From Bdellovibrio sp. SKB1291214 (GTDB lineage: Bacteria > Bdellovibrionota > Bdellovibrionia > Bdellovibrionales > Bdellovibrionaceae): 64,000 nucleotides of DNA. Every line of letters starts with the position of its first letter. Position 1 is the first letter of the stretch. The notes under the pieces are model-generated. The model worked only from the letters and a program-made list of their open reading frames with translations, was not told where the DNA came from and made no database searches. Shown here piece by piece: positions 1 through 64,000 of this stretch. The DNA is taken from assembly GCF_002209355.2 (NCBI RefSeq), contig NZ_CP106855.1, positions 3,224,001-3,288,000 of the forward strand. The letters run 5' to 3'. A program made the translations under genes and the position numbers.

Positions 1-143
1 CGAACTACAGCGCCAAGGGCGCCTAAGTGTACCATGAGGATTGAAATCTGAGGGCTGTCGAATGAAGCACAATTAGAATCGCAACTCGTGCTTTTCGAGC
101 AAGGTTTGTATCCTGAAAAGTGTCGGCAGTTGGTTTGCGTCAT
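1..143 (-). CDS. Glycosyltransferase family 9 (heptosyltransferase-like), partial
   Basis: The gene runs off the left edge; only the first 47 codons are present. Translation from the ATG at 143 reaches the segment ILMVHLGALGAVV, which matches the opening strand and nucleotide-sugar loop of GT9 heptosyltransferases that add sugars to lipopolysaccharide core. Before it lies a cysteine-rich leader with C6, C15, C21 and C25 (it opens MTQTNCRHFSGYKPC). Another in-frame ATG at 185 would add 14 residues; neither start has a strong ribosome binding site. It is divergent from the CNB gene at 257. Assignment rests on a short N-terminal piece, so the family is likely but not certain. Confidence 0.6.
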   Translation of the reverse strand, partial: MTQTNCRHFSGYKPCSKSTSCDSNCASFDSPQISILMVHLGALGAVV

Positions 144-256
144 GACACCATTGTAGAGTATTCGGAGGCCAGCCCTCACTTTCATGGGGTCTGGATCAAA
201 TATTCAAGACCAAGGCCGTGGCAAATAAAGCCTCGTTTTTTCCGATAAGGAACACG
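144..256. promoter_or_regulatory. Divergent intergenic region, GT9 / CNB protein
   Basis: This gap separates two divergent genes and must hold both promoters unless the GT9 start is at 185. I see AAGG at 247-250 as the ribosome binding site of the plus-strand gene. I see no convincing promoter pair. Confidence 0.35.
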
Positions 257-1387
257 ATGAAGATTGAACGCGAATTGATTCAGCTAAAACCCCTAAAAAC
301 CGTCAAACACCAAAATGGCGGAACCGTTCATTTGCCCTCGGGTTTGGGCAGTTTTGAGCTCAATGCTTTGCAATTTTCTTATCTGGAAGTTTTACAGACC
401 GGAATTTCGATTGAAGCCCTTGTGCAGTTTTTCTTAGGCCAAGGTTGGCTGGTTAGCTTTCGCGAACTGTATAACTTGATTCAATTTTTGGTCACGGAAC
501 GCCTGATTCTAAATCCGAACTTGCTAGAGTACTTTAAGAAGGTAAATTCTGATGATGCTCCGTTGGTTTTTAGCTCGATTGACGTGATGACAGGGCGTCA
601 AACACAACCCGATCCATCGACACTGCCCTTCTTTCGCTCCTTAGATCCGCAGTTAGCAAAATATCTTTTGCAAAAGTCTGATGTCTTTTCTGTTCCACCC
701 AATATTCGCATCACCTATGCCGGTCAAACTTCACGGGAGATCTTTGTTCTTTTAAAGGGCCAAGCGTCGGTTTACAAAGTGATCAGTGAAACTCGCAGAC
801 AGTTGGTTGCCTTATTGGGGCAAGGAGCTTTATTCGGAGAACGTGGTTTCTTGCTAAATCAACCAAGGAACGCGGATGTTATCACCAATTCTCCTTGCGA
901 GATTCTGCGTGTTCAACATTTGCCGGAATACGATACCTTGATTAAATCTGACAAAGCTCAGTCCCTGCAGCATCGTTTCTGGGTCATGCAAGCACTGGCA
1001 ACCTCCCCGTTCTTTAAGGATCTTCCAACGGACAGCTTAGACGCTTTGATCTTTACGGGCCGATTGGTGCAGGCACCAGCGAATCAAGTGCTCTTCCATG
1101 AAGGACAAACTGGTAATACCTGTTACATCGTTGTCCAAGGTTCCGTGGTGATTAGCCAGAATGGGAAAAACATCAATGTTCTAAACCAAGGAACTTGTTT
1201 TGGTGAAATTTCTCTGTTGATGACGGGAGGCGTGCGAACTGCAACGGTCACAACCCAACGTGACACTGTCCTTTTAGAAATTGAACAAAATGCTTTCTAT
1301 AGAACATTAGCGCAAAACTTAGTGCTCGCTAAGGTGATCGAAACATTGGCTGCTGAGCGAATATCCCGAGATCAAAAGAATAAATAA
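257..1387 (+). CDS. Protein with two cyclic-nucleotide-binding domains
   Basis: The protein has 376 aa from the ATG at 257, which has AAGG six bases upstream; a GTG at 218 would add 13 residues but has no good site. The N-terminal ~120 residues have no recognised fold. Two CRP/PKA-type CNB domains follow: one around residues 135-230 (FGERGFLLNQPRNADV) and one around 255-365 with the better phosphate-binding cassette (FGEISLL then RTATV). There is no helix-turn-helix or enzymatic domain, so this is probably a cytoplasmic cyclic-nucleotide sensor or adaptor rather than a transcription factor. No membrane segment is visible. The ligand cannot be told from sequence. Confidence 0.75.
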   Translation: MKIERELIQLKPLKTVKHQNGGTVHLPSGLGSFELNALQFSYLEVLQTGISIEALVQFFLGQGWLVSFRELYNLIQFLVTERLILNPNLLEYFKKVNSDDAPLVFSSIDVMTGRQTQPDPSTLPFFRSLDPQLAKYLLQKSDVFSVPPNIRITYAGQTSREIFVLLKGQASVYKVISETRRQLVALLGQGALFGERGFLLNQPRNADVITNSPCEILRVQHLPEYDTLIKSDKAQSLQHRFWVMQALATSPFFKDLPTDSLDALIFTGRLVQAPANQVLFHEGQTGNTCYIVVQGSVVISQNGKNINVLNQGTCFGEISLLMTGGVRTATVTTQRDTVLLEIEQNAFYRTLAQNLVLAKVIETLAAERISRDQKNK

Positions 1388-1420
1388 AAAAAACCTGCTT
1401 CACAGCAGGCTTTTCTATTT
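1388..1420. terminator. Terminator between convergent genes
   Basis: A short hairpin with arms CCTGC (1394-1398) and GCAGG (1405-1409) is flanked by an A-run on the left and TTTT on the right. It can serve both the CNB gene and, on the other strand, the DUF3108 gene. The stem is only 5 bp plus A/T pairs around a mismatch. Confidence 0.5.
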
Positions 1421-1424
1421 ATAG

Positions 1425-2534
1425 CTAAGGAGCTTTTCCCGGTTTGATCGCAACGACCTGGGATACCAGTGTTCCAATTTTGATTTTAGCTTCGATTCTT
1501 AGGATGTATTTATGTTCATCATCGGAAAGCCAAATCAGATTTTCTCCGATGGGTTTAAACTTACCCTTGAGCGTAATATTAGGCTGAATCACGATGGCCT
1601 TCATCGGACCTAACTCGGTATCCAAAATTTCTTTACGCAAGGCTTTTCCCGAGAATGTTAGATTTTCTTTGTCATTGGAAACGCGGAAGGCGTATTCCTT
1701 ACCGACTTCCCATTGAAACATGCGCATATAGAAAATAGAGCTGTATACGTTTTGCGCGTATTCTTCGATTTCCCACTGTTCTCTTTTTTCTTCTTCACCA
1801 TCTTGCTTAGTGACTTTCTTTTCCCAGAATGTCGCCATCTTTTTGACGTTATCGAAAAGCATTTTTGCTTCGCGCAGCTGACCTGATTCTTTCACATGAA
1901 GTTCAAAAACCGTTGGTACAACGTCATCATAGTCCATGAAAATATCAACACTGTCTTCGACCGTGTACACAGAAGCAAACAGCGAAATAGTTTTGATCGC
2001 GATATTGTGTTTATAGGATTTGCGACCGTTGACTGTGGCCATCGGCAAGGTCTTAAACTTCATCTCACCAGCAGCCATTTTAAAATAACTTACTTCGTGA
2101 GTAACTTCTTCGCCGACACGGAACGGGTCCACAATGGGACGACGTCCATTAAAACCTGCATCGTCTTCAATATCGGGCTGTCTGCGTGTCGGAGCTGCAG
2201 CTGTTGGCGCAGCCGTTGTTACCTTAGCCCCTTTTTTCGAAGCCTTGGCTGTTGCTTTTTTATCAGCTTTTACGACAGGCACCGCTTTCTTTTTTGCATC
2301 AGACTTTGTTGTCGCGGGTTTCGTTTCCTCGTGAGTTTTACCGAGGGCTGCTGCAGCTGTCTTAGCCGGCGCATCTGTTTCTGCTGGCGTCGATGGTTCC
2401 TCGATTTTTACGGCCTTATCGAACTCATCGATTTTTTTTAATTGATCTTCCTTTTCGTACTTCAAGAATGAAGTCGAACACGCAGTCAGTACAGAAATAG
2501 CAGCAACGCCTGCAATTAAAGAAAATCTCTTCAC
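1425..2534 (-). CDS. DUF3108 lipoprotein
   Basis: The 369-aa protein begins at a GTG that overlaps the upstream TAG by one base (TAGTG) and has GGAAGG just before it; this gives a clean lipoprotein signal ending in the lipobox LTAC. A low-complexity Ala/Lys/Thr linker (about residues 50-115) precedes a C-terminal beta-rich DUF3108 domain (about 130-369), a family found in envelope proteins of Proteobacteria. It is last in the lpx gene run, so it may act in outer-membrane or lipid A biology, but the function is unknown. The linker is probably a periplasmic tether. A start at 2570 is possible but would bury the signal peptide. Confidence 0.75.
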   Translation of the reverse strand: MKRFSLIAGVAAISVLTACSTSFLKYEKEDQLKKIDEFDKAVKIEEPSTPAETDAPAKTAAAALGKTHEETKPATTKSDAKKKAVPVVKADKKATAKASKKGAKVTTAAPTAAAPTRRQPDIEDDAGFNGRRPIVDPFRVGEEVTHEVSYFKMAAGEMKFKTLPMATVNGRKSYKHNIAIKTISLFASVYTVEDSVDIFMDYDDVVPTVFELHVKESGQLREAKMLFDNVKKMATFWEKKVTKQDGEEEKREQWEIEEYAQNVYSSIFYMRMFQWEVGKEYAFRVSNDKENLTFSGKALRKEILDTELGPMKAIVIQPNITLKGKFKPIGENLIWLSDDEHKYILRIEAKIKIGTLVSQVVAIKPGKAP

Positions 2535-3415
2535 TAAAAATCCTTCCATCGTCTGTGAACCCACATCCATTGCTCTGGATGCTTACGAATGATTGACTCG
2601 AGCTTATCATTAAAGGACTGAGTCAGATTCACAATGCTCTGGTCCTTATCTTCAACGATTGAGGGGCTCAAGTCCATAGCTGGCTCGATAACTACATGAA
2701 CTTTCCCGTCAGCTCCCTCATAGGTGTAAATCGGCAACACAGGAGCTTTTGTCTTTTGCGCAAAGAGGGCCAGACCATAGGCCGTACCCGTGCGTTTACC
2801 AAAAAATGAAGTCGCAACACCAAAGGGTTTCCCCATGTATTGATCTAAAACGAACACCAAACCGGAATTGCGTTTTAGGGCTTTTAAAATATCAAAGGCA
2901 TTCGTGGGACCGTGTGCATCGATATACTTCACGCCCCCCGCTCCGCGGATTGAGAACCAAAGATCATCGAACCACTGAGTTTTAAATCTTTTGGTGATAA
3001 TATTAATGTCTTGGCCAATGACTGACAGAGCATTTGCTGCCAAATCACCATTCCCCAAATGCAACGTCAGATAAAAGAATCCTTTTCCCATTGCGACGGC
3101 TTTTTCATAGTTTTCAAGGCCATCAAATACAACATTCTTATCCACCCACTGGCGGTCCATATTCGGAATAAAGAAAAACTCTCCGAAGTTATAGCCCAGC
3201 TGATAAACGGATTCGCGGCCCACTTTTTTTCTTTCAGCTACGGTCCATTCAGGAAATGCGATCTCTAAGTTGTTCAGAACGATCTTTTTTCGAAAGCCAA
3301 AGATATCCCACCACAAAAAACCTATCCAGGAACCCGAGAGTCTCTGAATACGGCGAGGCAGGATGCTGCTTAAAAAGATTCCTAACTTAGCTAAAAAGCT
3401 GACCAATAATTTCAT
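2534..3415 (-). CDS. Lipid A late acyltransferase (LpxL/HtrB type)
   Basis: At 293 aa this is normal size for the lysophospholipid acyltransferase family that adds secondary acyl chains to lipid A at the inner membrane. The catalytic H-x4-D motif is present as HLGNGD, and an N-terminal hydrophobic stretch (KLLVSFLAKLGIFLSSILP) can anchor it. I chose the ATG at 3415, preceded by AGGGA; it overlaps the end of lpxK by 29 bases, so the two are translationally coupled. Whether it transfers laurate, myristate or a hydroxy acid cannot be read from sequence, so no symbol is given. Confidence 0.85.
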   Translation of the reverse strand: MKLLVSFLAKLGIFLSSILPRRIQRLSGSWIGFLWWDIFGFRKKIVLNNLEIAFPEWTVAERKKVGRESVYQLGYNFGEFFFIPNMDRQWVDKNVVFDGLENYEKAVAMGKGFFYLTLHLGNGDLAANALSVIGQDINIITKRFKTQWFDDLWFSIRGAGGVKYIDAHGPTNAFDILKALKRNSGLVFVLDQYMGKPFGVATSFFGKRTGTAYGLALFAQKTKAPVLPIYTYEGADGKVHVVIEPAMDLSPSIVEDKDQSIVNLTQSFNDKLESIIRKHPEQWMWVHRRWKDF

Positions 3416-4409
3416 GAAGACGTCCCTTTGTCCCAAACTCTGTCACCTGTAAATTGGTACTCCAAAGCTTAGAGGGCTCGGGCAACAGGCGACGCAACTT
3501 CACCGCATCCTTGGAAGTTGTTACAAGATAGTCACAACCGGACTTTTCAAATTCAGTCCAGATGTTTTGTGCATCTTCGTTGGTATATTGATGGTGGTCA
3601 CGGTAGTGCAGACTTTTTTTAGAAATCTCGCCGTAAGCTCTCATCATTTTTTCAAAAACATCAGGTCTTGCAATAGCAGAAACCAAAAAGATCTTCTTAC
3701 CATTTAAAGTTCCCGTCGGCACAACATCGACACCATTGTTCAAATCGACGATCTCGTAACCAAAGTACAAAACTTCCTTATTTGATGGAAGGTGCTCTTT
3801 CACTTGCTTCAAATTAGCTTCGTCAGCCAAATTGCACTTCGTAAATAAAATGACATCCGCTCGCTGCAAACCGTCCCAGGATTCACGGGCGCGGCCCTCT
3901 GGTACGACCGAATAGTTTGACCAAGGCTCCGTCGCATCCAAAATCACGATATTCAAATCGCGATGAAGTTTACGATGTTGGAATCCATCATCCACTACAA
4001 TGACATCGATCGGTTGATGATTGGGATGGGTTGTTGCATATTCTGCTGTTTGCCATTTGCTATCACCAACAAAGACATTCACGTTGGGATTTGCTTGGGC
4101 CAGCAAAACCGGTTCGTCGCCGTAATAACGAGCTGCATGCGGATGGGTGACGTCCACACGTGTGGAAGCTGAAGCATCCGCACGATAAGACCGACTGACC
4201 ACTGCCACCTTTTTCCCGTCAGCCACCAAAGACTTTAAACAGAAATCCGTGATCGGCGTTTTCCCCGTGCCACCCACCGTCAAGTTACCAATACTGATCA
4301 CTTTAACGTCGGGTTTATAAGTTCCAATAACTCCACGGTCGTAAAGTGAGTTTTTAATTCCCACAATACGGTCATAAAGAAATGAAAGCGGCTTTAGGTA
4401 GGTTTTCAT
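3387..4409 (-). CDS. lpxK: Tetraacyldisaccharide 4'-kinase
   Basis: LpxK phosphorylates the 4' position of the tetraacyl disaccharide to make lipid IVA on the cytoplasmic face of the inner membrane. The 340-aa length fits. A P-loop (GGTGKT, residues 46-51) follows an N-terminal amphipathic/hydrophobic segment, and the family motif DDGFQHR is present. Its ATG overlaps the lpxB stop as ATGA. Chemical work on B. bacteriovorus HD100 described a neutral, phosphate-free lipid A with mannoses, so an intact kinase is notable if this organism is close to HD100; its phosphate might be added and later replaced. Confidence 0.93.
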   Translation of the reverse strand: MKTYLKPLSFLYDRIVGIKNSLYDRGVIGTYKPDVKVISIGNLTVGGTGKTPITDFCLKSLVADGKKVAVVSRSYRADASASTRVDVTHPHAARYYGDEPVLLAQANPNVNVFVGDSKWQTAEYATTHPNHQPIDVIVVDDGFQHRKLHRDLNIVILDATEPWSNYSVVPEGRARESWDGLQRADVILFTKCNLADEANLKQVKEHLPSNKEVLYFGYEIVDLNNGVDVVPTGTLNGKKIFLVSAIARPDVFEKMMRAYGEISKKSLHYRDHHQYTNEDAQNIWTEFEKSGCDYLVTTSKDAVKLRRLLPEPSKLWSTNLQVTEFGTKGRLHEIIGQLFS

Positions 4410-5557
4410 ACTGTCAAATACTCATCCAATGCTTTTACCACGCGGCTGGTAGCACCCTTGTCACCCAGGTGTTGGCGCAAAGAAGCCAGATCTTTCTTCA
4501 CAGTGGCTTTGTAAGCAGCATCTGTAATATAGCGATCCAAGAGTGCCGCCATATTTTCTGCCGTTACGTCCCCTTGGAATCTTTCAGGCACGGCTTCTTT
4601 TCCAAGGATCAAATTTACTAAACCGTAGTACTTAGTTCCACGCACCAGAAGCTTGGCGAAGATACCTGTTAGCCATTTCATTTTGTACATGATGACCATT
4701 GGTTTTTGCAAAAGACCGACTTGCAGAGTGGCCGTTCCAGACGCTACCAACATCATATCCACCAAGTGGATCATGCGGAAAGGTTCGTCCTTTAATAAGA
4801 TATACGGCAAGCGGAAATCTTCTAGGTAATCTTGCATTTTTTCTTTCGAAAAAGTCGGCGCCGTCAAAATCACGATTTTTAAATTTTGATGTTTTTTAGA
4901 CAGAATACGAGCCGCATCCAGTTGAATTTGGAAATGCTGTTTAAGCTCTAAACGGCGGCTTCCCGGCATCAAACCCAAAACGATCTCGTCATCACGGATG
5001 CCAACTTGGTTGCGATGAATTTTCAAATAGGATTCGTCGTCAATCAAACGCTCGTCCAACTCATCCAATAAAGGATGGCCCACGAATTCAACCGGGACTC
5101 CGTGCTCTTCATAGAAGGGAACTTCAAATGGGAACAAAACAAAAACTTTTTTGCAGTACTTTTTAATGGTATGAACGCGGCCCTTACGCCATGCCCATAC
5201 CTGCGGTGAAATATAATAAACAACCGGAATTCCCAGGGCGTGCAATTTTTTAGCAAGCATCAAGTTGAATTCAGGATAGTCCATCACTACTGCCACTTTT
5301 GGACGGCGTTTTTCAGCTTCGCGAACAAGGCTGTCAAAGACGGCTTTAAGAGGCTTGTAGGCTGCGATAATTTCCGCAGCGCCGACAACAGCCATTTCTT
5401 CGGATTTACCTAGGCGTTCAAAGCCTAGGTTTTCCATGTCCTGGCTACCGACACCAAAAGCATGGATCTTGCGACCTTGCTTTTTCCAGGTCTCAAGAAT
5501 TCTTTGAGCATATGTGACGCTGGAGGCCTCGGCGGCCACGAACAGTACTTGATCCAT
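4406..5557 (-). CDS. lpxB: Lipid-A-disaccharide synthase
   Basis: LpxB (383 aa, GT19) joins UDP-2,3-diacyl-sugar and lipid X into the beta-1,6 disaccharide at the inner membrane. Family motifs are visible: SPQVWAWR, PGSR and SGTATLQ. I chose the ATG at 5557; an in-frame TTG at 5572 would overlap the upstream gene and neither has a clear Shine-Dalgarno. It is 4 bases downstream of the oxidoreductase stop and overlaps lpxK by 4 bases, so it sits inside a tightly packed transcription unit. Confidence 0.93.
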   Translation of the reverse strand: MDQVLFVAAEASSVTYAQRILETWKKQGRKIHAFGVGSQDMENLGFERLGKSEEMAVVGAAEIIAAYKPLKAVFDSLVREAEKRRPKVAVVMDYPEFNLMLAKKLHALGIPVVYYISPQVWAWRKGRVHTIKKYCKKVFVLFPFEVPFYEEHGVPVEFVGHPLLDELDERLIDDESYLKIHRNQVGIRDDEIVLGLMPGSRRLELKQHFQIQLDAARILSKKHQNLKIVILTAPTFSKEKMQDYLEDFRLPYILLKDEPFRMIHLVDMMLVASGTATLQVGLLQKPMVIMYKMKWLTGIFAKLLVRGTKYYGLVNLILGKEAVPERFQGDVTAENMAALLDRYITDAAYKATVKKDLASLRQHLGDKGATSRVVKALDEYLTV

Positions 5558-5561
5558 TTTA

Positions 5562-6488
5562 TTAATTACCAATCATTTTTTCGATGTCTTCAATTGCACG
5601 CAACGCTCTTAATCCGTCTACTCCAGTAACGAGAGGAGCTTTATCGTTAAGAACAGCATCAATGAATGCATCAGTTTCTTTTTGCAAAGCATCTGCTTTT
5701 TCAACAGTCCACTTCGTCACTTTAGTCAGCTCATCGCCGCCCGATCCTTTTTCAACTTTTTCAAGTTCATGGATGCCCGTATTGGCGAAGATCGTGCAAT
5801 CATCCTGAACAACGCGGATGGAACGTTGGCCCACAGGTGAAACACGGCTGACAGTGATAATAGCATGAATGCCATTTTTCATTTTGAAAGAAATTGAAGC
5901 TGTATCCAAAGCTGGAGAAACCAATTTCGTGCCCGAAGCGACCATTGTGTCGATTTCACTGCCCGTCAACCAGTACAACAAATCCATATCATGAATGGCT
6001 AAGTCATGCAGAACGCTGACATCAGCACCGCGTGCTTTGTAAGGAGCCGTTCTTATCAACTCAAGAGTTTTCACATCTTTCATGTGCTTCTTAAGCTCAT
6101 TCACGGAAGGGTTGAATCTTTCAATGTGACCCACGGCCAATTTTACTTTGTGCTTTTCAGCCAAGCCTACCAACTCTTCAGCTTGAAATACCGTGGCTGT
6201 GATGGGCTTTTCGACATTTACGTGCACGCCATTTTGTAAAAAGAGCTTTGCCACGTCATAGTGACTTTGAGTGCTGGCTGCGATTGTCACCAAGTCCACT
6301 TGACCGATCAGGTCTTCGGGACGGTGATAACTTTTAACACCCAATTCTGCGGCGATTTTATCTGCTTGAGCTGGGAAATGATCGCAAACACCCACTAACT
6401 CAACGTTTGGATTATTTTTATACTTTTGAGCATGGAAGTTACCAAGGTAACCCACGCCCACGACTGCTCCACGTAGTTTTTTACTCAT
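5562..6488 (-). CDS. Gfo/Idh/MocA oxidoreductase, GnnA-like
   Basis: The 308-aa protein has an N-terminal Rossmann NAD(P) motif (GVGYLGNFH, residues ~11-19) and the family signature EKPITAT near residue 92, followed by the alpha/beta substrate domain. It overlaps the end of lpxA by 8 bases and sits directly before lpxB. In Acidithiobacillus ferrooxidans the oxidoreductase GnnA lies between lpxA and lpxB and oxidises UDP-GlcNAc at C3 so that transaminase GnnB can make UDP-GlcNAc3N, which LpxA then N-acylates. B. bacteriovorus lipid A is reported to have a 2,3-diaminoglucose backbone, which fits this role. No gnnB is next to it here. The specific function is inference from position. Confidence 0.8.
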   Translation of the reverse strand: MSKKLRGAVVGVGYLGNFHAQKYKNNPNVELVGVCDHFPAQADKIAAELGVKSYHRPEDLIGQVDLVTIAASTQSHYDVAKLFLQNGVHVNVEKPITATVFQAEELVGLAEKHKVKLAVGHIERFNPSVNELKKHMKDVKTLELIRTAPYKARGADVSVLHDLAIHDMDLLYWLTGSEIDTMVASGTKLVSPALDTASISFKMKNGIHAIITVSRVSPVGQRSIRVVQDDCTIFANTGIHELEKVEKGSGGDELTKVTKWTVEKADALQKETDAFIDAVLNDKAPLVTGVDGLRALRAIEDIEKMIGN

Positions 6489-7305
6489 CTTCTTGCCAAT
6501 TCTTTGGACTTCTATCAACCGCGATACCGCGTTTTGAAGAACGGATAAAGTTAATGAAGTATTCGATGTTAGGGCTCATGGTGCATTCTTCTTGAATGCG
6601 TTGGATGCCTTCTTCGACTGTGTGCGAACCCATGATGATGATACGAATCGCTTTATGCACATTCATCACTTCAGCGCGGTCGTAACCCTTACGGGCTAAA
6701 CCGATTTTATTTGTCGCACGAATCGTCGCGTAAGTACCTTGAGCACGACAGAATGGAATCACGTCTTTATTCACGATACTTGAACCCGCGATAAAGGCCA
6801 TTTTTCCAACTTTAGTAAACTGATTCAATGCGCTCATACCACCGATGAATACGCCATCTGCAATTTCGCAGTGACCACCCAAGTGCGTATTGTTCGCCAA
6901 GATAACGTTGTTACCCAATTTGCAATCGTGACCCACGTGAGTGTAAGCCATGAAGTAACAGTTATCACCGACTTCTGTTTTCTTATCGCCTTTGCTTGTT
7001 GCCAAGTTCACGGTCGTGAACTCACGGAACATATTGTTGTTCCCGATGATAAGAGACGTCGGTTCGTTTTTATAAGAAATATCCTGAGGAGCACCACCGA
7101 TAACGGCACCTGGGCAGAAATGATTGTTCGCACCGATTTCCAAAATACCGTAGCGAGAACCCAGAGTAACGTGACCTTCTACGTAAGTTCCTTTTCCGAT
7201 TTTTACCTTACCTTGGATAAGGCAGTAAGGTCCGATTTCAACATCATCGGCCAACTCAACATCTGGGGAAAGGACGCTTGTAGGGTGTACTTTATAATTT
7301 GCCAT
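6481..7305 (-). CDS. lpxA: UDP-N-acetylglucosamine (or GlcNAc3N) acyltransferase
   Basis: LpxA (274 aa) is the first enzyme of lipid A synthesis, a trimeric left-handed beta-helix transferring a hydroxyacyl chain from ACP. Hexapeptide repeats fill residues ~5-185, the loop GAPQDISYK is typical, and the catalytic histidine is H126 in VGHDC. The C-terminal helical domain is complete. Given the GnnA-like neighbour, the acceptor may be the 3-amino sugar, giving an amide-linked chain; the sequence alone does not settle that. The gene has an AGGA upstream and begins about 40 bases after a hairpin that follows skp. Confidence 0.93.
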   Translation of the reverse strand: MANYKVHPTSVLSPDVELADDVEIGPYCLIQGKVKIGKGTYVEGHVTLGSRYGILEIGANNHFCPGAVIGGAPQDISYKNEPTSLIIGNNNMFREFTTVNLATSKGDKKTEVGDNCYFMAYTHVGHDCKLGNNVILANNTHLGGHCEIADGVFIGGMSALNQFTKVGKMAFIAGSSIVNKDVIPFCRAQGTYATIRATNKIGLARKGYDRAEVMNVHKAIRIIIMGSHTVEEGIQRIQEECTMSPNIEYFINFIRSSKRGIAVDRSPKNWQEDE

Positions 7306-7345
7306 GTAAACTGTATCCTAAATGCAACTTTGCAATGCTTGAATT

Positions 7346-7380
7346 TAAAAAGGGCCCTGTGAAGGCCCTTTTGTTTTTTT
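7346..7380. terminator. Hairpin between skp and lpxA
   Basis: Nine-bp arms AAAAGGGCC (7348-7356) and GGCCCTTTT (7364-7372) enclose a 7-base loop. Read on the minus strand, the stem is followed by five T, so it can terminate bamA-skp transcription before lpxA; on the plus strand it has GTTTTTTT. It implies lpxA has its own promoter in the ~40 bases after it, or depends on read-through. Confidence 0.65.
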
Positions 7381-7385
7381 CAAAA

Positions 7386-7892
7386 CTATTTTTCTTTTTC
7401 GTAAGCCTTGATCACTTCGTCTGTAAGGTCAGAGTCCGCAGTAGAGTACAAAACTCCTTGGTTATTTTCGAGAACCAAAGTGTAACCTTTGTCTTTCGCG
7501 ATTTTACCAATCACAGTTTTCATCTTAGTCAAAATCGGAGCAGTTAGTTCACGCTCTTTCTTTTGGATTTCCATTTGGCTTTTGCCAACGACATCACGAT
7601 ATTTGATCATTTCTTCTTGGAATTCAGCTTGTTTTTTACCAAGCGCTTCTTCAGAAAGAACTGATTTTTTCTTTTCAAGATCTTCACCCATCTTTTTCAG
7701 ATCAGCTTCTTTTTTCTCAAGATCTTTTTTCTTTTTGTTGAACTCGCCTTCAAGTTCAGTTTTTGCTTTCTTACCTGCAGAAGTCGCTTGGATAGCTTTC
7801 TGCATGTCTACGAAACCAACTTTGCTTCCTTCAGCCGCTTGCGCAGCTACTGCCATCATGAATACAGCTGCTGTAACAACCATTTTTCTCAT
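7386..7892 (-). CDS. skp: OmpH/Skp-family periplasmic chaperone
   Basis: Skp-type chaperones bind unfolded outer-membrane proteins in the periplasm and hand them to the BAM complex. The 168-aa protein has a Sec signal peptide (MRKMVVTAAVFMMAVAAQAAEG) and a long Lys/Glu-rich coiled-coil (about residues 45-120), the tentacle part of the family. The ribosome binding site GGAGG lies 9 bases before the ATG. It is 38 bases downstream of bamA, the usual pairing. Confidence 0.88.
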   Translation of the reverse strand: MRKMVVTAAVFMMAVAAQAAEGSKVGFVDMQKAIQATSAGKKAKTELEGEFNKKKKDLEKKEADLKKMGEDLEKKKSVLSEEALGKKQAEFQEEMIKYRDVVGKSQMEIQKKERELTAPILTKMKTVIGKIAKDKGYTLVLENNQGVLYSTADSDLTDEVIKAYEKEK

Positions 7893-7930
7893 CTAAAATT
7901 CCTCCCTAAATATTACGTTCAAAAATAAAA

Positions 7931-10333
7931 TTAGAAACTTGGACCAATCGAGAACTCAAACACCGAAGCATCGTGGTAGTTCGGATCGCGATTCAATGGG
8001 AATCCCCATTCGAATCTCAACACCCCAATCGGGGAATACCAACGAAGACCAAAACCGACGTCAGAGTAGAAACTTCCGCTTTCAAGAACATCGTCTGCGG
8101 CACCCGTGTCAAAGAATCCAGCTCCCATGATGCCAGCATCTTTAACCAAAGGGAACTGCAATTCAGTCCTAAACATTGCCTGTTGTTGACCACCGTAGAA
8201 ACGCCAAGCCAAGATTTCGGCTTGAGCCGGAGTCGCATTTGAACCCACGGGAGGTGCTTGTTGGGAATCGTTATAGATCTTCGTTGAGCGTTTCATTTTT
8301 CCCACACGGTAAGATCTGAAGCCACGCAAAGAATACGGTCCACCTAACAAGTACAACTCATTGAAAGGAACGACTTGGCCGTCGATACCATCAATACGTG
8401 CGTACTGGATATCATTTCTCCAAACCACATCCCAGAATAGGTTTTTAAAGTAATTAAATCTTGTACTTGCACGGTTGAACTTCAATTGGCCAAAGCCCGC
8501 ATATTCGTAAGATACGGATGCGAAGATACCTTTAGTTGGAGAGAAACGGTCATTACGCGTGTCGTACTCCAATGTTCCCGTCAAAGAAATAGTTTCGCCA
8601 GAAGCCGTACTCAAAGGAAAAAGATCGTAATCCGTGATGACATTTTTATTCGCATCTCTGCGTTCTTCGAGTTCTGACTTATCGTACTTCGCACGCAAAT
8701 ACCCGCGTGTGAATTCCGCCACAGGGTGACCCATACGGATCGCCATACCTGTGTGTTTTTCGTCATAGTCCGAACGACCGGTATTCATACTTTGATAAAC
8801 GTCGGCACCCAACAACCACTCAGTGTCGTTGAAGTATGGCTCTGTGAACGACAGGTTGTAGTAACTTCCTGTACCACTCAAGTTCACGTTCGCACCCAAG
8901 TTTTGACCTTTACCCAAGAAGTTCGTCTGTTGAACGGAACCTTGCAAAGTGAAACCTTGAGATGTTCCGTATCCAGCACCCAATTGGATTTGTCCTGTGT
9001 TACGCTCTTTGACCGCGATATCAACGTTCATCACATCGGTTCTTTCAGAATCGATCGAGGTTTTGAAATTGACGTCCTCAAAGAAACCAAGACGTTGGAT
9101 ACCTTCGAGCGACTGACGACGACGTGTTTCGTTGTAAAGCTCGCCCTCGCGCACTTTCAACTCACGACGAACAACCTTATCGCGTGTTTTCGTATTACCA
9201 ACCACATTGATTTTACCGAAGTAAACTTTTTGGCCTTTGTCGAATTCGAACACCAAGTCCATCTTGCGTTCTTTGTCATTCGCACGCGTACGAGGAATAA
9301 CGTTGGCATACGCGTAACCCAAGTCACCGTATTTAGCCGTTAACTCGCTGATGTCTTTTTGCAAAACTTCATAGGAGAAAACACCGTTTTCATCGATTTT
9401 AATGGCTTCATAAAGTTCAGATTTTGGGAACAGGATGTCGCCAGCGAAATCAACGTCCCCCACAGTATACTGCTCACCTTCCTCAACGTGGAATGTGATA
9501 TAGATGTTTTTCTTATCAGGAGTGACTGTAACTTGAGGACGATCGATCTTAGCTTGAACGTAACCTTGGTTATAGTACATGAAACGTACTATCTGGACGT
9601 CACGATCGAAGGCTTCTTGTTTGTATTGCCCAGAGCCTGACATCGCCGAAAAGAAACCACCCTCTTGAGTGATCATCTTGCTTTTCAGTTCAGTTTCAGT
9701 CAGGTGTTTTGCACCCAAGAACGTAATTTTACGAACTTTAACTTTGTCGTTTTCATGAACTTTGAAAACCAGGCGAACTGTTTCATCTTTCGTGATGTTT
9801 TGCACTTCTGCATCGACACGAGCCAAGAAGAAGCCTTTGTCTTCGTAAAGTTTTTGAACTTTTTCGACCGCTTCTTTAACTTTTGACATGTTCAAAAGTT
9901 GGTAAGCTTTAATGCCTGTCGCCTCAGCGATGTCTTCGGATTTGATCTCGCTGTTACCCTCGTACGTGATTTCAATGATCGAAGGCTTTTCCAAAACTTT
10001 GTAAGTCAGGACGGCTTCTTTACCAGTGACTTGGCGATCCACTTCGATATTGTTGAAATAGCCAAGTTTAAAAAGAGCTTCGACGTCTGCGCGAACAGCG
10101 GCACTGCTAAATTCAGAACCAGGTTTTGAAGTGATCTTTGTTAGAATCGCATCTTTTTCGATTTTACGGTTCCCCGCAACTTCAATGGATTTAACAATGA
10201 TGCCTGAAGGAGCATTAGAAGATTGAGAAACAGCAGCGGCCTTTTTTTTAGGAGCTGCAGTTTTCTTTTTAGGAGCCGCCATCGCAGTCGATGTGGCAGT
10301 AACTAATAACAAAGTACAAAGAAGCTTAATCAA
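7931..10333 (-). CDS. bamA: Outer membrane assembly factor BamA
   Basis: BamA (Omp85, 800 aa) inserts beta-barrel proteins into the outer membrane. After a signal peptide and a short Lys/Ala-rich segment, five POTRA-like repeats occupy about residues 45-420, followed by a barrel. The barrel carries the substrate-loop signature region around LLGGPYSLRGFRSYRVG, and the protein ends in GPSF with a terminal Phe as expected. The start is a TTG with GGAG nine bases upstream; I see no in-frame ATG nearby. It heads the skp and lpx gene run. Confidence 0.95.
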   Translation of the reverse strand: MIKLLCTLLLVTATSTAMAAPKKKTAAPKKKAAAVSQSSNAPSGIIVKSIEVAGNRKIEKDAILTKITSKPGSEFSSAAVRADVEALFKLGYFNNIEVDRQVTGKEAVLTYKVLEKPSIIEITYEGNSEIKSEDIAEATGIKAYQLLNMSKVKEAVEKVQKLYEDKGFFLARVDAEVQNITKDETVRLVFKVHENDKVKVRKITFLGAKHLTETELKSKMITQEGGFFSAMSGSGQYKQEAFDRDVQIVRFMYYNQGYVQAKIDRPQVTVTPDKKNIYITFHVEEGEQYTVGDVDFAGDILFPKSELYEAIKIDENGVFSYEVLQKDISELTAKYGDLGYAYANVIPRTRANDKERKMDLVFEFDKGQKVYFGKINVVGNTKTRDKVVRRELKVREGELYNETRRRQSLEGIQRLGFFEDVNFKTSIDSERTDVMNVDIAVKERNTGQIQLGAGYGTSQGFTLQGSVQQTNFLGKGQNLGANVNLSGTGSYYNLSFTEPYFNDTEWLLGADVYQSMNTGRSDYDEKHTGMAIRMGHPVAEFTRGYLRAKYDKSELEERRDANKNVITDYDLFPLSTASGETISLTGTLEYDTRNDRFSPTKGIFASVSYEYAGFGQLKFNRASTRFNYFKNLFWDVVWRNDIQYARIDGIDGQVVPFNELYLLGGPYSLRGFRSYRVGKMKRSTKIYNDSQQAPPVGSNATPAQAEILAWRFYGGQQQAMFRTELQFPLVKDAGIMGAGFFDTGAADDVLESGSFYSDVGFGLRWYSPIGVLRFEWGFPLNRDPNYHDASVFEFSIGPSF

Positions 10334-10655
10334 AGTTCAATTCTCCAAAAATCGAGAGGCCACCAGAGGCTCATTTTTCAAAAATCTCAAAGATTTCTCG
10401 ATAGTTACCATTTAAACTCGAAAATCGTAGCCCATGACCAAGGTCCAGTACACCAAAAAAGCCCACAGTGACGCGGCACAAGGCTCTGGATGCAGACCAT
10501 TATGCTCAAGAACTAAGCGGGTTCCGACACCTGGGGAAACGACAACCGCGCTGCCAGGAAGAGGTGTGTCATGATTCGCTCCACTTCACGTGTCATGATT
10601 CACACCTCATGATTCACACCCCTCTTCACCTGTCACATTCACAACTCGTCCCTGC
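10334..10655. other. Intergenic region with short repeats, upstream of bamA
   Basis: About 320 bases separate the bamA start from the end of the HNH gene (both minus strand). The half near bamA must carry its promoter, although I cannot pick one. The half near the HNH gene contains the short direct repeats described separately. I find no open frame with a ribosome binding site. Confidence 0.5.
10569..10620. repeat. 14-bp tandem repeat plus one partial copy
   Basis: TCATGATTCACACC occurs twice head-to-tail at 10593-10606 and 10607-10620. A diverged copy beginning TCATGATTC lies at 10569-10577. The core TCATGA is itself palindromic, so each unit could be a half or whole protein-binding site. 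The repeats lie just downstream of the HNH stop codon. Confidence 0.7.
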
Positions 10656-11714
10656 CTAATGCTTTAAAATTCCCAACCTCTGGGCCTCCGCCCGATTGTG
10701 CACCCCACACAAGATGCGCAAATTACTGAAGTCATTCGTTCCACCAAAAGCCAACGGAATTTTGTGATCAACCTGAAGTTGGAACTTACTTGTACATCTG
10801 CCGAAGTTGTCATGAACAAACTCACACTGCCCCATTGAGTTAGCGAGTAGCTTTCTGCGCGTCGTAATTTTAATGGCCCTTCGTGCGCCAGCGCCCTTGA
10901 CGATGACTTTGTCTGCGACCACTGTTTTCGCGTTGGCACCTTCTACTTTACCTACGCTTTCAACTGACGCTCCGGCCGTATTGGCTTCAACCTCAATCAC
11001 GACTTCATCATTAGTTTCGACTTCACCTACAGCACGAGTTTCACGAATGGAGTATTCAGCAATTTCATTTTTCTCAATAAAATCTGTGTTTCGGGATTTC
11101 CCCCTACGCTTTTGAATCTGCGTTTCAGCTAAATACGAAATCAGATCTGCCCAAGTAGGATTTGGTAATACGTGGGAGAGCAATTCCTTGGCGTGTTCCA
11201 GCCCTTCCATTTGCTCAGATGAAAATGTAATTTCCATACGAACAGATTCATCTTTTTGAGGCAGTATAACTTCGTGAGCTCGAATAGGTTGATTGAACTC
11301 CACAGCCAAAATCTTTTTAGTTTCAAAACTTGTTTTATTTTGAACAAGTGCGAGAACTTCCTCCGTTTTTTCAACCGAAATACAATTCCCTTGCTCCAGC
11401 TCTTTATTTAAACATTTCTGAACATGAGTCATCTGAGTCAGATTCAAATCCCCTGACTCAATAAGTTTATCCACTTGAGGAACTTTCTTTAGCAATCGCG
11501 CCGCCTGAACCCGGCGGTATGCCGCATCTTCAGAATAATTCAAATGCCCAGTCATATATTTAAACAAAGAAGTATACCCAAGCTCCAAATACAACCGGCG
11601 ACTTTCAACTTCAACCAAATGCCAAAGAATCAAATGAGTGATTTTTCGTTCAGTGCGCGCAAGCTTTTCAACACGATTTAAAATTTCAGCATTAGCAACT
11701 TGAGTAAGATCCAT
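10656..11714 (-). CDS. HNH endonuclease domain protein
   Basis: The 352-aa protein has an N-terminal helical region (about 1-200) resembling the part preceding HNH domains in DUF222-like nucleases, an Ala/Val/Glu-rich linker (about 225-275), and a C-terminal HNH domain: a CEF..C pair, the catalytic block QVDHKIPLAFGGTNDFSNL, and CGVHN. AGGAG lies five bases before the ATG. Proteins of this layout occur as stand-alone genes in several copies in Bdellovibrio genomes. There is no methylase or immunity partner next to it. A defence, mobile or prey-DNA-digesting role is all conceivable; none is shown here. Confidence 0.8.
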   Translation of the reverse strand: MDLTQVANAEILNRVEKLARTERKITHLILWHLVEVESRRLYLELGYTSLFKYMTGHLNYSEDAAYRRVQAARLLKKVPQVDKLIESGDLNLTQMTHVQKCLNKELEQGNCISVEKTEEVLALVQNKTSFETKKILAVEFNQPIRAHEVILPQKDESVRMEITFSSEQMEGLEHAKELLSHVLPNPTWADLISYLAETQIQKRRGKSRNTDFIEKNEIAEYSIRETRAVGEVETNDEVVIEVEANTAGASVESVGKVEGANAKTVVADKVIVKGAGARRAIKITTRRKLLANSMGQCEFVHDNFGRCTSKFQLQVDHKIPLAFGGTNDFSNLRILCGVHNRAEAQRLGILKH

Positions 11715-12009
11715 AACAACTCCTAACTTGAAGAAGTTGTATCACAGTATTTTAAAGTTCATTTTTAAGTAAAATCAGAAACAGAACCCATTCGCAAAAG
11801 CATCCATAATAGGATGTTAAACGCACCCATAAGCGCAACAAGAACAGGAAAACAATCCAGAAAGAAGGACCTCGATGAAGAAAAGAAATCCTTAAGAAAA
11901 AGCCCTAAAAGATCAAAAAACCACGTCAAACAATTTCAACATTACGTTTCAAACATGACACAGCTTTCCCTGGCAGAGCGGAAACAAAAAAAGTCCTGCC
12001 GAGCACAAA
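11715..12009. other. A-rich intergenic region
   Basis: This ~295-base gap lies upstream of the HNH gene and downstream of the secreted-protein gene (both minus strand). Near 11717 it carries the HNH ribosome binding site. The plus strand is very A-rich around 11860-11960, which gives a lysine-rich frame I do not regard as a gene. A short AAATCAG direct duplication is present just before 12020. I see no clear terminator hairpin. Confidence 0.4.
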
Positions 12010-13413
12010 TCAGAAATCAGAAATGCCCCACATATTTGTGAAGTTTTGAACCTTTTTGCCAGTCAAAGTAGATAGGCCATCACGACCGAATGGATCTTGA
12101 ACGGTCATTACGCCATTTTTGTAGTCAAACTTAATTGGCGGATTTTGATCTTGATCCACGTCTTGTTCACGTTGAGAAGCTACGAAGCCTGAACCTTTGA
12201 TGTTGTAAGCAACATTGAAGAAAGCTTTGTAAACCACGCCACCTTGCATAGACAAAGCTGCGATCAACATGTTTTCACGGGCAACTGCGACAGTGAATTT
12301 CCAAGAACGACCTTTTTTATCAGTCAGAGCGTATTCACCTTCTAAGTTGTACTCCTTAGCCAATACGGGGGCAGACTTTTGACCCAGCCACTTAGCCAAG
12401 TCGTCAGAGTCTTTAGCTGCACCTTTAGCACGAGACATTTCAACCAGGATTCTGGAAAGCTCGATGTATTTCGCAGAGTAAGTACCAGATGGGATGGTGT
12501 CTTGAGCCATCCATTGTTGAACCAAGCTTTGTGCATGACGCAATGACAGCGTATTAACTGCGCCCGTGAATTCTTCGGCAGAGATGCTTTCTTCGAAACG
12601 AACCATGCGAAGCAAAGTTTCGATCGTAGAATCACCAAGACCCGCAACCAACCAAGCTGGTGAACTGTCAGTCAATTTTGTGGTTTGTTTGTTCAAAAGA
12701 GCCAATTGGTTCAAATAGAAATGGCCATCCGTCTTATTCTTAGTGCCTAAAGCATAGATGCCTTGGTTTAGAACGTCGATATATTCAGACAGTGAAGAAG
12801 AGATCTTGATTTGTGAGATCCAGAATTGATTTTGTTCTGAAGTCATCGCGTTTTGCTTAAGCATGCTAACTGCGATGTCAGACTGAAGACGACGGAAGCC
12901 AGCAGGAACATAAGGAAGAGCGCTAGATTTTTGGTCTACAAGTGGCAGAATCGACTCGATGTTTTTAGAGATTGCTTGTAGAGCTGAGGGATCTTTAACT
13001 ACGTCGAGTTGGTATTCAACCACGGCAAGAAGACGTCCCAAAGCATCAGCATCCATCCAAGTCACATAGTACTGAACTTTTTCAGAAGAATCTTTAGACA
13101 AATCCAACCAACGCATACCATTTGAAACCATGTGCAAACCAAGTTGCTCGACGGCGTTCGGATAATATTGATTTAGGTTCGTTTTGTTAGCTTGCTTTTG
13201 AAGTTCGCCAAGCAACGCAAAGTATTTGTCGAAGGTAACTGCGTCTCTCATTTCTGAGATATTTAGATCAAGATCCATAATAACTTCGCGCAAAGCTGTA
13301 CGGTTTGTCGCTGCTTTCGTCAAAAGGTCTTGAGGTGCAGGCAAGTTAAGAGCTGCTACAGCAAGACTTGGTGCTATTACACAAAGCAATAGAAGGTGTT
13401 TAAGGTTTTTCAT
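12010..13413 (-). CDS. Secreted protein of unknown function, glycan-cluster member
   Basis: The 467-aa protein has a Sec signal peptide (about residues 1-20, ending VAALNL), then a long helical region (about 25-345) and a more beta-rich C-terminal part (about 350-467, from GEYALTDKKGRSWKF onward). I recognise no family. Its ATG overlaps the stop of the DUF2334 gene by one base (TAATG), so it is translated with it and probably belongs to the same envelope pathway. It is the last gene of the four-gene run. A periplasmic accessory or modifying factor is plausible but unproven. Confidence 0.75.
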   Translation of the reverse strand: MKNLKHLLLLCVIAPSLAVAALNLPAPQDLLTKAATNRTALREVIMDLDLNISEMRDAVTFDKYFALLGELQKQANKTNLNQYYPNAVEQLGLHMVSNGMRWLDLSKDSSEKVQYYVTWMDADALGRLLAVVEYQLDVVKDPSALQAISKNIESILPLVDQKSSALPYVPAGFRRLQSDIAVSMLKQNAMTSEQNQFWISQIKISSSLSEYIDVLNQGIYALGTKNKTDGHFYLNQLALLNKQTTKLTDSSPAWLVAGLGDSTIETLLRMVRFEESISAEEFTGAVNTLSLRHAQSLVQQWMAQDTIPSGTYSAKYIELSRILVEMSRAKGAAKDSDDLAKWLGQKSAPVLAKEYNLEGEYALTDKKGRSWKFTVAVARENMLIAALSMQGGVVYKAFFNVAYNIKGSGFVASQREQDVDQDQNPPIKFDYKNGVMTVQDPFGRDGLSTLTGKKVQNFTNMWGISDF

Positions 13414-15176
13414 TAACGGACATCCTTATAAATTGGTTCAGGTCTTTTTAATTTCGTATTCTTATTCATAAAATCGTTAATATCGATGAACTGATAGCCC
13501 ATCTTTTTAAGCTCTTGCAAAATGAAACGAAGTTCACTTGCATCACCTGGGTAAGAACCACGTCCGCCGTCTTCATAAGTCGTGAATAAAAACGGGTGAT
13601 AAAAGAAGGAAGCCCAGGCGTCGCGCAGAACTAAATTTCTTTTAGCGTCCGCCACAATGTCTTCCTTGCTGCGTGGGTTGGTTACGTGTTCATTCTGGAA
13701 TGGCTGCGAATTCCCCAAATTTTCGGGAATCAAACGTTGTCCGTGAACGTCACCAAAGATTTCGTAGGGGAAGTATTGACCGCTCCAGTTTTTTGAAGTC
13801 GTCGTGACCTTCAGGTTTTTAAAGAACTGATCGCGCAATTGCGAACCATTGGCGGCTTTGGATTCAAGCCACAGACCCGGATTTTGAGATGCGTTCAAAC
13901 CATCAGTTTTAAAATTATAATAGATCACGCGACCCACGTTCCAAGAAAACACATTGGCGAAAATGATGTTATCCAAAGTGGAAGCTTGGTAGTGGGGAGT
14001 AAGCCAGATCTTAGGGGTAACGCCAGCCTTTTGAAGGACAGAGAATCCATCTTCCAGCTTATCCATTACATAGCTAACGCTGTCTTCAGCGATAGGGCCA
14101 TTATTAGCGACATCAAAGAATTCAAAGTCATCACCCGAAGTTCCAGAGTGCGGATTGAACTGGTTTTTGTATTGGTGAGTAACCCCATGCCAGATGAATG
14201 TTGCACCTTGGGCTTTGGAATCCTGGATGTAATTCATGAATGCCGGAACGCGGTCCATGGACAACAACTGTTCGGTCGGATTATTTGTGTATTGGTACAA
14301 AGGATCATAGAAAATAGGGATCAAAGAGATGTTCAATGGAACTTGCTCTTCTTTAAGAACCTTGTTTGTGATGTACAACCAACTGAGCGGTACCAATGCA
14401 TGAACGTCTTCAATACGTAAGAATGCATATTTCTCATTATGGCGAGGTTTTGCATTTAAGATATCAAACAACACATCCGCGAAAACCAAGTAACGATCTG
14501 CTTCGTGCATAAAGCTAAATGGGACATCTGCAACGTAAAAGTGATTTCCAGCGCGCAAAATGTAGGGAGCTTCTTCACCAGTGACTGTTTGTACTGACTT
14601 AGCAAGAACCTGAGATTTTGTGGGAGTTACGGGTTTAAACAAGCTTTGTTCAAACTCTGCCAGGAATTGACCTTGTTGCGTTTTGCTAAATTCACCGTAT
14701 TTAAAGAACGTTTCACCTTTATAGATAATGTTCTTATAAAAGCTTGGACGGCCTTTGAAATCTAGTTTTTGACGATCTAAAACGCTGATTCTGTCATAGC
14801 TATATCCAAAGATATCATCGAATGCTTTCCCAAGTTTCCAAGTGCTGTAACCAAGCCATGCAACATTTGTTTTCGTATTTGCCCAGTCCTCTAAGAAATC
14901 AGCAGGGATGGCATTATCAAAGTACGAACCGATATAGATTGTAGCCGTACATTTATCGATGTCGCCTTTTTTGTACGATTCCACGTTTGAAACAACTTGT
15001 TGGAACTCTGGGAAATGCCCCATCAAGTTCTGCAAGAATGTCGCATACGTTTTACCCATCCAGTAACTAGCATCTGGAGAGCGATCGTAATAAATGTTCA
15101 CGCAAGGAGCGGCATTTGCAGCCATTCCTACGCTCATCACTAGCAATAAACTCATGATCGCAAAAACTTGTCTCAT
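13413..15176 (-). CDS. DUF2334 deacetylase-like secreted protein
   Basis: The 587-aa protein has a signal peptide (about residues 1-22) and a large region beginning near FLRIEDVHALVPLSWL that matches DUF2334, a branch of the NodB-like carbohydrate esterase fold. Supporting elements are the Asp of RIEDVHA, the HGVTHQY histidine pair, and a downstream WLTPHY segment. NodB-type enzymes remove acetyl groups from polysaccharides. Its ATG overlaps the synthase stop as ATGA, and the next gene overlaps its own stop, which makes coupling to the synthase strong. It could deacetylate or trim the polymer in the periplasm; whether it is catalytically active is not certain. Confidence 0.75.
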   Translation of the reverse strand: MRQVFAIMSLLLVMSVGMAANAAPCVNIYYDRSPDASYWMGKTYATFLQNLMGHFPEFQQVVSNVESYKKGDIDKCTATIYIGSYFDNAIPADFLEDWANTKTNVAWLGYSTWKLGKAFDDIFGYSYDRISVLDRQKLDFKGRPSFYKNIIYKGETFFKYGEFSKTQQGQFLAEFEQSLFKPVTPTKSQVLAKSVQTVTGEEAPYILRAGNHFYVADVPFSFMHEADRYLVFADVLFDILNAKPRHNEKYAFLRIEDVHALVPLSWLYITNKVLKEEQVPLNISLIPIFYDPLYQYTNNPTEQLLSMDRVPAFMNYIQDSKAQGATFIWHGVTHQYKNQFNPHSGTSGDDFEFFDVANNGPIAEDSVSYVMDKLEDGFSVLQKAGVTPKIWLTPHYQASTLDNIIFANVFSWNVGRVIYYNFKTDGLNASQNPGLWLESKAANGSQLRDQFFKNLKVTTTSKNWSGQYFPYEIFGDVHGQRLIPENLGNSQPFQNEHVTNPRSKEDIVADAKRNLVLRDAWASFFYHPFLFTTYEDGGRGSYPGDASELRFILQELKKMGYQFIDINDFMNKNTKLKRPEPIYKDVR

Positions 15177-16555
15177 GTACTTTGAACCTCAATCTCTTTT
15201 CCAAAGTTTTCAGGCATGCGGTGCTCAGTTTTAATCCAAGCTGGACGTTTTCCTGTTCTGATACTTTCCTTGTACTGACGATAAGCCTTTACCGTCGCAC
15301 CTATATTAATAATATTTGCGAGAAGCCACCGCACTGGCACCAAGGCGATATGAACACGTGCATTGGTGCGAGACACAGCTTTCATTCTTTGAATCACTCG
15401 TACTGACATGTTCAAAAGATTTAGGAATAACAACGCCTGAAACAAGTTGGTTTGCAAGATCTCGGGCAAGTGGCCCGTGGCGCGAGCAGATGCAAACATA
15501 ACCAGTAGCAGACCAGAGAACACGATGAGCACACTGTTCAAAGGGCCACGGCGGTCTCTCCACATAAAGTATTTATCAATCCTGGTTCCGTTCCAAGAAA
15601 GGTTGTCCATGCCTTGAAAGGCGATTCCTAAAGTCCAACGAGATTTTTGCCTCATAGACGCGTTCATCATGTGAGGAAAGTATTCGCGAGTCGCGATGAA
15701 CTCCTTTTTGCCGTTTTCCTTTTCGTACTGAACGCAAGCAAACTTGGACTTAAAGCCCAATTGCTTAGTCATCATGCCTAAGTGATAGTCTTCCGTCAGA
15801 GTGTCTTCTTTAAGGAACTGACCCTCTTGTGCATCTTGCAGTTTCAACATCAAGTTTTTTCCGATACATGTGCCAACCCCAGCAGAGGGGATTGCGGCTC
15901 CCATACGCTCCCGCACCAAAAGATCTTTGGTGTGAGATTCAGAAAATTCATCAATGTAAACACCACCAACCAATGAGGCCGCTGGAACGTCGAATGAAAA
16001 TACCGGGATTTGTACGAAATCGGCATTTGCAGAATAATAATTCATCAAGCTTAAAGAATGCGGATGAAGCACATCTTCTGAATCTTGCATCAGGAATAAA
16101 TCAACTTTTCTACCCATGGAAATTTCAGAGTCGATGATTTGACGAGCCATCTCGTTTAGCATCTGACCTTTTGAAGTCGGCCCTAGTTGAGTATTAACGA
16201 TGACAACAACCTTGTGTGGGAAAAGGTCTTCAAGTTTTTTTGCTGCTTCCCAGGTCGCGGTATCGTTCGGATAAACACCTAAGAAGAATGTGTAGTTCGA
16301 ATATTGTAGGCCGCGCAAGTTACCACGAATCATCGGCGCGATAACTTCAGCTTCTTTCCAGTTCGCGATCAGAATAGCGAAATGCTTTTCAGGAACTTGT
16401 TTGATTTTAGTGATGAAATCAGAAGTTACCACTTTTGGTTTCATTTTGAAAACCAACGCATAAATATCGATGAATAAATCGTCCAAGGTAAATACTAATG
16501 CGCCGACCACAACTGTAAATGCCAGCAGGATAAAGAGAGCATCAAATAAAGGCAT
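15173..16555 (-). CDS. NfrB-like membrane glycosyltransferase (GT2, processive type)
   Basis: The 460-aa inner-membrane enzyme opens with a hydrophobic segment running into LDDLFIDI, a hallmark of the NfrB (phage N4 adsorption protein B) family. The GT2 core has the acidic metal/sugar motif QDSED, the catalytic TED (LTEDYHLG), and QxxRW as QKSRW, which marks processive synthases. Three further membrane segments lie around residues 335-440, followed by the family tail RTGKRPAWIKTEH. E. coli NfrB is about 745 aa and has a C-terminal c-di-GMP-binding MshEN domain; here that domain is absent, so regulation must differ. The gene overlaps both neighbours. Confidence 0.82.
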   Translation of the reverse strand: MPLFDALFILLAFTVVVGALVFTLDDLFIDIYALVFKMKPKVVTSDFITKIKQVPEKHFAILIANWKEAEVIAPMIRGNLRGLQYSNYTFFLGVYPNDTATWEAAKKLEDLFPHKVVVIVNTQLGPTSKGQMLNEMARQIIDSEISMGRKVDLFLMQDSEDVLHPHSLSLMNYYSANADFVQIPVFSFDVPAASLVGGVYIDEFSESHTKDLLVRERMGAAIPSAGVGTCIGKNLMLKLQDAQEGQFLKEDTLTEDYHLGMMTKQLGFKSKFACVQYEKENGKKEFIATREYFPHMMNASMRQKSRWTLGIAFQGMDNLSWNGTRIDKYFMWRDRRGPLNSVLIVFSGLLLVMFASARATGHLPEILQTNLFQALLFLNLLNMSVRVIQRMKAVSRTNARVHIALVPVRWLLANIINIGATVKAYRQYKESIRTGKRPAWIKTEHRMPENFGKEIEVQST

Positions 16556-17292
16556 TAGAATGACCCTCCGAAATACAGAAGGGCCTCGTTATGACTTCTT
16601 TCGTCTTTCACGAAAGATTCATACACGAGCAAACCAACACTCCATTTTTCCCAGGCACCTAAAAAGCGCACGCCGGCCCGAGCCTGTTCAGTGTCTCGTC
16701 CCAAATCAGGTGTTGGACTGCGACGAACATAAAGCTCGACGTAAGGATCGATCATTATATTTGAATCAATTTGAAAGCGCAGACCTTGTTTAATCCAACC
16801 GGTGGAAACAGGGTCATGGTGATAAGAAGGCATCAAAACACCTTCAGCATAAAACTCAGTAAACATGCTTACTGAACTCACGGGATAAATCCACATATTT
16901 CCAAGGTATAAACCCCAGCGACTGCGATCCTCAGTGCGAGCTTCAGCCAACAGATGCAGGTTCTTCCAGATTTTGAAACGGAAACCAGCTTCAGCTAAAA
17001 GGTATTCTTTGTTGTAAAGGGCATCTTGATCAGAAGAAGTTTTATCTTGGCGCTGAACCACAGCTCCAAAGTACACGGCCGTAAGACCGTTCTTAAAGAA
17101 AACGTAACGAAGTTGCGTATCCGTCAGTAAACCATACTGAGGAACGTAATTCGTTTCCGAATAAATTTCTCCACTTGAAGTGAAGGATGCTTGAGCAGAT
17201 GTCGTGACAAATGTTGTGAAAATAAGTGCGCTCAGAGCAGAATATCGCAGAACACGTACTAAGAGTTCGATAAACCACCGCCGAATTGACAA
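16555..17292 (-). CDS. Outer-membrane beta-barrel, NfrA C-terminal-domain-like
   Basis: The 245-aa protein has a signal peptide (about residues 1-34, ending SAQA) followed entirely by alternating amphipathic strands with aromatic girdles and a terminal Phe (ALLYFGGSF), as in outer-membrane barrels. Its layout resembles the barrel part of NfrA, the outer-membrane partner of NfrB, without NfrA's long TPR region. The start is a TTG with a weak site; I find no better in-frame start. Its stop overlaps the synthase ATG by one base. It is the likely export pore for the polymer, by analogy. Confidence 0.68.
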   Translation of the reverse strand: MSIRRWFIELLVRVLRYSALSALIFTTFVTTSAQASFTSSGEIYSETNYVPQYGLLTDTQLRYVFFKNGLTAVYFGAVVQRQDKTSSDQDALYNKEYLLAEAGFRFKIWKNLHLLAEARTEDRSRWGLYLGNMWIYPVSSVSMFTEFYAEGVLMPSYHHDPVSTGWIKQGLRFQIDSNIMIDPYVELYVRRSPTPDLGRDTEQARAGVRFLGAWEKWSVGLLVYESFVKDERSHNEALLYFGGSF

Positions 17293-17380
17293 ATTCTTGA
17301 TTACATTAGTTGTATAACGTAGCCAAAATTTGATTACAACGGCGCTGCAGAAATTTCATGGAAATAAATGGAACGTAAGA

Positions 17381-17406
17381 AAACCAAACTCTCTAAAGTT
17401 TGGTTT
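17381..17406 (-). terminator. Hairpin over the wecB stop codon
   Basis: Ten-bp arms AAACCAAACT and AGTTTGGTTT flank a 6-base loop. The 3' coding end and TAG of wecB lie inside it. On the minus strand the stem is followed by a short run of T, then C. It could end part of wecB transcription before the barrel-synthase genes. Confidence 0.5.
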
Positions 17407-18553
17407 CTAGAATATTTAAAATTTTTTCGGATGCTTGGCCGTCACCAAACGGGTTTTTAGCTTGGGACATGCGATTATAGATTTCAGGTGTGTCTAAAAC
17501 CTCACTAGCCATTTTGTAAAATTTACCCTGTTCCAATGGGATTAATTTGGAAGTCCCAGCGGCGATGGCCTCGGGGCGCTCAGTCTTTTCACGGGCTACA
17601 AGGATCGGTTTTCCCAGAGAAGGAGCTTCCTCCTGAACACCGCCAGAGTCAGTAATGATCATATGAGCCTTATCCATCAAATAGATGAATGGAACATAAT
17701 CGACAGGCTCACACAGCCATATTTTATTGCCAGCTTTTGGTGCTTCGCCTTTATCAATCCACTGAGCGTTGTCGCCAAAGATTTTTTGAGCAGAAGCCCG
17801 CACCTGGGGATTCATGTGTAGAGGAATAAGAAGCTCAATATCTTCGCGACGAGAAAGCTCGAGTAAGCCCTTCATCACTTCTTCCATCGGTCGGCCGAAA
17901 GATTCACGACGATGTACTGTTACTAGAATCATTTTGCGGTTTGGATTTAGGAACGAATATTTGCTGGCTATTTCTGATCTTAAAGAAGGCGTTGATTCGA
18001 TCTTCTTTTTCACTTCAAACAAAGCATCAATACCAGTGTTGCCGGTCACAAAAACGTCTTCCGCGGGATAGTGCTCGCGCAAAAGATTATCGCGAGCAGG
18101 TTCCGTCGGGGCTAGGTGAACTTTAGAGACTAAGGCTGTACCTTTACGATTAAACTCCTCAGGGAATGGGGAATAGATGTCACCAGAGCGCAGACCGGCT
18201 TCTATGTGTACGACAGATACTTTATTATAAAATGCAACTAAGCTTCCGATGAAACCACTCGTTGTATCGCCTTGAACAACGACAGCGTCGATTTTATTTT
18301 CTAAAAGAATTTTATTGAGGCCAGCCATAACACCCATTGAGATGTCGATAAGTGATTGTCCCGGGCGCATAAGATCCAAATCAAAATCAGGCTTGATACC
18401 AAAAAAATCAAACAAAGGACGAATCATTTCGCGATGTTGCCCAGTAGAGCATACAAGAACTTTAAAACGAGGATCTTGCTTTGCTTTTAAAATAACCGGA
18501 GCACATTTAATAGTTTCTGGGCGAGTGCCGAATACGAAGAGGAGTGTTTTCAT
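17393..18553 (-). CDS. wecB: UDP-N-acetylglucosamine 2-epimerase (non-hydrolysing)
   Basis: WecB interconverts UDP-GlcNAc and UDP-ManNAc in the cytoplasm. The 386-aa length is typical. Conserved pieces are GTRPE at the N terminus, QGDTTSG, HIEAGLRSGD, TVHRRES and TDSGGVQEEAP, which cover the known active-site residues. No UDP-ManNAc dehydrogenase (wecC) or other ECA gene is nearby. In E. coli, WecB alone among ECA enzymes is needed for the Nfr-dependent glycan, so its position 100 bases upstream of an NfrB-like synthase supports a ManNAc donor role. Confidence 0.92.
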   Translation of the reverse strand: MKTLLFVFGTRPETIKCAPVILKAKQDPRFKVLVCSTGQHREMIRPLFDFFGIKPDFDLDLMRPGQSLIDISMGVMAGLNKILLENKIDAVVVQGDTTSGFIGSLVAFYNKVSVVHIEAGLRSGDIYSPFPEEFNRKGTALVSKVHLAPTEPARDNLLREHYPAEDVFVTGNTGIDALFEVKKKIESTPSLRSEIASKYSFLNPNRKMILVTVHRRESFGRPMEEVMKGLLELSRREDIELLIPLHMNPQVRASAQKIFGDNAQWIDKGEAPKAGNKIWLCEPVDYVPFIYLMDKAHMIITDSGGVQEEAPSLGKPILVAREKTERPEAIAAGTSKLIPLEQGKFYKMASEVLDTPEIYNRMSQAKNPFGDGQASEKILNILETKL

Positions 18554-18698
18554 GGAGTGAAATCTATTTTATATCGGTTACTTTCCGCAACCCCCAAACA
18601 GAGATTTCCTTCTTTTAATGAAAGAAAGACAGCGTTTTTGTTTGTAGGACTTCGTGCCGGTATTGCATCCTGCAATTATAACTGGGAGTGAGAACTCT

Positions 18699-19103
18699 AT
18701 GAGAAATCTGCTGATAAATATCGATGTGCCAGATCTAAATAAAGCATGTGATTTCTATACTCGGTGTTTTGATTTAAAAGTGGGTCGCACGTTTGAAGGA
18801 GTGACAGAGCTTCTAGGTTTTCCCTCACCCATTTACCTATTGCACAAATCCCCAGCGTCTGCGGCCGTTCCAAATACAGATATAAAACGTAATTTTAATC
18901 GGCATTGAACGCCTGTTCATCTCGACATCGAAGTGCCTGATATCGATAAGGCCCTTAAAAAAGCACAGAATGCAGGCGCCATCATCGAGGGCGAAGTGCT
19001 AGTGCGCCCATGGGGCAAGCTCCTAGGCTGCAGTGATCCCTTCGGCAACGGATTTTGCCTGATTCAGTTTTTAGGCCGCGGTTATGACGAGATTACAGGA
19101 TGA
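18699..19103 (+). pseudogene. VOC/glyoxalase-family gene interrupted by an in-frame TGA
   Basis: The frame opens at the ATG at 18699 with a typical VOC start (LINIDVPDLNKACDFY) and stops at TGA 18906-18908. The same frame continues without break to TGA at 19101-19103 as TPVHLDIEVPDIDKALKKA and ends with a proper VOC strand pattern (CSDPFGNGFCLIQF). Family members usually have RHWTPVHLD at this place, so a TGG to TGA change explains the stop. Read through, the product would be 134 aa, normal for the family. It is probably a nonsense-mutated gene, or a sequence error. Confidence 0.75.
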
Positions 19104-19150
19104 GATTCCTCAAATTGATGTTCCAGTGAATTAGTGTCATTCTGCCGAAT

Positions 19151-20068
19151 ATGAAAAATCTAAAAGTCCAGCTCTCACAAGAAGTCGAAAAAGCACTGTC
19201 GTCGGGTCAACCTGTTGTTGCGTTGGAATCTACGATTATATCGCACGGTATGCCTTATCCGCAGAACTTTGAAATGGCTTTGGCGGTTGAAGATCAAGTT
19301 CGTAAGAACGGTGCAACACCTGCGACGATTGCAATTATTGACGGAGTTTTAAGGGCCGGCCTTTTAAGGCAAGAAATTGAAAGCTTTGCGAAAAAAGGAA
19401 TGCAGATTACGAAGGTGAGTCGTCGTGATATTCCGGTGATTGTCGCTCAGAAAAAAGACGGAGCGACCACCGTTGCCAGTACGATGATTATCGCGGAGCT
19501 TGCGGGTATTTCAATTTTCGCGACGGGCGGTATCGGTGGCGTTCACAGAGGTGCAGAGGAATCGATGGATATCTCGGCGGACCTTGAGGAGCTTGGGCAA
19601 ACAAATGTGGCGGTGATTTGTGCAGGCGCCAAATCCATTTTAGATATTGGTTTAACCCTTGAGTATCTTGAAACCAAAGGGGTTCCGGTACTTGGATATC
19701 AAACTTCAGAACTTCCTGCGTTCTATACTCGTGAAAGTGGATTTAAGGTTGATTCTAAAGTGGACTCTGCAAAGGAGCTTGCGCAGATTCTTCGAGCAAA
19801 GTGGGATCTTGGATTAAAAGGCGGGGTTGTTATCGCCAATCCTGTTCCTAAAGAATACTCACTGGATTTCAAAGAGATGGAAAAAGTGATCAACGACGCG
19901 CTAGCTGAAATGAATCAAAAAGCTATTAAGGGGAAAGACTCAACACCATTCTTGCTAGGAAAAGTGAAAGAACTTACAGCGGGAAAAAGTCTTGAGACAA
20001 ATATTCAACTTGTACTGAATAACGCAAAATTAGCTGCAGAAATTGCAGTTGCTTATTGCCGAGAATAA
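19151..20068 (+). CDS. psuG: Pseudouridine-5'-phosphate glycosidase
   Basis: PsuG splits pseudouridine 5'-phosphate into uracil and ribose 5-phosphate in the cytoplasm. The 305-aa protein has the family's N-terminal block [16 protein letters not shown], the metal/substrate region [25 protein letters not shown], and NPVPKEYS. No pseudouridine kinase (psuK) or transporter lies beside it, so the substrate may be fed from elsewhere, for example RNA turnover in prey. The ribosome binding site is weak. Confidence 0.92.
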
Positions 20069-20100
20069 AAAAGAGAGTGCTTTTGCGGCACTCCCTTTTA
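20066..20100. terminator. Bidirectional terminator between psuG and the AHSA1 gene
   Basis: Arms GAGAGTGC (20073-20080) and GCACTCCC (20088-20095) pair with one mismatch. An A-run lies on the left and TTTT on the right, so it can work for both convergent genes. Confidence 0.65.
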
Positions 20101-20103
20101 GTT

Positions 20104-20580
20104 TTATTTCATGACGTTCACAAGTTGGTCGGCACAAAGTCCCCAGCCTTCATGGAAGCCCATTTCTTCATGCTTTTGCTTGTCTTCCGGGGTAGCGTGG
20201 CGGCCAATGGCTGTGAACTTTGTCTTGTTGCCATCGGGTTCCATCATGATGACGGCCGTAAAAGCTAAGCCAGCACCAGATTCAAATTTGGGAGCAGGAC
20301 GAAATCCGGGGTGAAGGGCATCAGTCCAAACTAGTTTTTTTTGAGGTACAACCTCAAGTATGCATCCTAAATTTGGATATCTGTCGCCTTCCGGAGACTG
20401 CATAATGGTTCTAAAAATACCACCTGGTTGTAAATCAATTTCGGCTTCAGTAACTTTCCAGGGCTCTGGGCAGAACCATTTACAGATAAGATCAGGAGTC
20501 GTCCAGGCCGCCCAAACTTTATCAACGCTCACGTCCAACGTTTTTTCCAAGACAAGATCGAGATTTGGATCAATATTCAT
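20104..20580 (-). CDS. SRPBCC/AHSA1-domain protein
   Basis: The 158-aa protein is one AHSA1-like START fold, recognised from EKTLDVSVDKVWAAWTTPDLICKWFCPEPW at its start, which must be read as two parts of one N-terminal block, and ALHPGFRPAPKF in the middle. Such proteins bind hydrophobic ligands or act as stress-associated factors; the ligand is unknown. I chose the ATG at 20580, which follows GGAGG closely, rather than the ATG cluster at 20596-20604. It is a single gene, convergent with psuG. Confidence 0.78.
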   Translation of the reverse strand: MNIDPNLDLVLEKTLDVSVDKVWAAWTTPDLICKWFCPEPWKVTEAEIDLQPGGIFRTIMQSPEGDRYPNLGCILEVVPQKKLVWTDALHPGFRPAPKFESGAGLAFTAVIMMEPDGNKTKFTAIGRHATPEDKQKHEEMGFHEGWGLCADQLVNVMK

Positions 20581-20665
20581 TTGCCCTCCGGCCATCGTCA
20601 TCATTATTGATTATATGTTATCCAAGGTGGCGATGGGACGAAAGCAATATTTCTAAATGAGAAAA

Positions 20666-20696
20666 TGGTTGGCCTCGCTAGACACGAGGCCAACCA
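20666..20696 (-). terminator. Terminator of the hsp20 operon
   Basis: A 12-bp perfect stem (20666-20677 with 20685-20696) has a 7-base loop and, on the minus strand, is followed by TTTTC. It lies about 35 bases after the Hsp20 stop. Confidence 0.75.
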
Positions 20697-20731
20697 AGAG
20701 AGGGATTAGGTGGTTTGGGTCTATTATGCGT

Positions 20732-21238
20732 TTATTGTACGTTCACATCTTTGATGTCGTCGGATTTTTTATTTCCTAACAAACGTTCAAAGATTCCTGT
20801 TTTGCCAGTTTGAATCTGGATTTGACGTGGTTTCGCCGCATCAAGCTTTGGAATGTAAAGCTCCAAGACACCATTTTCATATCGGGCTTCCACCTGTGAC
20901 GTATTCACTGAACTTGGCAGAGTGAAACAACGTTTGAAGTAACCGTATCTTCTTTCGAAGAGTTGAAATTTCTGACTATCGGAAGAATTTGTTTCTCTTT
21001 TTCTTTCGCCAGAAACCGTCAGTACATTTTCGGTGATGTCGATTTTTACATCTTCTTTCTTCAAACCCGGAAGATCCATGCTCATGTAAAAATGGTTATC
21101 TGCTTCAACAATTTCACATGCAGGTGAAAAATCTCGCTCGTCGTAAACTTTCGCCAAGCGATCCATTTCAGCAAACATGCTGGAGACGTCCGAAGCAAGA
21201 CTGCGAGTCGTCCAATATGGTGTGGTTAACATTCTCAT
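20732..21238 (-). CDS. Hsp20 / small heat-shock protein
   Basis: The 168-aa protein has the alpha-crystallin domain in about residues 45-140 (SMDLPGLKKEDVKID, LTVSGERKRE, FKRCFTLP, ARYENGVLELYIPK). Such proteins hold unfolding proteins in the cytoplasm for refolding. The strong ribosome binding site AAGGAGGT lies inside the 3' end of the small membrane-protein gene, and the two overlap as ATGA, so translation is coupled. Confidence 0.92.
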   Translation of the reverse strand: MRMLTTPYWTTRSLASDVSSMFAEMDRLAKVYDERDFSPACEIVEADNHFYMSMDLPGLKKEDVKIDITENVLTVSGERKRETNSSDSQKFQLFERRYGYFKRCFTLPSSVNTSQVEARYENGVLELYIPKLDAAKPRQIQIQTGKTGIFERLLGNKKSDDIKDVNVQ

Positions 21239-21408
21239 TTCATACCTCCTTGTTGTGTTGTGTGTTGTTGAAAATTATTTGCAAGAAAATCCGCTGATTC
21301 GATCGAATCATGGTGAGCGGTTGTGTTCAGGAGCACGGCAAGAAGTGCAATAATTCCTAGGGATAGAATTAAATCCTGAAATAAAGTTCGCCAGTTCAAA
21401 CTTGTCAT
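21235..21408 (-). CDS. Small membrane protein upstream of hsp20
   Basis: The 57-aa product has one predicted membrane helix (DLILSLGIIALLAVLLN, about residues 10-26) and a polar Gln/His-rich tail. The ATG at 21408 follows AAAGGAGG at ideal spacing, which argues it is a real gene. It overlaps hsp20 by 4 bases, so a stress-linked role at the membrane is plausible. I recognise no family. Confidence 0.7.
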   Translation of the reverse strand: MTSLNWRTLFQDLILSLGIIALLAVLLNTTAHHDSIESADFLANNFQQHTTQQGGMK

Positions 21409-21527
21409 AAGACCTCCTTTCAATATTTTCGATATCAATCTGGTGATTTCGAAAAACCTGTCAAGTTGGCCTTCATTAGTTTATTAAAAACAATGTCATT
21501 ACAAATATTTATGAAGTTAAATCGGAG

Positions 21528-21548
21528 GCTGGAGTTTGATCCAGCCTA
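21528..21548 (-). terminator. Hairpin at the end of the MMPL-LolA gene
   Basis: Inverted arms AGGCTGGA and TCCAGCCT flank six bases and overlap the stop codon. There is no T-run after it on the minus strand, so it may stabilise the mRNA end rather than terminate. Confidence 0.4.
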
Positions 21549-24500
21549 ATCGTCGGAAAGCGCTTTTGGAGAGAATTTGGAGGACTTTAGGTTCTGATTA
21601 ATTTTGATGTCAGAGAGGCTGATATCGGTGCCCCGTTTGTTTTGGACGTTTCTAATTTTGATAGTTCCCGCGCGAAACTTATTACCAGGAAGTTTTTTGT
21701 AGTCACCAAATTCGATCGTCTTAACTAACTTAGATTGTTTGTCGAAGCATTCAGATTTAATTGGCAGAAATTCCTTCGCCGAGACGTAGCTGACGATTTT
21801 AGAATAATTAGGAGAGCTCGCGGATACGTCACTTTCTACTAACAAATATTTGCCACCTTTAACTTCGACTTCTTTTTTTACTGTTGTGGACGCCGATGAG
21901 TCGCGGTTGAAGTCGAAATCTTCGGCACTGAGCTCTGAGCCTAAAATCCCACCTTTACTGCTTTCGCCAGTCAGACGACGAACCTGTTTCGATGAAGGAA
22001 GATAGATCCATTTTTCTTCTTTATCGTTTTTAAGTGTTGCAAGTAAGGCCGTACCTTTCAGATCGGCGGGTTTTAGCATTCGCACCATCATTGAGTGATC
22101 TTTTTTAGAAGGACTCATTCGCCAAATTTGCATCTGACGTTCTTTGGATGATCCATCGGCCTCTATGATCTTCATCTCGGCTACGAAGGTTTCATCCTTT
22201 GTACTGAAACGAGAACTCATCTCTTGTCCCAATTTTTCAGCAGTGGGAAGTCCTTGTGCCCACAGTTTCAAAGGTGCACTGATGATTACGAACGCTAGGA
22301 TAATAGATGCCGCTGTTGCCATAACTTTCTCCTTCTTCCAACGTAAAGGGCCAAGCAGCCATGGGCAACTTTTCAACATCGTTGGTAAAAGAATCAAATC
22401 CCCTACCAGACCAGCCAACATCGACAAAAGCATATAGAAACCAAAAATTCGATTCATCGCAAAGTAGGAGGCCATGAACACAGAAAATCCTGCAAGCAAT
22501 GTCAGACTTGAGATCAGGCAGGGATTGCCCTCAAGCCACAAAGCTTTTTCGATATCAAGTTTTCCGCTCTTCGTGTTCTTTTGCATAGCGCGCAGTCGTG
22601 CCAACAAATACACCGTGTTGTTAAACGCCAAGCCCAGTGCAATCGAAAAAATAATGGCAACACTTGGTTTAATGGGAGTCTCCGAAATTGCCAAGAATCC
22701 CAATAAAGCTGCAGGCGGGACTAAGTTTGGAATACAAGCGACAAGTGACCAGCGAAGTGATTTAAAAACAAATACCAAGACGACAACAATTGCCGCCATG
22801 GATTGCCAGAATCCAAAGATCAACTCGTGGGAAAGGTCATTGTTCAGTGCATGAATTGTCGAACCCATGCCAGTCACTTGAATTTTCATTTCTGGAAATG
22901 ATTTTTCAGTCTTAGAACGAAGCTCTTGAACAAGCTCATGCAATTTATTTCCCGGTAAATCTTGCGTACGCACCGATAAGCGCGTTTTAGAGCTGTCGGC
23001 GTTCAGGAAATTTTTAAGAGGACTTTCATTCGAAAGAGAATACAGAAAGAATATCTCTGCCGTGGAGTTACGACTAGCGGGCAAGCGAGAATGATGAAAG
23101 CTTGCTGCCGCGACTAAATCAGGAAGGCTAACGACGCTTCCTACACCCTCAGTATTGCGAATATCACTGGAAAGTGCATCCAATCGTGCTATTAGTTTTG
23201 GGTCATTCCAGGCATCTTGGCCGCCGTCGATTTCGATATCTACTGGAATCATCCCGCCAAGCTCTTTGTCGATGGTTTCAGTGGATAAACGGACTTGATG
23301 ATTTTGTGGAAGGTCATCAAATAGACGTGCTGACCAAGATAGGGAGTGGCCTTTGAATGCAAGCCCTAAAGATACAATGATGATGCCAATCGTCCAAATA
23401 CCGCTGCGACGGAAAAGGTAAAGTCCCCAACGAGCTTTGGCCCAAGCCCACTCACGAGCTGTGGGTCCTTTAAGAAATAAGAGAAGCGGGAAAAGGAGAA
23501 TCGTAGTCGTGATCCAGCCCATAACAATAGAAATGGCCGCTGTGACTCCGTATTCGCGAATCAACGGTACATTTGTTGTTAATAGACTTAAGAAGCCAAT
23601 CATGGTTGTTGTGGATGCGATAAGATTTGGTTTAAAGATCGCGCGGAGCGTAGTCATGACGAGCTCTTCGTGAGACACTTCAGGCGAAGCTTTTTTTTCC
23701 TCGGCATAGCGAAGAAGCGTATGAATACACAACGATACCACGTCCACGGTCGTAAGGATTGGGATGGTCGTGGAAAGTATAGAAAACGGTAGGCCGACGA
23801 GTGCCATCACCGCAACCACTAAAATATTGGCGCAGATGATGACCACAAAAGATATCAACAGCGGAGAAAAATTTGAAAAGATCAAAGCAAGCACTATAAA
23901 GCACGCGACGAATCCCAGAATGACAAAGTTTCTAAGCTCAGTGCTTAATAGTTTTGCGACATCCGTTTGAACGGCTGGTGTCCCTCCTAATTGAACATTC
24001 GCAAATGGCAAAGAAGCTGAAGACGTAACCTGCAGATTTTCACGCAAGCTTGTTAGTTCATGAGTGTTCAGACGATTGATGCTGACGATGATCGATGCTG
24101 TTTTACCGTCTTTGGAAATCAATGTCGGAGCAATCAAAGGATTTGCCGAAGTTTCTGCGGCCCATCTTTCAATAGGAATACTCTTTAATAAGGGACCGAC
24201 GCTTAAGCCCTCATCACTAGAAACAGCTCCTTGCACTGTTGCTAAGGATAAAGCCGTACGAACTCCTGGATAGTTCGCAACAAGCTCCGTCAATTGCTTT
24301 AAATCATCGATTTTGGATTGATTGAACCAATCACCGTTTCCTTCATTTACGCGGGCTGTGATTATAAATGGCTGAACCTCGGAAAGTTGAAAGGTCTGTC
24401 GACTTTTTTCATCCAACTTAAGAAGTGCATTATCTTTTGGCAGAAACTGCTTAAGACTGTACTGAGTTGTAAGCTTCGGAAGCGCCAGCAAACTGAATAG

Positions 24501-24575
24501 GGTTAAAGTAATCACGCCAATCAATGAGGTGATGGCAAGAGCTTTTCTGGAAATTTTTAAAGGCATTCGCAACAT
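21546..24575 (-). CDS. MMPL/RND transporter fused to a LolA-like lipoprotein-sorting domain
   Basis: The 1009-aa protein joins two modules that are usually separate genes. Residues ~1-745 are an MMPL/RND exporter: a first membrane helix near 10-30, a periplasmic loop, helices ~215-380, a second loop, and helices ~570-740. Residues ~752-1009 match the outer-membrane lipoprotein-sorting (COG2834, LolA/LolB fold) family, with KEEKWIYLPSSKQVRRL and GSELSAEDF. The join runs through a signal-peptide-like helix (MATAASIILAFVIISAP). I chose the ATG at 24575 (AAGGA eight bases upstream) over the TTG at 24596. Such transporter/LolA-like pairs are often found with an outer-membrane barrel, as here at 26336. 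Confidence 0.85.
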   Translation of the reverse strand: MLRMPLKISRKALAITSLIGVITLTLFSLLALPKLTTQYSLKQFLPKDNALLKLDEKSRQTFQLSEVQPFIITARVNEGNGDWFNQSKIDDLKQLTELVANYPGVRTALSLATVQGAVSSDEGLSVGPLLKSIPIERWAAETSANPLIAPTLISKDGKTASIIVSINRLNTHELTSLRENLQVTSSASLPFANVQLGGTPAVQTDVAKLLSTELRNFVILGFVACFIVLALIFSNFSPLLISFVVIICANILVVAVMALVGLPFSILSTTIPILTTVDVVSLCIHTLLRYAEEKKASPEVSHEELVMTTLRAIFKPNLIASTTTMIGFLSLLTTNVPLIREYGVTAAISIVMGWITTTILLFPLLLFLKGPTAREWAWAKARWGLYLFRRSGIWTIGIIIVSLGLAFKGHSLSWSARLFDDLPQNHQVRLSTETIDKELGGMIPVDIEIDGGQDAWNDPKLIARLDALSSDIRNTEGVGSVVSLPDLVAAASFHHSRLPASRNSTAEIFFLYSLSNESPLKNFLNADSSKTRLSVRTQDLPGNKLHELVQELRSKTEKSFPEMKIQVTGMGSTIHALNNDLSHELIFGFWQSMAAIVVVLVFVFKSLRWSLVACIPNLVPPAALLGFLAISETPIKPSVAIIFSIALGLAFNNTVYLLARLRAMQKNTKSGKLDIEKALWLEGNPCLISSLTLLAGFSVFMASYFAMNRIFGFYMLLSMLAGLVGDLILLPTMLKSCPWLLGPLRWKKEKVMATAASIILAFVIISAPLKLWAQGLPTAEKLGQEMSSRFSTKDETFVAEMKIIEADGSSKERQMQIWRMSPSKKDHSMMVRMLKPADLKGTALLATLKNDKEEKWIYLPSSKQVRRLTGESSKGGILGSELSAEDFDFNRDSSASTTVKKEVEVKGGKYLLVESDVSASSPNYSKIVSYVSAKEFLPIKSECFDKQSKLVKTIEFGDYKKLPGNKFRAGTIKIRNVQNKRGTDISLSDIKINQNLKSSKFSPKALSDD
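22322..22336 (-). promoter_or_regulatory. Internal ribosome binding site and start for the LolA-like part
   Basis: Inside the fusion gene, AAGGAG lies six bases before an in-frame ATG at 22322. That ATG begins a signal-peptide-like sequence (MATAASIILAFVIISAP...WAQG). Initiation here would give a separate 258-aa periplasmic LolA-like protein from the same frame. Confidence 0.5.
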
Positions 24576-24824
24576 TCGCTGAGTCCTTATGATCAAGGGT
24601 TACGTCAGATAGGAAATTATCGGACATATTTTTTCACTCTAAAATGTGCTGGAATTCGTATAGTGACTGAACAGGTTGATAGTAAAACACGTGAAGTTCA
24701 GAATTCAGAACAAAAAGTAAAAAAGTTCATCGATGTTGGACCTTTTGACTGAATGAAAAATGAGAATACATCCGATAGAAAAAAGTTTCTTTAGATTTTA
24801 CAAGAACCACCGTAACGTGAATCC

Positions 24825-26339
24825 ATGACTATCAAGCAAATCACTAAATGTATTTTCGTATTTGCTGCTTTACTGACTTCACAGCAGGCTTACTCCTCTG
24901 CCACTGTTGAATCAGAGTTCGAGCTTGTTTTACCGAAGCAGTTTCAAAAAAATCTTATCGAGGAGAAGTGGAAAACTCTCATAAATAAAGAGTTTCAAGC
25001 AAATTGGCAATTTCCTGATCAAACAGTTTCCGCACAGAATGGCGTGCAGGTTGAGTTGAAAGGTGTGTCTCTTTCATTAAAGACTCAGTTACAAAAACCA
25101 GATTTGAGCACAGCTCAGACGCAGTTGATCCTTCAATCTAAAGATCTATCCGCGCAAATGACGATTGCTAGCATTTCAGTAGACCAATGGATTGAACAAA
25201 CGGTGAATGGAATTACGGGCCGTTTTCATTTGCAGGCTTCATGTGCAAACGTCGTATTGAACATGAAAGCGGGCATGGGCGCCTTTTCCGTAGCGGTGTC
25301 ACCGGAAGTTGCTTCTGCGGCCGCTGGCGGCGAGGTTGAAGACGTGAGCCTTTCCTGGCAACCAGACGCCTGGTCCGTACAAGCCTTTAATTGCATAGGA
25401 GCGGACGGATTTTCTGATATTGTGAACGAGCAAATTTCTCAGATTTCAATGGATTCAGCTGCTTTCGTAAATCCAAAGAAAGCTTTATTGATCTCATATT
25501 TGAATGAATATGTTGGAAAAATTAATTTTGATTTTTCCGCACCCAGAGAGCTTGTAAGCGGCAGATCAGACATCAAGGTGAGTATGATGGTTGATAGTTT
25601 TGATGATACGAACCCCGAACAGATGATTGCCAAGGGGCGTGTCATTATGACTTTCACCCGCTCCTCACAAACGGGATCTAAGTCATTAACTCTGTCGAAA
25701 GATGATCCCAAGTATTCGGCTTCCACCCAAGCTATGATCCGGTTACCAGGGGGACTTGCGAAAGAAATTATCACGCAGGCATATTCCGCCGATTCGTGGG
25801 TTCATCAGTTTTACTCGAATCAGATTTCGGGATTTTCGACGGTTATGAATTCCAGATTTGTTCAGTGGTTTGTTTGGCCGGAGCTTATGGACTATCCCAA
25901 ATCCAGTAAGTTCTTGTTTAATGTTTATTCCAATAAGGATCCTAAAATTACGGGATCGGGCTTAAAGTACGGTGTTAGTTTCAAATTGTTATCACAGATG
26001 CAGGCTCCAAAGAATGGAAAGTATATTCCATTTATGAACTTTGTAGTTCCATTTAGCAGCAACGTCGCAGTGGGAATTGCAGACAGCAAAGCAAGCGTGA
26101 AATTTACGAACACTAGCTTGGATCTAAAGTATAGCTGGGACGCTTCATATGTTAAAAAGTATTCCCCGAAAACACGTTTTGCTGGCTCCACAATTGAAGA
26201 TAAGATCTTAGGTGCAATTTCTGGAAAGACAATGAGCGTAGCCTTACCAGCGATTCCTTTGATGGATGGTGTGAATTTGAAAGTGAAGAAGGCGTCAACA
26301 CTTTCCAACTCCGATCTTTTGTTGCAGCTGGCCCCTTAA
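24825..26339 (+). CDS. Secreted protein of unknown function
   Basis: The 504-aa protein has a Sec signal peptide (about residues 1-24, ending QQAYSSA). The rest looks like alternating beta strands with repeated lipid-binding-like patterns (VQVELKGVSLSLKTQL, GVNLKVKKASTLS), without a family I recognise. Only two cysteines are evident. It is divergent from the MMPL-LolA fusion and convergent with the outer-membrane barrel, and the three could form one envelope transport system. The start has no strong ribosome binding site. Confidence 0.7.
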   Translation: MTIKQITKCIFVFAALLTSQQAYSSATVESEFELVLPKQFQKNLIEEKWKTLINKEFQANWQFPDQTVSAQNGVQVELKGVSLSLKTQLQKPDLSTAQTQLILQSKDLSAQMTIASISVDQWIEQTVNGITGRFHLQASCANVVLNMKAGMGAFSVAVSPEVASAAAGGEVEDVSLSWQPDAWSVQAFNCIGADGFSDIVNEQISQISMDSAAFVNPKKALLISYLNEYVGKINFDFSAPRELVSGRSDIKVSMMVDSFDDTNPEQMIAKGRVIMTFTRSSQTGSKSLTLSKDDPKYSASTQAMIRLPGGLAKEIITQAYSADSWVHQFYSNQISGFSTVMNSRFVQWFVWPELMDYPKSSKFLFNVYSNKDPKITGSGLKYGVSFKLLSQMQAPKNGKYIPFMNFVVPFSSNVAVGIADSKASVKFTNTSLDLKYSWDASYVKKYSPKTRFAGSTIEDKILGAISGKTMSVALPAIPLMDGVNLKVKKASTLSNSDLLLQLAP

Positions 26340-27637
26340 AAGGACCGGCTGACAGCCAGCAAATAAGAATCGTTTTTTGAATATAGGCCCAGCGGATTTT
26401 CACTGCTACCCGCAATGAAGTCCGCTGTTAAGCTTACGTTCCAAGCATCGAATAATCTGCGACCCACCGTGATCTCTAGAAAGTGGCTGTAGTGGATTGT
26501 GTCATACAGGCCTAACACCGAAATATTCCAAACCTCCTTCCAGGTCAGGCGGCCTCCCGCCATCCAGGCCCTTCGAAATATCTCCGTAATTGAAATATTG
26601 GAATCATTTGATCTCTGGGAATCTAAGAATGAATACTGTAGAATCGCGATTAGCATAGCGTCGTTGAAGTTAAAAGTTTTCTCTAGCCCCAACACGTGTT
26701 CGTGAAGCCATCCCGGAAGATTATTGTAAGTTCCATAATCATCGGTGTAGCTTGTTGCATATTTGAACAGAAAGTCCCATTGACGGCTGACTAATGAAAA
26801 GCCGCCTTGTCGGATGCGGTGTTGTTTCATGTCCAGCCTAACATCACGGTCCACTTGAATGACTGTCTTAGGCGAAACCTGTACGATGGATCCAGTAACT
26901 TGGGGCTCTATAATCGGGTAATTTGCCGCGCCATCAAATCCAGAAATTGATAAATCAAAGATCGAAAAGGTCTTTTGCAACCGTAGCGCAAAATTGTTGT
27001 CGAGGGCATTGTCAAGTACCTGCGAGTTTCCCCAGTGATAGCGTAGGTTCGCCGGCAATAGCAGTACGATATTATTCCCAGGAACTTGGGGAACAAAAAC
27101 TTCTCGGGGAAGCCAACGGCTGTTCTCTCCGGGCATGATCGCCTCGCGAGAATTTGGAATATACATGAAATCATAATCAAACCAGCCTACGGATTCTGAA
27201 ATCAAGATGGACGGGGAGCCCAGTTTCTTAGAGCGTATTGGATCATAGATTTGCTTGCGATTTACGACGTCAATAGGGTTGTAACCATCAGTAACTCCCC
27301 AGGTAACAACGTTATAGCCCACAGAAATATTTAATACTTCTTTTTGGAATTTAAGATGGGCCTCGGAAGGTTCGAAAAATATTTGTTCATCACTGGACTT
27401 GTTATCTGGATTTGCCACGAATAAAGGTTTGAAATAAAAACGCCAATGTTCTCCAGATTTCCACTTAACTAAGGGATCTAGTTCTAGTTTTAATAGGTTA
27501 TCGTTAGTGTCGTCTCCGTAGATTTCAGGAAAGTACTGATCGGTTAATTGGAGGTCTGCTCCAAAACTCCATTCAGATTCTGCATTGGCATATTGATACC
27601 AAATCATGGTAAAAATAAAGAGGACGAGGATCTTCAT
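26336..27637 (-). CDS. Outer-membrane beta-barrel protein (porin-like)
   Basis: The 433-aa protein has a signal peptide (ending ANAES) and a series of amphipathic beta strands to the C-terminal Phe (LLAVSRSF). It resembles the DUF1302-like/alginate-export type barrels often encoded beside MMPL transporters and LolA-like proteins. The ATG lacks a clear Shine-Dalgarno. Its end overlaps the convergent secreted-protein gene by 4 bases. The substrate is unknown; export of a hydrophobic compound with the MMPL-LolA fusion is a reasonable guess. Confidence 0.72.
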   Translation of the reverse strand: MKILVLFIFTMIWYQYANAESEWSFGADLQLTDQYFPEIYGDDTNDNLLKLELDPLVKWKSGEHWRFYFKPLFVANPDNKSSDEQIFFEPSEAHLKFQKEVLNISVGYNVVTWGVTDGYNPIDVVNRKQIYDPIRSKKLGSPSILISESVGWFDYDFMYIPNSREAIMPGENSRWLPREVFVPQVPGNNIVLLLPANLRYHWGNSQVLDNALDNNFALRLQKTFSIFDLSISGFDGAANYPIIEPQVTGSIVQVSPKTVIQVDRDVRLDMKQHRIRQGGFSLVSRQWDFLFKYATSYTDDYGTYNNLPGWLHEHVLGLEKTFNFNDAMLIAILQYSFLDSQRSNDSNISITEIFRRAWMAGGRLTWKEVWNISVLGLYDTIHYSHFLEITVGRRLFDAWNVSLTADFIAGSSENPLGLYSKNDSYLLAVSRSF

Positions 27638-27685
27638 CGGAATAGTCTATTAGGGACGCACAGGAAAACAACGGAGACGGGAATT

Positions 27686-28183
27686 ATGCAAAGCCAGTCA
27701 CATAACTTTCAAACGGAAAATATTTTTGCAATAGAATCTGAAGCAGAGCTTGTTAAATGCTTTCGTTTGCGCGACCAAAAGAAATTAGTTCTTCCTGAGG
27801 GGTTAAAGTTTCCATTCAAGGTTCGGTCCTATTTCACGTGGAAGGAATCTTCGGGTGTGTACACTTATTTGGTTTTTAAAATGCCAAATTGGGACATGCC
27901 TAAGGGAGTCGCGTTTAAAAGAACCGCTTCAACGGGTGAGCCGATGGGTGGGTTGTGTAATTGGTGTCATTCCTATGGTACGTCAGAAGACATCGGTATG
28001 TTGTCTGTGGCTATGAGTGCGAATGTCAGCAGTTCCTATCTCATTTGCCAAGATCTGCGCTGTATCGAAAAGATTGAAGAGAATGCAATGCTTGCAGGGA
28101 AAAGCCCTGAAAAAAATATTGCCGATCTTTACTACAAGATGGCTAAGCTGTTTGAAAACATCAGTAATTTTAAGGCTGATTAA
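27686..28183 (+). CDS. FBP_C treble-clef zinc-finger protein (FusB/EF-G-binding-like)
   Basis: The 165-aa protein has a C-terminal domain with CxxC ... CxxxxC spacing (LCNWCHS and CQDLRC) matching the FBP_C treble-clef zinc finger. This domain forms the C-terminal half of FusB-type proteins that bind elongation factor G and rescue it from fusidic acid. The N-terminal part has no recognised FusB helical domain, so an EF-G role is only suggested. The ATG at 27686 has GGGA upstream; longer frames would overlap the barrel gene. It is convergent with the HxlR gene, overlapping by 4 bases. Confidence 0.72.
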   Translation: MQSQSHNFQTENIFAIESEAELVKCFRLRDQKKLVLPEGLKFPFKVRSYFTWKESSGVYTYLVFKMPNWDMPKGVAFKRTASTGEPMGGLCNWCHSYGTSEDIGMLSVAMSANVSSSYLICQDLRCIEKIEENAMLAGKSPEKNIADLYYKMAKLFENISNFKAD

Positions 28184-28503
28184 TTAGCCTTACCCCATTG
28201 AGCCATCATCTCCATCACCAAGTTTAAGGATTTGCCTTTTGTCGTTAGCGAATACTCCACGCGCGGAGGAATTTGATCAAAGACACGGCGACTGATGATT
28301 TTGTCGTTTTCCAATTCCCGTAACTGTAAAGTTAAAACACGCGCTGAAGGATTACCACTTAGTCTTTGTAACTCATTAAAGCGTTTTGTTCCTGATAACA
28401 GGTTATAGATAATCATTGGTTTCCATTTTCCACCGATCACATTCATGATTCGAGTAATTGGACATGGAGGTACTTTGGTTTTTCCGGCGGACTTTGTAAC
28501 CAT
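28180..28503 (-). CDS. HxlR-family transcriptional regulator (QorR/YtfH-like)
   Basis: The 107-aa winged-helix protein has the HxlR core (IGGKWKPMIIYNLLSGTKRFNEL, given here as one N-terminal block, residues ~25-47) and a conserved cysteine near the N terminus (PPCPITR) that senses oxidants or electrophiles in relatives. It is divergent from a quinone-reductase-like gene, the same layout as E. coli ytfH-qorB, and a palindrome sits between them. AGGAG precedes the ATG. It most likely represses the neighbouring oxidoreductase until quinones or reactive species are present. Confidence 0.87.
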   Translation of the reverse strand: MVTKSAGKTKVPPCPITRIMNVIGGKWKPMIIYNLLSGTKRFNELQRLSGNPSARVLTLQLRELENDKIISRRVFDQIPPRVEYSLTTKGKSLNLVMEMMAQWGKAN

Positions 28504-28551
28504 TTGAATCTCCTAAGGTTATATGAAACCGCTACAGTAACAAAATAGTGC

Positions 28552-28572
28552 GTACTTACATAATGTAAGCAC
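28552..28572. promoter_or_regulatory. Candidate HxlR operator
   Basis: A perfect 15-bp palindrome CTTACAT-A-ATGTAAG (28555-28569) extends to 21 bp with one mismatch pair. It lies midway between the divergent regulator and the quinone-reductase-like gene, where a shared operator would be. Confidence 0.6.
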
Positions 28573-28627
28573 TGGGTTTAGTATAGCATAAGTTTATTAG
28601 GCAAACCTACTCTGAAGGGAGATATTT

Positions 28628-29488
28628 ATGATCGCAGTAACGGGTGCTACAGGAAATTTAGGCAAATTGGCTATTGATGCTCTTTTAAAACAAGGTGTGA
28701 AACCTCAAGACATAGTGGCGGTTATCAGAAATAAAAACAAAGCTCAAGATCTTGTCTCAAAAGGAATCACAGTTCGCGAAGCTGATTACGGTAATTCTCA
28801 AGCTCTGGAAAAGGCCCTTCAGGGAGCAGACAAACTTTTGCTGATTTCAGGAAGTGAGGTTGGACAAAGAGTTTCTCAACACACCAATATCGTCAATGCA
28901 GCCCAAAAAGCGGGAGTTCAGTTTATCGCTTATACAAGCATTCTGAGAGCTAACGAAAGCAAAATGGAGCTGGCGAAAGAGCATTTTGCCACAGAAAAAA
29001 TGATCGAGAATTCTGGAATCACTCACGCCTTTTTGCGCAACAGTTGGTATATCGAAAATTATACGGAACAATTTGGTAATACTTTAAAAAGCGGAGTTAT
29101 TGGCGGCGCAGCTCGAGATGGTAAAATAAGTGCCGCAACCAGAGCTGACTACGCGGAGGCTGCAGCGAAAGTAATTTTAGGTGATACCTCCAAAGATGCT
29201 ATTTATGAGTTAGGGGGAGCCGCCTTCACGTTAACGGAACTGGCAGCAGTTACTTCCAAAGTTAGTGGCAAAAATATTGAATACAAAGATATGCCGGCGG
29301 CAGAGTTTTCAAAACTTCTTACAGGCTTTGGATTACCGTCTGCTTTTGCAGAAATTTTGGCTGATTCCGATGTTGGAATCGCTCGCGGTGATTTATTTAC
29401 CGACCGCGATGATCTTAAAAAACTCTTGGGCAGAAATCCCACATCCTTAGAGGAAGCGGTCAAGAAAGCCGTGCAACAGTACGCCTAA
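28628..29488 (+). CDS. NAD(P)-binding quinone oxidoreductase, QorB/YtfG-like
   Basis: The 286-aa atypical SDR has the N-terminal dinucleotide motif GATGNLG and matches the NmrA-like quinone reductase QOR2 family (AYTSILRA, LRNSWYIENY, DYAEAAAKVI). It reduces quinones with NADPH in the cytoplasm. GGGAG precedes the ATG. Its stop abuts the convergent exonuclease III stop with no gap. Control is probably by the divergent HxlR protein. Confidence 0.88.
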   Translation: MIAVTGATGNLGKLAIDALLKQGVKPQDIVAVIRNKNKAQDLVSKGITVREADYGNSQALEKALQGADKLLLISGSEVGQRVSQHTNIVNAAQKAGVQFIAYTSILRANESKMELAKEHFATEKMIENSGITHAFLRNSWYIENYTEQFGNTLKSGVIGGAARDGKISAATRADYAEAAAKVILGDTSKDAIYELGGAAFTLTELAAVTSKVSGKNIEYKDMPAAEFSKLLTGFGLPSAFAEILADSDVGIARGDLFTDRDDLKKLLGRNPTSLEEAVKKAVQQYA

Positions 29489-30262
29489 TTATTTTTTTAG
29501 ATTTAAGCGAACAGGGCAGTGGTCCGATCCCATCACGTCGGGACAGTGGGCTGCTGCCTTTAAGCGATCTGAAGCTTCTTTATTCACTAGGAAGTAGTCT
29601 AAGCGCCATCCAATGTTCTTTTCGCGAACACCCGGGCGATAACTCCACCAAGTATAATTATCAGGTCCTTGATCAAACTTTCTAAAAGCATCAACCCATT
29701 CTAGCTTGTCTAAGAACTTCGTCATCCAGGCGCGTTCCTCGGGAAGGAAGCCCGCATTTTTCATATTTGTTTTTGGATTTCGCAGATCGATTTCCTTGTG
29801 AGCGATATTAAAATCTCCACAAATCATCACCTCGCGGCCTTTTTTCCTTAAAGCTTCCAGTCTTTTTTCGGCGGCGGCACAAAACTCCAACTTAAATGGC
29901 AATCGGGTGTGCTCTCGCTGACTATTGGGGAAGTAGCTGTTAATCACAGTGATTGAACCAAAGTCAGCCTCAAGCCAGCGTCCTTCGCTGTCAAACTTGG
30001 GAATACCTAAGCCAATACGAACATCATCAGGTTCATTTTTAGAATAAACAGCTAAGCCAGAATAACCGGGTTTTTCCGCGAACGCCCATGAGGAATGATA
30101 TTTGGCTGGGTGATAGAATGTTTCATCCTTTTTAATGGCCTCGTCGGAAATTTTGATTTCTTGAAGGCATACCACGTCTGCCTTTTCTTTCTCGAACCAT
30201 TCGCGGAAATTTTTTTTGTGTACTGATCGCAAACCGTTCACGTTCCAGGAAATCAATTTCAT
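29489..30262 (-). CDS. xthA: Exodeoxyribonuclease III
   Basis: ExoIII (257 aa) is an AP endonuclease and 3'-5' exonuclease in base-excision repair. Catalytic blocks of the endonuclease/exonuclease/phosphatase fold are present: ISWNVNG with Asn, CLQEIK with Glu, CGDFNIAH with Asp and Asn, and GSDHCPV with the Asp-His pair. I chose the ATG at 30262, preceded by GAGG. It is a single gene. Confidence 0.93.
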   Translation of the reverse strand: MKLISWNVNGLRSVHKKNFREWFEKEKADVVCLQEIKISDEAIKKDETFYHPAKYHSSWAFAEKPGYSGLAVYSKNEPDDVRIGLGIPKFDSEGRWLEADFGSITVINSYFPNSQREHTRLPFKLEFCAAAEKRLEALRKKGREVMICGDFNIAHKEIDLRNPKTNMKNAGFLPEERAWMTKFLDKLEWVDAFRKFDQGPDNYTWWSYRPGVREKNIGWRLDYFLVNKEASDRLKAAAHCPDVMGSDHCPVRLNLKK

Positions 30263-30311
30263 TTCAGACCTCATTAAGGATAGAGTATAGCAAATATTCT
30301 GGAGAATTTAA

Positions 30312-30662
30312 ATGCTACTTCAAATCATAATAGCACTCTCAATCGGGGTTGTTGCCGGAGCTCTCGATATAATCCCTATGCTTAAGGATCTTAAAACGAA
30401 ACCTGCTATATATAAATTCTCCATAATCGCAGTATTTACCCAATGGGTCTTACTTGGATTGGTGATTCCTTTTATCTCTTGGGACATACCGACATGGTCT
30501 AAAGGCTTCATCGTGGGCTTATTAGGTATGTTGCCCACGATGATCCTTGCATATGGCAGAGTTCAAAATCTTGCGATCGCCCTCCGCATACTTGTGCATG
30601 GAGGTATTTTGGGTGCATTAGTGGCTGTGGCTAGCGAGGTAATCTTCAAGTTTATCAAATGA
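30312..30662 (+). CDS. Small four-helix membrane protein
   Basis: The 116-aa protein is mostly hydrophobic, with about four membrane helices (near residues 3-20, 34-52, 66-83 and 92-113). GGAG stands seven bases before the ATG. I recognise no family and see no conserved polar residues that indicate an activity. Its 3' end overlaps the convergent AHSA1 gene by 45 bases, so the two mRNAs are complementary at their ends. Confidence 0.65.
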   Translation: MLLQIIIALSIGVVAGALDIIPMLKDLKTKPAIYKFSIIAVFTQWVLLGLVIPFISWDIPTWSKGFIVGLLGMLPTMILAYGRVQNLAIALRILVHGGILGALVAVASEVIFKFIK

Positions 30663-31580
30663 CCCTGTCCAACCCATTGTCATGCCTGCTCTGCCTTGGA
30701 TGAATGTTTCCAATTCTTCCTGAGTATAGCTGCCGACAATTTCCCAGGTGATTGTCACGCGGGTTTGGTTGGTGTCTTCTTCAGCAAATTGTACTGTTGT
30801 TTGCACCACCGCCGGCCAAGTTGGCGCCATGGGATGGCGAGTTTGATTTTCCTTGTCGTCAGTGAACTCTTGAGTATAAACGAGCTTAGTTACGGGAGTG
30901 ATCTCAGAGTATTTCGCACGACCGTACATTTTAAGTCCGTTCTCATTTTCCATAGAATAAAACGTCGTACTGCCAGCTTTGATATCAGATCTGATGAACT
31001 TCATAGTAAAGCCCGTTGGTGCTAACCATTTCGCAAGGTGATCTGGATGAGTCCACACCTCGAACATGGTTTTGATTGGAGCCTCGAAAGTTCTGTTGAT
31101 AACAAATTTCTCTTTGCCAGTTTGTTCTTTATCCAAAAATTCTGCCAAGCGATCCCACGTAGAATTTCCGCTTGCTTGCTTGATGAATTTTTTCGTTTGT
31201 TCAGCGGCTTCGGCAGTTTCCAAAGCCATGATCATGTGCATTTTCGTCTTTCCACCCTTGACCTCTTCAAATGTCACAGTGACGCGGAAAAGGGGTGGGC
31301 GATCCTCACCACCGCCATGATCGTAAACCAGTCGGGAGTACTTTTCGACTTCGTGATAGATGGTTTTATTTTCCCATGTTTGTCCGTTAGGGCCATACAT
31401 CGTATAGGACCAATGACCACCGACTCGAAGGTCTTTGCTGTGAGTTTTAATCGAGTGACCACGAGGTCCCCACCAAAGAGCGGCCTGGTTTGGATCTGTC
31501 CAAGCATCCCAGACAAGTTTCACGGGAGCATCATAGATACGAGTTAGGTGAATTTCATTAGCTTTATTTTTTGCGCCCAT
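30618..31580 (-). CDS. Two-domain AHSA1/SRPBCC protein
   Basis: The 320-aa protein contains two AHSA1-type START folds, one in residues ~8-150 (HLTRIYDAPVKLVWDAWTD, WWGPRGHS) and one in ~155-315 (VINRTFEAPIKTMFEVWT, KWLAPTGF). It overlaps the ArsR gene by 17 bases, and an ArsR regulator with AHSA1 proteins is a common operon. The fused pair is less usual; single-domain genes are the norm. Ligand and role are unknown. Most likely it is controlled by the ArsR protein. Confidence 0.82.
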   Translation of the reverse strand: MGAKNKANEIHLTRIYDAPVKLVWDAWTDPNQAALWWGPRGHSIKTHSKDLRVGGHWSYTMYGPNGQTWENKTIYHEVEKYSRLVYDHGGGEDRPPLFRVTVTFEEVKGGKTKMHMIMALETAEAAEQTKKFIKQASGNSTWDRLAEFLDKEQTGKEKFVINRTFEAPIKTMFEVWTHPDHLAKWLAPTGFTMKFIRSDIKAGSTTFYSMENENGLKMYGRAKYSEITPVTKLVYTQEFTDDKENQTRHPMAPTWPAVVQTTVQFAEEDTNQTRVTITWEIVGSYTQEELETFIQGRAGMTMGWTGSFDKLEDYLASHSH

Positions 31581-31932
31581 TTTTCTTTCCCTTCGCTTTT
31601 TGTTTTTCTTTCGCGGTAACGGTTTTTAAGTAGGCATCGAGACGATCAAAACTATCCTCCCAGTGCTTGCGAATTTCTTCCATCCACTCGGAAACGTTAT
31701 CCAGGCCATCTGCTTTTATTTTGCAGGGTCTAAACTGTGCATCTTTTGTTTTAGTGATCAACCCAGCTTTTTCTAAGACCTTCAGATGTTTTGTTACCGC
31801 GGGAAGACTCATTTCCTTAAGAAACGGTTTTGCCAAATCTGAAACGCTAGCCTCACCTAAAGAAAGCTGCGCCAGCATGGCACGTCTTGTGGGATCTGCA
31901 AGAGCTTGAAAGGTCTGACTTAACTGATCCAT
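31564..31932 (-). CDS. ArsR-family transcriptional regulator
   Basis: The 122-aa winged helix-turn-helix protein matches the ArsR subgroup that goes with AHSA1 genes (QTFQALADPTRRAMLAQL, SLPAVTKHLKVLEKAGLI). I see no metal-binding cysteine pair of the classic ELCVCDL type, so it probably senses something other than arsenic. The C-terminal tail is Lys-rich. It is first in a two-gene unit with the two-domain AHSA1 protein and probably represses its own promoter. Confidence 0.88.
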   Translation of the reverse strand: MDQLSQTFQALADPTRRAMLAQLSLGEASVSDLAKPFLKEMSLPAVTKHLKVLEKAGLITKTKDAQFRPCKIKADGLDNVSEWMEEIRKHWEDSFDRLDAYLKTVTAKEKQKAKGKKNGRKK

Positions 31933-31937
31933 ATTTT

Positions 31938-31966
31938 ACCTATAGGTTAATTAACTAATAAGTTAA
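31938..31966. promoter_or_regulatory. Candidate ArsR operator
   Basis: Just upstream of the ArsR start lie the palindrome ACCTATAGGT (31938-31947) and the inverted repeat TTAACT-AATA-AGTTAA (31951-31966), AT-rich as ArsR operators usually are. The position fits autorepression. Confidence 0.45.
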
Positions 31967-32103
31967 ATATAAACTGTTGTGTGGGTTTTGTCAAAATGTA
32001 TGAATTGCCAGGTGAATTCAACAGCTTAAGATATGAGCTTCGATTTTTTCAGTTGCTCTGAATGAAACAAGGTTTATTGTTTATGCATGCTAACGAGGTG
32101 GGT

Positions 32104-33087
32104 ATGAAGGTCGCATTTTTTAGTGCACAAAGGTACGAAGAGGAAATTTTTCGTTCGGTGCAACAACAATCTCAAGTAGAGTTCGACTTTATTGAAGCAC
32201 GGCTCACTGAAAAAACTGTGCAGCTTGCAAAGGGTTATAGGGCAATTTGCGTCTTTGTGAATGATATCCTGAATGAAAAGGTTTTGACCGAGCTTCACGC
32301 GACAGGGGTTCGATTCATCGCGCTTCGTTGCGCCGGATTTAACAATGTGCATTTACCTACCGCTAAAAAACTCGATCTTCGCATCGTGCGTGTTCCTGAA
32401 TACTCTCCCTATGCTGTTGCCGAACATGCTGTGGCTTTACTTTTAACTCTGAACAGAAAAACTCATAGGGCCTTCGGACGTATCCGCGATCTTAATTTCT
32501 CATTAGAAGGATTAGTGGGTTTCGATCTGTATCAGAAAACTGTGGGTGTAATTGGGACTGGAAAGATTGGCCGAGTCTTTGTAAACATCATGAAAGGCTT
32601 TGGTTGTAAAATTCTTGTCTATGATATTAAGACAGATGCAGAAATAGAAAAAGTCGCAACCTACGTATCTTTGGATGATTTGTTAAAACAGTCAGATGTG
32701 ATTTCTTTGCATTGTCCTTTGAATGATAATACTCGCCACATGCTGGATACTCAGGCGTTTTATAGTATGAAAAAGAACGCTATCGTTATTAACACCGGCC
32801 GCGGAGCTTTAATTAATACACGCGCTTTGATTGAGGCTCTTAAAGCACATAAAATCGCGGGTGCTTGTCTTGATGTGTATGAAGAGGAAGAAGGTATCTT
32901 CTTTACGGATCAATCTAACGAAGGCATCACTGATGACATCCTGGCGCGCTTAACGACATTTCCGAATGTGATCCTGACTTCTCATCAAGCTTTCCTTACC
33001 CAAGAGGCACTTCAAAACATTGCCGATGTGACTACAGCCAACCTTGTTTGTTTGCTGGAAACCGATCATTGTGAGAACGAAGTGTGA
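32104..33087 (+). CDS. D-2-hydroxyacid dehydrogenase (LdhA-like)
   Basis: The 327-aa protein belongs to the D-isomer 2-hydroxyacid dehydrogenases and is closest in layout to D-lactate dehydrogenase LdhA. It has the NAD motif GVIGTGKIGRVF, INTGRGALINT with the catalytic Arg, the Glu of VYEEEEG, and the His in TSHQAFLT. It likely reduces pyruvate to D-lactate. I chose the ATG at 32104, preceded by GAGGTGGG, rather than the ATG at 32062. No partner genes are adjacent. Confidence 0.87.
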   Translation: MKVAFFSAQRYEEEIFRSVQQQSQVEFDFIEARLTEKTVQLAKGYRAICVFVNDILNEKVLTELHATGVRFIALRCAGFNNVHLPTAKKLDLRIVRVPEYSPYAVAEHAVALLLTLNRKTHRAFGRIRDLNFSLEGLVGFDLYQKTVGVIGTGKIGRVFVNIMKGFGCKILVYDIKTDAEIEKVATYVSLDDLLKQSDVISLHCPLNDNTRHMLDTQAFYSMKKNAIVINTGRGALINTRALIEALKAHKIAGACLDVYEEEEGIFFTDQSNEGITDDILARLTTFPNVILTSHQAFLTQEALQNIADVTTANLVCLLETDHCENEV

Positions 33088-33348
33088 AGATTAATTAAGC
33101 ATCTTAATGAGAATAACTCTGTTGTTTTTGCGATGAAGATTCACGTTGATCCGAGTCTTCTTAATTACAATTGATTTGGACACTTCACCGTTTCAAAAAC
33201 GAGTCAGTTTTGATAATTGCGCGGTTAAGTTTTTGTTAAAGCCCCCCGAGAAGTTAGGTATCCACGATAGAAAGTGGTGAAGGTTGTTGGTGTTTCAAGT
33301 TCGACCCTTCTTCAGTTGTAGAGCGTTTTTAAAAAGCGAGAAGAACAT
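33088..33348. other. Leader region upstream of the chemoreceptor gene
   Basis: About 260 bases without a gene. A sigma-28-like pair, TTAAGTTT (33225-33232), 12 bases, and CCCGAGAA (33245-33252), can be drawn ~100 bases before the start codon. It differs from the E. coli consensus in several places and has one extra spacer base. I see no other structure. Confidence 0.3.
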
Positions 33349-34863
33349 ATGAACTTCAATATGAGCCTTAAAGCCAAGCTATTTGCCCTTTGTATATTTA
33401 TGGCCACTATTCCGGTGATTGTGGGTGGAGTAGCCTTTTGGGGTATCCACGGCATCGGCAAATCCTATGAAAAGGTAACTGATGATGTTCTTGAAAACAT
33501 CGAAGTCGCTGATGAAATGTATCTGCACTTTCGCGCGATTCGCATCAGTCTTAGATCTCTAGGTCTTCCTGGTATGTCACATGAACAAGGTCTTCAATAT
33601 GTTAAGGAAGTCCAAGACAGTATTGCGGCATATGAGAAAGCCGACAAAAAATATACAAGCTCTGGATTTCTTCCAGGTGAAAAAGCCCCTTACGATAAGG
33701 TCAATGAAACATGGGTTTCATTTAAAGCGCTCGGTGATAACGCATTGAAACTATATCTTTCAGGTACTGAAGAGGATAAGAAAAAACTGATCGATATCTT
33801 CTTGGTGGACTGTCCGAGATATGCGAAAGCCTACGACGAATCCATTGCAAAACTGGTCGCATTCCACCACAAGAACGGTGAGGTTTGGGTGGAGGAAGCT
33901 CACGCAACTAGCGCCGAGACCAATATGATCGCTATTATTACTAATATAGTAGGCGTTCTGTTTGGCTTGGGTTGCGGTGCCTGGGTTGCGATTTCATTAT
34001 CCCGCTCAATTGCCAGTGTCTCTGACGAAATTGCTTTGGGCGCAGATCAGGTAAGTCACGCGGCCCAACAGATTACTGAATCGTCTTCTGCCTTGTCACA
34101 AGCTTCCTCTCAGCAGGCAGCGTCGCTTGAAGAAACAGTGGCGACTCTTGAAGAGTTAACGGCGATGGTTAAAGTGAACTCTGATAACGCCAAACAAGCT
34201 GCAAACCTTGCAACAGCGACTCGTGAAAGTGCAGTTAAAGGTGAAAAAGATATTCATGAGCTTATTAAAGCCATCCAGGCCATTGCAGTCGATTCTAAAA
34301 AAATTGCCGATATCACGTCAGTTATTGATGATATCGCCTTTCAGACGAATCTTCTGGCTTTGAATGCGGCAGTTGAAGCGGCTCGCGCTGGAGAGCAAGG
34401 AAGAGGTTTTGCGGTGGTTGCAGATGCGGTTAGAACTTTGGCTCAAAGAAGTGCTGAGTCCGCTAAAAATATCGCAAACCTGATCAACGAGAGCGTTGAA
34501 AGAATCGAAGAAGGCAGCGAGAAAGCCGAACAAAGTGGTGTGGTTTTCGCTGAGATCGTTAGCTCTATCAAAAAAGTTGCTGATCTAAGTTCTGAAATTT
34601 CGACTGCAAGCGAAGAACAAGCAAATGGCATCGTACAAATGGGTCAAGCAATGAATGACTTGGATCAAGTGACTCAGGAAAATGCCGCAGCCTCAGAAGA
34701 AGCAGCCACTTTCGCCGAAAAACTGTCACAGCAATCTATTGGACTTCGCACCAATGTGAAAGACTTGAACAATATTGTTGCGGGTTCTTCCGATGCGTCG
34801 CTTTCGGCTCAAGAGAAGGCTGAAGAAGATCTTCCGTTAAGAACTGTTCGTTTTGCTTCATAA
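33349..34863 (+). CDS. Methyl-accepting chemotaxis protein
   Basis: The 504-aa chemoreceptor has a first membrane helix (~residues 9-30), a periplasmic helical ligand domain (~32-190), a second helix (~192-215), and a cytoplasmic signalling domain. The hairpin tip is intact: [20 protein letters not shown] (within ~330-350) followed by [18 protein letters not shown] see no clear HAMP domain after the second helix and no CheR-binding pentapeptide at the C terminus, which ends RTVRFAS. It probably feeds the CheA/CheW pathway. The upstream site is weak. Confidence 0.92.
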
Positions 34864-34901
34864 CCTGGTGCTTTCTTGGCGAACTGGTGTATAAGCAGGG
34901 G

Positions 34902-36224
34902 ATGGCGATCAAGGTTTCCAGAATTTTGCATGCGGGTTATGTGTTTGAAGTCGAAGGCACTCGGATTGCCTTCGACCCCGTATTTGAAAGCCCCTTTAGC
35001 CGCAACTGCCACGCTTTCCCATCTGTCGATTTCGATTATCAAGTCTTAAGCCAGGTTCACTTCGATGCTATCTTTATTTCTCATCATCATGACGATCATT
35101 GTTCTTTCGATAGCTTAAAGCTTTTGGATCGCAATACTCCCATCTACATGTTCTGCGTTCACGACGAAATGTTCACGTGGATCAAAGAGCTAGGCTTTAA
35201 ACGCGTTCATCCCTTAGTTTTAAACAGCACTGTCAATGTAGGCCCATTTCAGATCATTACTCATCCCGCACTTGATATTGATGTGGATTCGATCTTTCAG
35301 GTCAAAGTGCAGGATTTAAATATTCTGAATATCGTCGATTCCTGGATAGACCCTGCAACTCTTAAGAATTTGGAAAATGAAAAGCCATGGGACCTGATTA
35401 TGTGGCCTTTTCAGACGATGAGGGAAATTGAAGTTCTTGAGCCTGTGCACGCATTGCCATCTGATAAAAAAGTTCCTTTGGAGTGGTTGGAGCAGATTAA
35501 AGCTCTTTCTCCTGAGAATTTAATTCCTAGCTCTTGTCAGTTCAAAATGGAGGAGTGGTCTTGGTATAACAAAGCCTTCTTTCCGATTTCCTATAAGCTA
35601 TTTTCAGAGCAAGTTCTGGAAGTTTCTTCCAAGACCCATGTTTTCCGTCTTGATCCTGGCTGCAGTGTTCTGGTTTCTAAAGAAGGAATTCACGAGGCCG
35701 GGAGATTATTCTGGGTCTTGCCAAAGGGAGAAGAAGGTTTGGATTATGAGTATGATCCAAACATAAGAATTCCGTCGACGTCAGAAATAGCTAAGTATTT
35801 GCCAGCTCTTACTGCTGAGCAAATGAGATTCGTCGAAAATTTTTGTCGCAAAGGACTCCTCGATAGATATGCGGAAGTCGGCCCATCCGGAGATTTGTAT
35901 TTCAATAAATCTCGTCTGTGGAAGCTTTCAGTTTATGATCATGCAGGCGCGGAATTTACTTATCAGTATGAGCTGAAAGATGATGGGATGACTTTGGTGG
36001 AAGCGTTGACCGGTAGCGCTGAATGGAAAACTGAAATTATCGCAAGTAAACTCTATTCAGCACTGACCACAGGTGAAAGCTTAAGTTCACTCTATGTTCG
36101 CGTTGAGAAATACGTGGATGTCGATGTTGTTGAAGATCCTCTGCTTCGTTGCTTATTCAGTGGTGAGTTCGGTTCCTACCAAAAAGCTCAACTTGAGCGA
36201 ATAAAGAAAGGGGCTTCCTTATGA
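34902..36224 (+). CDS. Metallo-beta-lactamase-fold hydrolase
   Basis: The 440-aa protein has an N-terminal MBL fold with the metal motif SHHHDDH (about residue 62) and a further histidine at ITHPALD. The pattern resembles UlaG/RomA-like hydrolases, but the ~180-residue C-terminal extension (from about residue 260) has no family I recognise. The ATG at 34902 or a GTG at 34887 could start it. It overlaps the alkyltransferase-like gene by 4 bases (ATGA), so the two may act together in repair or detoxification. Confidence 0.72.
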   Translation: MAIKVSRILHAGYVFEVEGTRIAFDPVFESPFSRNCHAFPSVDFDYQVLSQVHFDAIFISHHHDDHCSFDSLKLLDRNTPIYMFCVHDEMFTWIKELGFKRVHPLVLNSTVNVGPFQIITHPALDIDVDSIFQVKVQDLNILNIVDSWIDPATLKNLENEKPWDLIMWPFQTMREIEVLEPVHALPSDKKVPLEWLEQIKALSPENLIPSSCQFKMEEWSWYNKAFFPISYKLFSEQVLEVSSKTHVFRLDPGCSVLVSKEGIHEAGRLFWVLPKGEEGLDYEYDPNIRIPSTSEIAKYLPALTAEQMRFVENFCRKGLLDRYAEVGPSGDLYFNKSRLWKLSVYDHAGAEFTYQYELKDDGMTLVEALTGSAEWKTEIIASKLYSALTTGESLSSLYVRVEKYVDVDVVEDPLLRCLFSGEFGSYQKAQLERIKKGASL

Positions 36225-36592
36225 CGGTGGTGAATCTTTCCCCCTTCTCAAAAAAAGTAATCGAAACTATTTTAAAGATTCCCAACGGAAAAGTCGCAAC
36301 CTACAAGCAGATTGCTGAGCTTGCGGGAAAGCCTCAGGGGTCCCGTGGCGTTTCATGGATTTTGCATTCATGTTCAGCGACGTATAAGCTGCCATGGCAC
36401 CGAGTTTTAAACTCTCAAGGACGTATTTCGTTCGATATTACCAGTCGAAACTATAAGGACCAAAAAAGGAAATTGGAAAAAGAGGGCATTGAATTTAGTG
36501 CGGATGGGAAGCTTGATCTGCGCAAGTTCCAGTGGAGCAAACGCCCAGCCAAAATGAAAAGCCGGGCGTCGAAACCAAAGATGTTTTCTTAG
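36221..36592 (+). CDS. Alkyltransferase-like protein (ATL)
   Basis: The 123-aa protein has the DNA-binding domain of O6-methylguanine-DNA methyltransferase, but the acceptor cysteine of the PCHRV motif is replaced by Trp (PWHRVLNSQGRI). ATL proteins bind O6-alkylguanine without repairing it and flag the lesion to nucleotide excision repair. The helix-turn-helix with the Arg finger (GSRGVSWILHSC) is present. Translation is coupled to the MBL gene by an ATGA overlap, and AAAGGGG is upstream. Confidence 0.92.
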   Translation: MTVVNLSPFSKKVIETILKIPNGKVATYKQIAELAGKPQGSRGVSWILHSCSATYKLPWHRVLNSQGRISFDITSRNYKDQKRKLEKEGIEFSADGKLDLRKFQWSKRPAKMKSRASKPKMFS

Positions 36593-37002
36593 CGGTGGCA
36601 GTTCGTTAGATCCAATTTGATATCCGCTTGTGCGCCGAATTTGGTTTTGCATTGAAAGCGACCATCTTTAGATATTTGGCTGATTTCAACGAAACCTTCA
36701 GCATAGAACTGACCTTCAGATTGGCACTCGATCGTGTTAATCCAGTAGTGGTCGGCTGACTCGTCTTTCACTCGGCAGTTCGGCTTTGGATTCATTTCAG
36801 AAACATCTTGATTGCAGATTGTCCCGTATTTAAGAAACGGAGTTGTTGTGCCGTCTGCTTGCACCCAGCTTGCGCTTAGTGGGGCGAACGTGAACTCAAC
36901 TTTACCTTGTTGTGAATCGCAAACGGCAACGTCTGGAGCAGATGCAGCCATTAATGTTGAAGCTGCGGCAGTAACAGCGAAAGAGACTAATATATTTTTC
37001 AT
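36589..37002 (-). CDS. Small secreted protein
   Basis: The 137-aa protein has a signal peptide (about residues 1-19, ending MAASA) and a beta-rich body with six cysteines, suggesting disulfides in the periplasm or outside the cell. I recognise no family. The ATG at 37002 follows AAGGGG. It overlaps the convergent ATL gene by 4 bases. Confidence 0.65.
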   Translation of the reverse strand: MKNILVSFAVTAAASTLMAASAPDVAVCDSQQGKVEFTFAPLSASWVQADGTTTPFLKYGTICNQDVSEMNPKPNCRVKDESADHYWINTIECQSEGQFYAEGFVEISQISKDGRFQCKTKFGAQADIKLDLTNCHR

Positions 37003-37088
37003 GTGTTTCCCCTTTGAAAAAGCGCATATCACTGAATTGCGACGGTCAGGTCAACCCTGGACGCTGAGTAGCAGTGATTTTCAAAGAA

Positions 37089-37116
37089 AAAGGCGAGCCG
37101 GGAAGGGCTCGCCTTT
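37089..37116 (-). terminator. Terminator after the pirin gene
   Basis: An 11-bp stem (37089-37099 with 37106-37116) with a 6-base loop. On the minus strand it is followed by TTTCTTTG. It ends the pirin/amidohydrolase/isochorismatase run. Confidence 0.75.
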
Positions 37117-37138
37117 CGGGAGGGGCATAAGATGCAAA

Positions 37139-37945
37139 TTAAGGGAGTTTGAAGAGGATCATTTCTGAATCCTCATTAGCTTTGATATTTGCTACGGACA
37201 CGTCTGTGGCCGCAATTGCATCACCAATTGCTAATTTTTCGCCGTTCACTTCAACGTCACCTTTTACCACTTGTAACCACATTCGACGTTCATCGCCAAT
37301 GTTGAAATCAAGTGTCTCGGATTTTTTCAAGCGCGAGATATACATGTCGGCATCTTGATGAATTCCGATTGTGCCATCTTTGCCATCTGGAGAAATAACA
37401 TGAACAAGTTTTTGCGTGTTCAGTTCAGTCTCAAATGATTTTTGTCCGTAACCTGGTGCTACTCCTCTTTTATTAGGCATAATCCAAATTTGGAAGAAGT
37501 GAGTATCTTTGTCGGGAACATCATTATATTCAGAATGAAGAACACCTGTACCTGCACTCATGCGTTGCACTTCTCCGGGTTTAATCACTGCGACGTTACC
37601 CATGGAGTCTTTGTGTTGAAGAGCTCCGTCGATGACGTAAGAGATGATTTCCATATCACGATGTGTATGAGTTTCGAAACCCGAACCACCTGCGATTCTG
37701 TCTTCGTTAATCACACGAAGTGGACCGAAGTGCATGTGCTCTGGATCATAGTATTCCGCGAAAGAAAACGTATGACGGGATTTCAACCACCCGTGATTCG
37801 CCAAGCCTCTGTCGTTAGATCTTCTTACTGTTAACATACCTTTTTCCTTTCTTATGAGAGGCACTGCCCCTGCAAATAAACCTATTGCTGTCGTTAATGC
37901 GCCCAAGATAAATCCGCGGCGTTTGAGGGGTATCTTCAAGTTCAT
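37139..37945 (-). CDS. Pirin-family bicupin with a Tat-like export signal
   Basis: The 268-aa protein contains a full pirin (YhaK-like) bicupin from about residue 38. The Fe(II) ligands are visible as HTH in FETHTHRDME and H-x-E in LHSEYND. Ahead of it is an extension with a twin-Arg motif and hydrophobic core (KRRGFILGALTTAIGLF), which pirins normally lack. GGGAGG six bases before this ATG supports it as a real start. A second in-frame ATG at residue 37 (MLTVRRSND) also has AAAGG upstream, so a cytoplasmic form is possible. Pirins include quercetin dioxygenases and redox sensors; the role here is unknown. Confidence 0.82.
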   Translation of the reverse strand: MNLKIPLKRRGFILGALTTAIGLFAGAVPLIRKEKGMLTVRRSNDRGLANHGWLKSRHTFSFAEYYDPEHMHFGPLRVINEDRIAGGSGFETHTHRDMEIISYVIDGALQHKDSMGNVAVIKPGEVQRMSAGTGVLHSEYNDVPDKDTHFFQIWIMPNKRGVAPGYGQKSFETELNTQKLVHVISPDGKDGTIGIHQDADMYISRLKKSETLDFNIGDERRMWLQVVKGDVEVNGEKLAIGDAIAATDVSVANIKANEDSEMILFKLP

Positions 37946-38045
37946 GAGTGCCTCCCATGAACTAAGTATCGGCGATTTCTACTTGCAAAAAAATTATTAA
38001 GAATTAATCGACTATATAGATATTATTTATATTGTTTCGGAGGGC

Positions 38046-38069
38046 CACCGGGAGGTTAATCCCAGTGGT
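38046..38069 (-). other. Intercistronic hairpin after the amidohydrolase gene
   Basis: Arms CCACCGGGA and TCCCAGTGG pair with one wobble position around six bases. It has no T-run. It lies between the amidohydrolase and pirin genes and resembles the hairpin at 39908-39932, so it may set mRNA segment stability. Confidence 0.4.
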
Positions 38070-38078
38070 TTCCATTAT

Positions 38079-39884
38079 TTAGCGATTGTGTTGGTATCCG
38101 CCGTAAGTATTTACCGGGGACCAGGCTGGAAGGGCGCGGGGAGCTTTTGGGGCTAAATCCGTGTATTCTTTTTGAGCCGTTTTGATATCCCCGCCGACCA
38201 CTGTCATGTCAGAGAAGATCTCTTTGATTTGTTCTTCAGGAACAGAGAAGTAGTCTTTGTTCAAAAGTGCGAAGTCAGCAAATTCACCTTCAACGATATC
38301 ACCCTTCAAAGTTTCTTCTTTCGAGAACCAAGCGGCACCTTTCGTCATTAGGTAAAGTGCTTTTTCACGAGACAGACGATTTTTATCACTCATGTGTTTG
38401 AAGCCGCCCACAGTTTTTCCACTGACATGCCAATACAAAGAAATCCAAGGGTTGAATGAAGACACGCGAGTGGCATCTGTTCCTGAACCAACCGGAATAC
38501 CAAGAGCTAGCATGTCGGCAATTGGTGGAGCTGTTTCCGCTTTCTTCGCACCGTATTGTTTAAAGAATTCTTCTCCTTGGAAAGCCATGCGGTCTTGAAC
38601 CGAAATACCGCCACCCAATACTTTGATACGTTGCAAGTTTTTGTAAGTCACGGTTTCCGCGTGATCGATGATGAATCTGTCAGGGAAAGGACCGCCTTCT
38701 TTCTTAATTTCTTCAACCACATTTAAGACACGAGCGATGGATTCGTCATAAGTCGCATGAATGCGGAAGATCCATTGGTGTTTAAACAAAAGTTTCAAGA
38801 TCGGTTTTAATTCTGATTCCATTTGCGGAGGTAGATCAGGACGTGGCTCCATGAAATCCTCAAAGTCAGCCGCAGAGGCCGTTAAGTTTTCTCCTCCACC
38901 CATGAGGTGATAGTGAGAGCCCAAGTGAAGTTCGTGCAGGCTTTCGGGATTTACAGCTGCAGTCCAACGTTCATAGTCTTGCAATTCTTTGCCGACTACC
39001 GGAGCGAATAAGTAAAAGGGAATACGCACGGCAAGTTTCTTTTCATCGTTCAACTCTTTAGCGATGCGGTGATCTTCTGGGAAGAAGAATCCGCCACCAC
39101 CCGCATCGATGACACCGGTCAAACCAAGACGGCTTAGCTCATTAAAGTACAGTACCGTCGAGTTACGTTCCTCAGCGCGGTTTGCAAGTTTCGGAGTGGA
39201 AGCCAAAGTTTTATAAAGAACCATGGCGTTAGGTTTTGCGGTTAAGACACCCGTCGGATTGCCATGTTTATCCAGTTCAACTTCGCCACCAGGAAATTTT
39301 GTGTCTTTGTTATACTTTAATGCTTTTACACCTGCCGCGTTCATGAATGCTTTCGAGTACAGATACATCACGAAGACTGGGCGATTAGGAGAAGCTTCGT
39401 TTAATTCTTTAATTGTTGGGAAACGATTTTCTTTAAATTGATGAGGAGACCAGCCGCCGACGACGCGAACCCATTGTCCTTCGGGCGTACGAGCCGCTTG
39501 TTCCTTGATCATCTTGAGGCCTTCTTTAAGGGATTTTACACCGTCCCAGCGAAGTTCCAAGTTGTAGTTAAGGCCTGCACGAATCGGGTGGTGATGAGTA
39601 TCAACCAGTCCAGGAATAACAGTGCGGCCGTTGGCGTCGATCACTTTCGTGTTTTCGCCCTTAAGTTTCATGACATCCTCGTTTTTTCCAACTTTAACGA
39701 AGACACCGTCTTTCACAGCAAAGGCTTCTTGAAAGCTGTTCTTATGAGAAAAGACTTTGGCATTGCGGATGATAAGATCTGGAGATGATTTTGTCTGAGC
39801 TTCGGCAGAAGATGTGTAAGTAAGTGCTGCGGCGGAGCTCATAAGTAAGGCTTTCTTAAGTTGCTTTGTGATGGTGTTGTTCAT
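38079..39884 (-). CDS. Secreted amidohydrolase (YtcJ-like)
   Basis: The 601-aa metal-dependent hydrolase has a signal peptide (about residues 1-29, ending AEAQ) and an amidohydrolase TIM barrel. The HxH metal motif is THHHP, with further ligands RIHATYD, IDHAETV and the catalytic Asp in GSGTDATR. YtcJ-like enzymes hydrolyse amides or formamides. AAGGA precedes the ATG. It is the middle gene of three co-oriented genes with the secreted isochorismatase and the Tat-type pirin, all opposite a LysR gene; a periplasmic breakdown route for one compound is the simplest idea. Confidence 0.87.
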   Translation of the reverse strand: MNNTITKQLKKALLMSSAAALTYTSSAEAQTKSSPDLIIRNAKVFSHKNSFQEAFAVKDGVFVKVGKNEDVMKLKGENTKVIDANGRTVIPGLVDTHHHPIRAGLNYNLELRWDGVKSLKEGLKMIKEQAARTPEGQWVRVVGGWSPHQFKENRFPTIKELNEASPNRPVFVMYLYSKAFMNAAGVKALKYNKDTKFPGGEVELDKHGNPTGVLTAKPNAMVLYKTLASTPKLANRAEERNSTVLYFNELSRLGLTGVIDAGGGGFFFPEDHRIAKELNDEKKLAVRIPFYLFAPVVGKELQDYERWTAAVNPESLHELHLGSHYHLMGGGENLTASAADFEDFMEPRPDLPPQMESELKPILKLLFKHQWIFRIHATYDESIARVLNVVEEIKKEGGPFPDRFIIDHAETVTYKNLQRIKVLGGGISVQDRMAFQGEEFFKQYGAKKAETAPPIADMLALGIPVGSGTDATRVSSFNPWISLYWHVSGKTVGGFKHMSDKNRLSREKALYLMTKGAAWFSKEETLKGDIVEGEFADFALLNKDYFSVPEEQIKEIFSDMTVVGGDIKTAQKEYTDLAPKAPRALPAWSPVNTYGGYQHNR

Positions 39885-39903
39885 GTTGGTGATTCCTTAG
39901 ATG

Positions 39904-39932
39904 AAAAGCGCCGGGATATGAGGTCCCAGCGC
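39904..39932 (-). terminator. Intercistronic hairpin or attenuator
   Basis: Arms GCGCCGGGA (39908-39916) and TCCCAGCGC (39924-39932) form a 9-bp stem with one wobble. On the minus strand TTTTC follows. It sits between the isochorismatase stop and the amidohydrolase start and could reduce transcription into the downstream genes. Confidence 0.55.
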
Positions 39933-39946
39933 CAGGGAGAGATTAA

Positions 39947-40663
39947 TTATTTATGGCTTTCTTTAGCGCCTTCTTTTGCGCCGAACATTTCTTTAGCGTA
40001 GATGATACCTAGGCCGTAACCACCACCGTGTTCTTTAGCGATACCTGTTGTTGCGTCGTAAGTTGCGCCGCGAGCCCAGTCACGTTGTAGTTCAAGAAGA
40101 TATTGCATCCAAGTGATGGGGTGAGCGCCCGCTTGAGTCATTCTTGTGATTGCTGAATCGTGAGCGATATTAGAAACACCACCGGAGGCATCAACTACGA
40201 AGTAAACATCATAACCATCTTCTATAGCTGATAGCACAGGCCCAACCCCACATACTTCAGTCCAAAGTGCAGCGATAACAAGTTTCTTTTTACCGATTTG
40301 TTTAACCTTGTCGGTAACTCGATTATCCTCCCAAGTGTTCATTGTCGTGCGATCAATTGGTTTTTGATCCGGGAACACAGCTTGTAGCTCTGGAAACATG
40401 GGGCCTGAGAAAGATTTTTCTGCCACTGTTGTTAGTATTGTTGGAACGCCGAATACTTTTGCTGATTTCGCAAGACCTGTAACGTTGTTGCGAAGTTCTT
40501 GGATGTCGATGGATCTAGTTGCGAAGGCCATCTGTGGTTGGTGGTCAATTAAGATCAAAGTGTGATTCGTTGGTGTTAGTAGCGCTTTGGCTGGTTTGCC
40601 TGCTTGTGCTTGAACTGCTATCAATGCTACCAATGCTGCGAAAATGACTTTAAATGCTTTCAT
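39947..40663 (-). CDS. Secreted isochorismatase-family hydrolase
   Basis: The 238-aa protein has a signal peptide (about residues 1-21, ending QAQA) and the cysteine-hydrolase fold of isochorismatase/YcaC/nicotinamidase enzymes. The catalytic triad is visible: Asp in LIDHQPQM, Lys in QIGKKKLVIAAL, and Cys in TEVCGV. Most relatives are cytoplasmic, so the signal peptide is unusual. GGGAG precedes the ATG. It is the first gene after the divergent LysR regulator. Confidence 0.87.
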   Translation of the reverse strand: MKAFKVIFAALVALIAVQAQAGKPAKALLTPTNHTLILIDHQPQMAFATRSIDIQELRNNVTGLAKSAKVFGVPTILTTVAEKSFSGPMFPELQAVFPDQKPIDRTTMNTWEDNRVTDKVKQIGKKKLVIAALWTEVCGVGPVLSAIEDGYDVYFVVDASGGVSNIAHDSAITRMTQAGAHPITWMQYLLELQRDWARGATYDATTGIAKEHGGGYGLGIIYAKEMFGAKEGAKESHK

Positions 40664-40816
40664 GTTGTTCTCCCTTACGGTGTTTGTTTTTTTGTTGTGC
40701 GCTTATGTTTGTGTGTTGCGCTGATGAAACTAATATCAGCCATAAATTGCTTGAAAAAAATTAATAATATTTTATGATCACAATAAACATAGACTATATT
40801 GTTCGGGAGCCTGTTT
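40664..40816. promoter_or_regulatory. Divergent promoter region, LysR / hydrolase operon
   Basis: The gap between the LysR and isochorismatase starts is AT-rich around 40740-40800. LysR proteins normally bind such shared regions. The candidate LysR start has GGGAG upstream and the isochorismatase start has GGGAG upstream. I did not find one clearly best T-N11-A box. Confidence 0.5.
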
Positions 40817-41731
40817 GTGACAATTGATCAGTTAGAAACCCTTGAAATGATTGTGGAAAAGGGTAGTTTTAAGGCTGCGGCCGAACATCTTTACAAAACT
40901 CAACCCAGCTTATCTGTGGCGATTAAAAAGCTTGAAGAAGAATTCGATCTACAGCTTTTTAATCGTGAAGAGTATCGACCCAAGTTAACTCCCGAAGGTT
41001 TGATTTTCTATAATTGGGCCAAGCAATGTTTGTTTTCGTTTCGTGAACTGCAAACTGTAGGACAGGAGCTGGGTTCTAAAAAAGTCGAACCATTTTTGAC
41101 AATCGTTTTAGATCCACTCGTGCGCTTTGAAGCAATCGAGGGAGTATTTCAAGAAACCATTTTGTCAAAACATCCAACAGAGATGACATTTCGCTCAGAG
41201 ATCATGAGTGGTGGTTTGAATTCTTTGCTTTCCGGCGAAGCTGATTTCTCTATATCTACGAAATCTACAGAGAATGATAATATTGAAAGTGTTTTCTTTG
41301 ATAAAATTCAGATGGTTCCTGTGGTTGCAAAGTCATTGGCAAAAAAGCTCCCAAATTTGACATACAAATCTTTGAAAGCATATCCACAGATCGTGGTTCT
41401 TCAGCAAGGCGACAAGAGCAACCTGCTAAAACGCGAGACAAAAGGTATCGTTGCGGATTCAAAAAAAAGCTATGTCACTGATCATGCGCTGAAACACAGA
41501 ATGATCATGAGTGGATTTGGGTGGGGACGCTTGCCGCTGACTGAAGTTGAAAAGGAATTGAAAAAAGAAAATCTTATCTTAATTGAAGATGATCAGGTGA
41601 AGCCCTTTTCTTTGGATTTACATATTATGCGTATGAAACATAAGCCGATGGGCCCTGTTGCTAGAGCTGTGTGGGAACAACTTCTGCGTAATTGTTTAAA
41701 CTTAAAGCCTAAGAAAAAGGTGCGTTCATAG
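40817..41731 (+). CDS. LysR-family transcriptional regulator
   Basis: The 304-aa protein has the LysR winged helix-turn-helix (LETLEMIVEKGSFKAAAEHL then TQPSLSVAIKKLEEEF) and a periplasmic-binding-protein-like effector domain (~90-300). The likely start is the GTG at 40817 with GGGAG eight bases upstream; the longer frame opens with TTG. It is divergent from the isochorismatase-amidohydrolase-pirin genes and is their likely regulator. The effector is unknown. Confidence 0.88.
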   Translation: MTIDQLETLEMIVEKGSFKAAAEHLYKTQPSLSVAIKKLEEEFDLQLFNREEYRPKLTPEGLIFYNWAKQCLFSFRELQTVGQELGSKKVEPFLTIVLDPLVRFEAIEGVFQETILSKHPTEMTFRSEIMSGGLNSLLSGEADFSISTKSTENDNIESVFFDKIQMVPVVAKSLAKKLPNLTYKSLKAYPQIVVLQQGDKSNLLKRETKGIVADSKKSYVTDHALKHRMIMSGFGWGRLPLTEVEKELKKENLILIEDDQVKPFSLDLHIMRMKHKPMGPVARAVWEQLLRNCLNLKPKKKVRS

Positions 41732-41797
41732 TGACATGAATGTCATGTGAGTCTTGGCTGCCGATGCCGTATCATGATTGTTCTCCTGGAGGACATC

Positions 41798-42235
41798 ATG
41801 CCGGCTCGGCAGTACAAAGAATTTTTTCATCGTTACACAGAGGCTTATAATCAAGGATTAAGGGGCGAACTGGACACCCAAATGATCCGGGATTTTTTTA
41901 CGGATCAGTTCTTTGCGGCTAGCCCGGACAGGGTTCAGGCAGGCTCAAACGGTCATTTCTTTTCTGACACATTAAAAAAAGCATATTCATTTTATCAAAA
42001 AATCGGCACACGAGAAATGCACGTACGAAACCTGATGGTCACACCTATTGATCGGTTCCATGACATGGTGAAAGTTTATTATCGTGCGGATTATGCGCCA
42101 GAAGGTAAACCACAAAAGTCGATCGACTTTGATGTAACCTATTTCATCCAAAACGGAGAAAATGGTCCAAAGATTTTTGGCTTTGTGGCAGGAGACGAGA
42201 AGCAAGCCTATCGTGACGCTGGATTAGTTAGTTGA
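41798..42235 (+). CDS. NTF2/SnoaL-like protein
   Basis: The 145-aa cytoplasmic protein has the helix-then-curved-sheet pattern of NTF2-like folds (YKEFFHRYTEAYN, FFTDQFFAASPD, VTYFIQNGENGPKIFGFV). No catalytic residues are evident. GGAGG precedes the ATG at 41798 at ideal spacing. It is followed 47 bases later by an SRPBCC gene on the same strand, probably co-transcribed. Confidence 0.65.
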   Translation: MPARQYKEFFHRYTEAYNQGLRGELDTQMIRDFFTDQFFAASPDRVQAGSNGHFFSDTLKKAYSFYQKIGTREMHVRNLMVTPIDRFHDMVKVYYRADYAPEGKPQKSIDFDVTYFIQNGENGPKIFGFVAGDEKQAYRDAGLVS

Positions 42236-42282
42236 TATTGCTAACGAACTGCACGACGATAAGTTTTTCGGAGGTTCAAGTT

Positions 42283-42873
42283 ATGGCTAAGAAAATTGCA
42301 ATTGGCATCGTGGTGTTCGTGGTTTTGTTCTTGGGATATGTTTCCACACGTAGTGGTTCATTTCGCTATGAAAATAGCACGGTGATCAATGCTTCCTCAG
42401 ACAAAATATTTCCTTACTTGAGTAATCTTAAAAAGGGCGGCCAGTGGAATCCATACGAACAAGCCGATCCCAACATGGTAAAAAACTTTTCCGGCACCGA
42501 TGGGGCTGTGGGCTCTAAGATGGAATTCAAGGGCAACAAGGATGCAGGGGCTGGATCGCTGGAAATATTAGAAATAAAACCCAATGAATTTGCCAAGCTT
42601 AAGTTGATTATGACGGAGCCAATGCATGGCGAGCAGCTGATTGAATATAGCCTTACACCCGAAGGGCAAGGTACGAAGTTCACTTGGACGATGCACGGCG
42701 AGGGCGGCTTTATGACAAAACTTATGACGGTTCTAATCGATTGTGAAAAGATGTTCAGAACTCAGATGGATAAAGGTTTTGAAAATTTGAAGAAAGTTGT
42801 CGAAGCCCCGGCAGGTTCAGCAGAGGCAGCTCCCTCTGCAACCCCAGCCGCCGAAGCATCACCCGCTAAGTAA
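42283..42873 (+). CDS. Membrane-anchored SRPBCC protein
   Basis: The 196-aa protein begins with a membrane helix (KKIAIGIVVFVVLFLGYV, ~3-20), followed by a polyketide cyclase/SRPBCC fold (~30-170; YENSTVINASSDKIFPYLSN) and a Pro/Ala-rich tail. GGAGG lies upstream of the ATG at 42283. The ligand is unknown. It ends one base before the stop of the convergent CoA-binding gene. Confidence 0.78.
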   Translation: MAKKIAIGIVVFVVLFLGYVSTRSGSFRYENSTVINASSDKIFPYLSNLKKGGQWNPYEQADPNMVKNFSGTDGAVGSKMEFKGNKDAGAGSLEILEIKPNEFAKLKLIMTEPMHGEQLIEYSLTPEGQGTKFTWTMHGEGGFMTKLMTVLIDCEKMFRTQMDKGFENLKKVVEAPAGSAEAAPSATPAAEASPAK

Positions 42874-43284
42874 CTAAAAGAAACGTTTGTGTTCAATGAT
42901 AAGGCAGCGATTAGAGACAACTTTAATCCCTGCCTTTTCTGCTTTGGCCTCTGCCTCGGGATGACTGATTCCAAGTTGTAACCATAAGACTTCAACTCCA
43001 CCGACCGCTAAAACTTCGTCTACAACATCGGGTATTTTGTCTGAACTTCTAAAGACATCGACAAACTTTCGATACTCTGTTGGCACTTCTTTTAATGATG
43101 AATAGATCTGAAATCCGCCGGCATCGTGTTTTTTGGGATAGGTTCCCACCATCTGCCATCCGTGCTCCCGCATATACAAGGGAACATAATGACTGGGTTT
43201 GGTTGCATCATTGCTTAAGCCATATACGGCGAATTTCTTATATTTCTCAAGAAGTGCTTTAATCTCAGTGTCTTTAACGTTCAT
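42874..43284 (-). CDS. CoA-binding domain protein (YccU-like)
   Basis: The 136-aa protein is a single Rossmann-type CoA_binding domain (FAVYGLSNDATKPSHYVPLYM, read as its opening block, and VLWLQLGISHPEAEAKA). Small proteins of this family are widespread and of uncertain role. AGGAA precedes the ATG. It follows the Pro-rich small gene by 8 bases and is probably co-transcribed with it. Confidence 0.83.
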   Translation of the reverse strand: MNVKDTEIKALLEKYKKFAVYGLSNDATKPSHYVPLYMREHGWQMVGTYPKKHDAGGFQIYSSLKEVPTEYRKFVDVFRSSDKIPDVVDEVLAVGGVEVLWLQLGISHPEAEAKAEKAGIKVVSNRCLIIEHKRFF

Positions 43285-43292
43285 TACATTTC

Positions 43293-43478
43293 CTAACTTT
43301 GGGTGCCACCAATTGGATCAGGTGGCAGTTTCTTTTCAGGCTGATTCGGTTGCGGATCAATTTCAGGTTCTTTATTAGGACTTGGATCAATCTCAGGCAC
43401 GTTTTTTCTTGGATCATTTTTATCAGGGTTTTCGACCGGATTGTTTGGTGTGGTCGGTTTATCTGGTGTTTCCGGCAT
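43293..43478 (-). CDS. Small proline/asparagine-rich protein
   Basis: The 61-aa product is almost entirely Pro, Asn, Asp, Glu, Lys and Thr, with a repeated EIDPxPN unit (twice), and no signal peptide or helix. It looks intrinsically disordered. AGGAGG before the ATG and tight spacing to the next gene argue that it is translated. Function unknown. Confidence 0.55.
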   Translation of the reverse strand: MPETPDKPTTPNNPVENPDKNDPRKNVPEIDPSPNKEPEIDPQPNQPEKKLPPDPIGGTQS

Positions 43479-43677
43479 TTAAAACCTCCTGCTAATAGTT
43501 GGAAACCTCGATCTCGATGAGGAATGCGATAAGACTAACACCTAGGACACTACATGTCTTGGAGGTTCTGTCTGGATAATGCTTGTGATTAAACACAAAC
43601 CACCTAAATCCAGTGGGTAATGCAACCCTTGACATCGTTTTCAAGTCTTACTGAAATCGTTGTTAAAGAGGTATTTA

Positions 43678-44202
43678 ATGAAAATCATCGCAGTTTTGAT
43701 ATTGACGATCGCAACTTCGAATTCTTGGGCAGAAGAGCGCTTCAATCATATCACATGTGAATATCAAAAAACGCCTCTTGCGTGGGAGTTCATGGCGGTT
43801 GATTATAATCGCGAGGGTTTTGAGCTGCGACCAGGTGAATCCAAAGCCATAGTCAGTGCATGGACAACTACCCGAGTAAAAAATCTTGGGTTCTGTGTTT
43901 CATTACGTGGAACATCGACGCCTTCTACGGTGGAAACCATTTTAACTGTTTTCGAGGGATCTGATATTTTCGGAATTGATTACGATTCCTGCCAGCCAAG
44001 CGGCGCAAATATTTCTATAATCAAAAAAGAAACATTAATCACTCGTCGCGGTGATGTTGTGGAGATGTTCGTTGATAACTGGTGGGATGAGGGGCAACCA
44101 ATGCTTTTGTTAAAGCACTATATCTCCCAACAACTCGAAAACGCCAAAGTGTCTGAAATCGCGCCGGCTAAGTGCGCTGAGCTGAAACCGCCTTCACGGT
44201 GA
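43678..44202 (+). CDS. Secreted protein of unknown function
   Basis: The 174-aa protein has a signal peptide (about residues 1-18, ending SWA) and a beta-rich body with four cysteines. No family is recognised. The ATG at 43678 has AGAGG upstream. It ends eight bases before the stop of the convergent ClC gene. Confidence 0.65.
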   Translation: MKIIAVLILTIATSNSWAEERFNHITCEYQKTPLAWEFMAVDYNREGFELRPGESKAIVSAWTTTRVKNLGFCVSLRGTSTPSTVETILTVFEGSDIFGIDYDSCQPSGANISIIKKETLITRRGDVVEMFVDNWWDEGQPMLLLKHYISQQLENAKVSEIAPAKCAELKPPSR

Positions 44203-44210
44203 TTCATTAA

Positions 44211-45545
44211 TTAATGGGAATTGGATTTAACCGGATAGTACTCGTGAGGCACTTGCAAGCCACGTCTAACAATTTTCTCTGTCATGATAGAATTTTTCAT
44301 TAACAAAGAAGAGACCACATACGCAATCGAACAGCATCCCAACAACGGAACTAAACCTAGTGGTTGCTTTGTTCCTTCCAAAGCAAAAACGACCGACGTT
44401 AACAGGGCTCTTGAAGATCCAGCAAATAAAGCGGCCATGCCGACTAATGCCATCGCGTGTGGATCAATATTCCAGTCAGGGAAAAGCATTGTTATTCCGG
44501 TTCCAACTATAAACCCAAAGGAAGCACCCAAGGTAAGTAACGGTGCAAGTGTTCCTCCAGAAGTCCCACTTCCTAGAGCCAAAGCCCAAGACAAAAACTT
44601 CCACACTAAAATACTGGCGGCAGCTCCAATAGTCAGGGAGCCACTTAAGCTCATCGAGATATTTCCATAACCTACACCAAGACTGCGAGGCTCGATCAAT
44701 CCGATCACGCCAACGGCAATACCACCAATTGCTGGCCACCACATCCAATGGACAGGAATTTTCTCAAAAGCGTCTTCAATCCAGTAAATGGATTTCGTAA
44801 CCAGTATACACATTAACCCCATTACCAAACCAAATACCAAGAAGATAGCAAGCTGTGTAATGTTGGTGTCAGGAAGGGGCGGCATCTGAAAGAACGACTC
44901 CGGGCCGATGAACAAACTTCTTAAAGTCGCCGCAATTATTGTGGCTAATGCGACGGGCACAAAAGATTTTGCGCGGAATTCAAATAGTAAGAGTTCAATC
45001 GCAATCATTACTGCCGAAAGTGGCGTACCAAAAATCGCTGTCATACCCGCAGCTGCGCCAGATGCTAGTAGGATTTTTCTTTCATAGGCACTAACAGGCA
45101 GAATCTGTCCAATCCAGGACCCTAAAGCTCCCCCAGTTGCAATGATAGGCCCCTCAGCTCCAAACGGTCCGCCCGAACCAATTGCTACTGCGGACGAAAG
45201 TGGTTTTAAGAAAGTAATTCTGCGGGGAATGCGACTGTCACGCTGAAGAATATTTTCCATGGCTTCAGGAATTCCGTGACCGCGAATGGCTTTGGAACCC
45301 CAACGAGCCATTGCCCCAACGATCAGCCCACCCATCACCGGAATAATCACTGCAATCCAGCCCAGAGTATTTTGTGCGGGTATGCGTTCCTCAAATGAAA
45401 ATGTTTGAAAATAGAATAGGTTGGTGCAAAGTTGAATAGACATTAAGAGGCTTTTTGCGACGAAGGTCATTGCCACTCCGATCACGCAGCTTAACGAGTA
45501 TATAAAAACCACCTGACTTTTTCTGCTTAACTCTTGCTCTGCCAT
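44211..45545 (-). CDS. ClC-family chloride channel/transporter
   Basis: The 444-aa membrane protein has about ten hydrophobic segments and the ClC selectivity motifs: GHGIP, GAEGP with the gating Glu, and SGGTLAP. There is no CBS domain. The motif forms differ from E. coli ClcA (GSGIP, GREGP, GIFAP), so whether it is an H+/Cl- exchanger or a fluoride- or chloride-specific channel is open. The ATG pair at 45545-45548 follows GGAG; the longer frame to 45698 would overlap the divergent zinc-finger gene and has no better site. Confidence 0.88.
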   Translation of the reverse strand: MAEQELSRKSQVVFIYSLSCVIGVAMTFVAKSLLMSIQLCTNLFYFQTFSFEERIPAQNTLGWIAVIIPVMGGLIVGAMARWGSKAIRGHGIPEAMENILQRDSRIPRRITFLKPLSSAVAIGSGGPFGAEGPIIATGGALGSWIGQILPVSAYERKILLASGAAAGMTAIFGTPLSAVMIAIELLLFEFRAKSFVPVALATIIAATLRSLFIGPESFFQMPPLPDTNITQLAIFLVFGLVMGLMCILVTKSIYWIEDAFEKIPVHWMWWPAIGGIAVGVIGLIEPRSLGVGYGNISMSLSGSLTIGAAASILVWKFLSWALALGSGTSGGTLAPLLTLGASFGFIVGTGITMLFPDWNIDPHAMALVGMAALFAGSSRALLTSVVFALEGTKQPLGLVPLLGCCSIAYVVSSLLMKNSIMTEKIVRRGLQVPHEYYPVKSNSH

Positions 45546-45654
45546 CATTGTCTCCGATCTGGCGAATCTGCTCCTCGGAATTGAAACGTACAATACTTTG
45601 GACCTTGCATCGAAACGGTGTGTCATGTAATTTTTCGAACAAGGAATCATCAAT

Positions 45655-46146
45655 ATGGAAAATTCAAACTGCTGCGTCTGCCAAAAACCTAAAGCCAATT
45701 TAGAATGTGGTGTCTGCCACGAACACGTCTGTAAAAAGTGTGCGCAATTCGTGGAGGACGGTTCTTTTTCCTTTTACAAGACGGTTCCTAAGATTCTTCA
45801 AAGCACCGTCTTTTGTGGTCCTTGTTATGATCGAGAGATCTCTCCAGCAATTGCTGAATACGAACAGATCATGAAGAAAGCCAAAGGGATCAGCATCTTC
45901 ATGAAAGAAGATTCCAAGATCACCCAACGATTTAGCAGAAAAGAAAATCCTATCGAGATCAAAGAGTGTGAAGACAAAGACGAACTCGTTATGCGCATGG
46001 CGTTTCTTGCAGTGACCGGGGGTTTTAATGCCTTAGTGGACGTGGAAATTAAACACGAAAAAGTAAAACCCGGCGGCAAGTATCAGTATACGAACTGGAG
46101 CGGGAAGGGCATTCCCACTCTAGTTACCTCCAGTAGACATCTTTAA
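45655..46146 (+). CDS. Zinc-finger protein with a YbjQ-like C terminus
   Basis: The 163-aa protein has an N-terminal eight-cysteine module (residues ~5-60; CCVCQ, CGVCHEHVCKKC, FCGPCYD) in the cross-brace style of FYVE, B-box or double zinc-ribbon domains. The C-terminal part (about 105-155; AVTGGFNALVDVEIKHEK) resembles YbjQ/heavy-metal-binding domains. The pairing is uncommon in bacteria as far as I know. AAGGA precedes the ATG. It is divergent from the ClC gene. Confidence 0.7.
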   Translation: MENSNCCVCQKPKANLECGVCHEHVCKKCAQFVEDGSFSFYKTVPKILQSTVFCGPCYDREISPAIAEYEQIMKKAKGISIFMKEDSKITQRFSRKENPIEIKECEDKDELVMRMAFLAVTGGFNALVDVEIKHEKVKPGGKYQYTNWSGKGIPTLVTSSRHL

Positions 46147-46152
46147 GCCGTC

Positions 46153-46800
46153 CTATTGAACAGTGATCCAAACTCGGCTAACGCCGTAAGCACGAACCAG
46201 TCTGTTAAATGTATATCCATTATCAGGATGCATACGAATGCACCCATGGGATGCTGGCTTACCAAGTTTTGGCCAGTTGCCTTTAGGTGTCCCGTGAAGG
46301 GCGTAACCACCTTTGATGAAGACGGCATAGGGCATATTGCCTAAGCCATTGTAATCACCTTCTGGATATTTTGTAGAAGTATAACGGTCATAGATGCGAC
46401 CATCTGGATGTCGATCAAAATTGGGTGTGGTGTAGCCTGCCATTCCTGTTGAGACAGCCCATGAACCTTGCATGTAACCATTCACGTAAAGGTACATACG
46501 TTGTGAACTTTTGACGACCTGAGCCCAGACCGAGCACGCATTTCTAGAGCAGCCTCCAAAGGGTCCGAGTATGTCATCCATCACAGTATTAATGTGAGCG
46601 GGCTTGCCGGTTTCTTGTTCGTAAATTTTATCGTACTGATCTAGGATTTCTTCAACGTTTGGATCGAATGGATTGATATGTTCAAGCATGTTAGGAATGC
46701 GGTCATCGTCGATATATGTGGTTACTTCCGCTTTCGCATAATTCCCCATTAGTAGCATAAGCGAAAGACTGAAACATGTTACGTGATGGCTTGTTCTCAT
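46153..46800 (-). CDS. L,D-transpeptidase (YkuD domain)
   Basis: The 215-aa protein has a signal peptide (ending AKAE) and a YkuD domain. The catalytic block SHGCIRM and the histidine motif HGTPKGNWPKLG are intact. Such periplasmic enzymes make 3-3 peptidoglycan cross-links or attach proteins to peptidoglycan; Bdellovibrio uses several on its own and prey walls. I chose the ATG at 46800, preceded by GAGGTG. It is convergent with the zinc-finger gene. Confidence 0.9.
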   Translation of the reverse strand: MRTSHHVTCFSLSLMLLMGNYAKAEVTTYIDDDRIPNMLEHINPFDPNVEEILDQYDKIYEQETGKPAHINTVMDDILGPFGGCSRNACSVWAQVVKSSQRMYLYVNGYMQGSWAVSTGMAGYTTPNFDRHPDGRIYDRYTSTKYPEGDYNGLGNMPYAVFIKGGYALHGTPKGNWPKLGKPASHGCIRMHPDNGYTFNRLVRAYGVSRVWITVQ

Positions 46801-46877
46801 GTCACACCTCAATTTGTGAGAGAGTTAAACTTGTTTCAAGTCTACTCTTGCGTACAAAAAATTGAGGTGGACCTAGT

Positions 46878-47303
46878 CTAATACGAGACTTCTGTTGCGG
46901 AACGAACTGTTAAAGTTTCGTTCTGTACGTTGCGCATTACCAATTCGAATTGGATCTTTAGCAAATCGCTGTCGGATATTGTGTGGCAGAACAAGAATGT
47001 CAGGTGCAGTCGCTCCTTGTCAGACAATTTGAATAGATCCCATAATCGGGGAAGAGTATCCATAGAAAAATGTCTTTTTTTGTCGAACACAAGCTTCACG
47101 AATGTTTTCGATACCTGAAGTCTGTCGGCACAGTATTGCAAAGAGAACGAGTATTTCTTTGTTTTCTCTGCAACGAATTTCTCTTTTAAGAAATCGCGGT
47201 AATCTGGATAGCTACCGATGTGTGTGGGTTGAATCATAAAAAACTCTTTTTGTTGGAGGGGGCTTGGAAGGGCGATCGCCTCTCCGGATAGTTCTTGGAA
47301 CAT
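46878..47303 (-). CDS. TIGR02147-family protein, N-terminal half only
   Basis: The 141-aa protein matches the DNA-binding half of TIGR02147-family regulators (YPDYRDFLKEKF, AEKTKKYSFSLQYCADRL, VSKTFVKLVFDKKRHF). Full members are about 250-280 aa, so the C-terminal half is missing. No further matching frame follows. The start could also be the ATG at 47237, just before the domain. It may be a truncated gene or a stand-alone DNA-binding unit. Confidence 0.65.
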   Translation of the reverse strand: MFQELSGEAIALPSPLQQKEFFMIQPTHIGSYPDYRDFLKEKFVAEKTKKYSFSLQYCADRLQVSKTFVKLVFDKKRHFSMDTLPRLWDLFKLSDKERLHLTFLFCHTISDSDLLKIQFELVMRNVQNETLTVRSATEVSY

Positions 47304-47351
47304 TTCATTCACCTTTTCGGTTAATCAAATTTTAAAAATTCTAGAGAAAGA

Positions 47352-47382
47352 AGAGCCGGGGAGGTTAAATTTCCCCGGCTCT
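47352..47382 (-). terminator. Terminator after the secreted 164-aa gene
   Basis: An 11-bp stem (47352-47362 with 47372-47382) with a 9-base loop, followed on the minus strand by TTCTTTCTC. It lies about 30 bases after the stop of the gene ending at 47413. Confidence 0.65.
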
Positions 47383-47412
47383 GAAGGATCACGCTCCCAA
47401 TTCACCAATGAA

Positions 47413-47907
47413 TTAGTTACGGTCTTGATCTAGAGCGATTTCCATTCTGTTAACACCAAGGTTTACGCCGAAACCTTTTGCGAACTGGAAGGAAACTTTA
47501 AGAGCGATTGTTGGAAGGTCTACGCGAGTCGCAGTAATAACACCAACGCCACCAAGGATTGCGCCTTGAGCTTGAGCTACGTAGTAAGTGCCAAGGATAG
47601 ATTCTGGATTAGAATCAAAAAGAGCGATTTCAGCAGCTTGCCCCGTCAATTCCATTTTGCCTAAAGCGATTTGTGGAGAGAAAGGTTTAGCTTTCATTTT
47701 TACAGTTACTGGATATTCTGCAGTTTGACCTGTTGGTGACATACAAGCCAAAGTGCCTTTACCGTTATATTCATAATTTCCCAGAATAACTTTGATACCA
47801 GATGCCGTGCCTTTAAAGTTCAAGTTACATGCCCAAGCTGGAGCCGTGTACGCGTGAGCTTGTGAAACACCCAAAACCATTGCGATAGCCAAGAATACTT
47901 TTTTCAT
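47413..47907 (-). CDS. Small secreted protein divergent from a TIGR02147 regulator
   Basis: The 164-aa protein has a signal peptide (about residues 1-19, ending AHAYT) and a beta-rich, glycine-rich body with two cysteines. I recognise no family. AAGGAGG eight bases before the ATG confirms the start; the surrounding AATCCT-AAGG-AGGATT can fold a hairpin that contains it. The gene faces a TIGR02147 regulator across a region with two 17-bp palindromes and is a likely target. Confidence 0.7.
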   Translation of the reverse strand: MKKVFLAIAMVLGVSQAHAYTAPAWACNLNFKGTASGIKVILGNYEYNGKGTLACMSPTGQTAEYPVTVKMKAKPFSPQIALGKMELTGQAAEIALFDSNPESILGTYYVAQAQGAILGGVGVITATRVDLPTIALKVSFQFAKGFGVNLGVNRMEIALDQDRN

Positions 47908-48011
47908 TTTAATCCTCCTTAGGATTGTTTTTGTTAGTAACGTTTTAAATTCCGCTGTTGCGGTATGGAGCAAGAGATATCCGAGCCTTTTCAGCCTGTC
48001 TAGACCCCGAA

Positions 48012-48028
48012 CGGGACATTGTGTCCCG
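48012..48028. promoter_or_regulatory. Palindromic operator candidate 1
   Basis: The perfect inverted repeat CGGGACA-TTG-TGTCCCG lies 70 bases before the TIGR02147 start. An identical pair of arms is repeated 28 bases downstream. Confidence 0.7.
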
Positions 48029-48039
48029 ACTATTTAAAA

Positions 48040-48056
48040 CGGGACAAGTTGTCCCG
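48040..48056. promoter_or_regulatory. Palindromic operator candidate 2
   Basis: The perfect inverted repeat CGGGACA-AGT-TGTCCCG ends 6 bases before the -35 element of the TIGR02147 promoter. The shared arms and different centres with the upstream copy point to a protein-binding site. Confidence 0.7.
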
Positions 48057-48062
48057 GGGAGC

Positions 48063-48097
48063 TTGCGTTATTAGAGTTTTGTGTCTATAACGGGCCC
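48063..48097 (+). promoter_or_regulatory. Sigma-70-type promoter, leaderless
   Basis: A -35 TTGCGT (48063-48068), 17-base spacer and -10 TATAAC (48086-48091) put the expected transcription start at 48098, the A of the start codon. There is no Shine-Dalgarno before that ATG, which fits a leaderless mRNA. Confidence 0.6.
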
Positions 48098-48865
48098 ATG
48101 GAAATCACTATTAAAAAGCTATTGATGCAGGAACTTGCGAAACGCCAAACGCGCAATCCCTCTTATTCATTGCGTGCCTTCGCCAGAGATCTTGATATTG
48201 GATCGACGACTTTATCAGATGTTTTAGGAGACAGAAGATCGCTCTCTAAGACGAACCTTGAAAAAGTGATGGAGCGTTTGCTTGTATCACCTCTCGAGAA
48301 AGAGCTGCTTTGGTCAGAGTATAAACAAGGCTCTACAAAGGTTGAAATCGACGAGCGCCTCTTATTACAGGAGGACACATTCCGTCTCATTTCTGACTGG
48401 TACTACCTCGCGATTATGAACTTGGCGAAGCTTCCAGAAAATAGAGCGAACCCTCAATGGATTGCAAAACGTTTAGGAATCAAAGAGGAAAAAGCAGAAG
48501 AAGCTTTAGAGCGTTTGCTCAGATTAGAACTTTTGAAAAAAAATCGTAATCGTCTTGTGCGCACGGCAAAGCCAATGGTGATGCAAGATGTGCCGTCAGC
48601 TGCAATACGCAAGCACCATAACCAGAATTTGCATCTAGCAGAGCAATCACTCCACAGAGATCCCGTCGATAAACGGGTTTTTAACTCAATGACTATCGCC
48701 GTGAATCCTGAAAAACTCGGCGCTGTGAAAGATGTCCTATTAAAAACTCGAAAAAAAATAGAGGATCTGCTAGAAGATGGCCCTCTATCTGAGGTTTATA
48801 CTTTTTCGTTTCAGTTATTCCCGTTAACGAAACTTCAAGATGGTACGGAGGGGCGCAATGTTTAA
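48098..48865 (+). CDS. TIGR02147-family transcriptional regulator
   Basis: The 255-aa protein has the TIGR02147/DUF4423 layout: an N-terminal helix-turn-helix (YSLRAFARDLDIGSTTLSDVL, read across residues ~24-44; then GDRRSLSKTNLEKVM) and a C-terminal region with an additional winged-helix-like part (WIAKRLGIKEEKAEEALERL). These proteins are common in Bdellovibrio and Fibrobacter and usually lie next to secreted-protein genes. It overlaps the downstream HExxH gene by 8 bases. Twin palindromes and a leaderless-type promoter lie upstream, so autoregulation and control of the divergent 164-aa gene are likely. Confidence 0.83.
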   Translation: MEITIKKLLMQELAKRQTRNPSYSLRAFARDLDIGSTTLSDVLGDRRSLSKTNLEKVMERLLVSPLEKELLWSEYKQGSTKVEIDERLLLQEDTFRLISDWYYLAIMNLAKLPENRANPQWIAKRLGIKEEKAEEALERLLRLELLKKNRNRLVRTAKPMVMQDVPSAAIRKHHNQNLHLAEQSLHRDPVDKRVFNSMTIAVNPEKLGAVKDVLLKTRKKIEDLLEDGPLSEVYTFSFQLFPLTKLQDGTEGRNV

Positions 48866-49877
48866 GACTATGAGAGCTTTAGTATCGGCTGCGATCATCT
48901 TTTCGTCATTCAGTGCAATGGCTATGATCGGCGGTGACTGGGTTGGCAACGGAGGCGGCATCGCAGAAAAGAACGTTCTTTACGCTTACGAGCGTTTGGA
49001 TCAATACATTGAAATCTGCCTTACATCTGACACATGCAAATTAGATCCTCGTCAGCGCGAGATCATCGCAAAAATCGCCAAAGGTCTTCCCCAAGAGCTT
49101 CGCGGTCGCATGATCTATTTCGGTTCCGAGCAAAAAACTCCGGGGTTCTTTATGATCGACGGTTTGGTTCGTGTTGCCAAAACAGGCAGCTCACCAAGCA
49201 GTCCCATTTATATCAATGCAGATCTCCTTTACAGCAAAGGCGCTGACAACCAATACACAGCAGTGACAATTCCTGAAGCTGTTGCGATCTTGGTCCACGA
49301 GTTCGGTCACCATTACGGCGGTTACTCTCACGAGGAACTAGATTTGTTGGGTGTTCGTATTTCGATGCTTCTTCAATCTAAAATGGCAGTGACGCCGCTT
49401 CTTCCATGGAGCAACGATATCTCTGCAATGGTTTTAACTAAAAATGTTTACACGGCTTATCCAGATGTTCTTTTGAATGTCGGCGATGATGTGATTGATA
49501 TTTCTAAATCCATTGCTGACGAGGCGATGTGCTACCGTTTCTCGGTACCGATTCCAGTTTTGCCAATCCCAGATTTGGATTTGATCAGCAAAAAACCAGC
49601 GGGCTCAGTTCTTTACAACCTTCACTGGGACAAATTCAATGACAGCGACACTCGTATTAAAGTGAAGTTGATCGGCAACATCTCGAACTCTTGCTTGTTT
49701 AAAACAAACATCCTTCTTCGCAGTAACGAATATAAGATGTCCATCAGCTTCTCTGCGACGAAAATCAATAACACTTGGAAGTACGACCATGATTCATTGA
49801 AGGTCGAGCAATACCGCGATCCTTGGTACAAAGTGATCCGCTTACCTTTCCAGCCAATGTCCTGGGGAGAAAACTAA
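48858..49877 (+). CDS. Secreted protein with an HExxH motif (putative zinc protease)
   Basis: The 339-aa protein has a signal peptide (about residues 1-23, ending AMA) and a metalloprotease motif HEFGHHYGGYSHEELD near residue 146, where HEFGH supplies HExxH and a later Glu could be the third ligand. The remainder after ~200 is beta-rich. GGAGGGG precedes the ATG at 48858, inside the 3' end of the TIGR02147 gene, so the two are translationally coupled. It may act on prey or its own envelope; protease activity is unproven. Confidence 0.75.
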   Translation: MFKTMRALVSAAIIFSSFSAMAMIGGDWVGNGGGIAEKNVLYAYERLDQYIEICLTSDTCKLDPRQREIIAKIAKGLPQELRGRMIYFGSEQKTPGFFMIDGLVRVAKTGSSPSSPIYINADLLYSKGADNQYTAVTIPEAVAILVHEFGHHYGGYSHEELDLLGVRISMLLQSKMAVTPLLPWSNDISAMVLTKNVYTAYPDVLLNVGDDVIDISKSIADEAMCYRFSVPIPVLPIPDLDLISKKPAGSVLYNLHWDKFNDSDTRIKVKLIGNISNSCLFKTNILLRSNEYKMSISFSATKINNTWKYDHDSLKVEQYRDPWYKVIRLPFQPMSWGEN

Positions 49878-49880
49878 AAA

Positions 49881-49912
49881 GAAGGCGGGTTTCAATCCCG
49901 CCTTTTTTATTT
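49881..49912 (+). terminator. Terminator after the HExxH gene
   Basis: The stem AAGGCGGG (49882-49889) with CCCGCCTT (49897-49904), a 7-base loop, and a following T-run is a classical intrinsic terminator just after the stop codon. Confidence 0.9.
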
Positions 49913-49917
49913 AGATT

Positions 49918-49994
49918 GACCTCTTGTAATCAGTATTTAATTTACTGAGGTCGTTAAATTCGATCATCAAACTAAATCCGCGTCGATTATGTTG
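49918..49994. repeat. Upstream element A of the RHS gene (copy of 54655-54729)
   Basis: The 77-base element is about four-fifths identical by eye to 54655-54729. It contains a 6-bp inverted repeat GACCTC (49918-49923) ... GAGGTC (49947-49952) and an inner one CAGTA-TTTAATT-TACTG (49931-49947). In copy B the outer left arm is GACTTC, which still pairs in RNA through a G-U wobble. It ends 66 bases before the RHS start codon, so it may be an operator or a leader structure. Confidence 0.65.
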
Positions 49995-50060
49995 ACCAAT
50001 CATTTCCACAACGAAACCATTTGTTACTAAGCAAATAATTGTTTTGTCAAAGGATGTGAC

Positions 50061-53000
50061 ATGTTGCGCGTTTTAGTTAGTGCGTTGCTTTTGTGTGTAT
50101 TAATTCAGGCAGAGGCTCGTAATGATAGAGCTTTGAAGCTTCCTCCGGTGGAAAAGCCGCGAGTACAAAGAGAATTTAGGCGATCAATTCAATTGGAGAG
50201 GAATTCCAATCGGGCCAGTTCCAATTACGACGTTGGTAACGTGGAAGTTGGAGCAGAGGGAGTTCACGCATTTAATTTCTATTTCAATAATCTTGAGCCC
50301 ACTGACAAGGTGACATTCTCTGCATCAACGCTTGCAGGAAGTGCAGGATATAAAATTTTGAAAGATGGATGTAAAGGAGTCACGCTAACGGGAACACAGA
50401 GGTGTTCTATGGAAGTATCCTATAAATTCACTTCCTCTGGTATCCAAAACACCGTTTTAACTTCGCCATGGGTGTTACAATATCAATTGGAGGATGGAAC
50501 GATTGGTTCGTACAGCGGTACTGGATCTGAGTCTTATTCCGCATATGTTATTCCTCCGCCGCCCGAGTATGAGAAAGATCCATCTCCTCAGACGTGTCAG
50601 GGGCAAGCGCAAGGTTCCATCGTACGTTTGGATAGCCAATCTCTTGGTGAGGAAGTTGCTATCGTAGGGGTTGGGGGATCATTAGTATACACCACCGAAA
50701 ACGCAAAACAGTTTGTTACCACAGCGTCCAAGGCAAATCGCATTCAAAGCTTCAATCCTGAAGGAATGTCCTTTTCGTTACTTCATTATTATGATCGAGT
50801 AAAACTTCGTTTGTTTGAGGGAAGCGGCAATTCCCGATTTGCCAAGTATATTAACCTGGATGGTCAGAGAGTTGTTGCCAGCTCTGATGGCCAAGAGTTG
50901 TATTATTTCGATACTAATGGCCGACATATGACTACTCGTTATTCGTTAACTGGTGCGATATTGCGTACTTTCAATTATACGAATAATAAAATTTCATCGA
51001 TTGTGGACGCTTTCGGAAACACTATAACATTCGGGCGTAATAGCTTGGGTGTGCTAACGTCCATCACTTCCCCTTATGGGCAGGTGACAAACATTACCAC
51101 AACTTCTGCCGGGTTAGTCGCCACCATCAAAAACCCAATGTCTCAAGTTCACACGTTGGCCTATAAAAGTGGAACTGAGCTATTGGAGAAGTTCACGAAG
51201 CCAGGTGGTCAGTATGCGACGTTTACGTATGATGGCAATGGTAAGTTAACGAGAGACGCAGGAAGCGGTGGAAACCGTTGGGATTTACTTTTAACCTTAA
51301 TGTCGGATCAGAGAACGACAGACAAAAGCTCAGCTCTTGCGAGAAAAGAAACATATTATTACTGGTCAGAAAAAGGTGATAATCACAGATATGTGGATTA
51401 TGCATCTGGCGCGTGGTCAGACAATATTTCCCTTTATAATAATGCTGGGAATGAATACCAAGAAGAGAACTATTCTGAACGAAGTACGACTTTCACCGAT
51501 CCCCGTTTTGGAATTATGCATGACATGCCATTTACTAATAGCAAAATAGTGGCGGATGAACTGACGCGTGAGGTTGGGTCCGTTTTTACATTGTATAATC
51601 GATCAATAGATTCATATAAGCTATTCGATTTTGGTAAAATGGTGGATACAGTAACTGTAAACGACCGCCTGACCTCTACCTCCACCTATACCGTTGCTAC
51701 AAATACACATCTGTCTCAATCCCCGCAAGGAGCGACAGCAACAAAAACTATAGACCAATTCGGAAGAACAACTTCTGAAAAAATCGGAAATGATTTACCG
51801 TGGACATTTGTCTACGATGGATACGGCAGGCTTTGGTCAAAGTCGCAGGGGTCCAATGTCGAGCAGTACGCATACAACTCTTCTGGATACTTACAAAGCG
51901 TCACGAACGCGCGTAACGAAGTTACTTCATATACATACGATCTTGCCGGCAAACTGACTCAAATTAAACTGCCTGACAATCGACTTATCGGTATGACTTA
52001 TGATGCAAATGGAAATAGAACAGGCATTACACCGCCCTCTAAGCCTGCTCATAAGTTCGTATTCAATGCGATGGATTTAATGAGTTCCTATCAGCCGCCA
52101 GCTTTAACGGGTGTTACTGTTAAGGATACAACGTACGCGTATAACCAAGATAAACAGCTGACCCAAATTACAAGACCTGACACTAGAACCGTAAAGTACG
52201 TATATGGTGCCTCCAGCGGAAGGCTTGAGCAGGTTCAAGTAGCGCGCGGTAGTGACAAATACTTTTATAAACCTTGGTCCGATCGTATCGAACAGATTGA
52301 CTCTGCAGACGGAATTAGAACTTTCTATTACTATTTTGGAAAAATGTTAAGGTCTGAATCTCAAAGCTTAACTACCAACGGTTTAAATATAGCTAAAGTT
52401 TCCTATAATTTTGATTCCGAACTTAGAGTTTCGGCACGCGTGGTTGAAGGGGATGGATACAACTCAACGACTGCGATCACATATAACGGTGACAGTGTTC
52501 CAGCAAAAATTGGTAACATGACCCTTACGTATAGTTATCCTTCCGGTCGGTTGTCCACAACTGCATTAGACAGAATTACGGATTCACGCACATATAATAC
52601 GTCGGGATATCTTACTGGTTACAAGGCCGTCTATACGCCGACATCAGGCGCGGCTACGACACTATACTCTTACACTTTAACCCGCGACGTAATGGGACGA
52701 ATCAGTGGTAAGTCAGAAACAATTGGCGGGGTAACAACGACATATGCTTATCAATACGATAAAGCCGGACGACTTACATTGGTCACAAAAAATGGGGCAA
52801 CGAACAGCTCATTTGTTTACGACAGCAATGGTAATAAAACCAGTGGTGTAATCAACGGAGTGGCGTTCACTGCGACATACGATAATCAAGATCGTTTGAC
52901 GAGTTGGAATGGAGTTGCTTACGGATACAATGCTAACGGCGACAATACCAACATCGGTACGAACACATTCACATACGATGCTTACAGTCGCTTGCTTGCG

Positions 53001-53765
53001 TCAGTCACAGGCACTAGCAATTACAAGTATCAATACGATGGCAAAGGCCGTCAGGTCCGAATGTATTCAGGAACTACGGGCGCAACGACAATGCGTAGAA
53101 TTTACGAGAATGACCTAAGAATAGCGGCTGAATATAACGACGCTGGGGTTGTTGCTAAAGAATACGTTTACGGTACCAGCGTTAACTCTCCTGATTATGT
53201 GATCATCTCAGGTGTGAGATATCGTTATATTAAAGATCATTTGGGATCTCCACGTCTAATTGTGAAGTCAACAGATGGAACAATCGCTCAGAGAATGGAT
53301 TACGATGTCTTGGGCAAAGTCATCAACAATACCAAAGCAGGCTTCCAAGCTTATGGATTCGCTGGTGGCATGTTCATCAGCTCAGTGGGCTTAGTGAAGT
53401 TCGGTGCAAGATGGTATGATCCAAACACTGGACGATGGACGTCGAAGGATCCAATTCGCTTCGATGGTAAAGATCTGAATTTATTTGGTTATGCTTTGAA
53501 TGATCCAGTAAACAAAACTGATAGTAAAGGCCTAAGAAATGAAATGGCATGTGCTGCCGCCGGTGCAAAAGATGTAATCCAGGAAATTCAAAACTTGAGG
53601 AATGAGTGCGCTAAAGTGGAGGCAAAATTATCAAGCGGTAACCTTTCAGCAGAAGAGCGGAAGGCCTACACTGAAGACGGGCACTACTTCGCTGAGCAGC
53701 TAAAACAACGTGAGCTTGATCAAAGAAATGATCAGGATGATTGTAATAGCCCGGATGATGTATAA
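50061..53765 (+). CDS. Secreted RHS/YD-repeat protein
   Basis: The 1234-aa protein has a Sec signal peptide (residues ~1-18), an N-terminal beta-sandwich with a paired-cysteine ASH/choice-of-anchor-like pattern (~55-170), and many YD repeats (YDGNGKLTR, YDANGNRTG, YDKAGRLT) over ~290-1060. The RHS core end follows: DHLGSPRL, then RWYDPNTGRWTSKDPI. A ~78-residue tail after DPVNKTDSKG contains a Glu/Lys coiled-coil-like stretch with no recognised toxin. Export by Sec, like WapA, rather than by a type VI system is suggested by the signal peptide. The tail may be a small toxin or adhesive domain. A strong terminator follows. Confidence 0.88.
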   Translation: MLRVLVSALLLCVLIQAEARNDRALKLPPVEKPRVQREFRRSIQLERNSNRASSNYDVGNVEVGAEGVHAFNFYFNNLEPTDKVTFSASTLAGSAGYKILKDGCKGVTLTGTQRCSMEVSYKFTSSGIQNTVLTSPWVLQYQLEDGTIGSYSGTGSESYSAYVIPPPPEYEKDPSPQTCQGQAQGSIVRLDSQSLGEEVAIVGVGGSLVYTTENAKQFVTTASKANRIQSFNPEGMSFSLLHYYDRVKLRLFEGSGNSRFAKYINLDGQRVVASSDGQELYYFDTNGRHMTTRYSLTGAILRTFNYTNNKISSIVDAFGNTITFGRNSLGVLTSITSPYGQVTNITTTSAGLVATIKNPMSQVHTLAYKSGTELLEKFTKPGGQYATFTYDGNGKLTRDAGSGGNRWDLLLTLMSDQRTTDKSSALARKETYYYWSEKGDNHRYVDYASGAWSDNISLYNNAGNEYQEENYSERSTTFTDPRFGIMHDMPFTNSKIVADELTREVGSVFTLYNRSIDSYKLFDFGKMVDTVTVNDRLTSTSTYTVATNTHLSQSPQGATATKTIDQFGRTTSEKIGNDLPWTFVYDGYGRLWSKSQGSNVEQYAYNSSGYLQSVTNARNEVTSYTYDLAGKLTQIKLPDNRLIGMTYDANGNRTGITPPSKPAHKFVFNAMDLMSSYQPPALTGVTVKDTTYAYNQDKQLTQITRPDTRTVKYVYGASSGRLEQVQVARGSDKYFYKPWSDRIEQIDSADGIRTFYYYFGKMLRSESQSLTTNGLNIAKVSYNFDSELRVSARVVEGDGYNSTTAITYNGDSVPAKIGNMTLTYSYPSGRLSTTALDRITDSRTYNTSGYLTGYKAVYTPTSGAATTLYSYTLTRDVMGRISGKSETIGGVTTTYAYQYDKAGRLTLVTKNGATNSSFVYDSNGNKTSGVINGVAFTATYDNQDRLTSWNGVAYGYNANGDNTNIGTNTFTYDAYSRLLASVTGTSNYKYQYDGKGRQVRMYSGTTGATTMRRIYENDLRIAAEYNDAGVVAKEYVYGTSVNSPDYVIISGVRYRYIKDHLGSPRLIVKSTDGTIAQRMDYDVLGKVINNTKAGFQAYGFAGGMFISSVGLVKFGARWYDPNTGRWTSKDPIRFDGKDLNLFGYALNDPVNKTDSKGLRNEMACAAAGAKDVIQEIQNLRNECAKVEAKLSSGNLSAEERKAYTEDGHYFAEQLKQRELDQRNDQDDCNSPDDV

Positions 53766-54526
53766 TCGCCATCTACTTGAAGGTGGAAAAGGAGTTCAAT
53801 AAAATTGAACTCCTTTTTTTTATTCTCGCCAGGGGGCTTAAAGCAACTTATTTCTTTAATGCGTCTAAGAGAGCGGGTAGACGTGAGTGCGTTGCTAACC
53901 CTTACTTCAACGGTTTTGTTGGGATGGATCGTCGTTTCTGCATCTTTTTCCAGGTACAAATGACCTGAATTTTTTGGTGCGGGATTTTGTCCATCTATTC
54001 GAACTCGACAATAGTTGCTGTCCATTTTGATGTTTCCGAGATCTTTCGAGTATTGGCCGCGTTGGATGTAAATTTCGTTGGTTCCAACAGCACCCATGGC
54101 TTCCTCTAAGTTGCTATTTTGTTCAATTTGAACGTACAAATGTTCATGCAATTTCATTTTGTTTAAAGTGACGAAATACTGAGGAAAGTTTTTCAGCTGT
54201 CTCGCTAGAACATCTGATACATTTGATTCATCCTCGGCACCCTTCAGCTTGGCGAACCACAACTCTTCTGGAGAAAATATCTTTTGCTGGCTTCTTTCGT
54301 CCTCCATTTTTTGGTGTGGTTTGGCTGTATCCAAATCCGCAGTATGATCTTTTGGTAGGTCGGGCAAAGGGTCAGACTTTTTTAAGAGACCTTCGGTCGT
54401 TTTATCAAAGACTGGTTTTTCTGAAACGGTTTGCTCGCTTGTCTGTGTGGCAGCGGTTGGAGATATGTAATTCCTAAAAATTAGTCCAATTATAGTCAAA
54501 GCAACTAGCCAAAAAATTTTTTTCAC
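53732..54526 (-). CDS. Membrane-anchored protein convergent with the RHS gene (partner 1)
   Basis: The 264-aa protein starts at a GTG (54526) with GGGAG five bases before it. It has an N-terminal membrane helix (IFWLVALTIIGLIF), a Pro/Lys/Asp-rich linker (~22-90), and a C-terminal domain with two cysteines (NYCRVRI and ISCFKPP). A paralogue with the same layout lies at 55012-55776. Its 3' end overlaps the RHS gene by 34 bases, and its last helix-coding stretch contains the RHS terminator. It could be an immunity, anchoring or processing factor for the RHS protein; this is inference from position. Confidence 0.7.
   Translation of the reverse strand: MKKIFWLVALTIIGLIFRNYISPTAATQTSEQTVSEKPVFDKTTEGLLKKSDPLPDLPKDHTADLDTAKPHQKMEDERSQQKIFSPEELWFAKLKGAEDESNVSDVLARQLKNFPQYFVTLNKMKLHEHLYVQIEQNSNLEEAMGAVGTNEIYIQRGQYSKDLGNIKMDSNYCRVRIDGQNPAPKNSGHLYLEKDAETTIHPNKTVEVRVSNALTSTRSLRRIKEISCFKPPGENKKKEFNFIELLFHLQVDGDYTSSGLLQSS
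53787..53820 (+). terminator. RHS terminator, inside partner 1
   Basis: A 14-bp perfect stem (53787-53800 with 53804-53817) with a 3-base loop is followed by T. It lies within the partner 1 reading frame on the opposite strand, where it encodes KKKEFNFIELLF. Confidence 0.9.
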
Positions 54527-54559
54527 TTTTTCTCCCGCGGTCACCACGAAAATAACCAT

Positions 54560-55011
54560 ATGTTAAATATTTTGGTATGGAAATGTTAAATACAGAATAC
54601 ACTACTTGAATTTATAGACCTCAAGGCAGGATTCAAACCCATCTTTCTTTATGGGACTTCTAGTAATCATTATTTAATTTATTGAGGTCGTTAAATTTGT
54701 GCCAAACCAAATCCGTATCGGTTATGTTGGATTTCGTTACGGACGCTATTTTAGGAATCCAACTAATGAAAAAATAGACATATCTATAGTGACAGTCGGC
54801 GTGATTTGGTATCACTTCGATTTTAACATTCCCGATCGGGCCCTTGGTTTGGCCAATTGCACATCTAGGCCCTTGGGAACTGATTACACCGTTGATGTTG
54901 ATATTAAATTACTTTCAGTGGGTTATTTTCATTAAGCAGATTAAGGAAATAAATACGAAAAGATTCTCAGAGATAAATTGGAGCGATGTAGGCGATGCGA
55001 CTATGGTGGAG
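54560..55011. other. Region between partner 1 and partner 2: possible remnant of a second RHS module
   Basis: This stretch of about 450 bases holds upstream element B (54655-54729) and, after it, plus-strand sequence that has no full gene. A plus-strand frame ending TKRFSEINWSDVGDATM... VELIKSSAHS stops at 55038, overlapping partner 2 by 27 bases. This mirrors the RHS/partner 1 overlap of 34 bases. I infer a second module whose RHS body has been lost; no ribosome binding site supports an intact gene here. Confidence 0.4.
54655..54729. repeat. Upstream element B (copy of 49918-49994)
   Basis: This 75-base sequence matches element A upstream of the RHS gene, including the TATTTAATTTA core and GAGGTCGTTAAATT, with a two-base deletion and scattered changes. 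No RHS gene follows it. Confidence 0.7.
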
Positions 55012-55776
55012 TTAATTAAGTCTAGCGCGCACTCCTAAGTTGAAAGCCAAGTCTAGTAGAGTGAGGGCCTCGGCCCCACTTTCTAGAGGATGATAGCAAG
55101 CTATTTTATTTACATATAACTTCTCTTTATATTTATCGGATGTAGAAAGCTGTACTTCGACTCCTGCAAATGACTTTTCTAAGGTAAGAATCCTTCCCAC
55201 GACGTCATTTTCTAGTATTTGTTGAGTGCCGGATTGGTTTCCGATGATAGAGATCGAACAATAAATTATGTTTGATGCTGGCGAATCAATTTTACGTCCT
55301 TCGGAAAAATAATATGTTCCCGGGGTATTCTGCGAGAAAACACGCACAAAGTCTGAATTAGAGATTGATAGTAAAGTTAAGATTTTATTAATCGGTAGAT
55401 CTAAAAGTTTTATCCAATAAAACTGATAATTTTCCGTGGCGAACTTTACTGCAGCATTAATTTCATCTTGGCTTTTAACTTCTGAAATATCCTTTTTTAT
55501 AGCCAGAAAATTCGTCTTTCTAGATTCATAGGTATTTGATTGTGATCGTACTTCGGATGGTGGTTTCTCGGAGAGATTTGCGGATTCAGCTAAGTTAGAT
55601 TGTCGAGGTGGTTCGCTACCTTTTTCGAGTGTATGCTCATTCATATGAGTTGTTAGACCATTGACGGAATGGATTCTCTGCGGCTCATTTTCAGGCAACA
55701 CATAATTTTTTTTAAAATATATCGACGTGGTGACTACAATCAGTAAGAGAAGTAATGCATTTTTTTTTGAAAGCAT
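55012..55776 (-). CDS. Membrane-anchored protein, paralogue of the RHS partner (partner 2)
   Basis: The 254-aa protein has an N-terminal membrane helix (NALLLLLIVVTTSIYF), a Ser/Glu-rich linker (~25-80), and a C-terminal domain with YCSISI and IACYHP at the places where partner 1 has YCRVRI and ISCFKP, plus a matching last helix (LLDLAFNLGV). I therefore take it as a diverged paralogue. No clear Shine-Dalgarno precedes the ATG. A 26-bp palindrome lies 18 bases upstream. Function unknown. Confidence 0.65.
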   Translation of the reverse strand: MLSKKNALLLLLIVVTTSIYFKKNYVLPENEPQRIHSVNGLTTHMNEHTLEKGSEPPRQSNLAESANLSEKPPSEVRSQSNTYESRKTNFLAIKKDISEVKSQDEINAAVKFATENYQFYWIKLLDLPINKILTLLSISNSDFVRVFSQNTPGTYYFSEGRKIDSPASNIIYCSISIIGNQSGTQQILENDVVGRILTLEKSFAGVEVQLSTSDKYKEKLYVNKIACYHPLESGAEALTLLDLAFNLGVRARLN

Positions 55777-55793
55777 ATGTAAGTTTAAAACAG

Positions 55794-55819
55794 ATTATAA
55801 CATTTTAAAATGTTATAAT
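55794..55819. promoter_or_regulatory. 26-bp perfect palindrome upstream of partner 2
   Basis: Bases 55794-55806 are the exact reverse complement of 55807-55819; the centre reads CATTTTAAAATG. It is fully AT-rich except for one C-G pair. At 18-43 bases upstream of the partner 2 start it would overlap the promoter, so it may be an operator. Confidence 0.55.
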
Positions 55820-55888
55820 TGACTAACTATCGGTTTATTCAAAAAAAGTTATCAGCGTACTTCGACGGCAATTGATGCTTTTAAATAA

Positions 55889-55916
55889 AAAAAGGCGGGT
55901 CAAAACCGCCTTTTTT
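55889..55916 (-). terminator. Terminator after the ABC-F gene
   Basis: A 10-bp stem (55889-55898 with 55906-55915) with a 7-base loop. On the minus strand it is followed by TTATTTAAAAG-type T-rich sequence. It lies just after the ABC-F stop and is bidirectional. Confidence 0.8.
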
Positions 55917-55926
55917 ATTTGGTATT

Positions 55927-57519
55927 TTAGTGTTTTTGAGTAGCTTTAAGGTACCCTTCGTAATCAATGTGGTTATCGTAAGTAACCGTCTCGTTGATTT
56001 CGATGATTCTGTTTGCAACGGTTTGCAAAAGCTCGTGGTCATGACACGTGAAGATCACAGTGCCTTTAAAACGCTTCAGACCCTCATTCACAGCTGTGAT
56101 ACTCTCTAGGTCCAAGTGATTCGTCGGACCGTCAAGAATCAGGATATTAGCGCCTTCGAGCATCAATTTAGAGAACATGCAGCGCACCTTCTCGCCCCCG
56201 GAAAGAACCGTTGGCTGTTTCAATGCATCTGTTCCCGAGAAAAGCATTTTACCAAGGAAACCGCGCAAGAAACTTTCGTCCTTGTCTTCAGAGAATTCGC
56301 GCAACCACTCAACCAAAGAGGCCTCGTTCCCTTGGAAGTACTTAGAGTTGTCTGTTGGGAAGTAACCACGAGTGGTTGTAATGCCCCAAGTGTAAGTTCC
56401 GGAATCCGCTGCCATTTCTCCAGCGATGATTTCCATAAGCAGTGTTTTAGCTAAGTCATTGCGACCCAACAACGCGACCTTATCGCCTTTTTTAAGGCTG
56501 AAGCTTACGTTTTTCAGCAGAGTTTCGCCTTCCCAAGTTTTAGTTAGCTTATCAACTACTAAAACGTCATTTCCCAGTTCACGTTTTACATCGAACCCAA
56601 TGAATGGAGACTTACGGGAAGAGGCCGGCAAGTCATTGAACTCAAGCTTTTCCAATTGTTTTTGACGAGAAGAAGCCTGAGCAGACTTAGAAGCATTCGC
56701 ACTGAATCGTGCGATGAAGGCTTTAAGTTCCTCGGCTTTATCAGCACTCTTTTTATTTTGGTCTGCCAGCATACGTTGTTTAAGTTCGCTTGCTTCACGC
56801 CAGAAGTCGTAGTTACCCGTGAATGTCGTCACTTTGCCGTAATCGATATCAGCGATGTGCGAGCAAACTTTATTCAAGAAGTGACGGTCATGCGAGATCA
56901 CGATGACGGTGTTTTCGAAGTTTTCAAGGAACTGTTCAAGCCATTGAATCGCATAGATGTCCAAGTGATTCGTCGGCTCATCCAGAAGAAGGATGTCAGG
57001 ACGACCGAACAAAGCCTGAGCCAAAAGGACTTTAACCTTCTCGCCAGGGTTTAGTTCTTTCATAAGCTTATGGTGGAAATCGTCGCCGATACCCAAACCC
57101 GCCAGCATAACGCCAGCTTCGGATTCAGCTTCCCAACCGTTAAGTTCTGCGAAGATGCCTTCAAGCTCTGAAGCACGGTTGCCGTCTTCTTCAGAAAAAT
57201 CAGGTTTCGCATAAAGCTCGTCTTTTTCAGTCATGACTTTAAAAAGACGATCGTTACCCATTAAAACGGTTTTAAGAACCGTATGTTCATCATAGGCATA
57301 GTGATCTTGTTTCAGAACTGACAAACGCAAATCGCCAGGAATGATTACTTCACCCGTATTCGGTTCGATTTCTTTAGATAGAATTTTAAGGAATGTGGAT
57401 TTTCCAGCACCGTTAGCGCCGATCAAACCATAGCAATTGCCAGGAGTGAATTTCACATTTACGTCTTCAAAAAGCTTTTTGCCACCGAAACGGAGGCTGA
57501 CATTGGAAGTACTGATCAT
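55927..57519 (-). CDS. ybiT: ABC-F family ATPase (YbiT-like)
   Basis: The 530-aa protein has two ABC ATPase domains without membrane segments, joined by the ABC-F linker (~residues 225-310). Walker A motifs are GANGAGKST and GRNDLAKT, the latter degenerate; Walker B regions are ILLLDEPTNHLD and LILDGPTNHLD, where the second lacks the usual Glu. The second signature is LSGGEKVRC, and the first is altered to LNPGEKVKV. ABC-F proteins act on ribosomes to relieve stalling or protect from antibiotics. Length and order match YbiT. It is transcribed alone with a terminator. Confidence 0.88.
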   Translation of the reverse strand: MISTSNVSLRFGGKKLFEDVNVKFTPGNCYGLIGANGAGKSTFLKILSKEIEPNTGEVIIPGDLRLSVLKQDHYAYDEHTVLKTVLMGNDRLFKVMTEKDELYAKPDFSEEDGNRASELEGIFAELNGWEAESEAGVMLAGLGIGDDFHHKLMKELNPGEKVKVLLAQALFGRPDILLLDEPTNHLDIYAIQWLEQFLENFENTVIVISHDRHFLNKVCSHIADIDYGKVTTFTGNYDFWREASELKQRMLADQNKKSADKAEELKAFIARFSANASKSAQASSRQKQLEKLEFNDLPASSRKSPFIGFDVKRELGNDVLVVDKLTKTWEGETLLKNVSFSLKKGDKVALLGRNDLAKTLLMEIIAGEMAADSGTYTWGITTTRGYFPTDNSKYFQGNEASLVEWLREFSEDKDESFLRGFLGKMLFSGTDALKQPTVLSGGEKVRCMFSKLMLEGANILILDGPTNHLDLESITAVNEGLKRFKGTVIFTCHDHELLQTVANRIIEINETVTYDNHIDYEGYLKATQKH

Positions 57520-57606
57520 AGGGAACAGTTTTTACGCAAAAGCCCCAAAAATAGCAAGGCAGCAGTCAAAACTGCCGCCCATTTTACCCGTTTTTTCATA
57601 GGGGAA

Positions 57607-58462
57607 CTATTTGCGGAAGGCGACTTTGCCTTTAGAGCGGTAATATTTCACCCATTGCTGCCAGATTTCTGATTTGGATGGCTGAGTGACCACGGGGGAA
57701 GGGGACGGTTTTGGTTGAGTCACCACTGAAGTCGAAGGTGATGGAACTGGCGTAGGGTTAGTTACCGCCGGGGGAGTCGTCGGCTGAGTGGGTTGAGTTA
57801 CCATTGGAGGAGAGTCTGAAGAACCCGCCGAAGTTTTCAATCCATAAAAGTATTCAGCCAAATCCACTTCACCTTGAGTGTAGTAGTTTTTATCCAAGAT
57901 GCGGGCATCAGCGCCGATATGGGAGGCGAGTGATAATGTCGCGCCGGAAAAACTGGAATCATCAGATAATTTTAAAAGCTGCGACTGCCACTTTTCATTA
58001 TTCGGGTCAAAGATTTGTATTGATGAAGCAGAAGCTGCTTGGACAGCGACTGAGTGCCCATACTGACGAGTGAAGCTGCAAGTCTTGCGACCGCTCGCCA
58101 TCTCGGAACATTTTGGAATGTAAGATGCGAAAAGAATCGAACCCAATTGTCCTGCTTGCATGTCTGCAAATATCAGCACCTAACATCACAACTGCGCCGT
58201 AAACTCCTTGTTGATAAAGGCTTTCAGTGAAGCTGCCGGCAACGATATCTTTTTTAACATTAAAAATAGATTCCATAACCATGGTCGAAGACGTGGGCAA
58301 ACAAGCCATTGATCCGAACTTGGCTTTTACAGAAGATTCCATCTGATTCAGTAAGGGCATGTCTTCAGCTTTACATTCGGTCGAAGAGCAAGTGATCCCA
58401 GCGTTGGCAATATTGCATGTGAGAACGGTTGCTGCTATAAGCACAGTCGATGTGAATTTCAT
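57607..58462 (-). pseudogene. Secreted C39-like peptidase gene with a frameshift
   Basis: A gene starting at 58462 (GGGGG upstream) encodes a signal peptide and a segment with the candidate catalytic Cys in MACLPTSSTMVM, then shifts frame near 58179-58180. The next frame continues the protein to 57607, with GHSVAVQ and IFDPN giving the expected His and Asp/Asn of a C39-like triad, followed by a Pro/Thr/Val-rich tail with repeated VTQP. Removing one base restores an open frame of about 284 codons. It is a frameshifted gene, a sequence error, or less likely a programmed shift. Confidence 0.7.
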
Positions 58463-58626
58463 TGAACCCCCAATGCCTTGTATTCAAAGCAATTCAAGGA
58501 CCAGGGGGTGATTCGCAGTTTAAACGAAATAGTTAAGAGGCTGGCTGTCGAACCCGTGATGGGTGACCAAATCCTAAACTCTGTTTCCAGTTGCAATTTC
58601 TTAGGGTGCACGAGGATAATCTAATA

Positions 58627-59388
58627 ATGAAGCAAACGTTCCTGGTTATTATCGCCGCAGTCCTTATTGCCGTGTACTTTTTCAATAGAGATAAAGTTAA
58701 AAGCGTCGATCAATCAGGCGATCCACAAAGTTCAATTTCTTCAGCTAATGCGAATGGTTTCAAGCAAACACAACCGGTGGTTTCTGGAACGACTCAGAAG
58801 GCGTCAGTTAGAAATATCGCATCCGTAACGAGTGTTCCAGTAGACACCAAAGAGCGTAAGCTTTTGGTGGATCTTATTAAAACCACTCGTGCCGCGGAAA
58901 ATAAATCTGATTTAAAAGAAAAAGTAAAATCATTGCGTGCGCAGTTCAATGCGCTTCCTAATAAGAAGCAAGTACTGTGGGATTACTATCGTGATCTTCA
59001 GTCAGCTCACTCCGCCCATTTTGAAAGAGTCGAGATGCTGGATATGTTAAACAGTCGCGGCGGCGATCAACAACTGGCGGAAGTGGCCTTGGCAGAGGCT
59101 TTAGAATATGCTCCGGCTAAGACTGTTACGATGGAGAGTGCTCGTACGGAGCATGAGCGAAATATCGCTTCGACTACGGATGAAAGTTACATTCCTGTTT
59201 TAGTTGCTTATGAGATTTACCTAAATAACTGCGGCAACTATTCAGGGTGTCAGCAAGGACTTTTAACTGTGATCGCAAACAACGAAAATCACAACATGCG
59301 CACCTCTTTAATCGAGGCGGTCAATAAGCGCTTCCCTAAGGACAAGAAAGAGTTCGCTGCAGATCTGGCGCGCTACGATCTTAAGTAG
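58627..59388 (+). CDS. Membrane-anchored helical protein
   Basis: The 253-aa protein has a membrane helix (TFLVIIAAVLIAVYFF, ~3-18), a Ser/Gln/Thr-rich linker (~25-65), and a mostly helical C-terminal region with two cysteines in NNCGNYSGC. I recognise no family. The ATG at 58627 has GAGG about 11 bases upstream. It is a single gene between the C39-like pseudogene and the receiver-CNB gene. Confidence 0.65.
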   Translation: MKQTFLVIIAAVLIAVYFFNRDKVKSVDQSGDPQSSISSANANGFKQTQPVVSGTTQKASVRNIASVTSVPVDTKERKLLVDLIKTTRAAENKSDLKEKVKSLRAQFNALPNKKQVLWDYYRDLQSAHSAHFERVEMLDMLNSRGGDQQLAEVALAEALEYAPAKTVTMESARTEHERNIASTTDESYIPVLVAYEIYLNNCGNYSGCQQGLLTVIANNENHNMRTSLIEAVNKRFPKDKKEFAADLARYDLK

Positions 59389-59548
59389 TCCAATCTCATA
59401 TCGATCCATCCATAATTGCATCACCTTGAGAAAAGCGGGCAACTTTTTGACAGGTTGTTGAGAGTTAGACAGTTTAATACGATAATAAAGCATCTGGCAC
59501 GTCTGTGGGTCTCAGTAATGGGGCTGAAAAATTATGGAAGGTTTTGGT

Positions 59549-60307
59549 ATGGGCCGCAGCCAGGATAAAAACAGCTTTTTGATCGTCAGTGGTGATCCAT
59601 CAAGGATTACTGCAATTTCCGACATCCTTAATAAACATTTCACAAACTGCTCAGTCTTTCACGGTAGCGATTGGTTTGATACCAAATATAAAATCGATAA
59701 CGTAAGGCCCAAGATTATGTTTGTGGACGAGTATCTGCCAAAAGGATCAGGCTACGATATCATTGGCAAAGTTTTAAAAGAGAAAAACAACAATGGCATC
59801 TTTATCGTTATGATGTCTTACGTTCCTGATCACGACATGTTCCCTCATGAAGTGCAATCGGGACGTTTGTCGTTCTTGTCAGAGCCAAATCGTGAATGGG
59901 CTTTACTAGAAGTGGTTTCAAAAATAGTTGCACCTAAACCTGTTAAAGAGGGTTCGCAATATAAACTGCGCAGTCTTGGGGTGGGTGAAACATTGTTTAA
60001 AGAAGGTGACAACACTGAAGTTGTCTATATCGTGAAGCACGGAACGCTGAGTGCTTATTCAGAGGCGATATCTGGAGGACGTATTACTCTGGGTGAAATC
60101 GGCCCTGGAGAATTTGTCGGGGAGATGGGGCACTTTAACCACGAGCCTCGATCAGCAACGGTTGAAGCTTTGACTGCTGTGGAGCTGATTGAAATTCCAA
60201 TGTCAGCACTTGAAAGTGTTATTTTCTCGAAACCATCCTGGGCCAAAGCCCTTGTGAAAACACTGTCGCTTCGACTGAAGCGCGCCAATAAAGCTTTGAC
60301 CGGCTAA
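59549..60307 (+). CDS. Degenerate receiver domain fused to a CNB domain
   Basis: The 252-aa protein has an N-terminal response-regulator-like fold (~7-125) and a C-terminal CNB domain (~135-245; phosphate-binding cassette FVGEMGHFNHEPRSATV). The phospho-acceptor Asp is present (FVDEYLP), but the paired acidic residues at the start are reduced to one (SGDPS) and the conserved Lys is replaced by Ser-Glu (FLSEP), so ordinary phosphorylation is doubtful. GGAAGG precedes the ATG at 59549. No DNA-binding domain is visible. Confidence 0.78.
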   Translation: MGRSQDKNSFLIVSGDPSRITAISDILNKHFTNCSVFHGSDWFDTKYKIDNVRPKIMFVDEYLPKGSGYDIIGKVLKEKNNNGIFIVMMSYVPDHDMFPHEVQSGRLSFLSEPNREWALLEVVSKIVAPKPVKEGSQYKLRSLGVGETLFKEGDNTEVVYIVKHGTLSAYSEAISGGRITLGEIGPGEFVGEMGHFNHEPRSATVEALTAVELIEIPMSALESVIFSKPSWAKALVKTLSLRLKRANKALTG

Positions 60308-60339
60308 CGACGAAACAGTGTGCAATGTCATATTGACGG

Positions 60340-60390
60340 AAACCTCCGCTGCTTCTGATTCTTGAGATCAGAAATCATCGGAGGTTTTTT
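60340..60390 (+). terminator. Terminator whose 3' arm carries the next gene's RBS
   Basis: Arms AAACCTCCG (60340-60348) and CGGAGGTTT (60379-60387) enclose a second stem, TTCTGAT (60353-60359) with ATCAGAA (60367-60373). A T-run follows. GGAGG of the following VOC gene (60380-60384) lies in the 3' arm, so folding both terminates and hides the ribosome binding site. Confidence 0.75.
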
Positions 60391-60393
60391 ATT

Positions 60394-60765
60394 ATGGCGT
60401 CCAATATGTTTAATTGGGTGGAGCTTTCAGTCGTGGATATTTCACGCGCAATGACTTTCTATGAAAAGTCATTTGATCTAAAATTCAAAACTGAAGAAAT
60501 GGGTCCACTAAAGCTTGCCTTCTTTCCACCGGGCAATATGAAAGAGTGTGGTGCCACCGGCGCTCTGGTAAAGGGGCCAGGTTATGAACCATCCAGCAGC
60601 GGAACTCTTCCGTATATTCCGGTGAAAGACATCGAGTCTGCTTTACGAAAAGTATCAGTCAATGGCGGCAAGGTTTTAGCTGGCAAAAAAAGTATCGGCC
60701 AATATGGTAATATCGGTATTTTTGAAGATACCGAAGGGAACCGTGTCGGCCTTCATTCAATGTAG
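60394..60765 (+). CDS. VOC/glyoxalase-family protein
   Basis: The 123-aa protein has the two beta-alpha-beta-beta-beta repeats of VOC proteins (WVELSVVDISRAMTFYEKSF at the start; IPVKDIESALRKV in the second half; GNRVGLHSM at the end). The substrate is unknown. It lies 11 bases upstream of the aldo/keto reductase gene, so the two are probably co-transcribed and may act on related carbonyl compounds. Its ribosome binding site is inside a terminator-like hairpin. Confidence 0.82.
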   Translation: MASNMFNWVELSVVDISRAMTFYEKSFDLKFKTEEMGPLKLAFFPPGNMKECGATGALVKGPGYEPSSSGTLPYIPVKDIESALRKVSVNGGKVLAGKKSIGQYGNIGIFEDTEGNRVGLHSM

Positions 60766-60776
60766 GAGACATCGAT

Positions 60777-61727
60777 ATGCAGAAACGTCAGCTTGGTAAA
60801 ACGGGAATTGAAGTCGCACCTCTCTGTTTTGGTGGGAATGTTTTCGGATGGACAATTGATGAAAAGGCTTCGTTTAAAGTTTTAGACAGCTTTGTCGAAT
60901 CGGGATTTAACTTTATAGATACGGCTGACGTTTACTCGCGCTGGGTTCCTGGTAACAAAGGCGGAGAGTCTGAGACAATCATTGGCAATTGGATGAAAGA
61001 ACGTAAATGCCGTGATAAGGTCGTGATTGCTACTAAAGTCGGAATGGAACTTGCTCCCGATAAAAAAGGTCTTAAAGGCGCATACATCAAACAAGCTGTT
61101 GAGGATTCTTTGATGAGGCTTAAGACGGATTATATTGATCTTTACCAGTCTCACACAGATGATATCGAGACTCCGTTAGAGGAAACATTAGCGGCCTATA
61201 ATCAGCTTGTTAAAGAAGGAAAAGTTCGTGCAGTTGGAGCCTCGAACTTCAATGCGGAACGATTAAAGCAAAGCCTGCATATTAGTGAAAATGAAAATTA
61301 CCCGTCGTACGTGACTTTGCAACCAAAGTACAACCTGCATGATCGCGAATATTTTGAAAAAGACCTTGAGCCTTTATGTTTGAATAAGCAAGTTGGAGTG
61401 ATTCCATATTATTCTTTGGCAAGTGGATTTCTGACCGGAAAATACCGCTCTAAAGAGGACGTTAAGAAAAGTGCGCGTGGTGAAAAAGCCCTGAGCTATC
61501 TTGATGAGCGCGGAATGAAGATTTTAGCGACGCTTGATGATTTATCTAACGATTACCAAGTAAAACCAGCCACAATTGCGCTGGCTTGGCTAATGCAAAG
61601 AAAGAGCATTACGGCACCCATTGCGAGTGCAACGTCAATAGAGCAGCTTAAGGATTTAACGAAAGCCGTTGATATTCATCTGACCACCGTAGAGGTCGAA
61701 AAGCTGGATTTTGAGAGCCGCTATTAG
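60777..61727 (+). CDS. Aldo/keto reductase
   Basis: The 316-aa protein is an NADPH-dependent aldo/keto reductase with the catalytic set visible: Asp and Tyr in DTADVYSRW, Lys in ATKVG, His in YQSHTDD. The C-terminal cofactor region (ITAPIASATS) fits. It reduces carbonyls in the cytoplasm; substrate unknown. GGAG precedes the ATG after the VOC stop. Confidence 0.9.
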   Translation: MQKRQLGKTGIEVAPLCFGGNVFGWTIDEKASFKVLDSFVESGFNFIDTADVYSRWVPGNKGGESETIIGNWMKERKCRDKVVIATKVGMELAPDKKGLKGAYIKQAVEDSLMRLKTDYIDLYQSHTDDIETPLEETLAAYNQLVKEGKVRAVGASNFNAERLKQSLHISENENYPSYVTLQPKYNLHDREYFEKDLEPLCLNKQVGVIPYYSLASGFLTGKYRSKEDVKKSARGEKALSYLDERGMKILATLDDLSNDYQVKPATIALAWLMQRKSITAPIASATSIEQLKDLTKAVDIHLTTVEVEKLDFESRY

Positions 61728-61832
61728 AATGTCCGAGATTCCCTCCAGGTTCCTGTGTTGCAAGGAAAATAATCCCTTTTAACGCGGGAATCTTGGTTGC
61801 AAAGAAGGGCTATTTTCAAGGAAAGTAGCCCT

Positions 61833-63410
61833 ATGATCCAGCCTCAGGCCGTAGCCGAAAATCCACATGATCAAAACCTTATGGAAAAGACTTTGCAAAC
61901 TTCGTTTGGTCTTTCCCAATTCCGCATTGGCCAAAAGGAAATCATTTCTGGGATTCTCTCTGGAAAAGATGTGCTAGCGGTCTTGCCAACAGGTGGGGGT
62001 AAGTCGCTGTGTTTTCAGTTCCCCGCTGTTTATGCAAACAAACTTGTTATCGTCATTTCGCCATTGATCGCCTTGATGAAGGATCAGGTGATGTCTTTGC
62101 AGAAAAAAGGCATTCCATCGGGCTGTCTTTATGCAGGTCAATCGGATGCTGAAAAAATTCAAATCTTCAAAGATATAGAAAAAGGCGGCACGTACTTGCT
62201 TTATCTTTCTCCTGAACGGGTGCAAAAAGAGGGCTTTCAGCGTTGGATACAAAATCGTGCCATTGCTGTATTTGCAATCGACGAAGCTCACTGCGTTTCT
62301 CAGTGGGGTCATGATTTCCGTGAAGAGTACAGCCAGCTTGAGATTTTAAAACGCCTTCGCCCCGACGTACCGATCTTGGCGTTGACGGCGTCAGCGACTC
62401 CTACGGTCCTTGCAGATATTTCGATTAATTTAAAATTGAAAAGCCCTGAACGTCGCGTTCACGGATTCTATCGTTCGAATCTTTACTATCAAGTCGAGTT
62501 TTGTGCGGACGAGGAAACAAAAATGTCGCTGCTAATGCAAGCGATCAACCAGTCTCCAGAAGGCCGTGTGATTATTTACTGTGGAACTCGTAAAGTGACC
62601 GAGGAGCTTGCAGCTTATTTGCAAAAGCACTTGGATCACGTGGGCTATTATCATGCAGGTCTTTCAACAGCAGAGCGTACAGAGACGCAAGAGGCCTATG
62701 CGAATGGCGATCTAAGAATTCTGGTTGCGACAAATGCATTCGGTATGGGGATCGATCAGCCGGATGTGCGTTTGGTGGCTCACTATCAGATGCCTGCAAA
62801 TATCGATTCCTTGTATCAGGAAATGGGACGTGCTGGCCGGGATGGGTTAGAATCCACGTGCTTAATGCTTTATTCAAAAAAGGATAAAGGCCTTCAGACA
62901 TATTTCATCACAAGTTCCGAAGCACCCAAGGAAATCAAAAACGCTCGTTGGAGAAATCTGGATGCCTTGGTAAATTACGCGGAAGGCGGGGAATGCCGTC
63001 ACGCCGAAATCCTTACGTACTACAAAGATGCTCAACGTATTGAAAAGTGCGGGCACTGTGATACGTGCCTGCCCAAATCTACTCGCAAAATTGAACGCCC
63101 AGTGGCAGCCCTTAAGGCTCCGACGAAAACAAAAACGCGCTCTAAAGTGTCAAAGACCAATGTTGATTTGGATGGAGTCGAGTTTGATGAAGCACAAGAG
63201 GCTCGTTTCCAACTATTGAAAAAATGGCGTAAGGAAAAAGCTAAGGAGCTCGATGTTCCAGCCTTTGTGGTTTTTGGTGATATGACATTGAAGCATTTGG
63301 CGATTCAAAATCCTCAAAGCCTGGACGATCTTAAAAATGTCCATGGCATCGGAGAAGCAAAGCTGGCAAAATTTGGCTGGGACATTATGGCGGAGCTGGG
63401 ACAACAGTAA
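61833..63410 (+). CDS. recQ: RecQ-family ATP-dependent DNA helicase, without winged-helix domain
   Basis: The 525-aa protein unwinds DNA 3'-5' in recombination and repair. Helicase motifs include LPTGGGKS, DEAHCVSQWGHDFR and QEMGRAGRDG. The RecQ zinc site follows (CRHAEILTYY then CGHCDTC), and a C-terminal HRDC domain ends the protein (~430-525). The winged-helix part of the RQC region is replaced by a Lys/Thr-rich linker, making it shorter than E. coli RecQ (about 610 aa). I chose the ATG at 61833, with AAGGAAAG upstream. Confidence 0.9.
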   Translation: MIQPQAVAENPHDQNLMEKTLQTSFGLSQFRIGQKEIISGILSGKDVLAVLPTGGGKSLCFQFPAVYANKLVIVISPLIALMKDQVMSLQKKGIPSGCLYAGQSDAEKIQIFKDIEKGGTYLLYLSPERVQKEGFQRWIQNRAIAVFAIDEAHCVSQWGHDFREEYSQLEILKRLRPDVPILALTASATPTVLADISINLKLKSPERRVHGFYRSNLYYQVEFCADEETKMSLLMQAINQSPEGRVIIYCGTRKVTEELAAYLQKHLDHVGYYHAGLSTAERTETQEAYANGDLRILVATNAFGMGIDQPDVRLVAHYQMPANIDSLYQEMGRAGRDGLESTCLMLYSKKDKGLQTYFITSSEAPKEIKNARWRNLDALVNYAEGGECRHAEILTYYKDAQRIEKCGHCDTCLPKSTRKIERPVAALKAPTKTKTRSKVSKTNVDLDGVEFDEAQEARFQLLKKWRKEKAKELDVPAFVVFGDMTLKHLAIQNPQSLDDLKNVHGIGEAKLAKFGWDIMAELGQQ

Positions 63411-63456
63411 CAGCCGCCATATACTCTGACTAAGTTAGGGTATGCACGGAGGCTTG

Positions 63457-64000
63457 ATGAAAGTTGCAATCGCGGGAGCCAGTGGTTTTATTGGTAAGGC
63501 CTTAATCTCAGAATTAAAAGGTACTTATTCTATCGTGGGCTTAAGCCGCTCACAGCATACTCATTCTGAAGAACACTCCTCCTGCGAATGGCGCAACTGT
63601 GACCTTTTCAGCTTACTAGATGCTGAAAAGGCTCTCGAAGGAGCCGAAGTTGCAATCTATCTGGTCCACTCTATGCGACCTTCTGCGCATCTGTCACAGG
63701 GTTCCTTTGAAGATTTCGACTTAATTGTTGCTGACAATTTTTTAAGAGCAGCTGAAAAAAACAATGTTAAAAAAATTATTTATGTCGGGGGTCTAATCCC
63801 GGAAGACACCAAGAATCTTTCAAAACATTTGCAAAGTCGTCGCGAGGTTGAGGACGTGTTTTTAAAAAGTTCAGTGCCGACCACAATTCTGCGAGCAGCG
63901 CTGATTCTTGGATCTAACGGCTCTTCATTTCAGATCATGACCAGACTGGTGCACCGACTGCCTGCTATGCTTTGCCCCAAGTGGACTGCGACTCCCAGTC
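63457..64000 (+). CDS. NAD(P)-binding SDR/epimerase-like protein, partial
   Basis: The gene begins at the ATG at 63457 with GGAGG four bases before it and runs past the right edge; about 181 codons are present. The N terminus MKVAIAGASGFIGKAL has the GxSGFIG dinucleotide motif, followed by YLVHSM, a feature of atypical SDRs that often carry a C-terminal DUF2867 domain. The substrate and complete domain set are not visible. Confidence 0.85.
   Translation, partial: MKVAIAGASGFIGKALISELKGTYSIVGLSRSQHTHSEEHSSCEWRNCDLFSLLDAEKALEGAEVAIYLVHSMRPSAHLSQGSFEDFDLIVADNFLRAAEKNNVKKIIYVGGLIPEDTKNLSKHLQSRREVEDVFLKSSVPTTILRAALILGSNGSSFQIMTRLVHRLPAMLCPKWTATPS

Follow-up and report, generated by a model that had tools for sequence, protein, structure and literature searches.

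The window, the whole stretch of 64,000 nucleotides analysed here, corresponds to positions 3224001-3288000 of the 3.68 Mb single-contig genome of Bdellovibrio sp. SKB1291214 (G000). The locus comprises five open reading frames and a junction in the record:

17393-18553, minus strand: wecB, non-hydrolysing UDP-GlcNAc 2-epimerase of 386 aa (TIGR00236 profile)
16555-17292, minus strand: outer-membrane beta-barrel of 245 aa with a signal peptide (AlphaFold2), candidate glycan exit pore
15173-16555, minus strand: short NfrB-type GT2 synthase of 460 aa, with a GT domain and transmembrane helices (profiles, identity, tree)
13413-15176, minus strand: predicted periplasmic DUF2334 de-N-acetylase of 587 aa (Pfam, fold, motifs)
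12010-13413, minus strand: secreted protein with no Pfam family, 467 aa as recorded, truncated gene (ortholog comparison)
12010-12023, no strand: junction in the record; the sequence to its left does not follow the operon in relatives

Successive genes overlap by 1 base (13413), 4 bases (15173-15176), and 1 base (16555), and a gap of 100 bases separates wecB from the barrel gene. This arrangement had been described in an earlier reading of the DNA made without database searches (the sequence-only reading), and the positions of the five minus-strand open reading frames, their overlaps, and the gap were all confirmed on the sequence. Comparison of the genes with those of the nearest ortholog locus (L054) resulted in low dN/dS values of 0.02-0.08, indicating strong purifying selection on all of them. 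Promoter and terminator counts were at the level expected by chance. A hairpin is present at the wecB stop (17355-17415; a perfect 12-pair stem followed by a T-rich stretch, z -3.4), which could place wecB in a transcription unit of its own, but nothing firm can be drawn from this since the hairpin is not conserved in L054. Elsewhere in the window, an open reading frame of 1016 aa (21546-24596), also conserved in L054, looks by eye like the fusion of an RND/MMPL transporter with a LolA-like domain for sorting outer-membrane lipoproteins.

The gene for the secreted protein at 12010-13413 is real but is not complete as first described. Its orthologs are ~570 aa long, and the recorded open reading frame covers residues 1 to ~463 of a 572-residue ortholog before stopping a few codons beyond the junction at ~12023; this stop codon is a by-product of the junction. 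The match between the DNA of L054, where the full-length secreted protein is encoded at 11291-13009, and the window extends as far down as 12024, beyond which it resumes at G000:C1:1875505 downwards. The missing 3' part of the gene and the next gene of the operon, which encodes a GH113 protein, lie in the same record at G000:C1:1873976-1875504, 1.36 Mb away. In this displaced piece, the last 85 residues of the secreted protein are 99% identical to L054, and the GH113 gene is 92% identical. The proposal of a self-contained four-gene operon could therefore not be maintained, as the sixth gene of the relatives' operon is missing from the window. A Ku gene, which is one gene in G016, is cut as well, with its first part running off the record end at 3681188 and its last part starting at ~1875505. 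At both cut genes 70-135 bases are missing, and dN/dS is low on either side of the break (all pieces 0.02-0.08).

The record can be divided into blocks A (1-1875504), B (1875505-3236023), and C (3236024-3681188), and continuity of the secreted-protein and Ku genes requires the block order A-C-B. A true chromosomal rearrangement, having broken the operon and left a system that is being lost or works without its accessory periplasmic proteins, would account for a gene cut at 12023 with its 3' part so far away. We consider this improbable, because its third breakpoint would be the arbitrary end of the record, inside the second cut gene, where a real rearrangement is not expected to break, and because the bases missing at both cut genes, together with purifying selection on all pieces, argue for a misjoin. 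It is probable that the record assembles three contigs in an incorrect order, and the operon is likely to be intact in the living strain. With such a misjoin, the first 12 kb of the window would not be the true neighbours of the operon. An HNH endonuclease gene (10656-11714) is located there, at the end of the neighbouring block beside the junction.

The wecB product scores 421 bits against TIGR00236 (NCBIfam cut-off 210) and is not of the NeuC type. It is the single wecB match in G000 and is linked to the GT2 gene. No WecG/TagA (PF03808) and no member of the UDP-glucose/GDP-mannose dehydrogenase family that includes WecC (PF00984) was detected in G000, whereas both profiles gave matches in control genomes. 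With one wecB, no WecG/TagA, and no UDP-sugar dehydrogenase, the GT2 enzymes are the only identified candidate users of UDP-ManNAc, which would leave the nucleotide sugar with no evident outlet other than these synthases.

The GT2 protein matches the PRK14716 models with 364 and 343 bits and the NfrB model (NF008411) with 308 bits, the NfrB match spanning only residues 11-474 of 723, i.e. the GT part. It is 33% identical to residues 17-482 of Escherichia coli NfrB over 472 columns. In a tree of 45 GT2 proteins, a very long branch with full support lies between the family with NfrB and the pair BcsA and PgaC; the place of E. coli NfrB itself is unsure, as it has a long branch and cannot be put inside the family. 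Profiles, alignment, and tree thus all place the enzyme with NfrB, as the sequence-only reading had proposed, and its candidacy as a cellulose or PNAG synthase was rejected, there being no real match to either BcsA or PgaC. The DxD-like, TED, and QxxRW motifs noted earlier are present as D158-x-E-D161, residues 254-256, and residues 303-307, respectively, and are invariant in 44/44 relatives. A profile search found no MshEN c-di-GMP domain in the 460-aa protein, whereas the same search finds MshEN in E. coli NfrB, and c-di-GMP control of the NfrB kind is therefore not supported. Sequence searches of the PDB with the GT2 protein, the deacetylase, and the barrel returned no relatives.

The AlphaFold2 model of the barrel (pLDDT 89) has 12 strands within residues 40-244. 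Its best fold matches, with Z values of 11-12, are KdgM, VhGalP, OmpG, FapF, and autotransporter barrels, which would indicate a barrel of about this size rather than a function. The barrel gene directly precedes the GT2 gene in most relatives, and this position together with the fold suggests that the protein may form an exit pore. The suggestion that it corresponds to NfrA was not borne out: a search of 144 genomes with the NfrA_C profile (PF13283) gave no hit above its cut-off among members of the class and none at all for G000, hhalign to NfrA gave the barrel a probability of 0.3%, and the protein has no TPR part. The barrel is thus not detectably NfrA, although a remote kinship of fold may remain. 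The secreted protein was also considered as a detached TPR part of NfrA and was rejected, with an hhalign probability of 0.1%.

The deacetylase-like protein scores 133 bits against the Pfam DUF2334 family (cut-off 26). Its predicted structure (pLDDT 79) comprises an N-terminal ThuA/amidotransferase-like domain (~23-242) and a NodB fold (~245-577), the latter matching CE4 enzymes with Z values of 14-16.5 over 186-236 residues and bearing out the earlier assignment. Superposition on Agd3 (CE18) gave a Z value of 13.8 over 415 residues with an rmsd of 7.3. Glu-256, Asp-257, His-330, and His-334 are conserved in 15/15 homologs and His-527 in 14/15; the catalytic-base position is occupied by Glu and not Asp. 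The roles of these residues as base, metal triad, and catalytic His are assigned by analogy with PelA and Agd3 (PMC12022489, PMC7229062). The GH113 protein of the operon, whose gene lies outside the window, gave 68 and 63 bits against a Pfam cut-off of 27, and its catalytic glutamates Glu-181 and Glu-336 are present in 15/15. DUF4434 was not found in the operon, and a reading of the GH113 protein as a YbcH/DUF4434 equivalent gained no support, with an hhalign probability of 1.1% to YbcH. Two more GH113 genes are present in G000 (L097:7082-8377 and L098:6212-7468), 35-39% identical to that of the operon and not located beside a GT2 gene.

A strict member of the Nfr/NGR group would have a c-di-GMP-activated NfrB, export through NfrA, and a role as phage receptor. 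The homology of the GT domain to NfrB, the linked WecB, and a Comamonadaceae cluster combining NfrB, NfrA, DUF4434, WecB, and DUF2334 are in keeping with such membership, but the lack of an MshEN domain, of any NfrA_C or TPR match, and of DUF4434 makes it very unlikely for this operon.

In relatives, the gene order is wecB (co-directional or divergent), outer-membrane protein, GT2, DUF2334, secreted protein, and GH113. This order recurs in L054, L055, L056, L066, and L078, and in L070 without wecB. Within a neighbourhood of ~8 kb on each side of GT2, less at contig ends, wecB was found in 21/27 class genomes with an unbroken GT2 gene; the linkage noted from the sequence is therefore real and conserved. 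The six genomes in which the two genes are unlinked (G023, G045, G046, G054, G074, and G087) all have wecB elsewhere, and in G074 it adjoins the secreted-protein gene on another contig. Within the genus, 12/12 genomes with intact GT2 and 0/12 others possess a WecB that belongs to a single subclade (identity of at least 70%; Fisher 7e-7, not corrected for kinship), G022 with its broken GT2 remnant being counted as negative. GH113 is found in 10/12 GT2-positive genomes versus 0/12 others, again among related genomes with no correction for kinship, and the two GT2-positive genomes that lack it are drafts in 320-550 contigs.

G000 contains a second NfrB-type cluster (L053, G000:C1:2984500-3002500, at 7755-10674) with a barrel, a GT2 protein (60% identical), and the N-terminal domain of the deacetylase alone. 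It lacks the catalytic deacetylase domain and a wecB of its own and lies beside nucleotide-sugar genes, indicating that deacetylation is not universal. A degraded cluster is seen in G022 (L082, G022:C1:3174500-3192500), where GT2 is broken by a stop, the deacetylase is shortened to its N-terminal part, and the secreted protein looks intact; this genome has no matching wecB. About half of the congeners covered by the search, G004 among them, have no GT2 gene, which argues against a general need for the system in predation. A surface or matrix glycan would be the safe functional statement, with attachment, which the sequence-only reading had linked to prey, protection from phages or other predators, and biofilm formation as possible roles.

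Outside the group, a Comamonadaceae plasmid (CP099603.1) carries, in a row, genes for WecB, an NfrB-type GT2 without MshEN, DUF2334, a TPR/NfrA_C protein, and DUF4434. A Streptomyces plasmid has wecB, a GT2 of another branch, DUF2334, and GH113 together (wecB-GT2/DUF2334-GH113). GT2-WecB-DUF2334 occurs in Beijerinckiaceae, and GT2 followed by WecB in Alphaproteobacteria and an acidobacterial MAG, one of them with DUF2334.

Taken together, and with the break in the window read as an assembly misjoin, the locus probably specifies the synthase-dependent secretion of a surface or extracellular glycan that contains ManNAc and is partly de-N-acetylated. WecB would convert UDP-GlcNAc to UDP-ManNAc, as is the function of its family, and the inner-membrane NfrB-type GT2 would, like its family, polymerise UDP-ManNAc and move the chain across the membrane. 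In the periplasm, the DUF2334 enzyme is predicted from its fold and motifs to strip N-acetyl groups, giving a cationic chain, and the GH113 protein, with its catalytic glutamates in place, is predicted to trim chains. The 12-strand barrel would let the polymer out, and the secreted protein would probably act as a scaffold, the weakest step of the scheme. This reading is favoured because the gene order recurs and the WecB subclade and GH113 track GT2 in the genus, because no other user of UDP-ManNAc was identified in G000, and because similar sets recur independently in Comamonadaceae, Streptomyces, and Beijerinckiaceae. E. coli genetics, which tie NfrB to WecB alone among the ECA enzymes (PMC8669469, PMC8669472), argue in the same direction. 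The deacetylase-like tail fibres of N4-type phages (PMC8594841) are in keeping with an NfrB product that is N-acetylated. The location of wecB away from GT2 in G023, G045, G046, and G054 counts against it, as do the paralogous L053 cluster with its incomplete deacetylase, the lack of detectable NfrA homology in the barrel, the hairpin at the wecB stop, and the kinship of the genomes behind the co-occurrence counts. In the literature, we found no biochemical proof of ManNAc for any NfrB product. Neither papers nor published mutant data on the Bdellovibrio genes were found.

The same machinery could make a polymer that is mixed or not based on ManNAc, such as a backbone of GlcNAc or hexose that includes some ManNAc, with WecB serving only a minor branch or another pathway too. 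The breadth of the GH113 and DUF2334 families, the still unproven substrate specificity of NfrB-type GT2 enzymes, and the occurrence of wecB elsewhere in some genomes speak for it, but one WecB subclade strictly accompanies GT2 and no other known UDP-ManNAc user was found in G000, which makes this explanation rather unlikely. Within the preferred reading of a ManNAc-containing glycan, we tentatively suggest that Gram-negative predators may secrete a homopolymer of ManNAc that is partly de-N-acetylated. This polymannosamine would be cationic like chitosan but of manno configuration, and the GH113 enzyme would be dedicated to it. To our knowledge, no Gram-negative bacterium has so far yielded a polymannosamine of this kind. 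The chemistry of the NfrB product has yet to be worked out, and the Bdellovibrio lineage would be a cleaner source than E. coli, where ECA competes, since wecB, synthase, deacetylase, and hydrolase lie together and no other UDP-ManNAc user was found. The set of WecB, GT2, DUF2334, and a TIM-barrel glycosidase recurs in several phyla with varied synthases and exporters; it would define a widespread class of mannosamine polysaccharides and give a substrate to DUF2334 and to the GH113 branch of the operon.

The Pga (PNAG) and Pel systems follow the same logic of a GT2 synthase, a periplasmic deacetylase and glycosidase, and an outer-membrane barrel, but the GT2 of the present operon is not close to PgaC in the tree, and the deacetylase, hydrolase, and barrel belong to other families. 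The Pss exopolysaccharide of Listeria is a secreted, GT2-made polymer reported to have a ManNAc backbone, from a Gram-positive organism with another GT2 branch and other accessory genes. The E. coli Nfr system (NfrB, NfrA, and YbcH with WecB; product NGR) has in common with the Bdellovibrio set an NfrB-type GT2, dependence on or linkage to WecB, an outer-membrane barrel, and a periplasmic TIM-barrel-type protein. In contrast to E. coli, the Bdellovibrio GT2 has no MshEN domain, the barrel has no TPR part and is not detectably NfrA, GH113 replaces DUF4434, and a DUF2334 deacetylase and a secreted protein are added; judged by the sequences of its GT2 and barrel, the operon is not the Nfr system proper. 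The Comamonadaceae cluster shares wecB, the short NfrB-type GT2 without MshEN, and a full-length DUF2334 homolog (30% identity over 96%), and has a true NfrA-like export protein and DUF4434 where Bdellovibrio has the small barrel and GH113. The NGR polysaccharide has been postulated to be ManNAc-based (PMC8669472). The linkage of epimerase and synthase had been thought undescribed, but a 2021 paper (PMC8669469) had already described wecB beside nfrB as well as NfrB homologs from deltaproteobacteria, and a comparable Clostridioides difficile operon was published in 2020 (PMC7710045). By description, the C. difficile locus differs in its Gram-positive host, its BcsB-like partner, its lack of an outer-membrane barrel, and a GT2 nearest to a mannosyltransferase (PMC7710045). 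It shares with the Bdellovibrio operon WecB, a GT2 polymerase, GH113, and a deacetylase that is distantly homologous to CE4, and its proposed product is a partially deacetylated, ManNAc-rich polysaccharide (PMC7710045).
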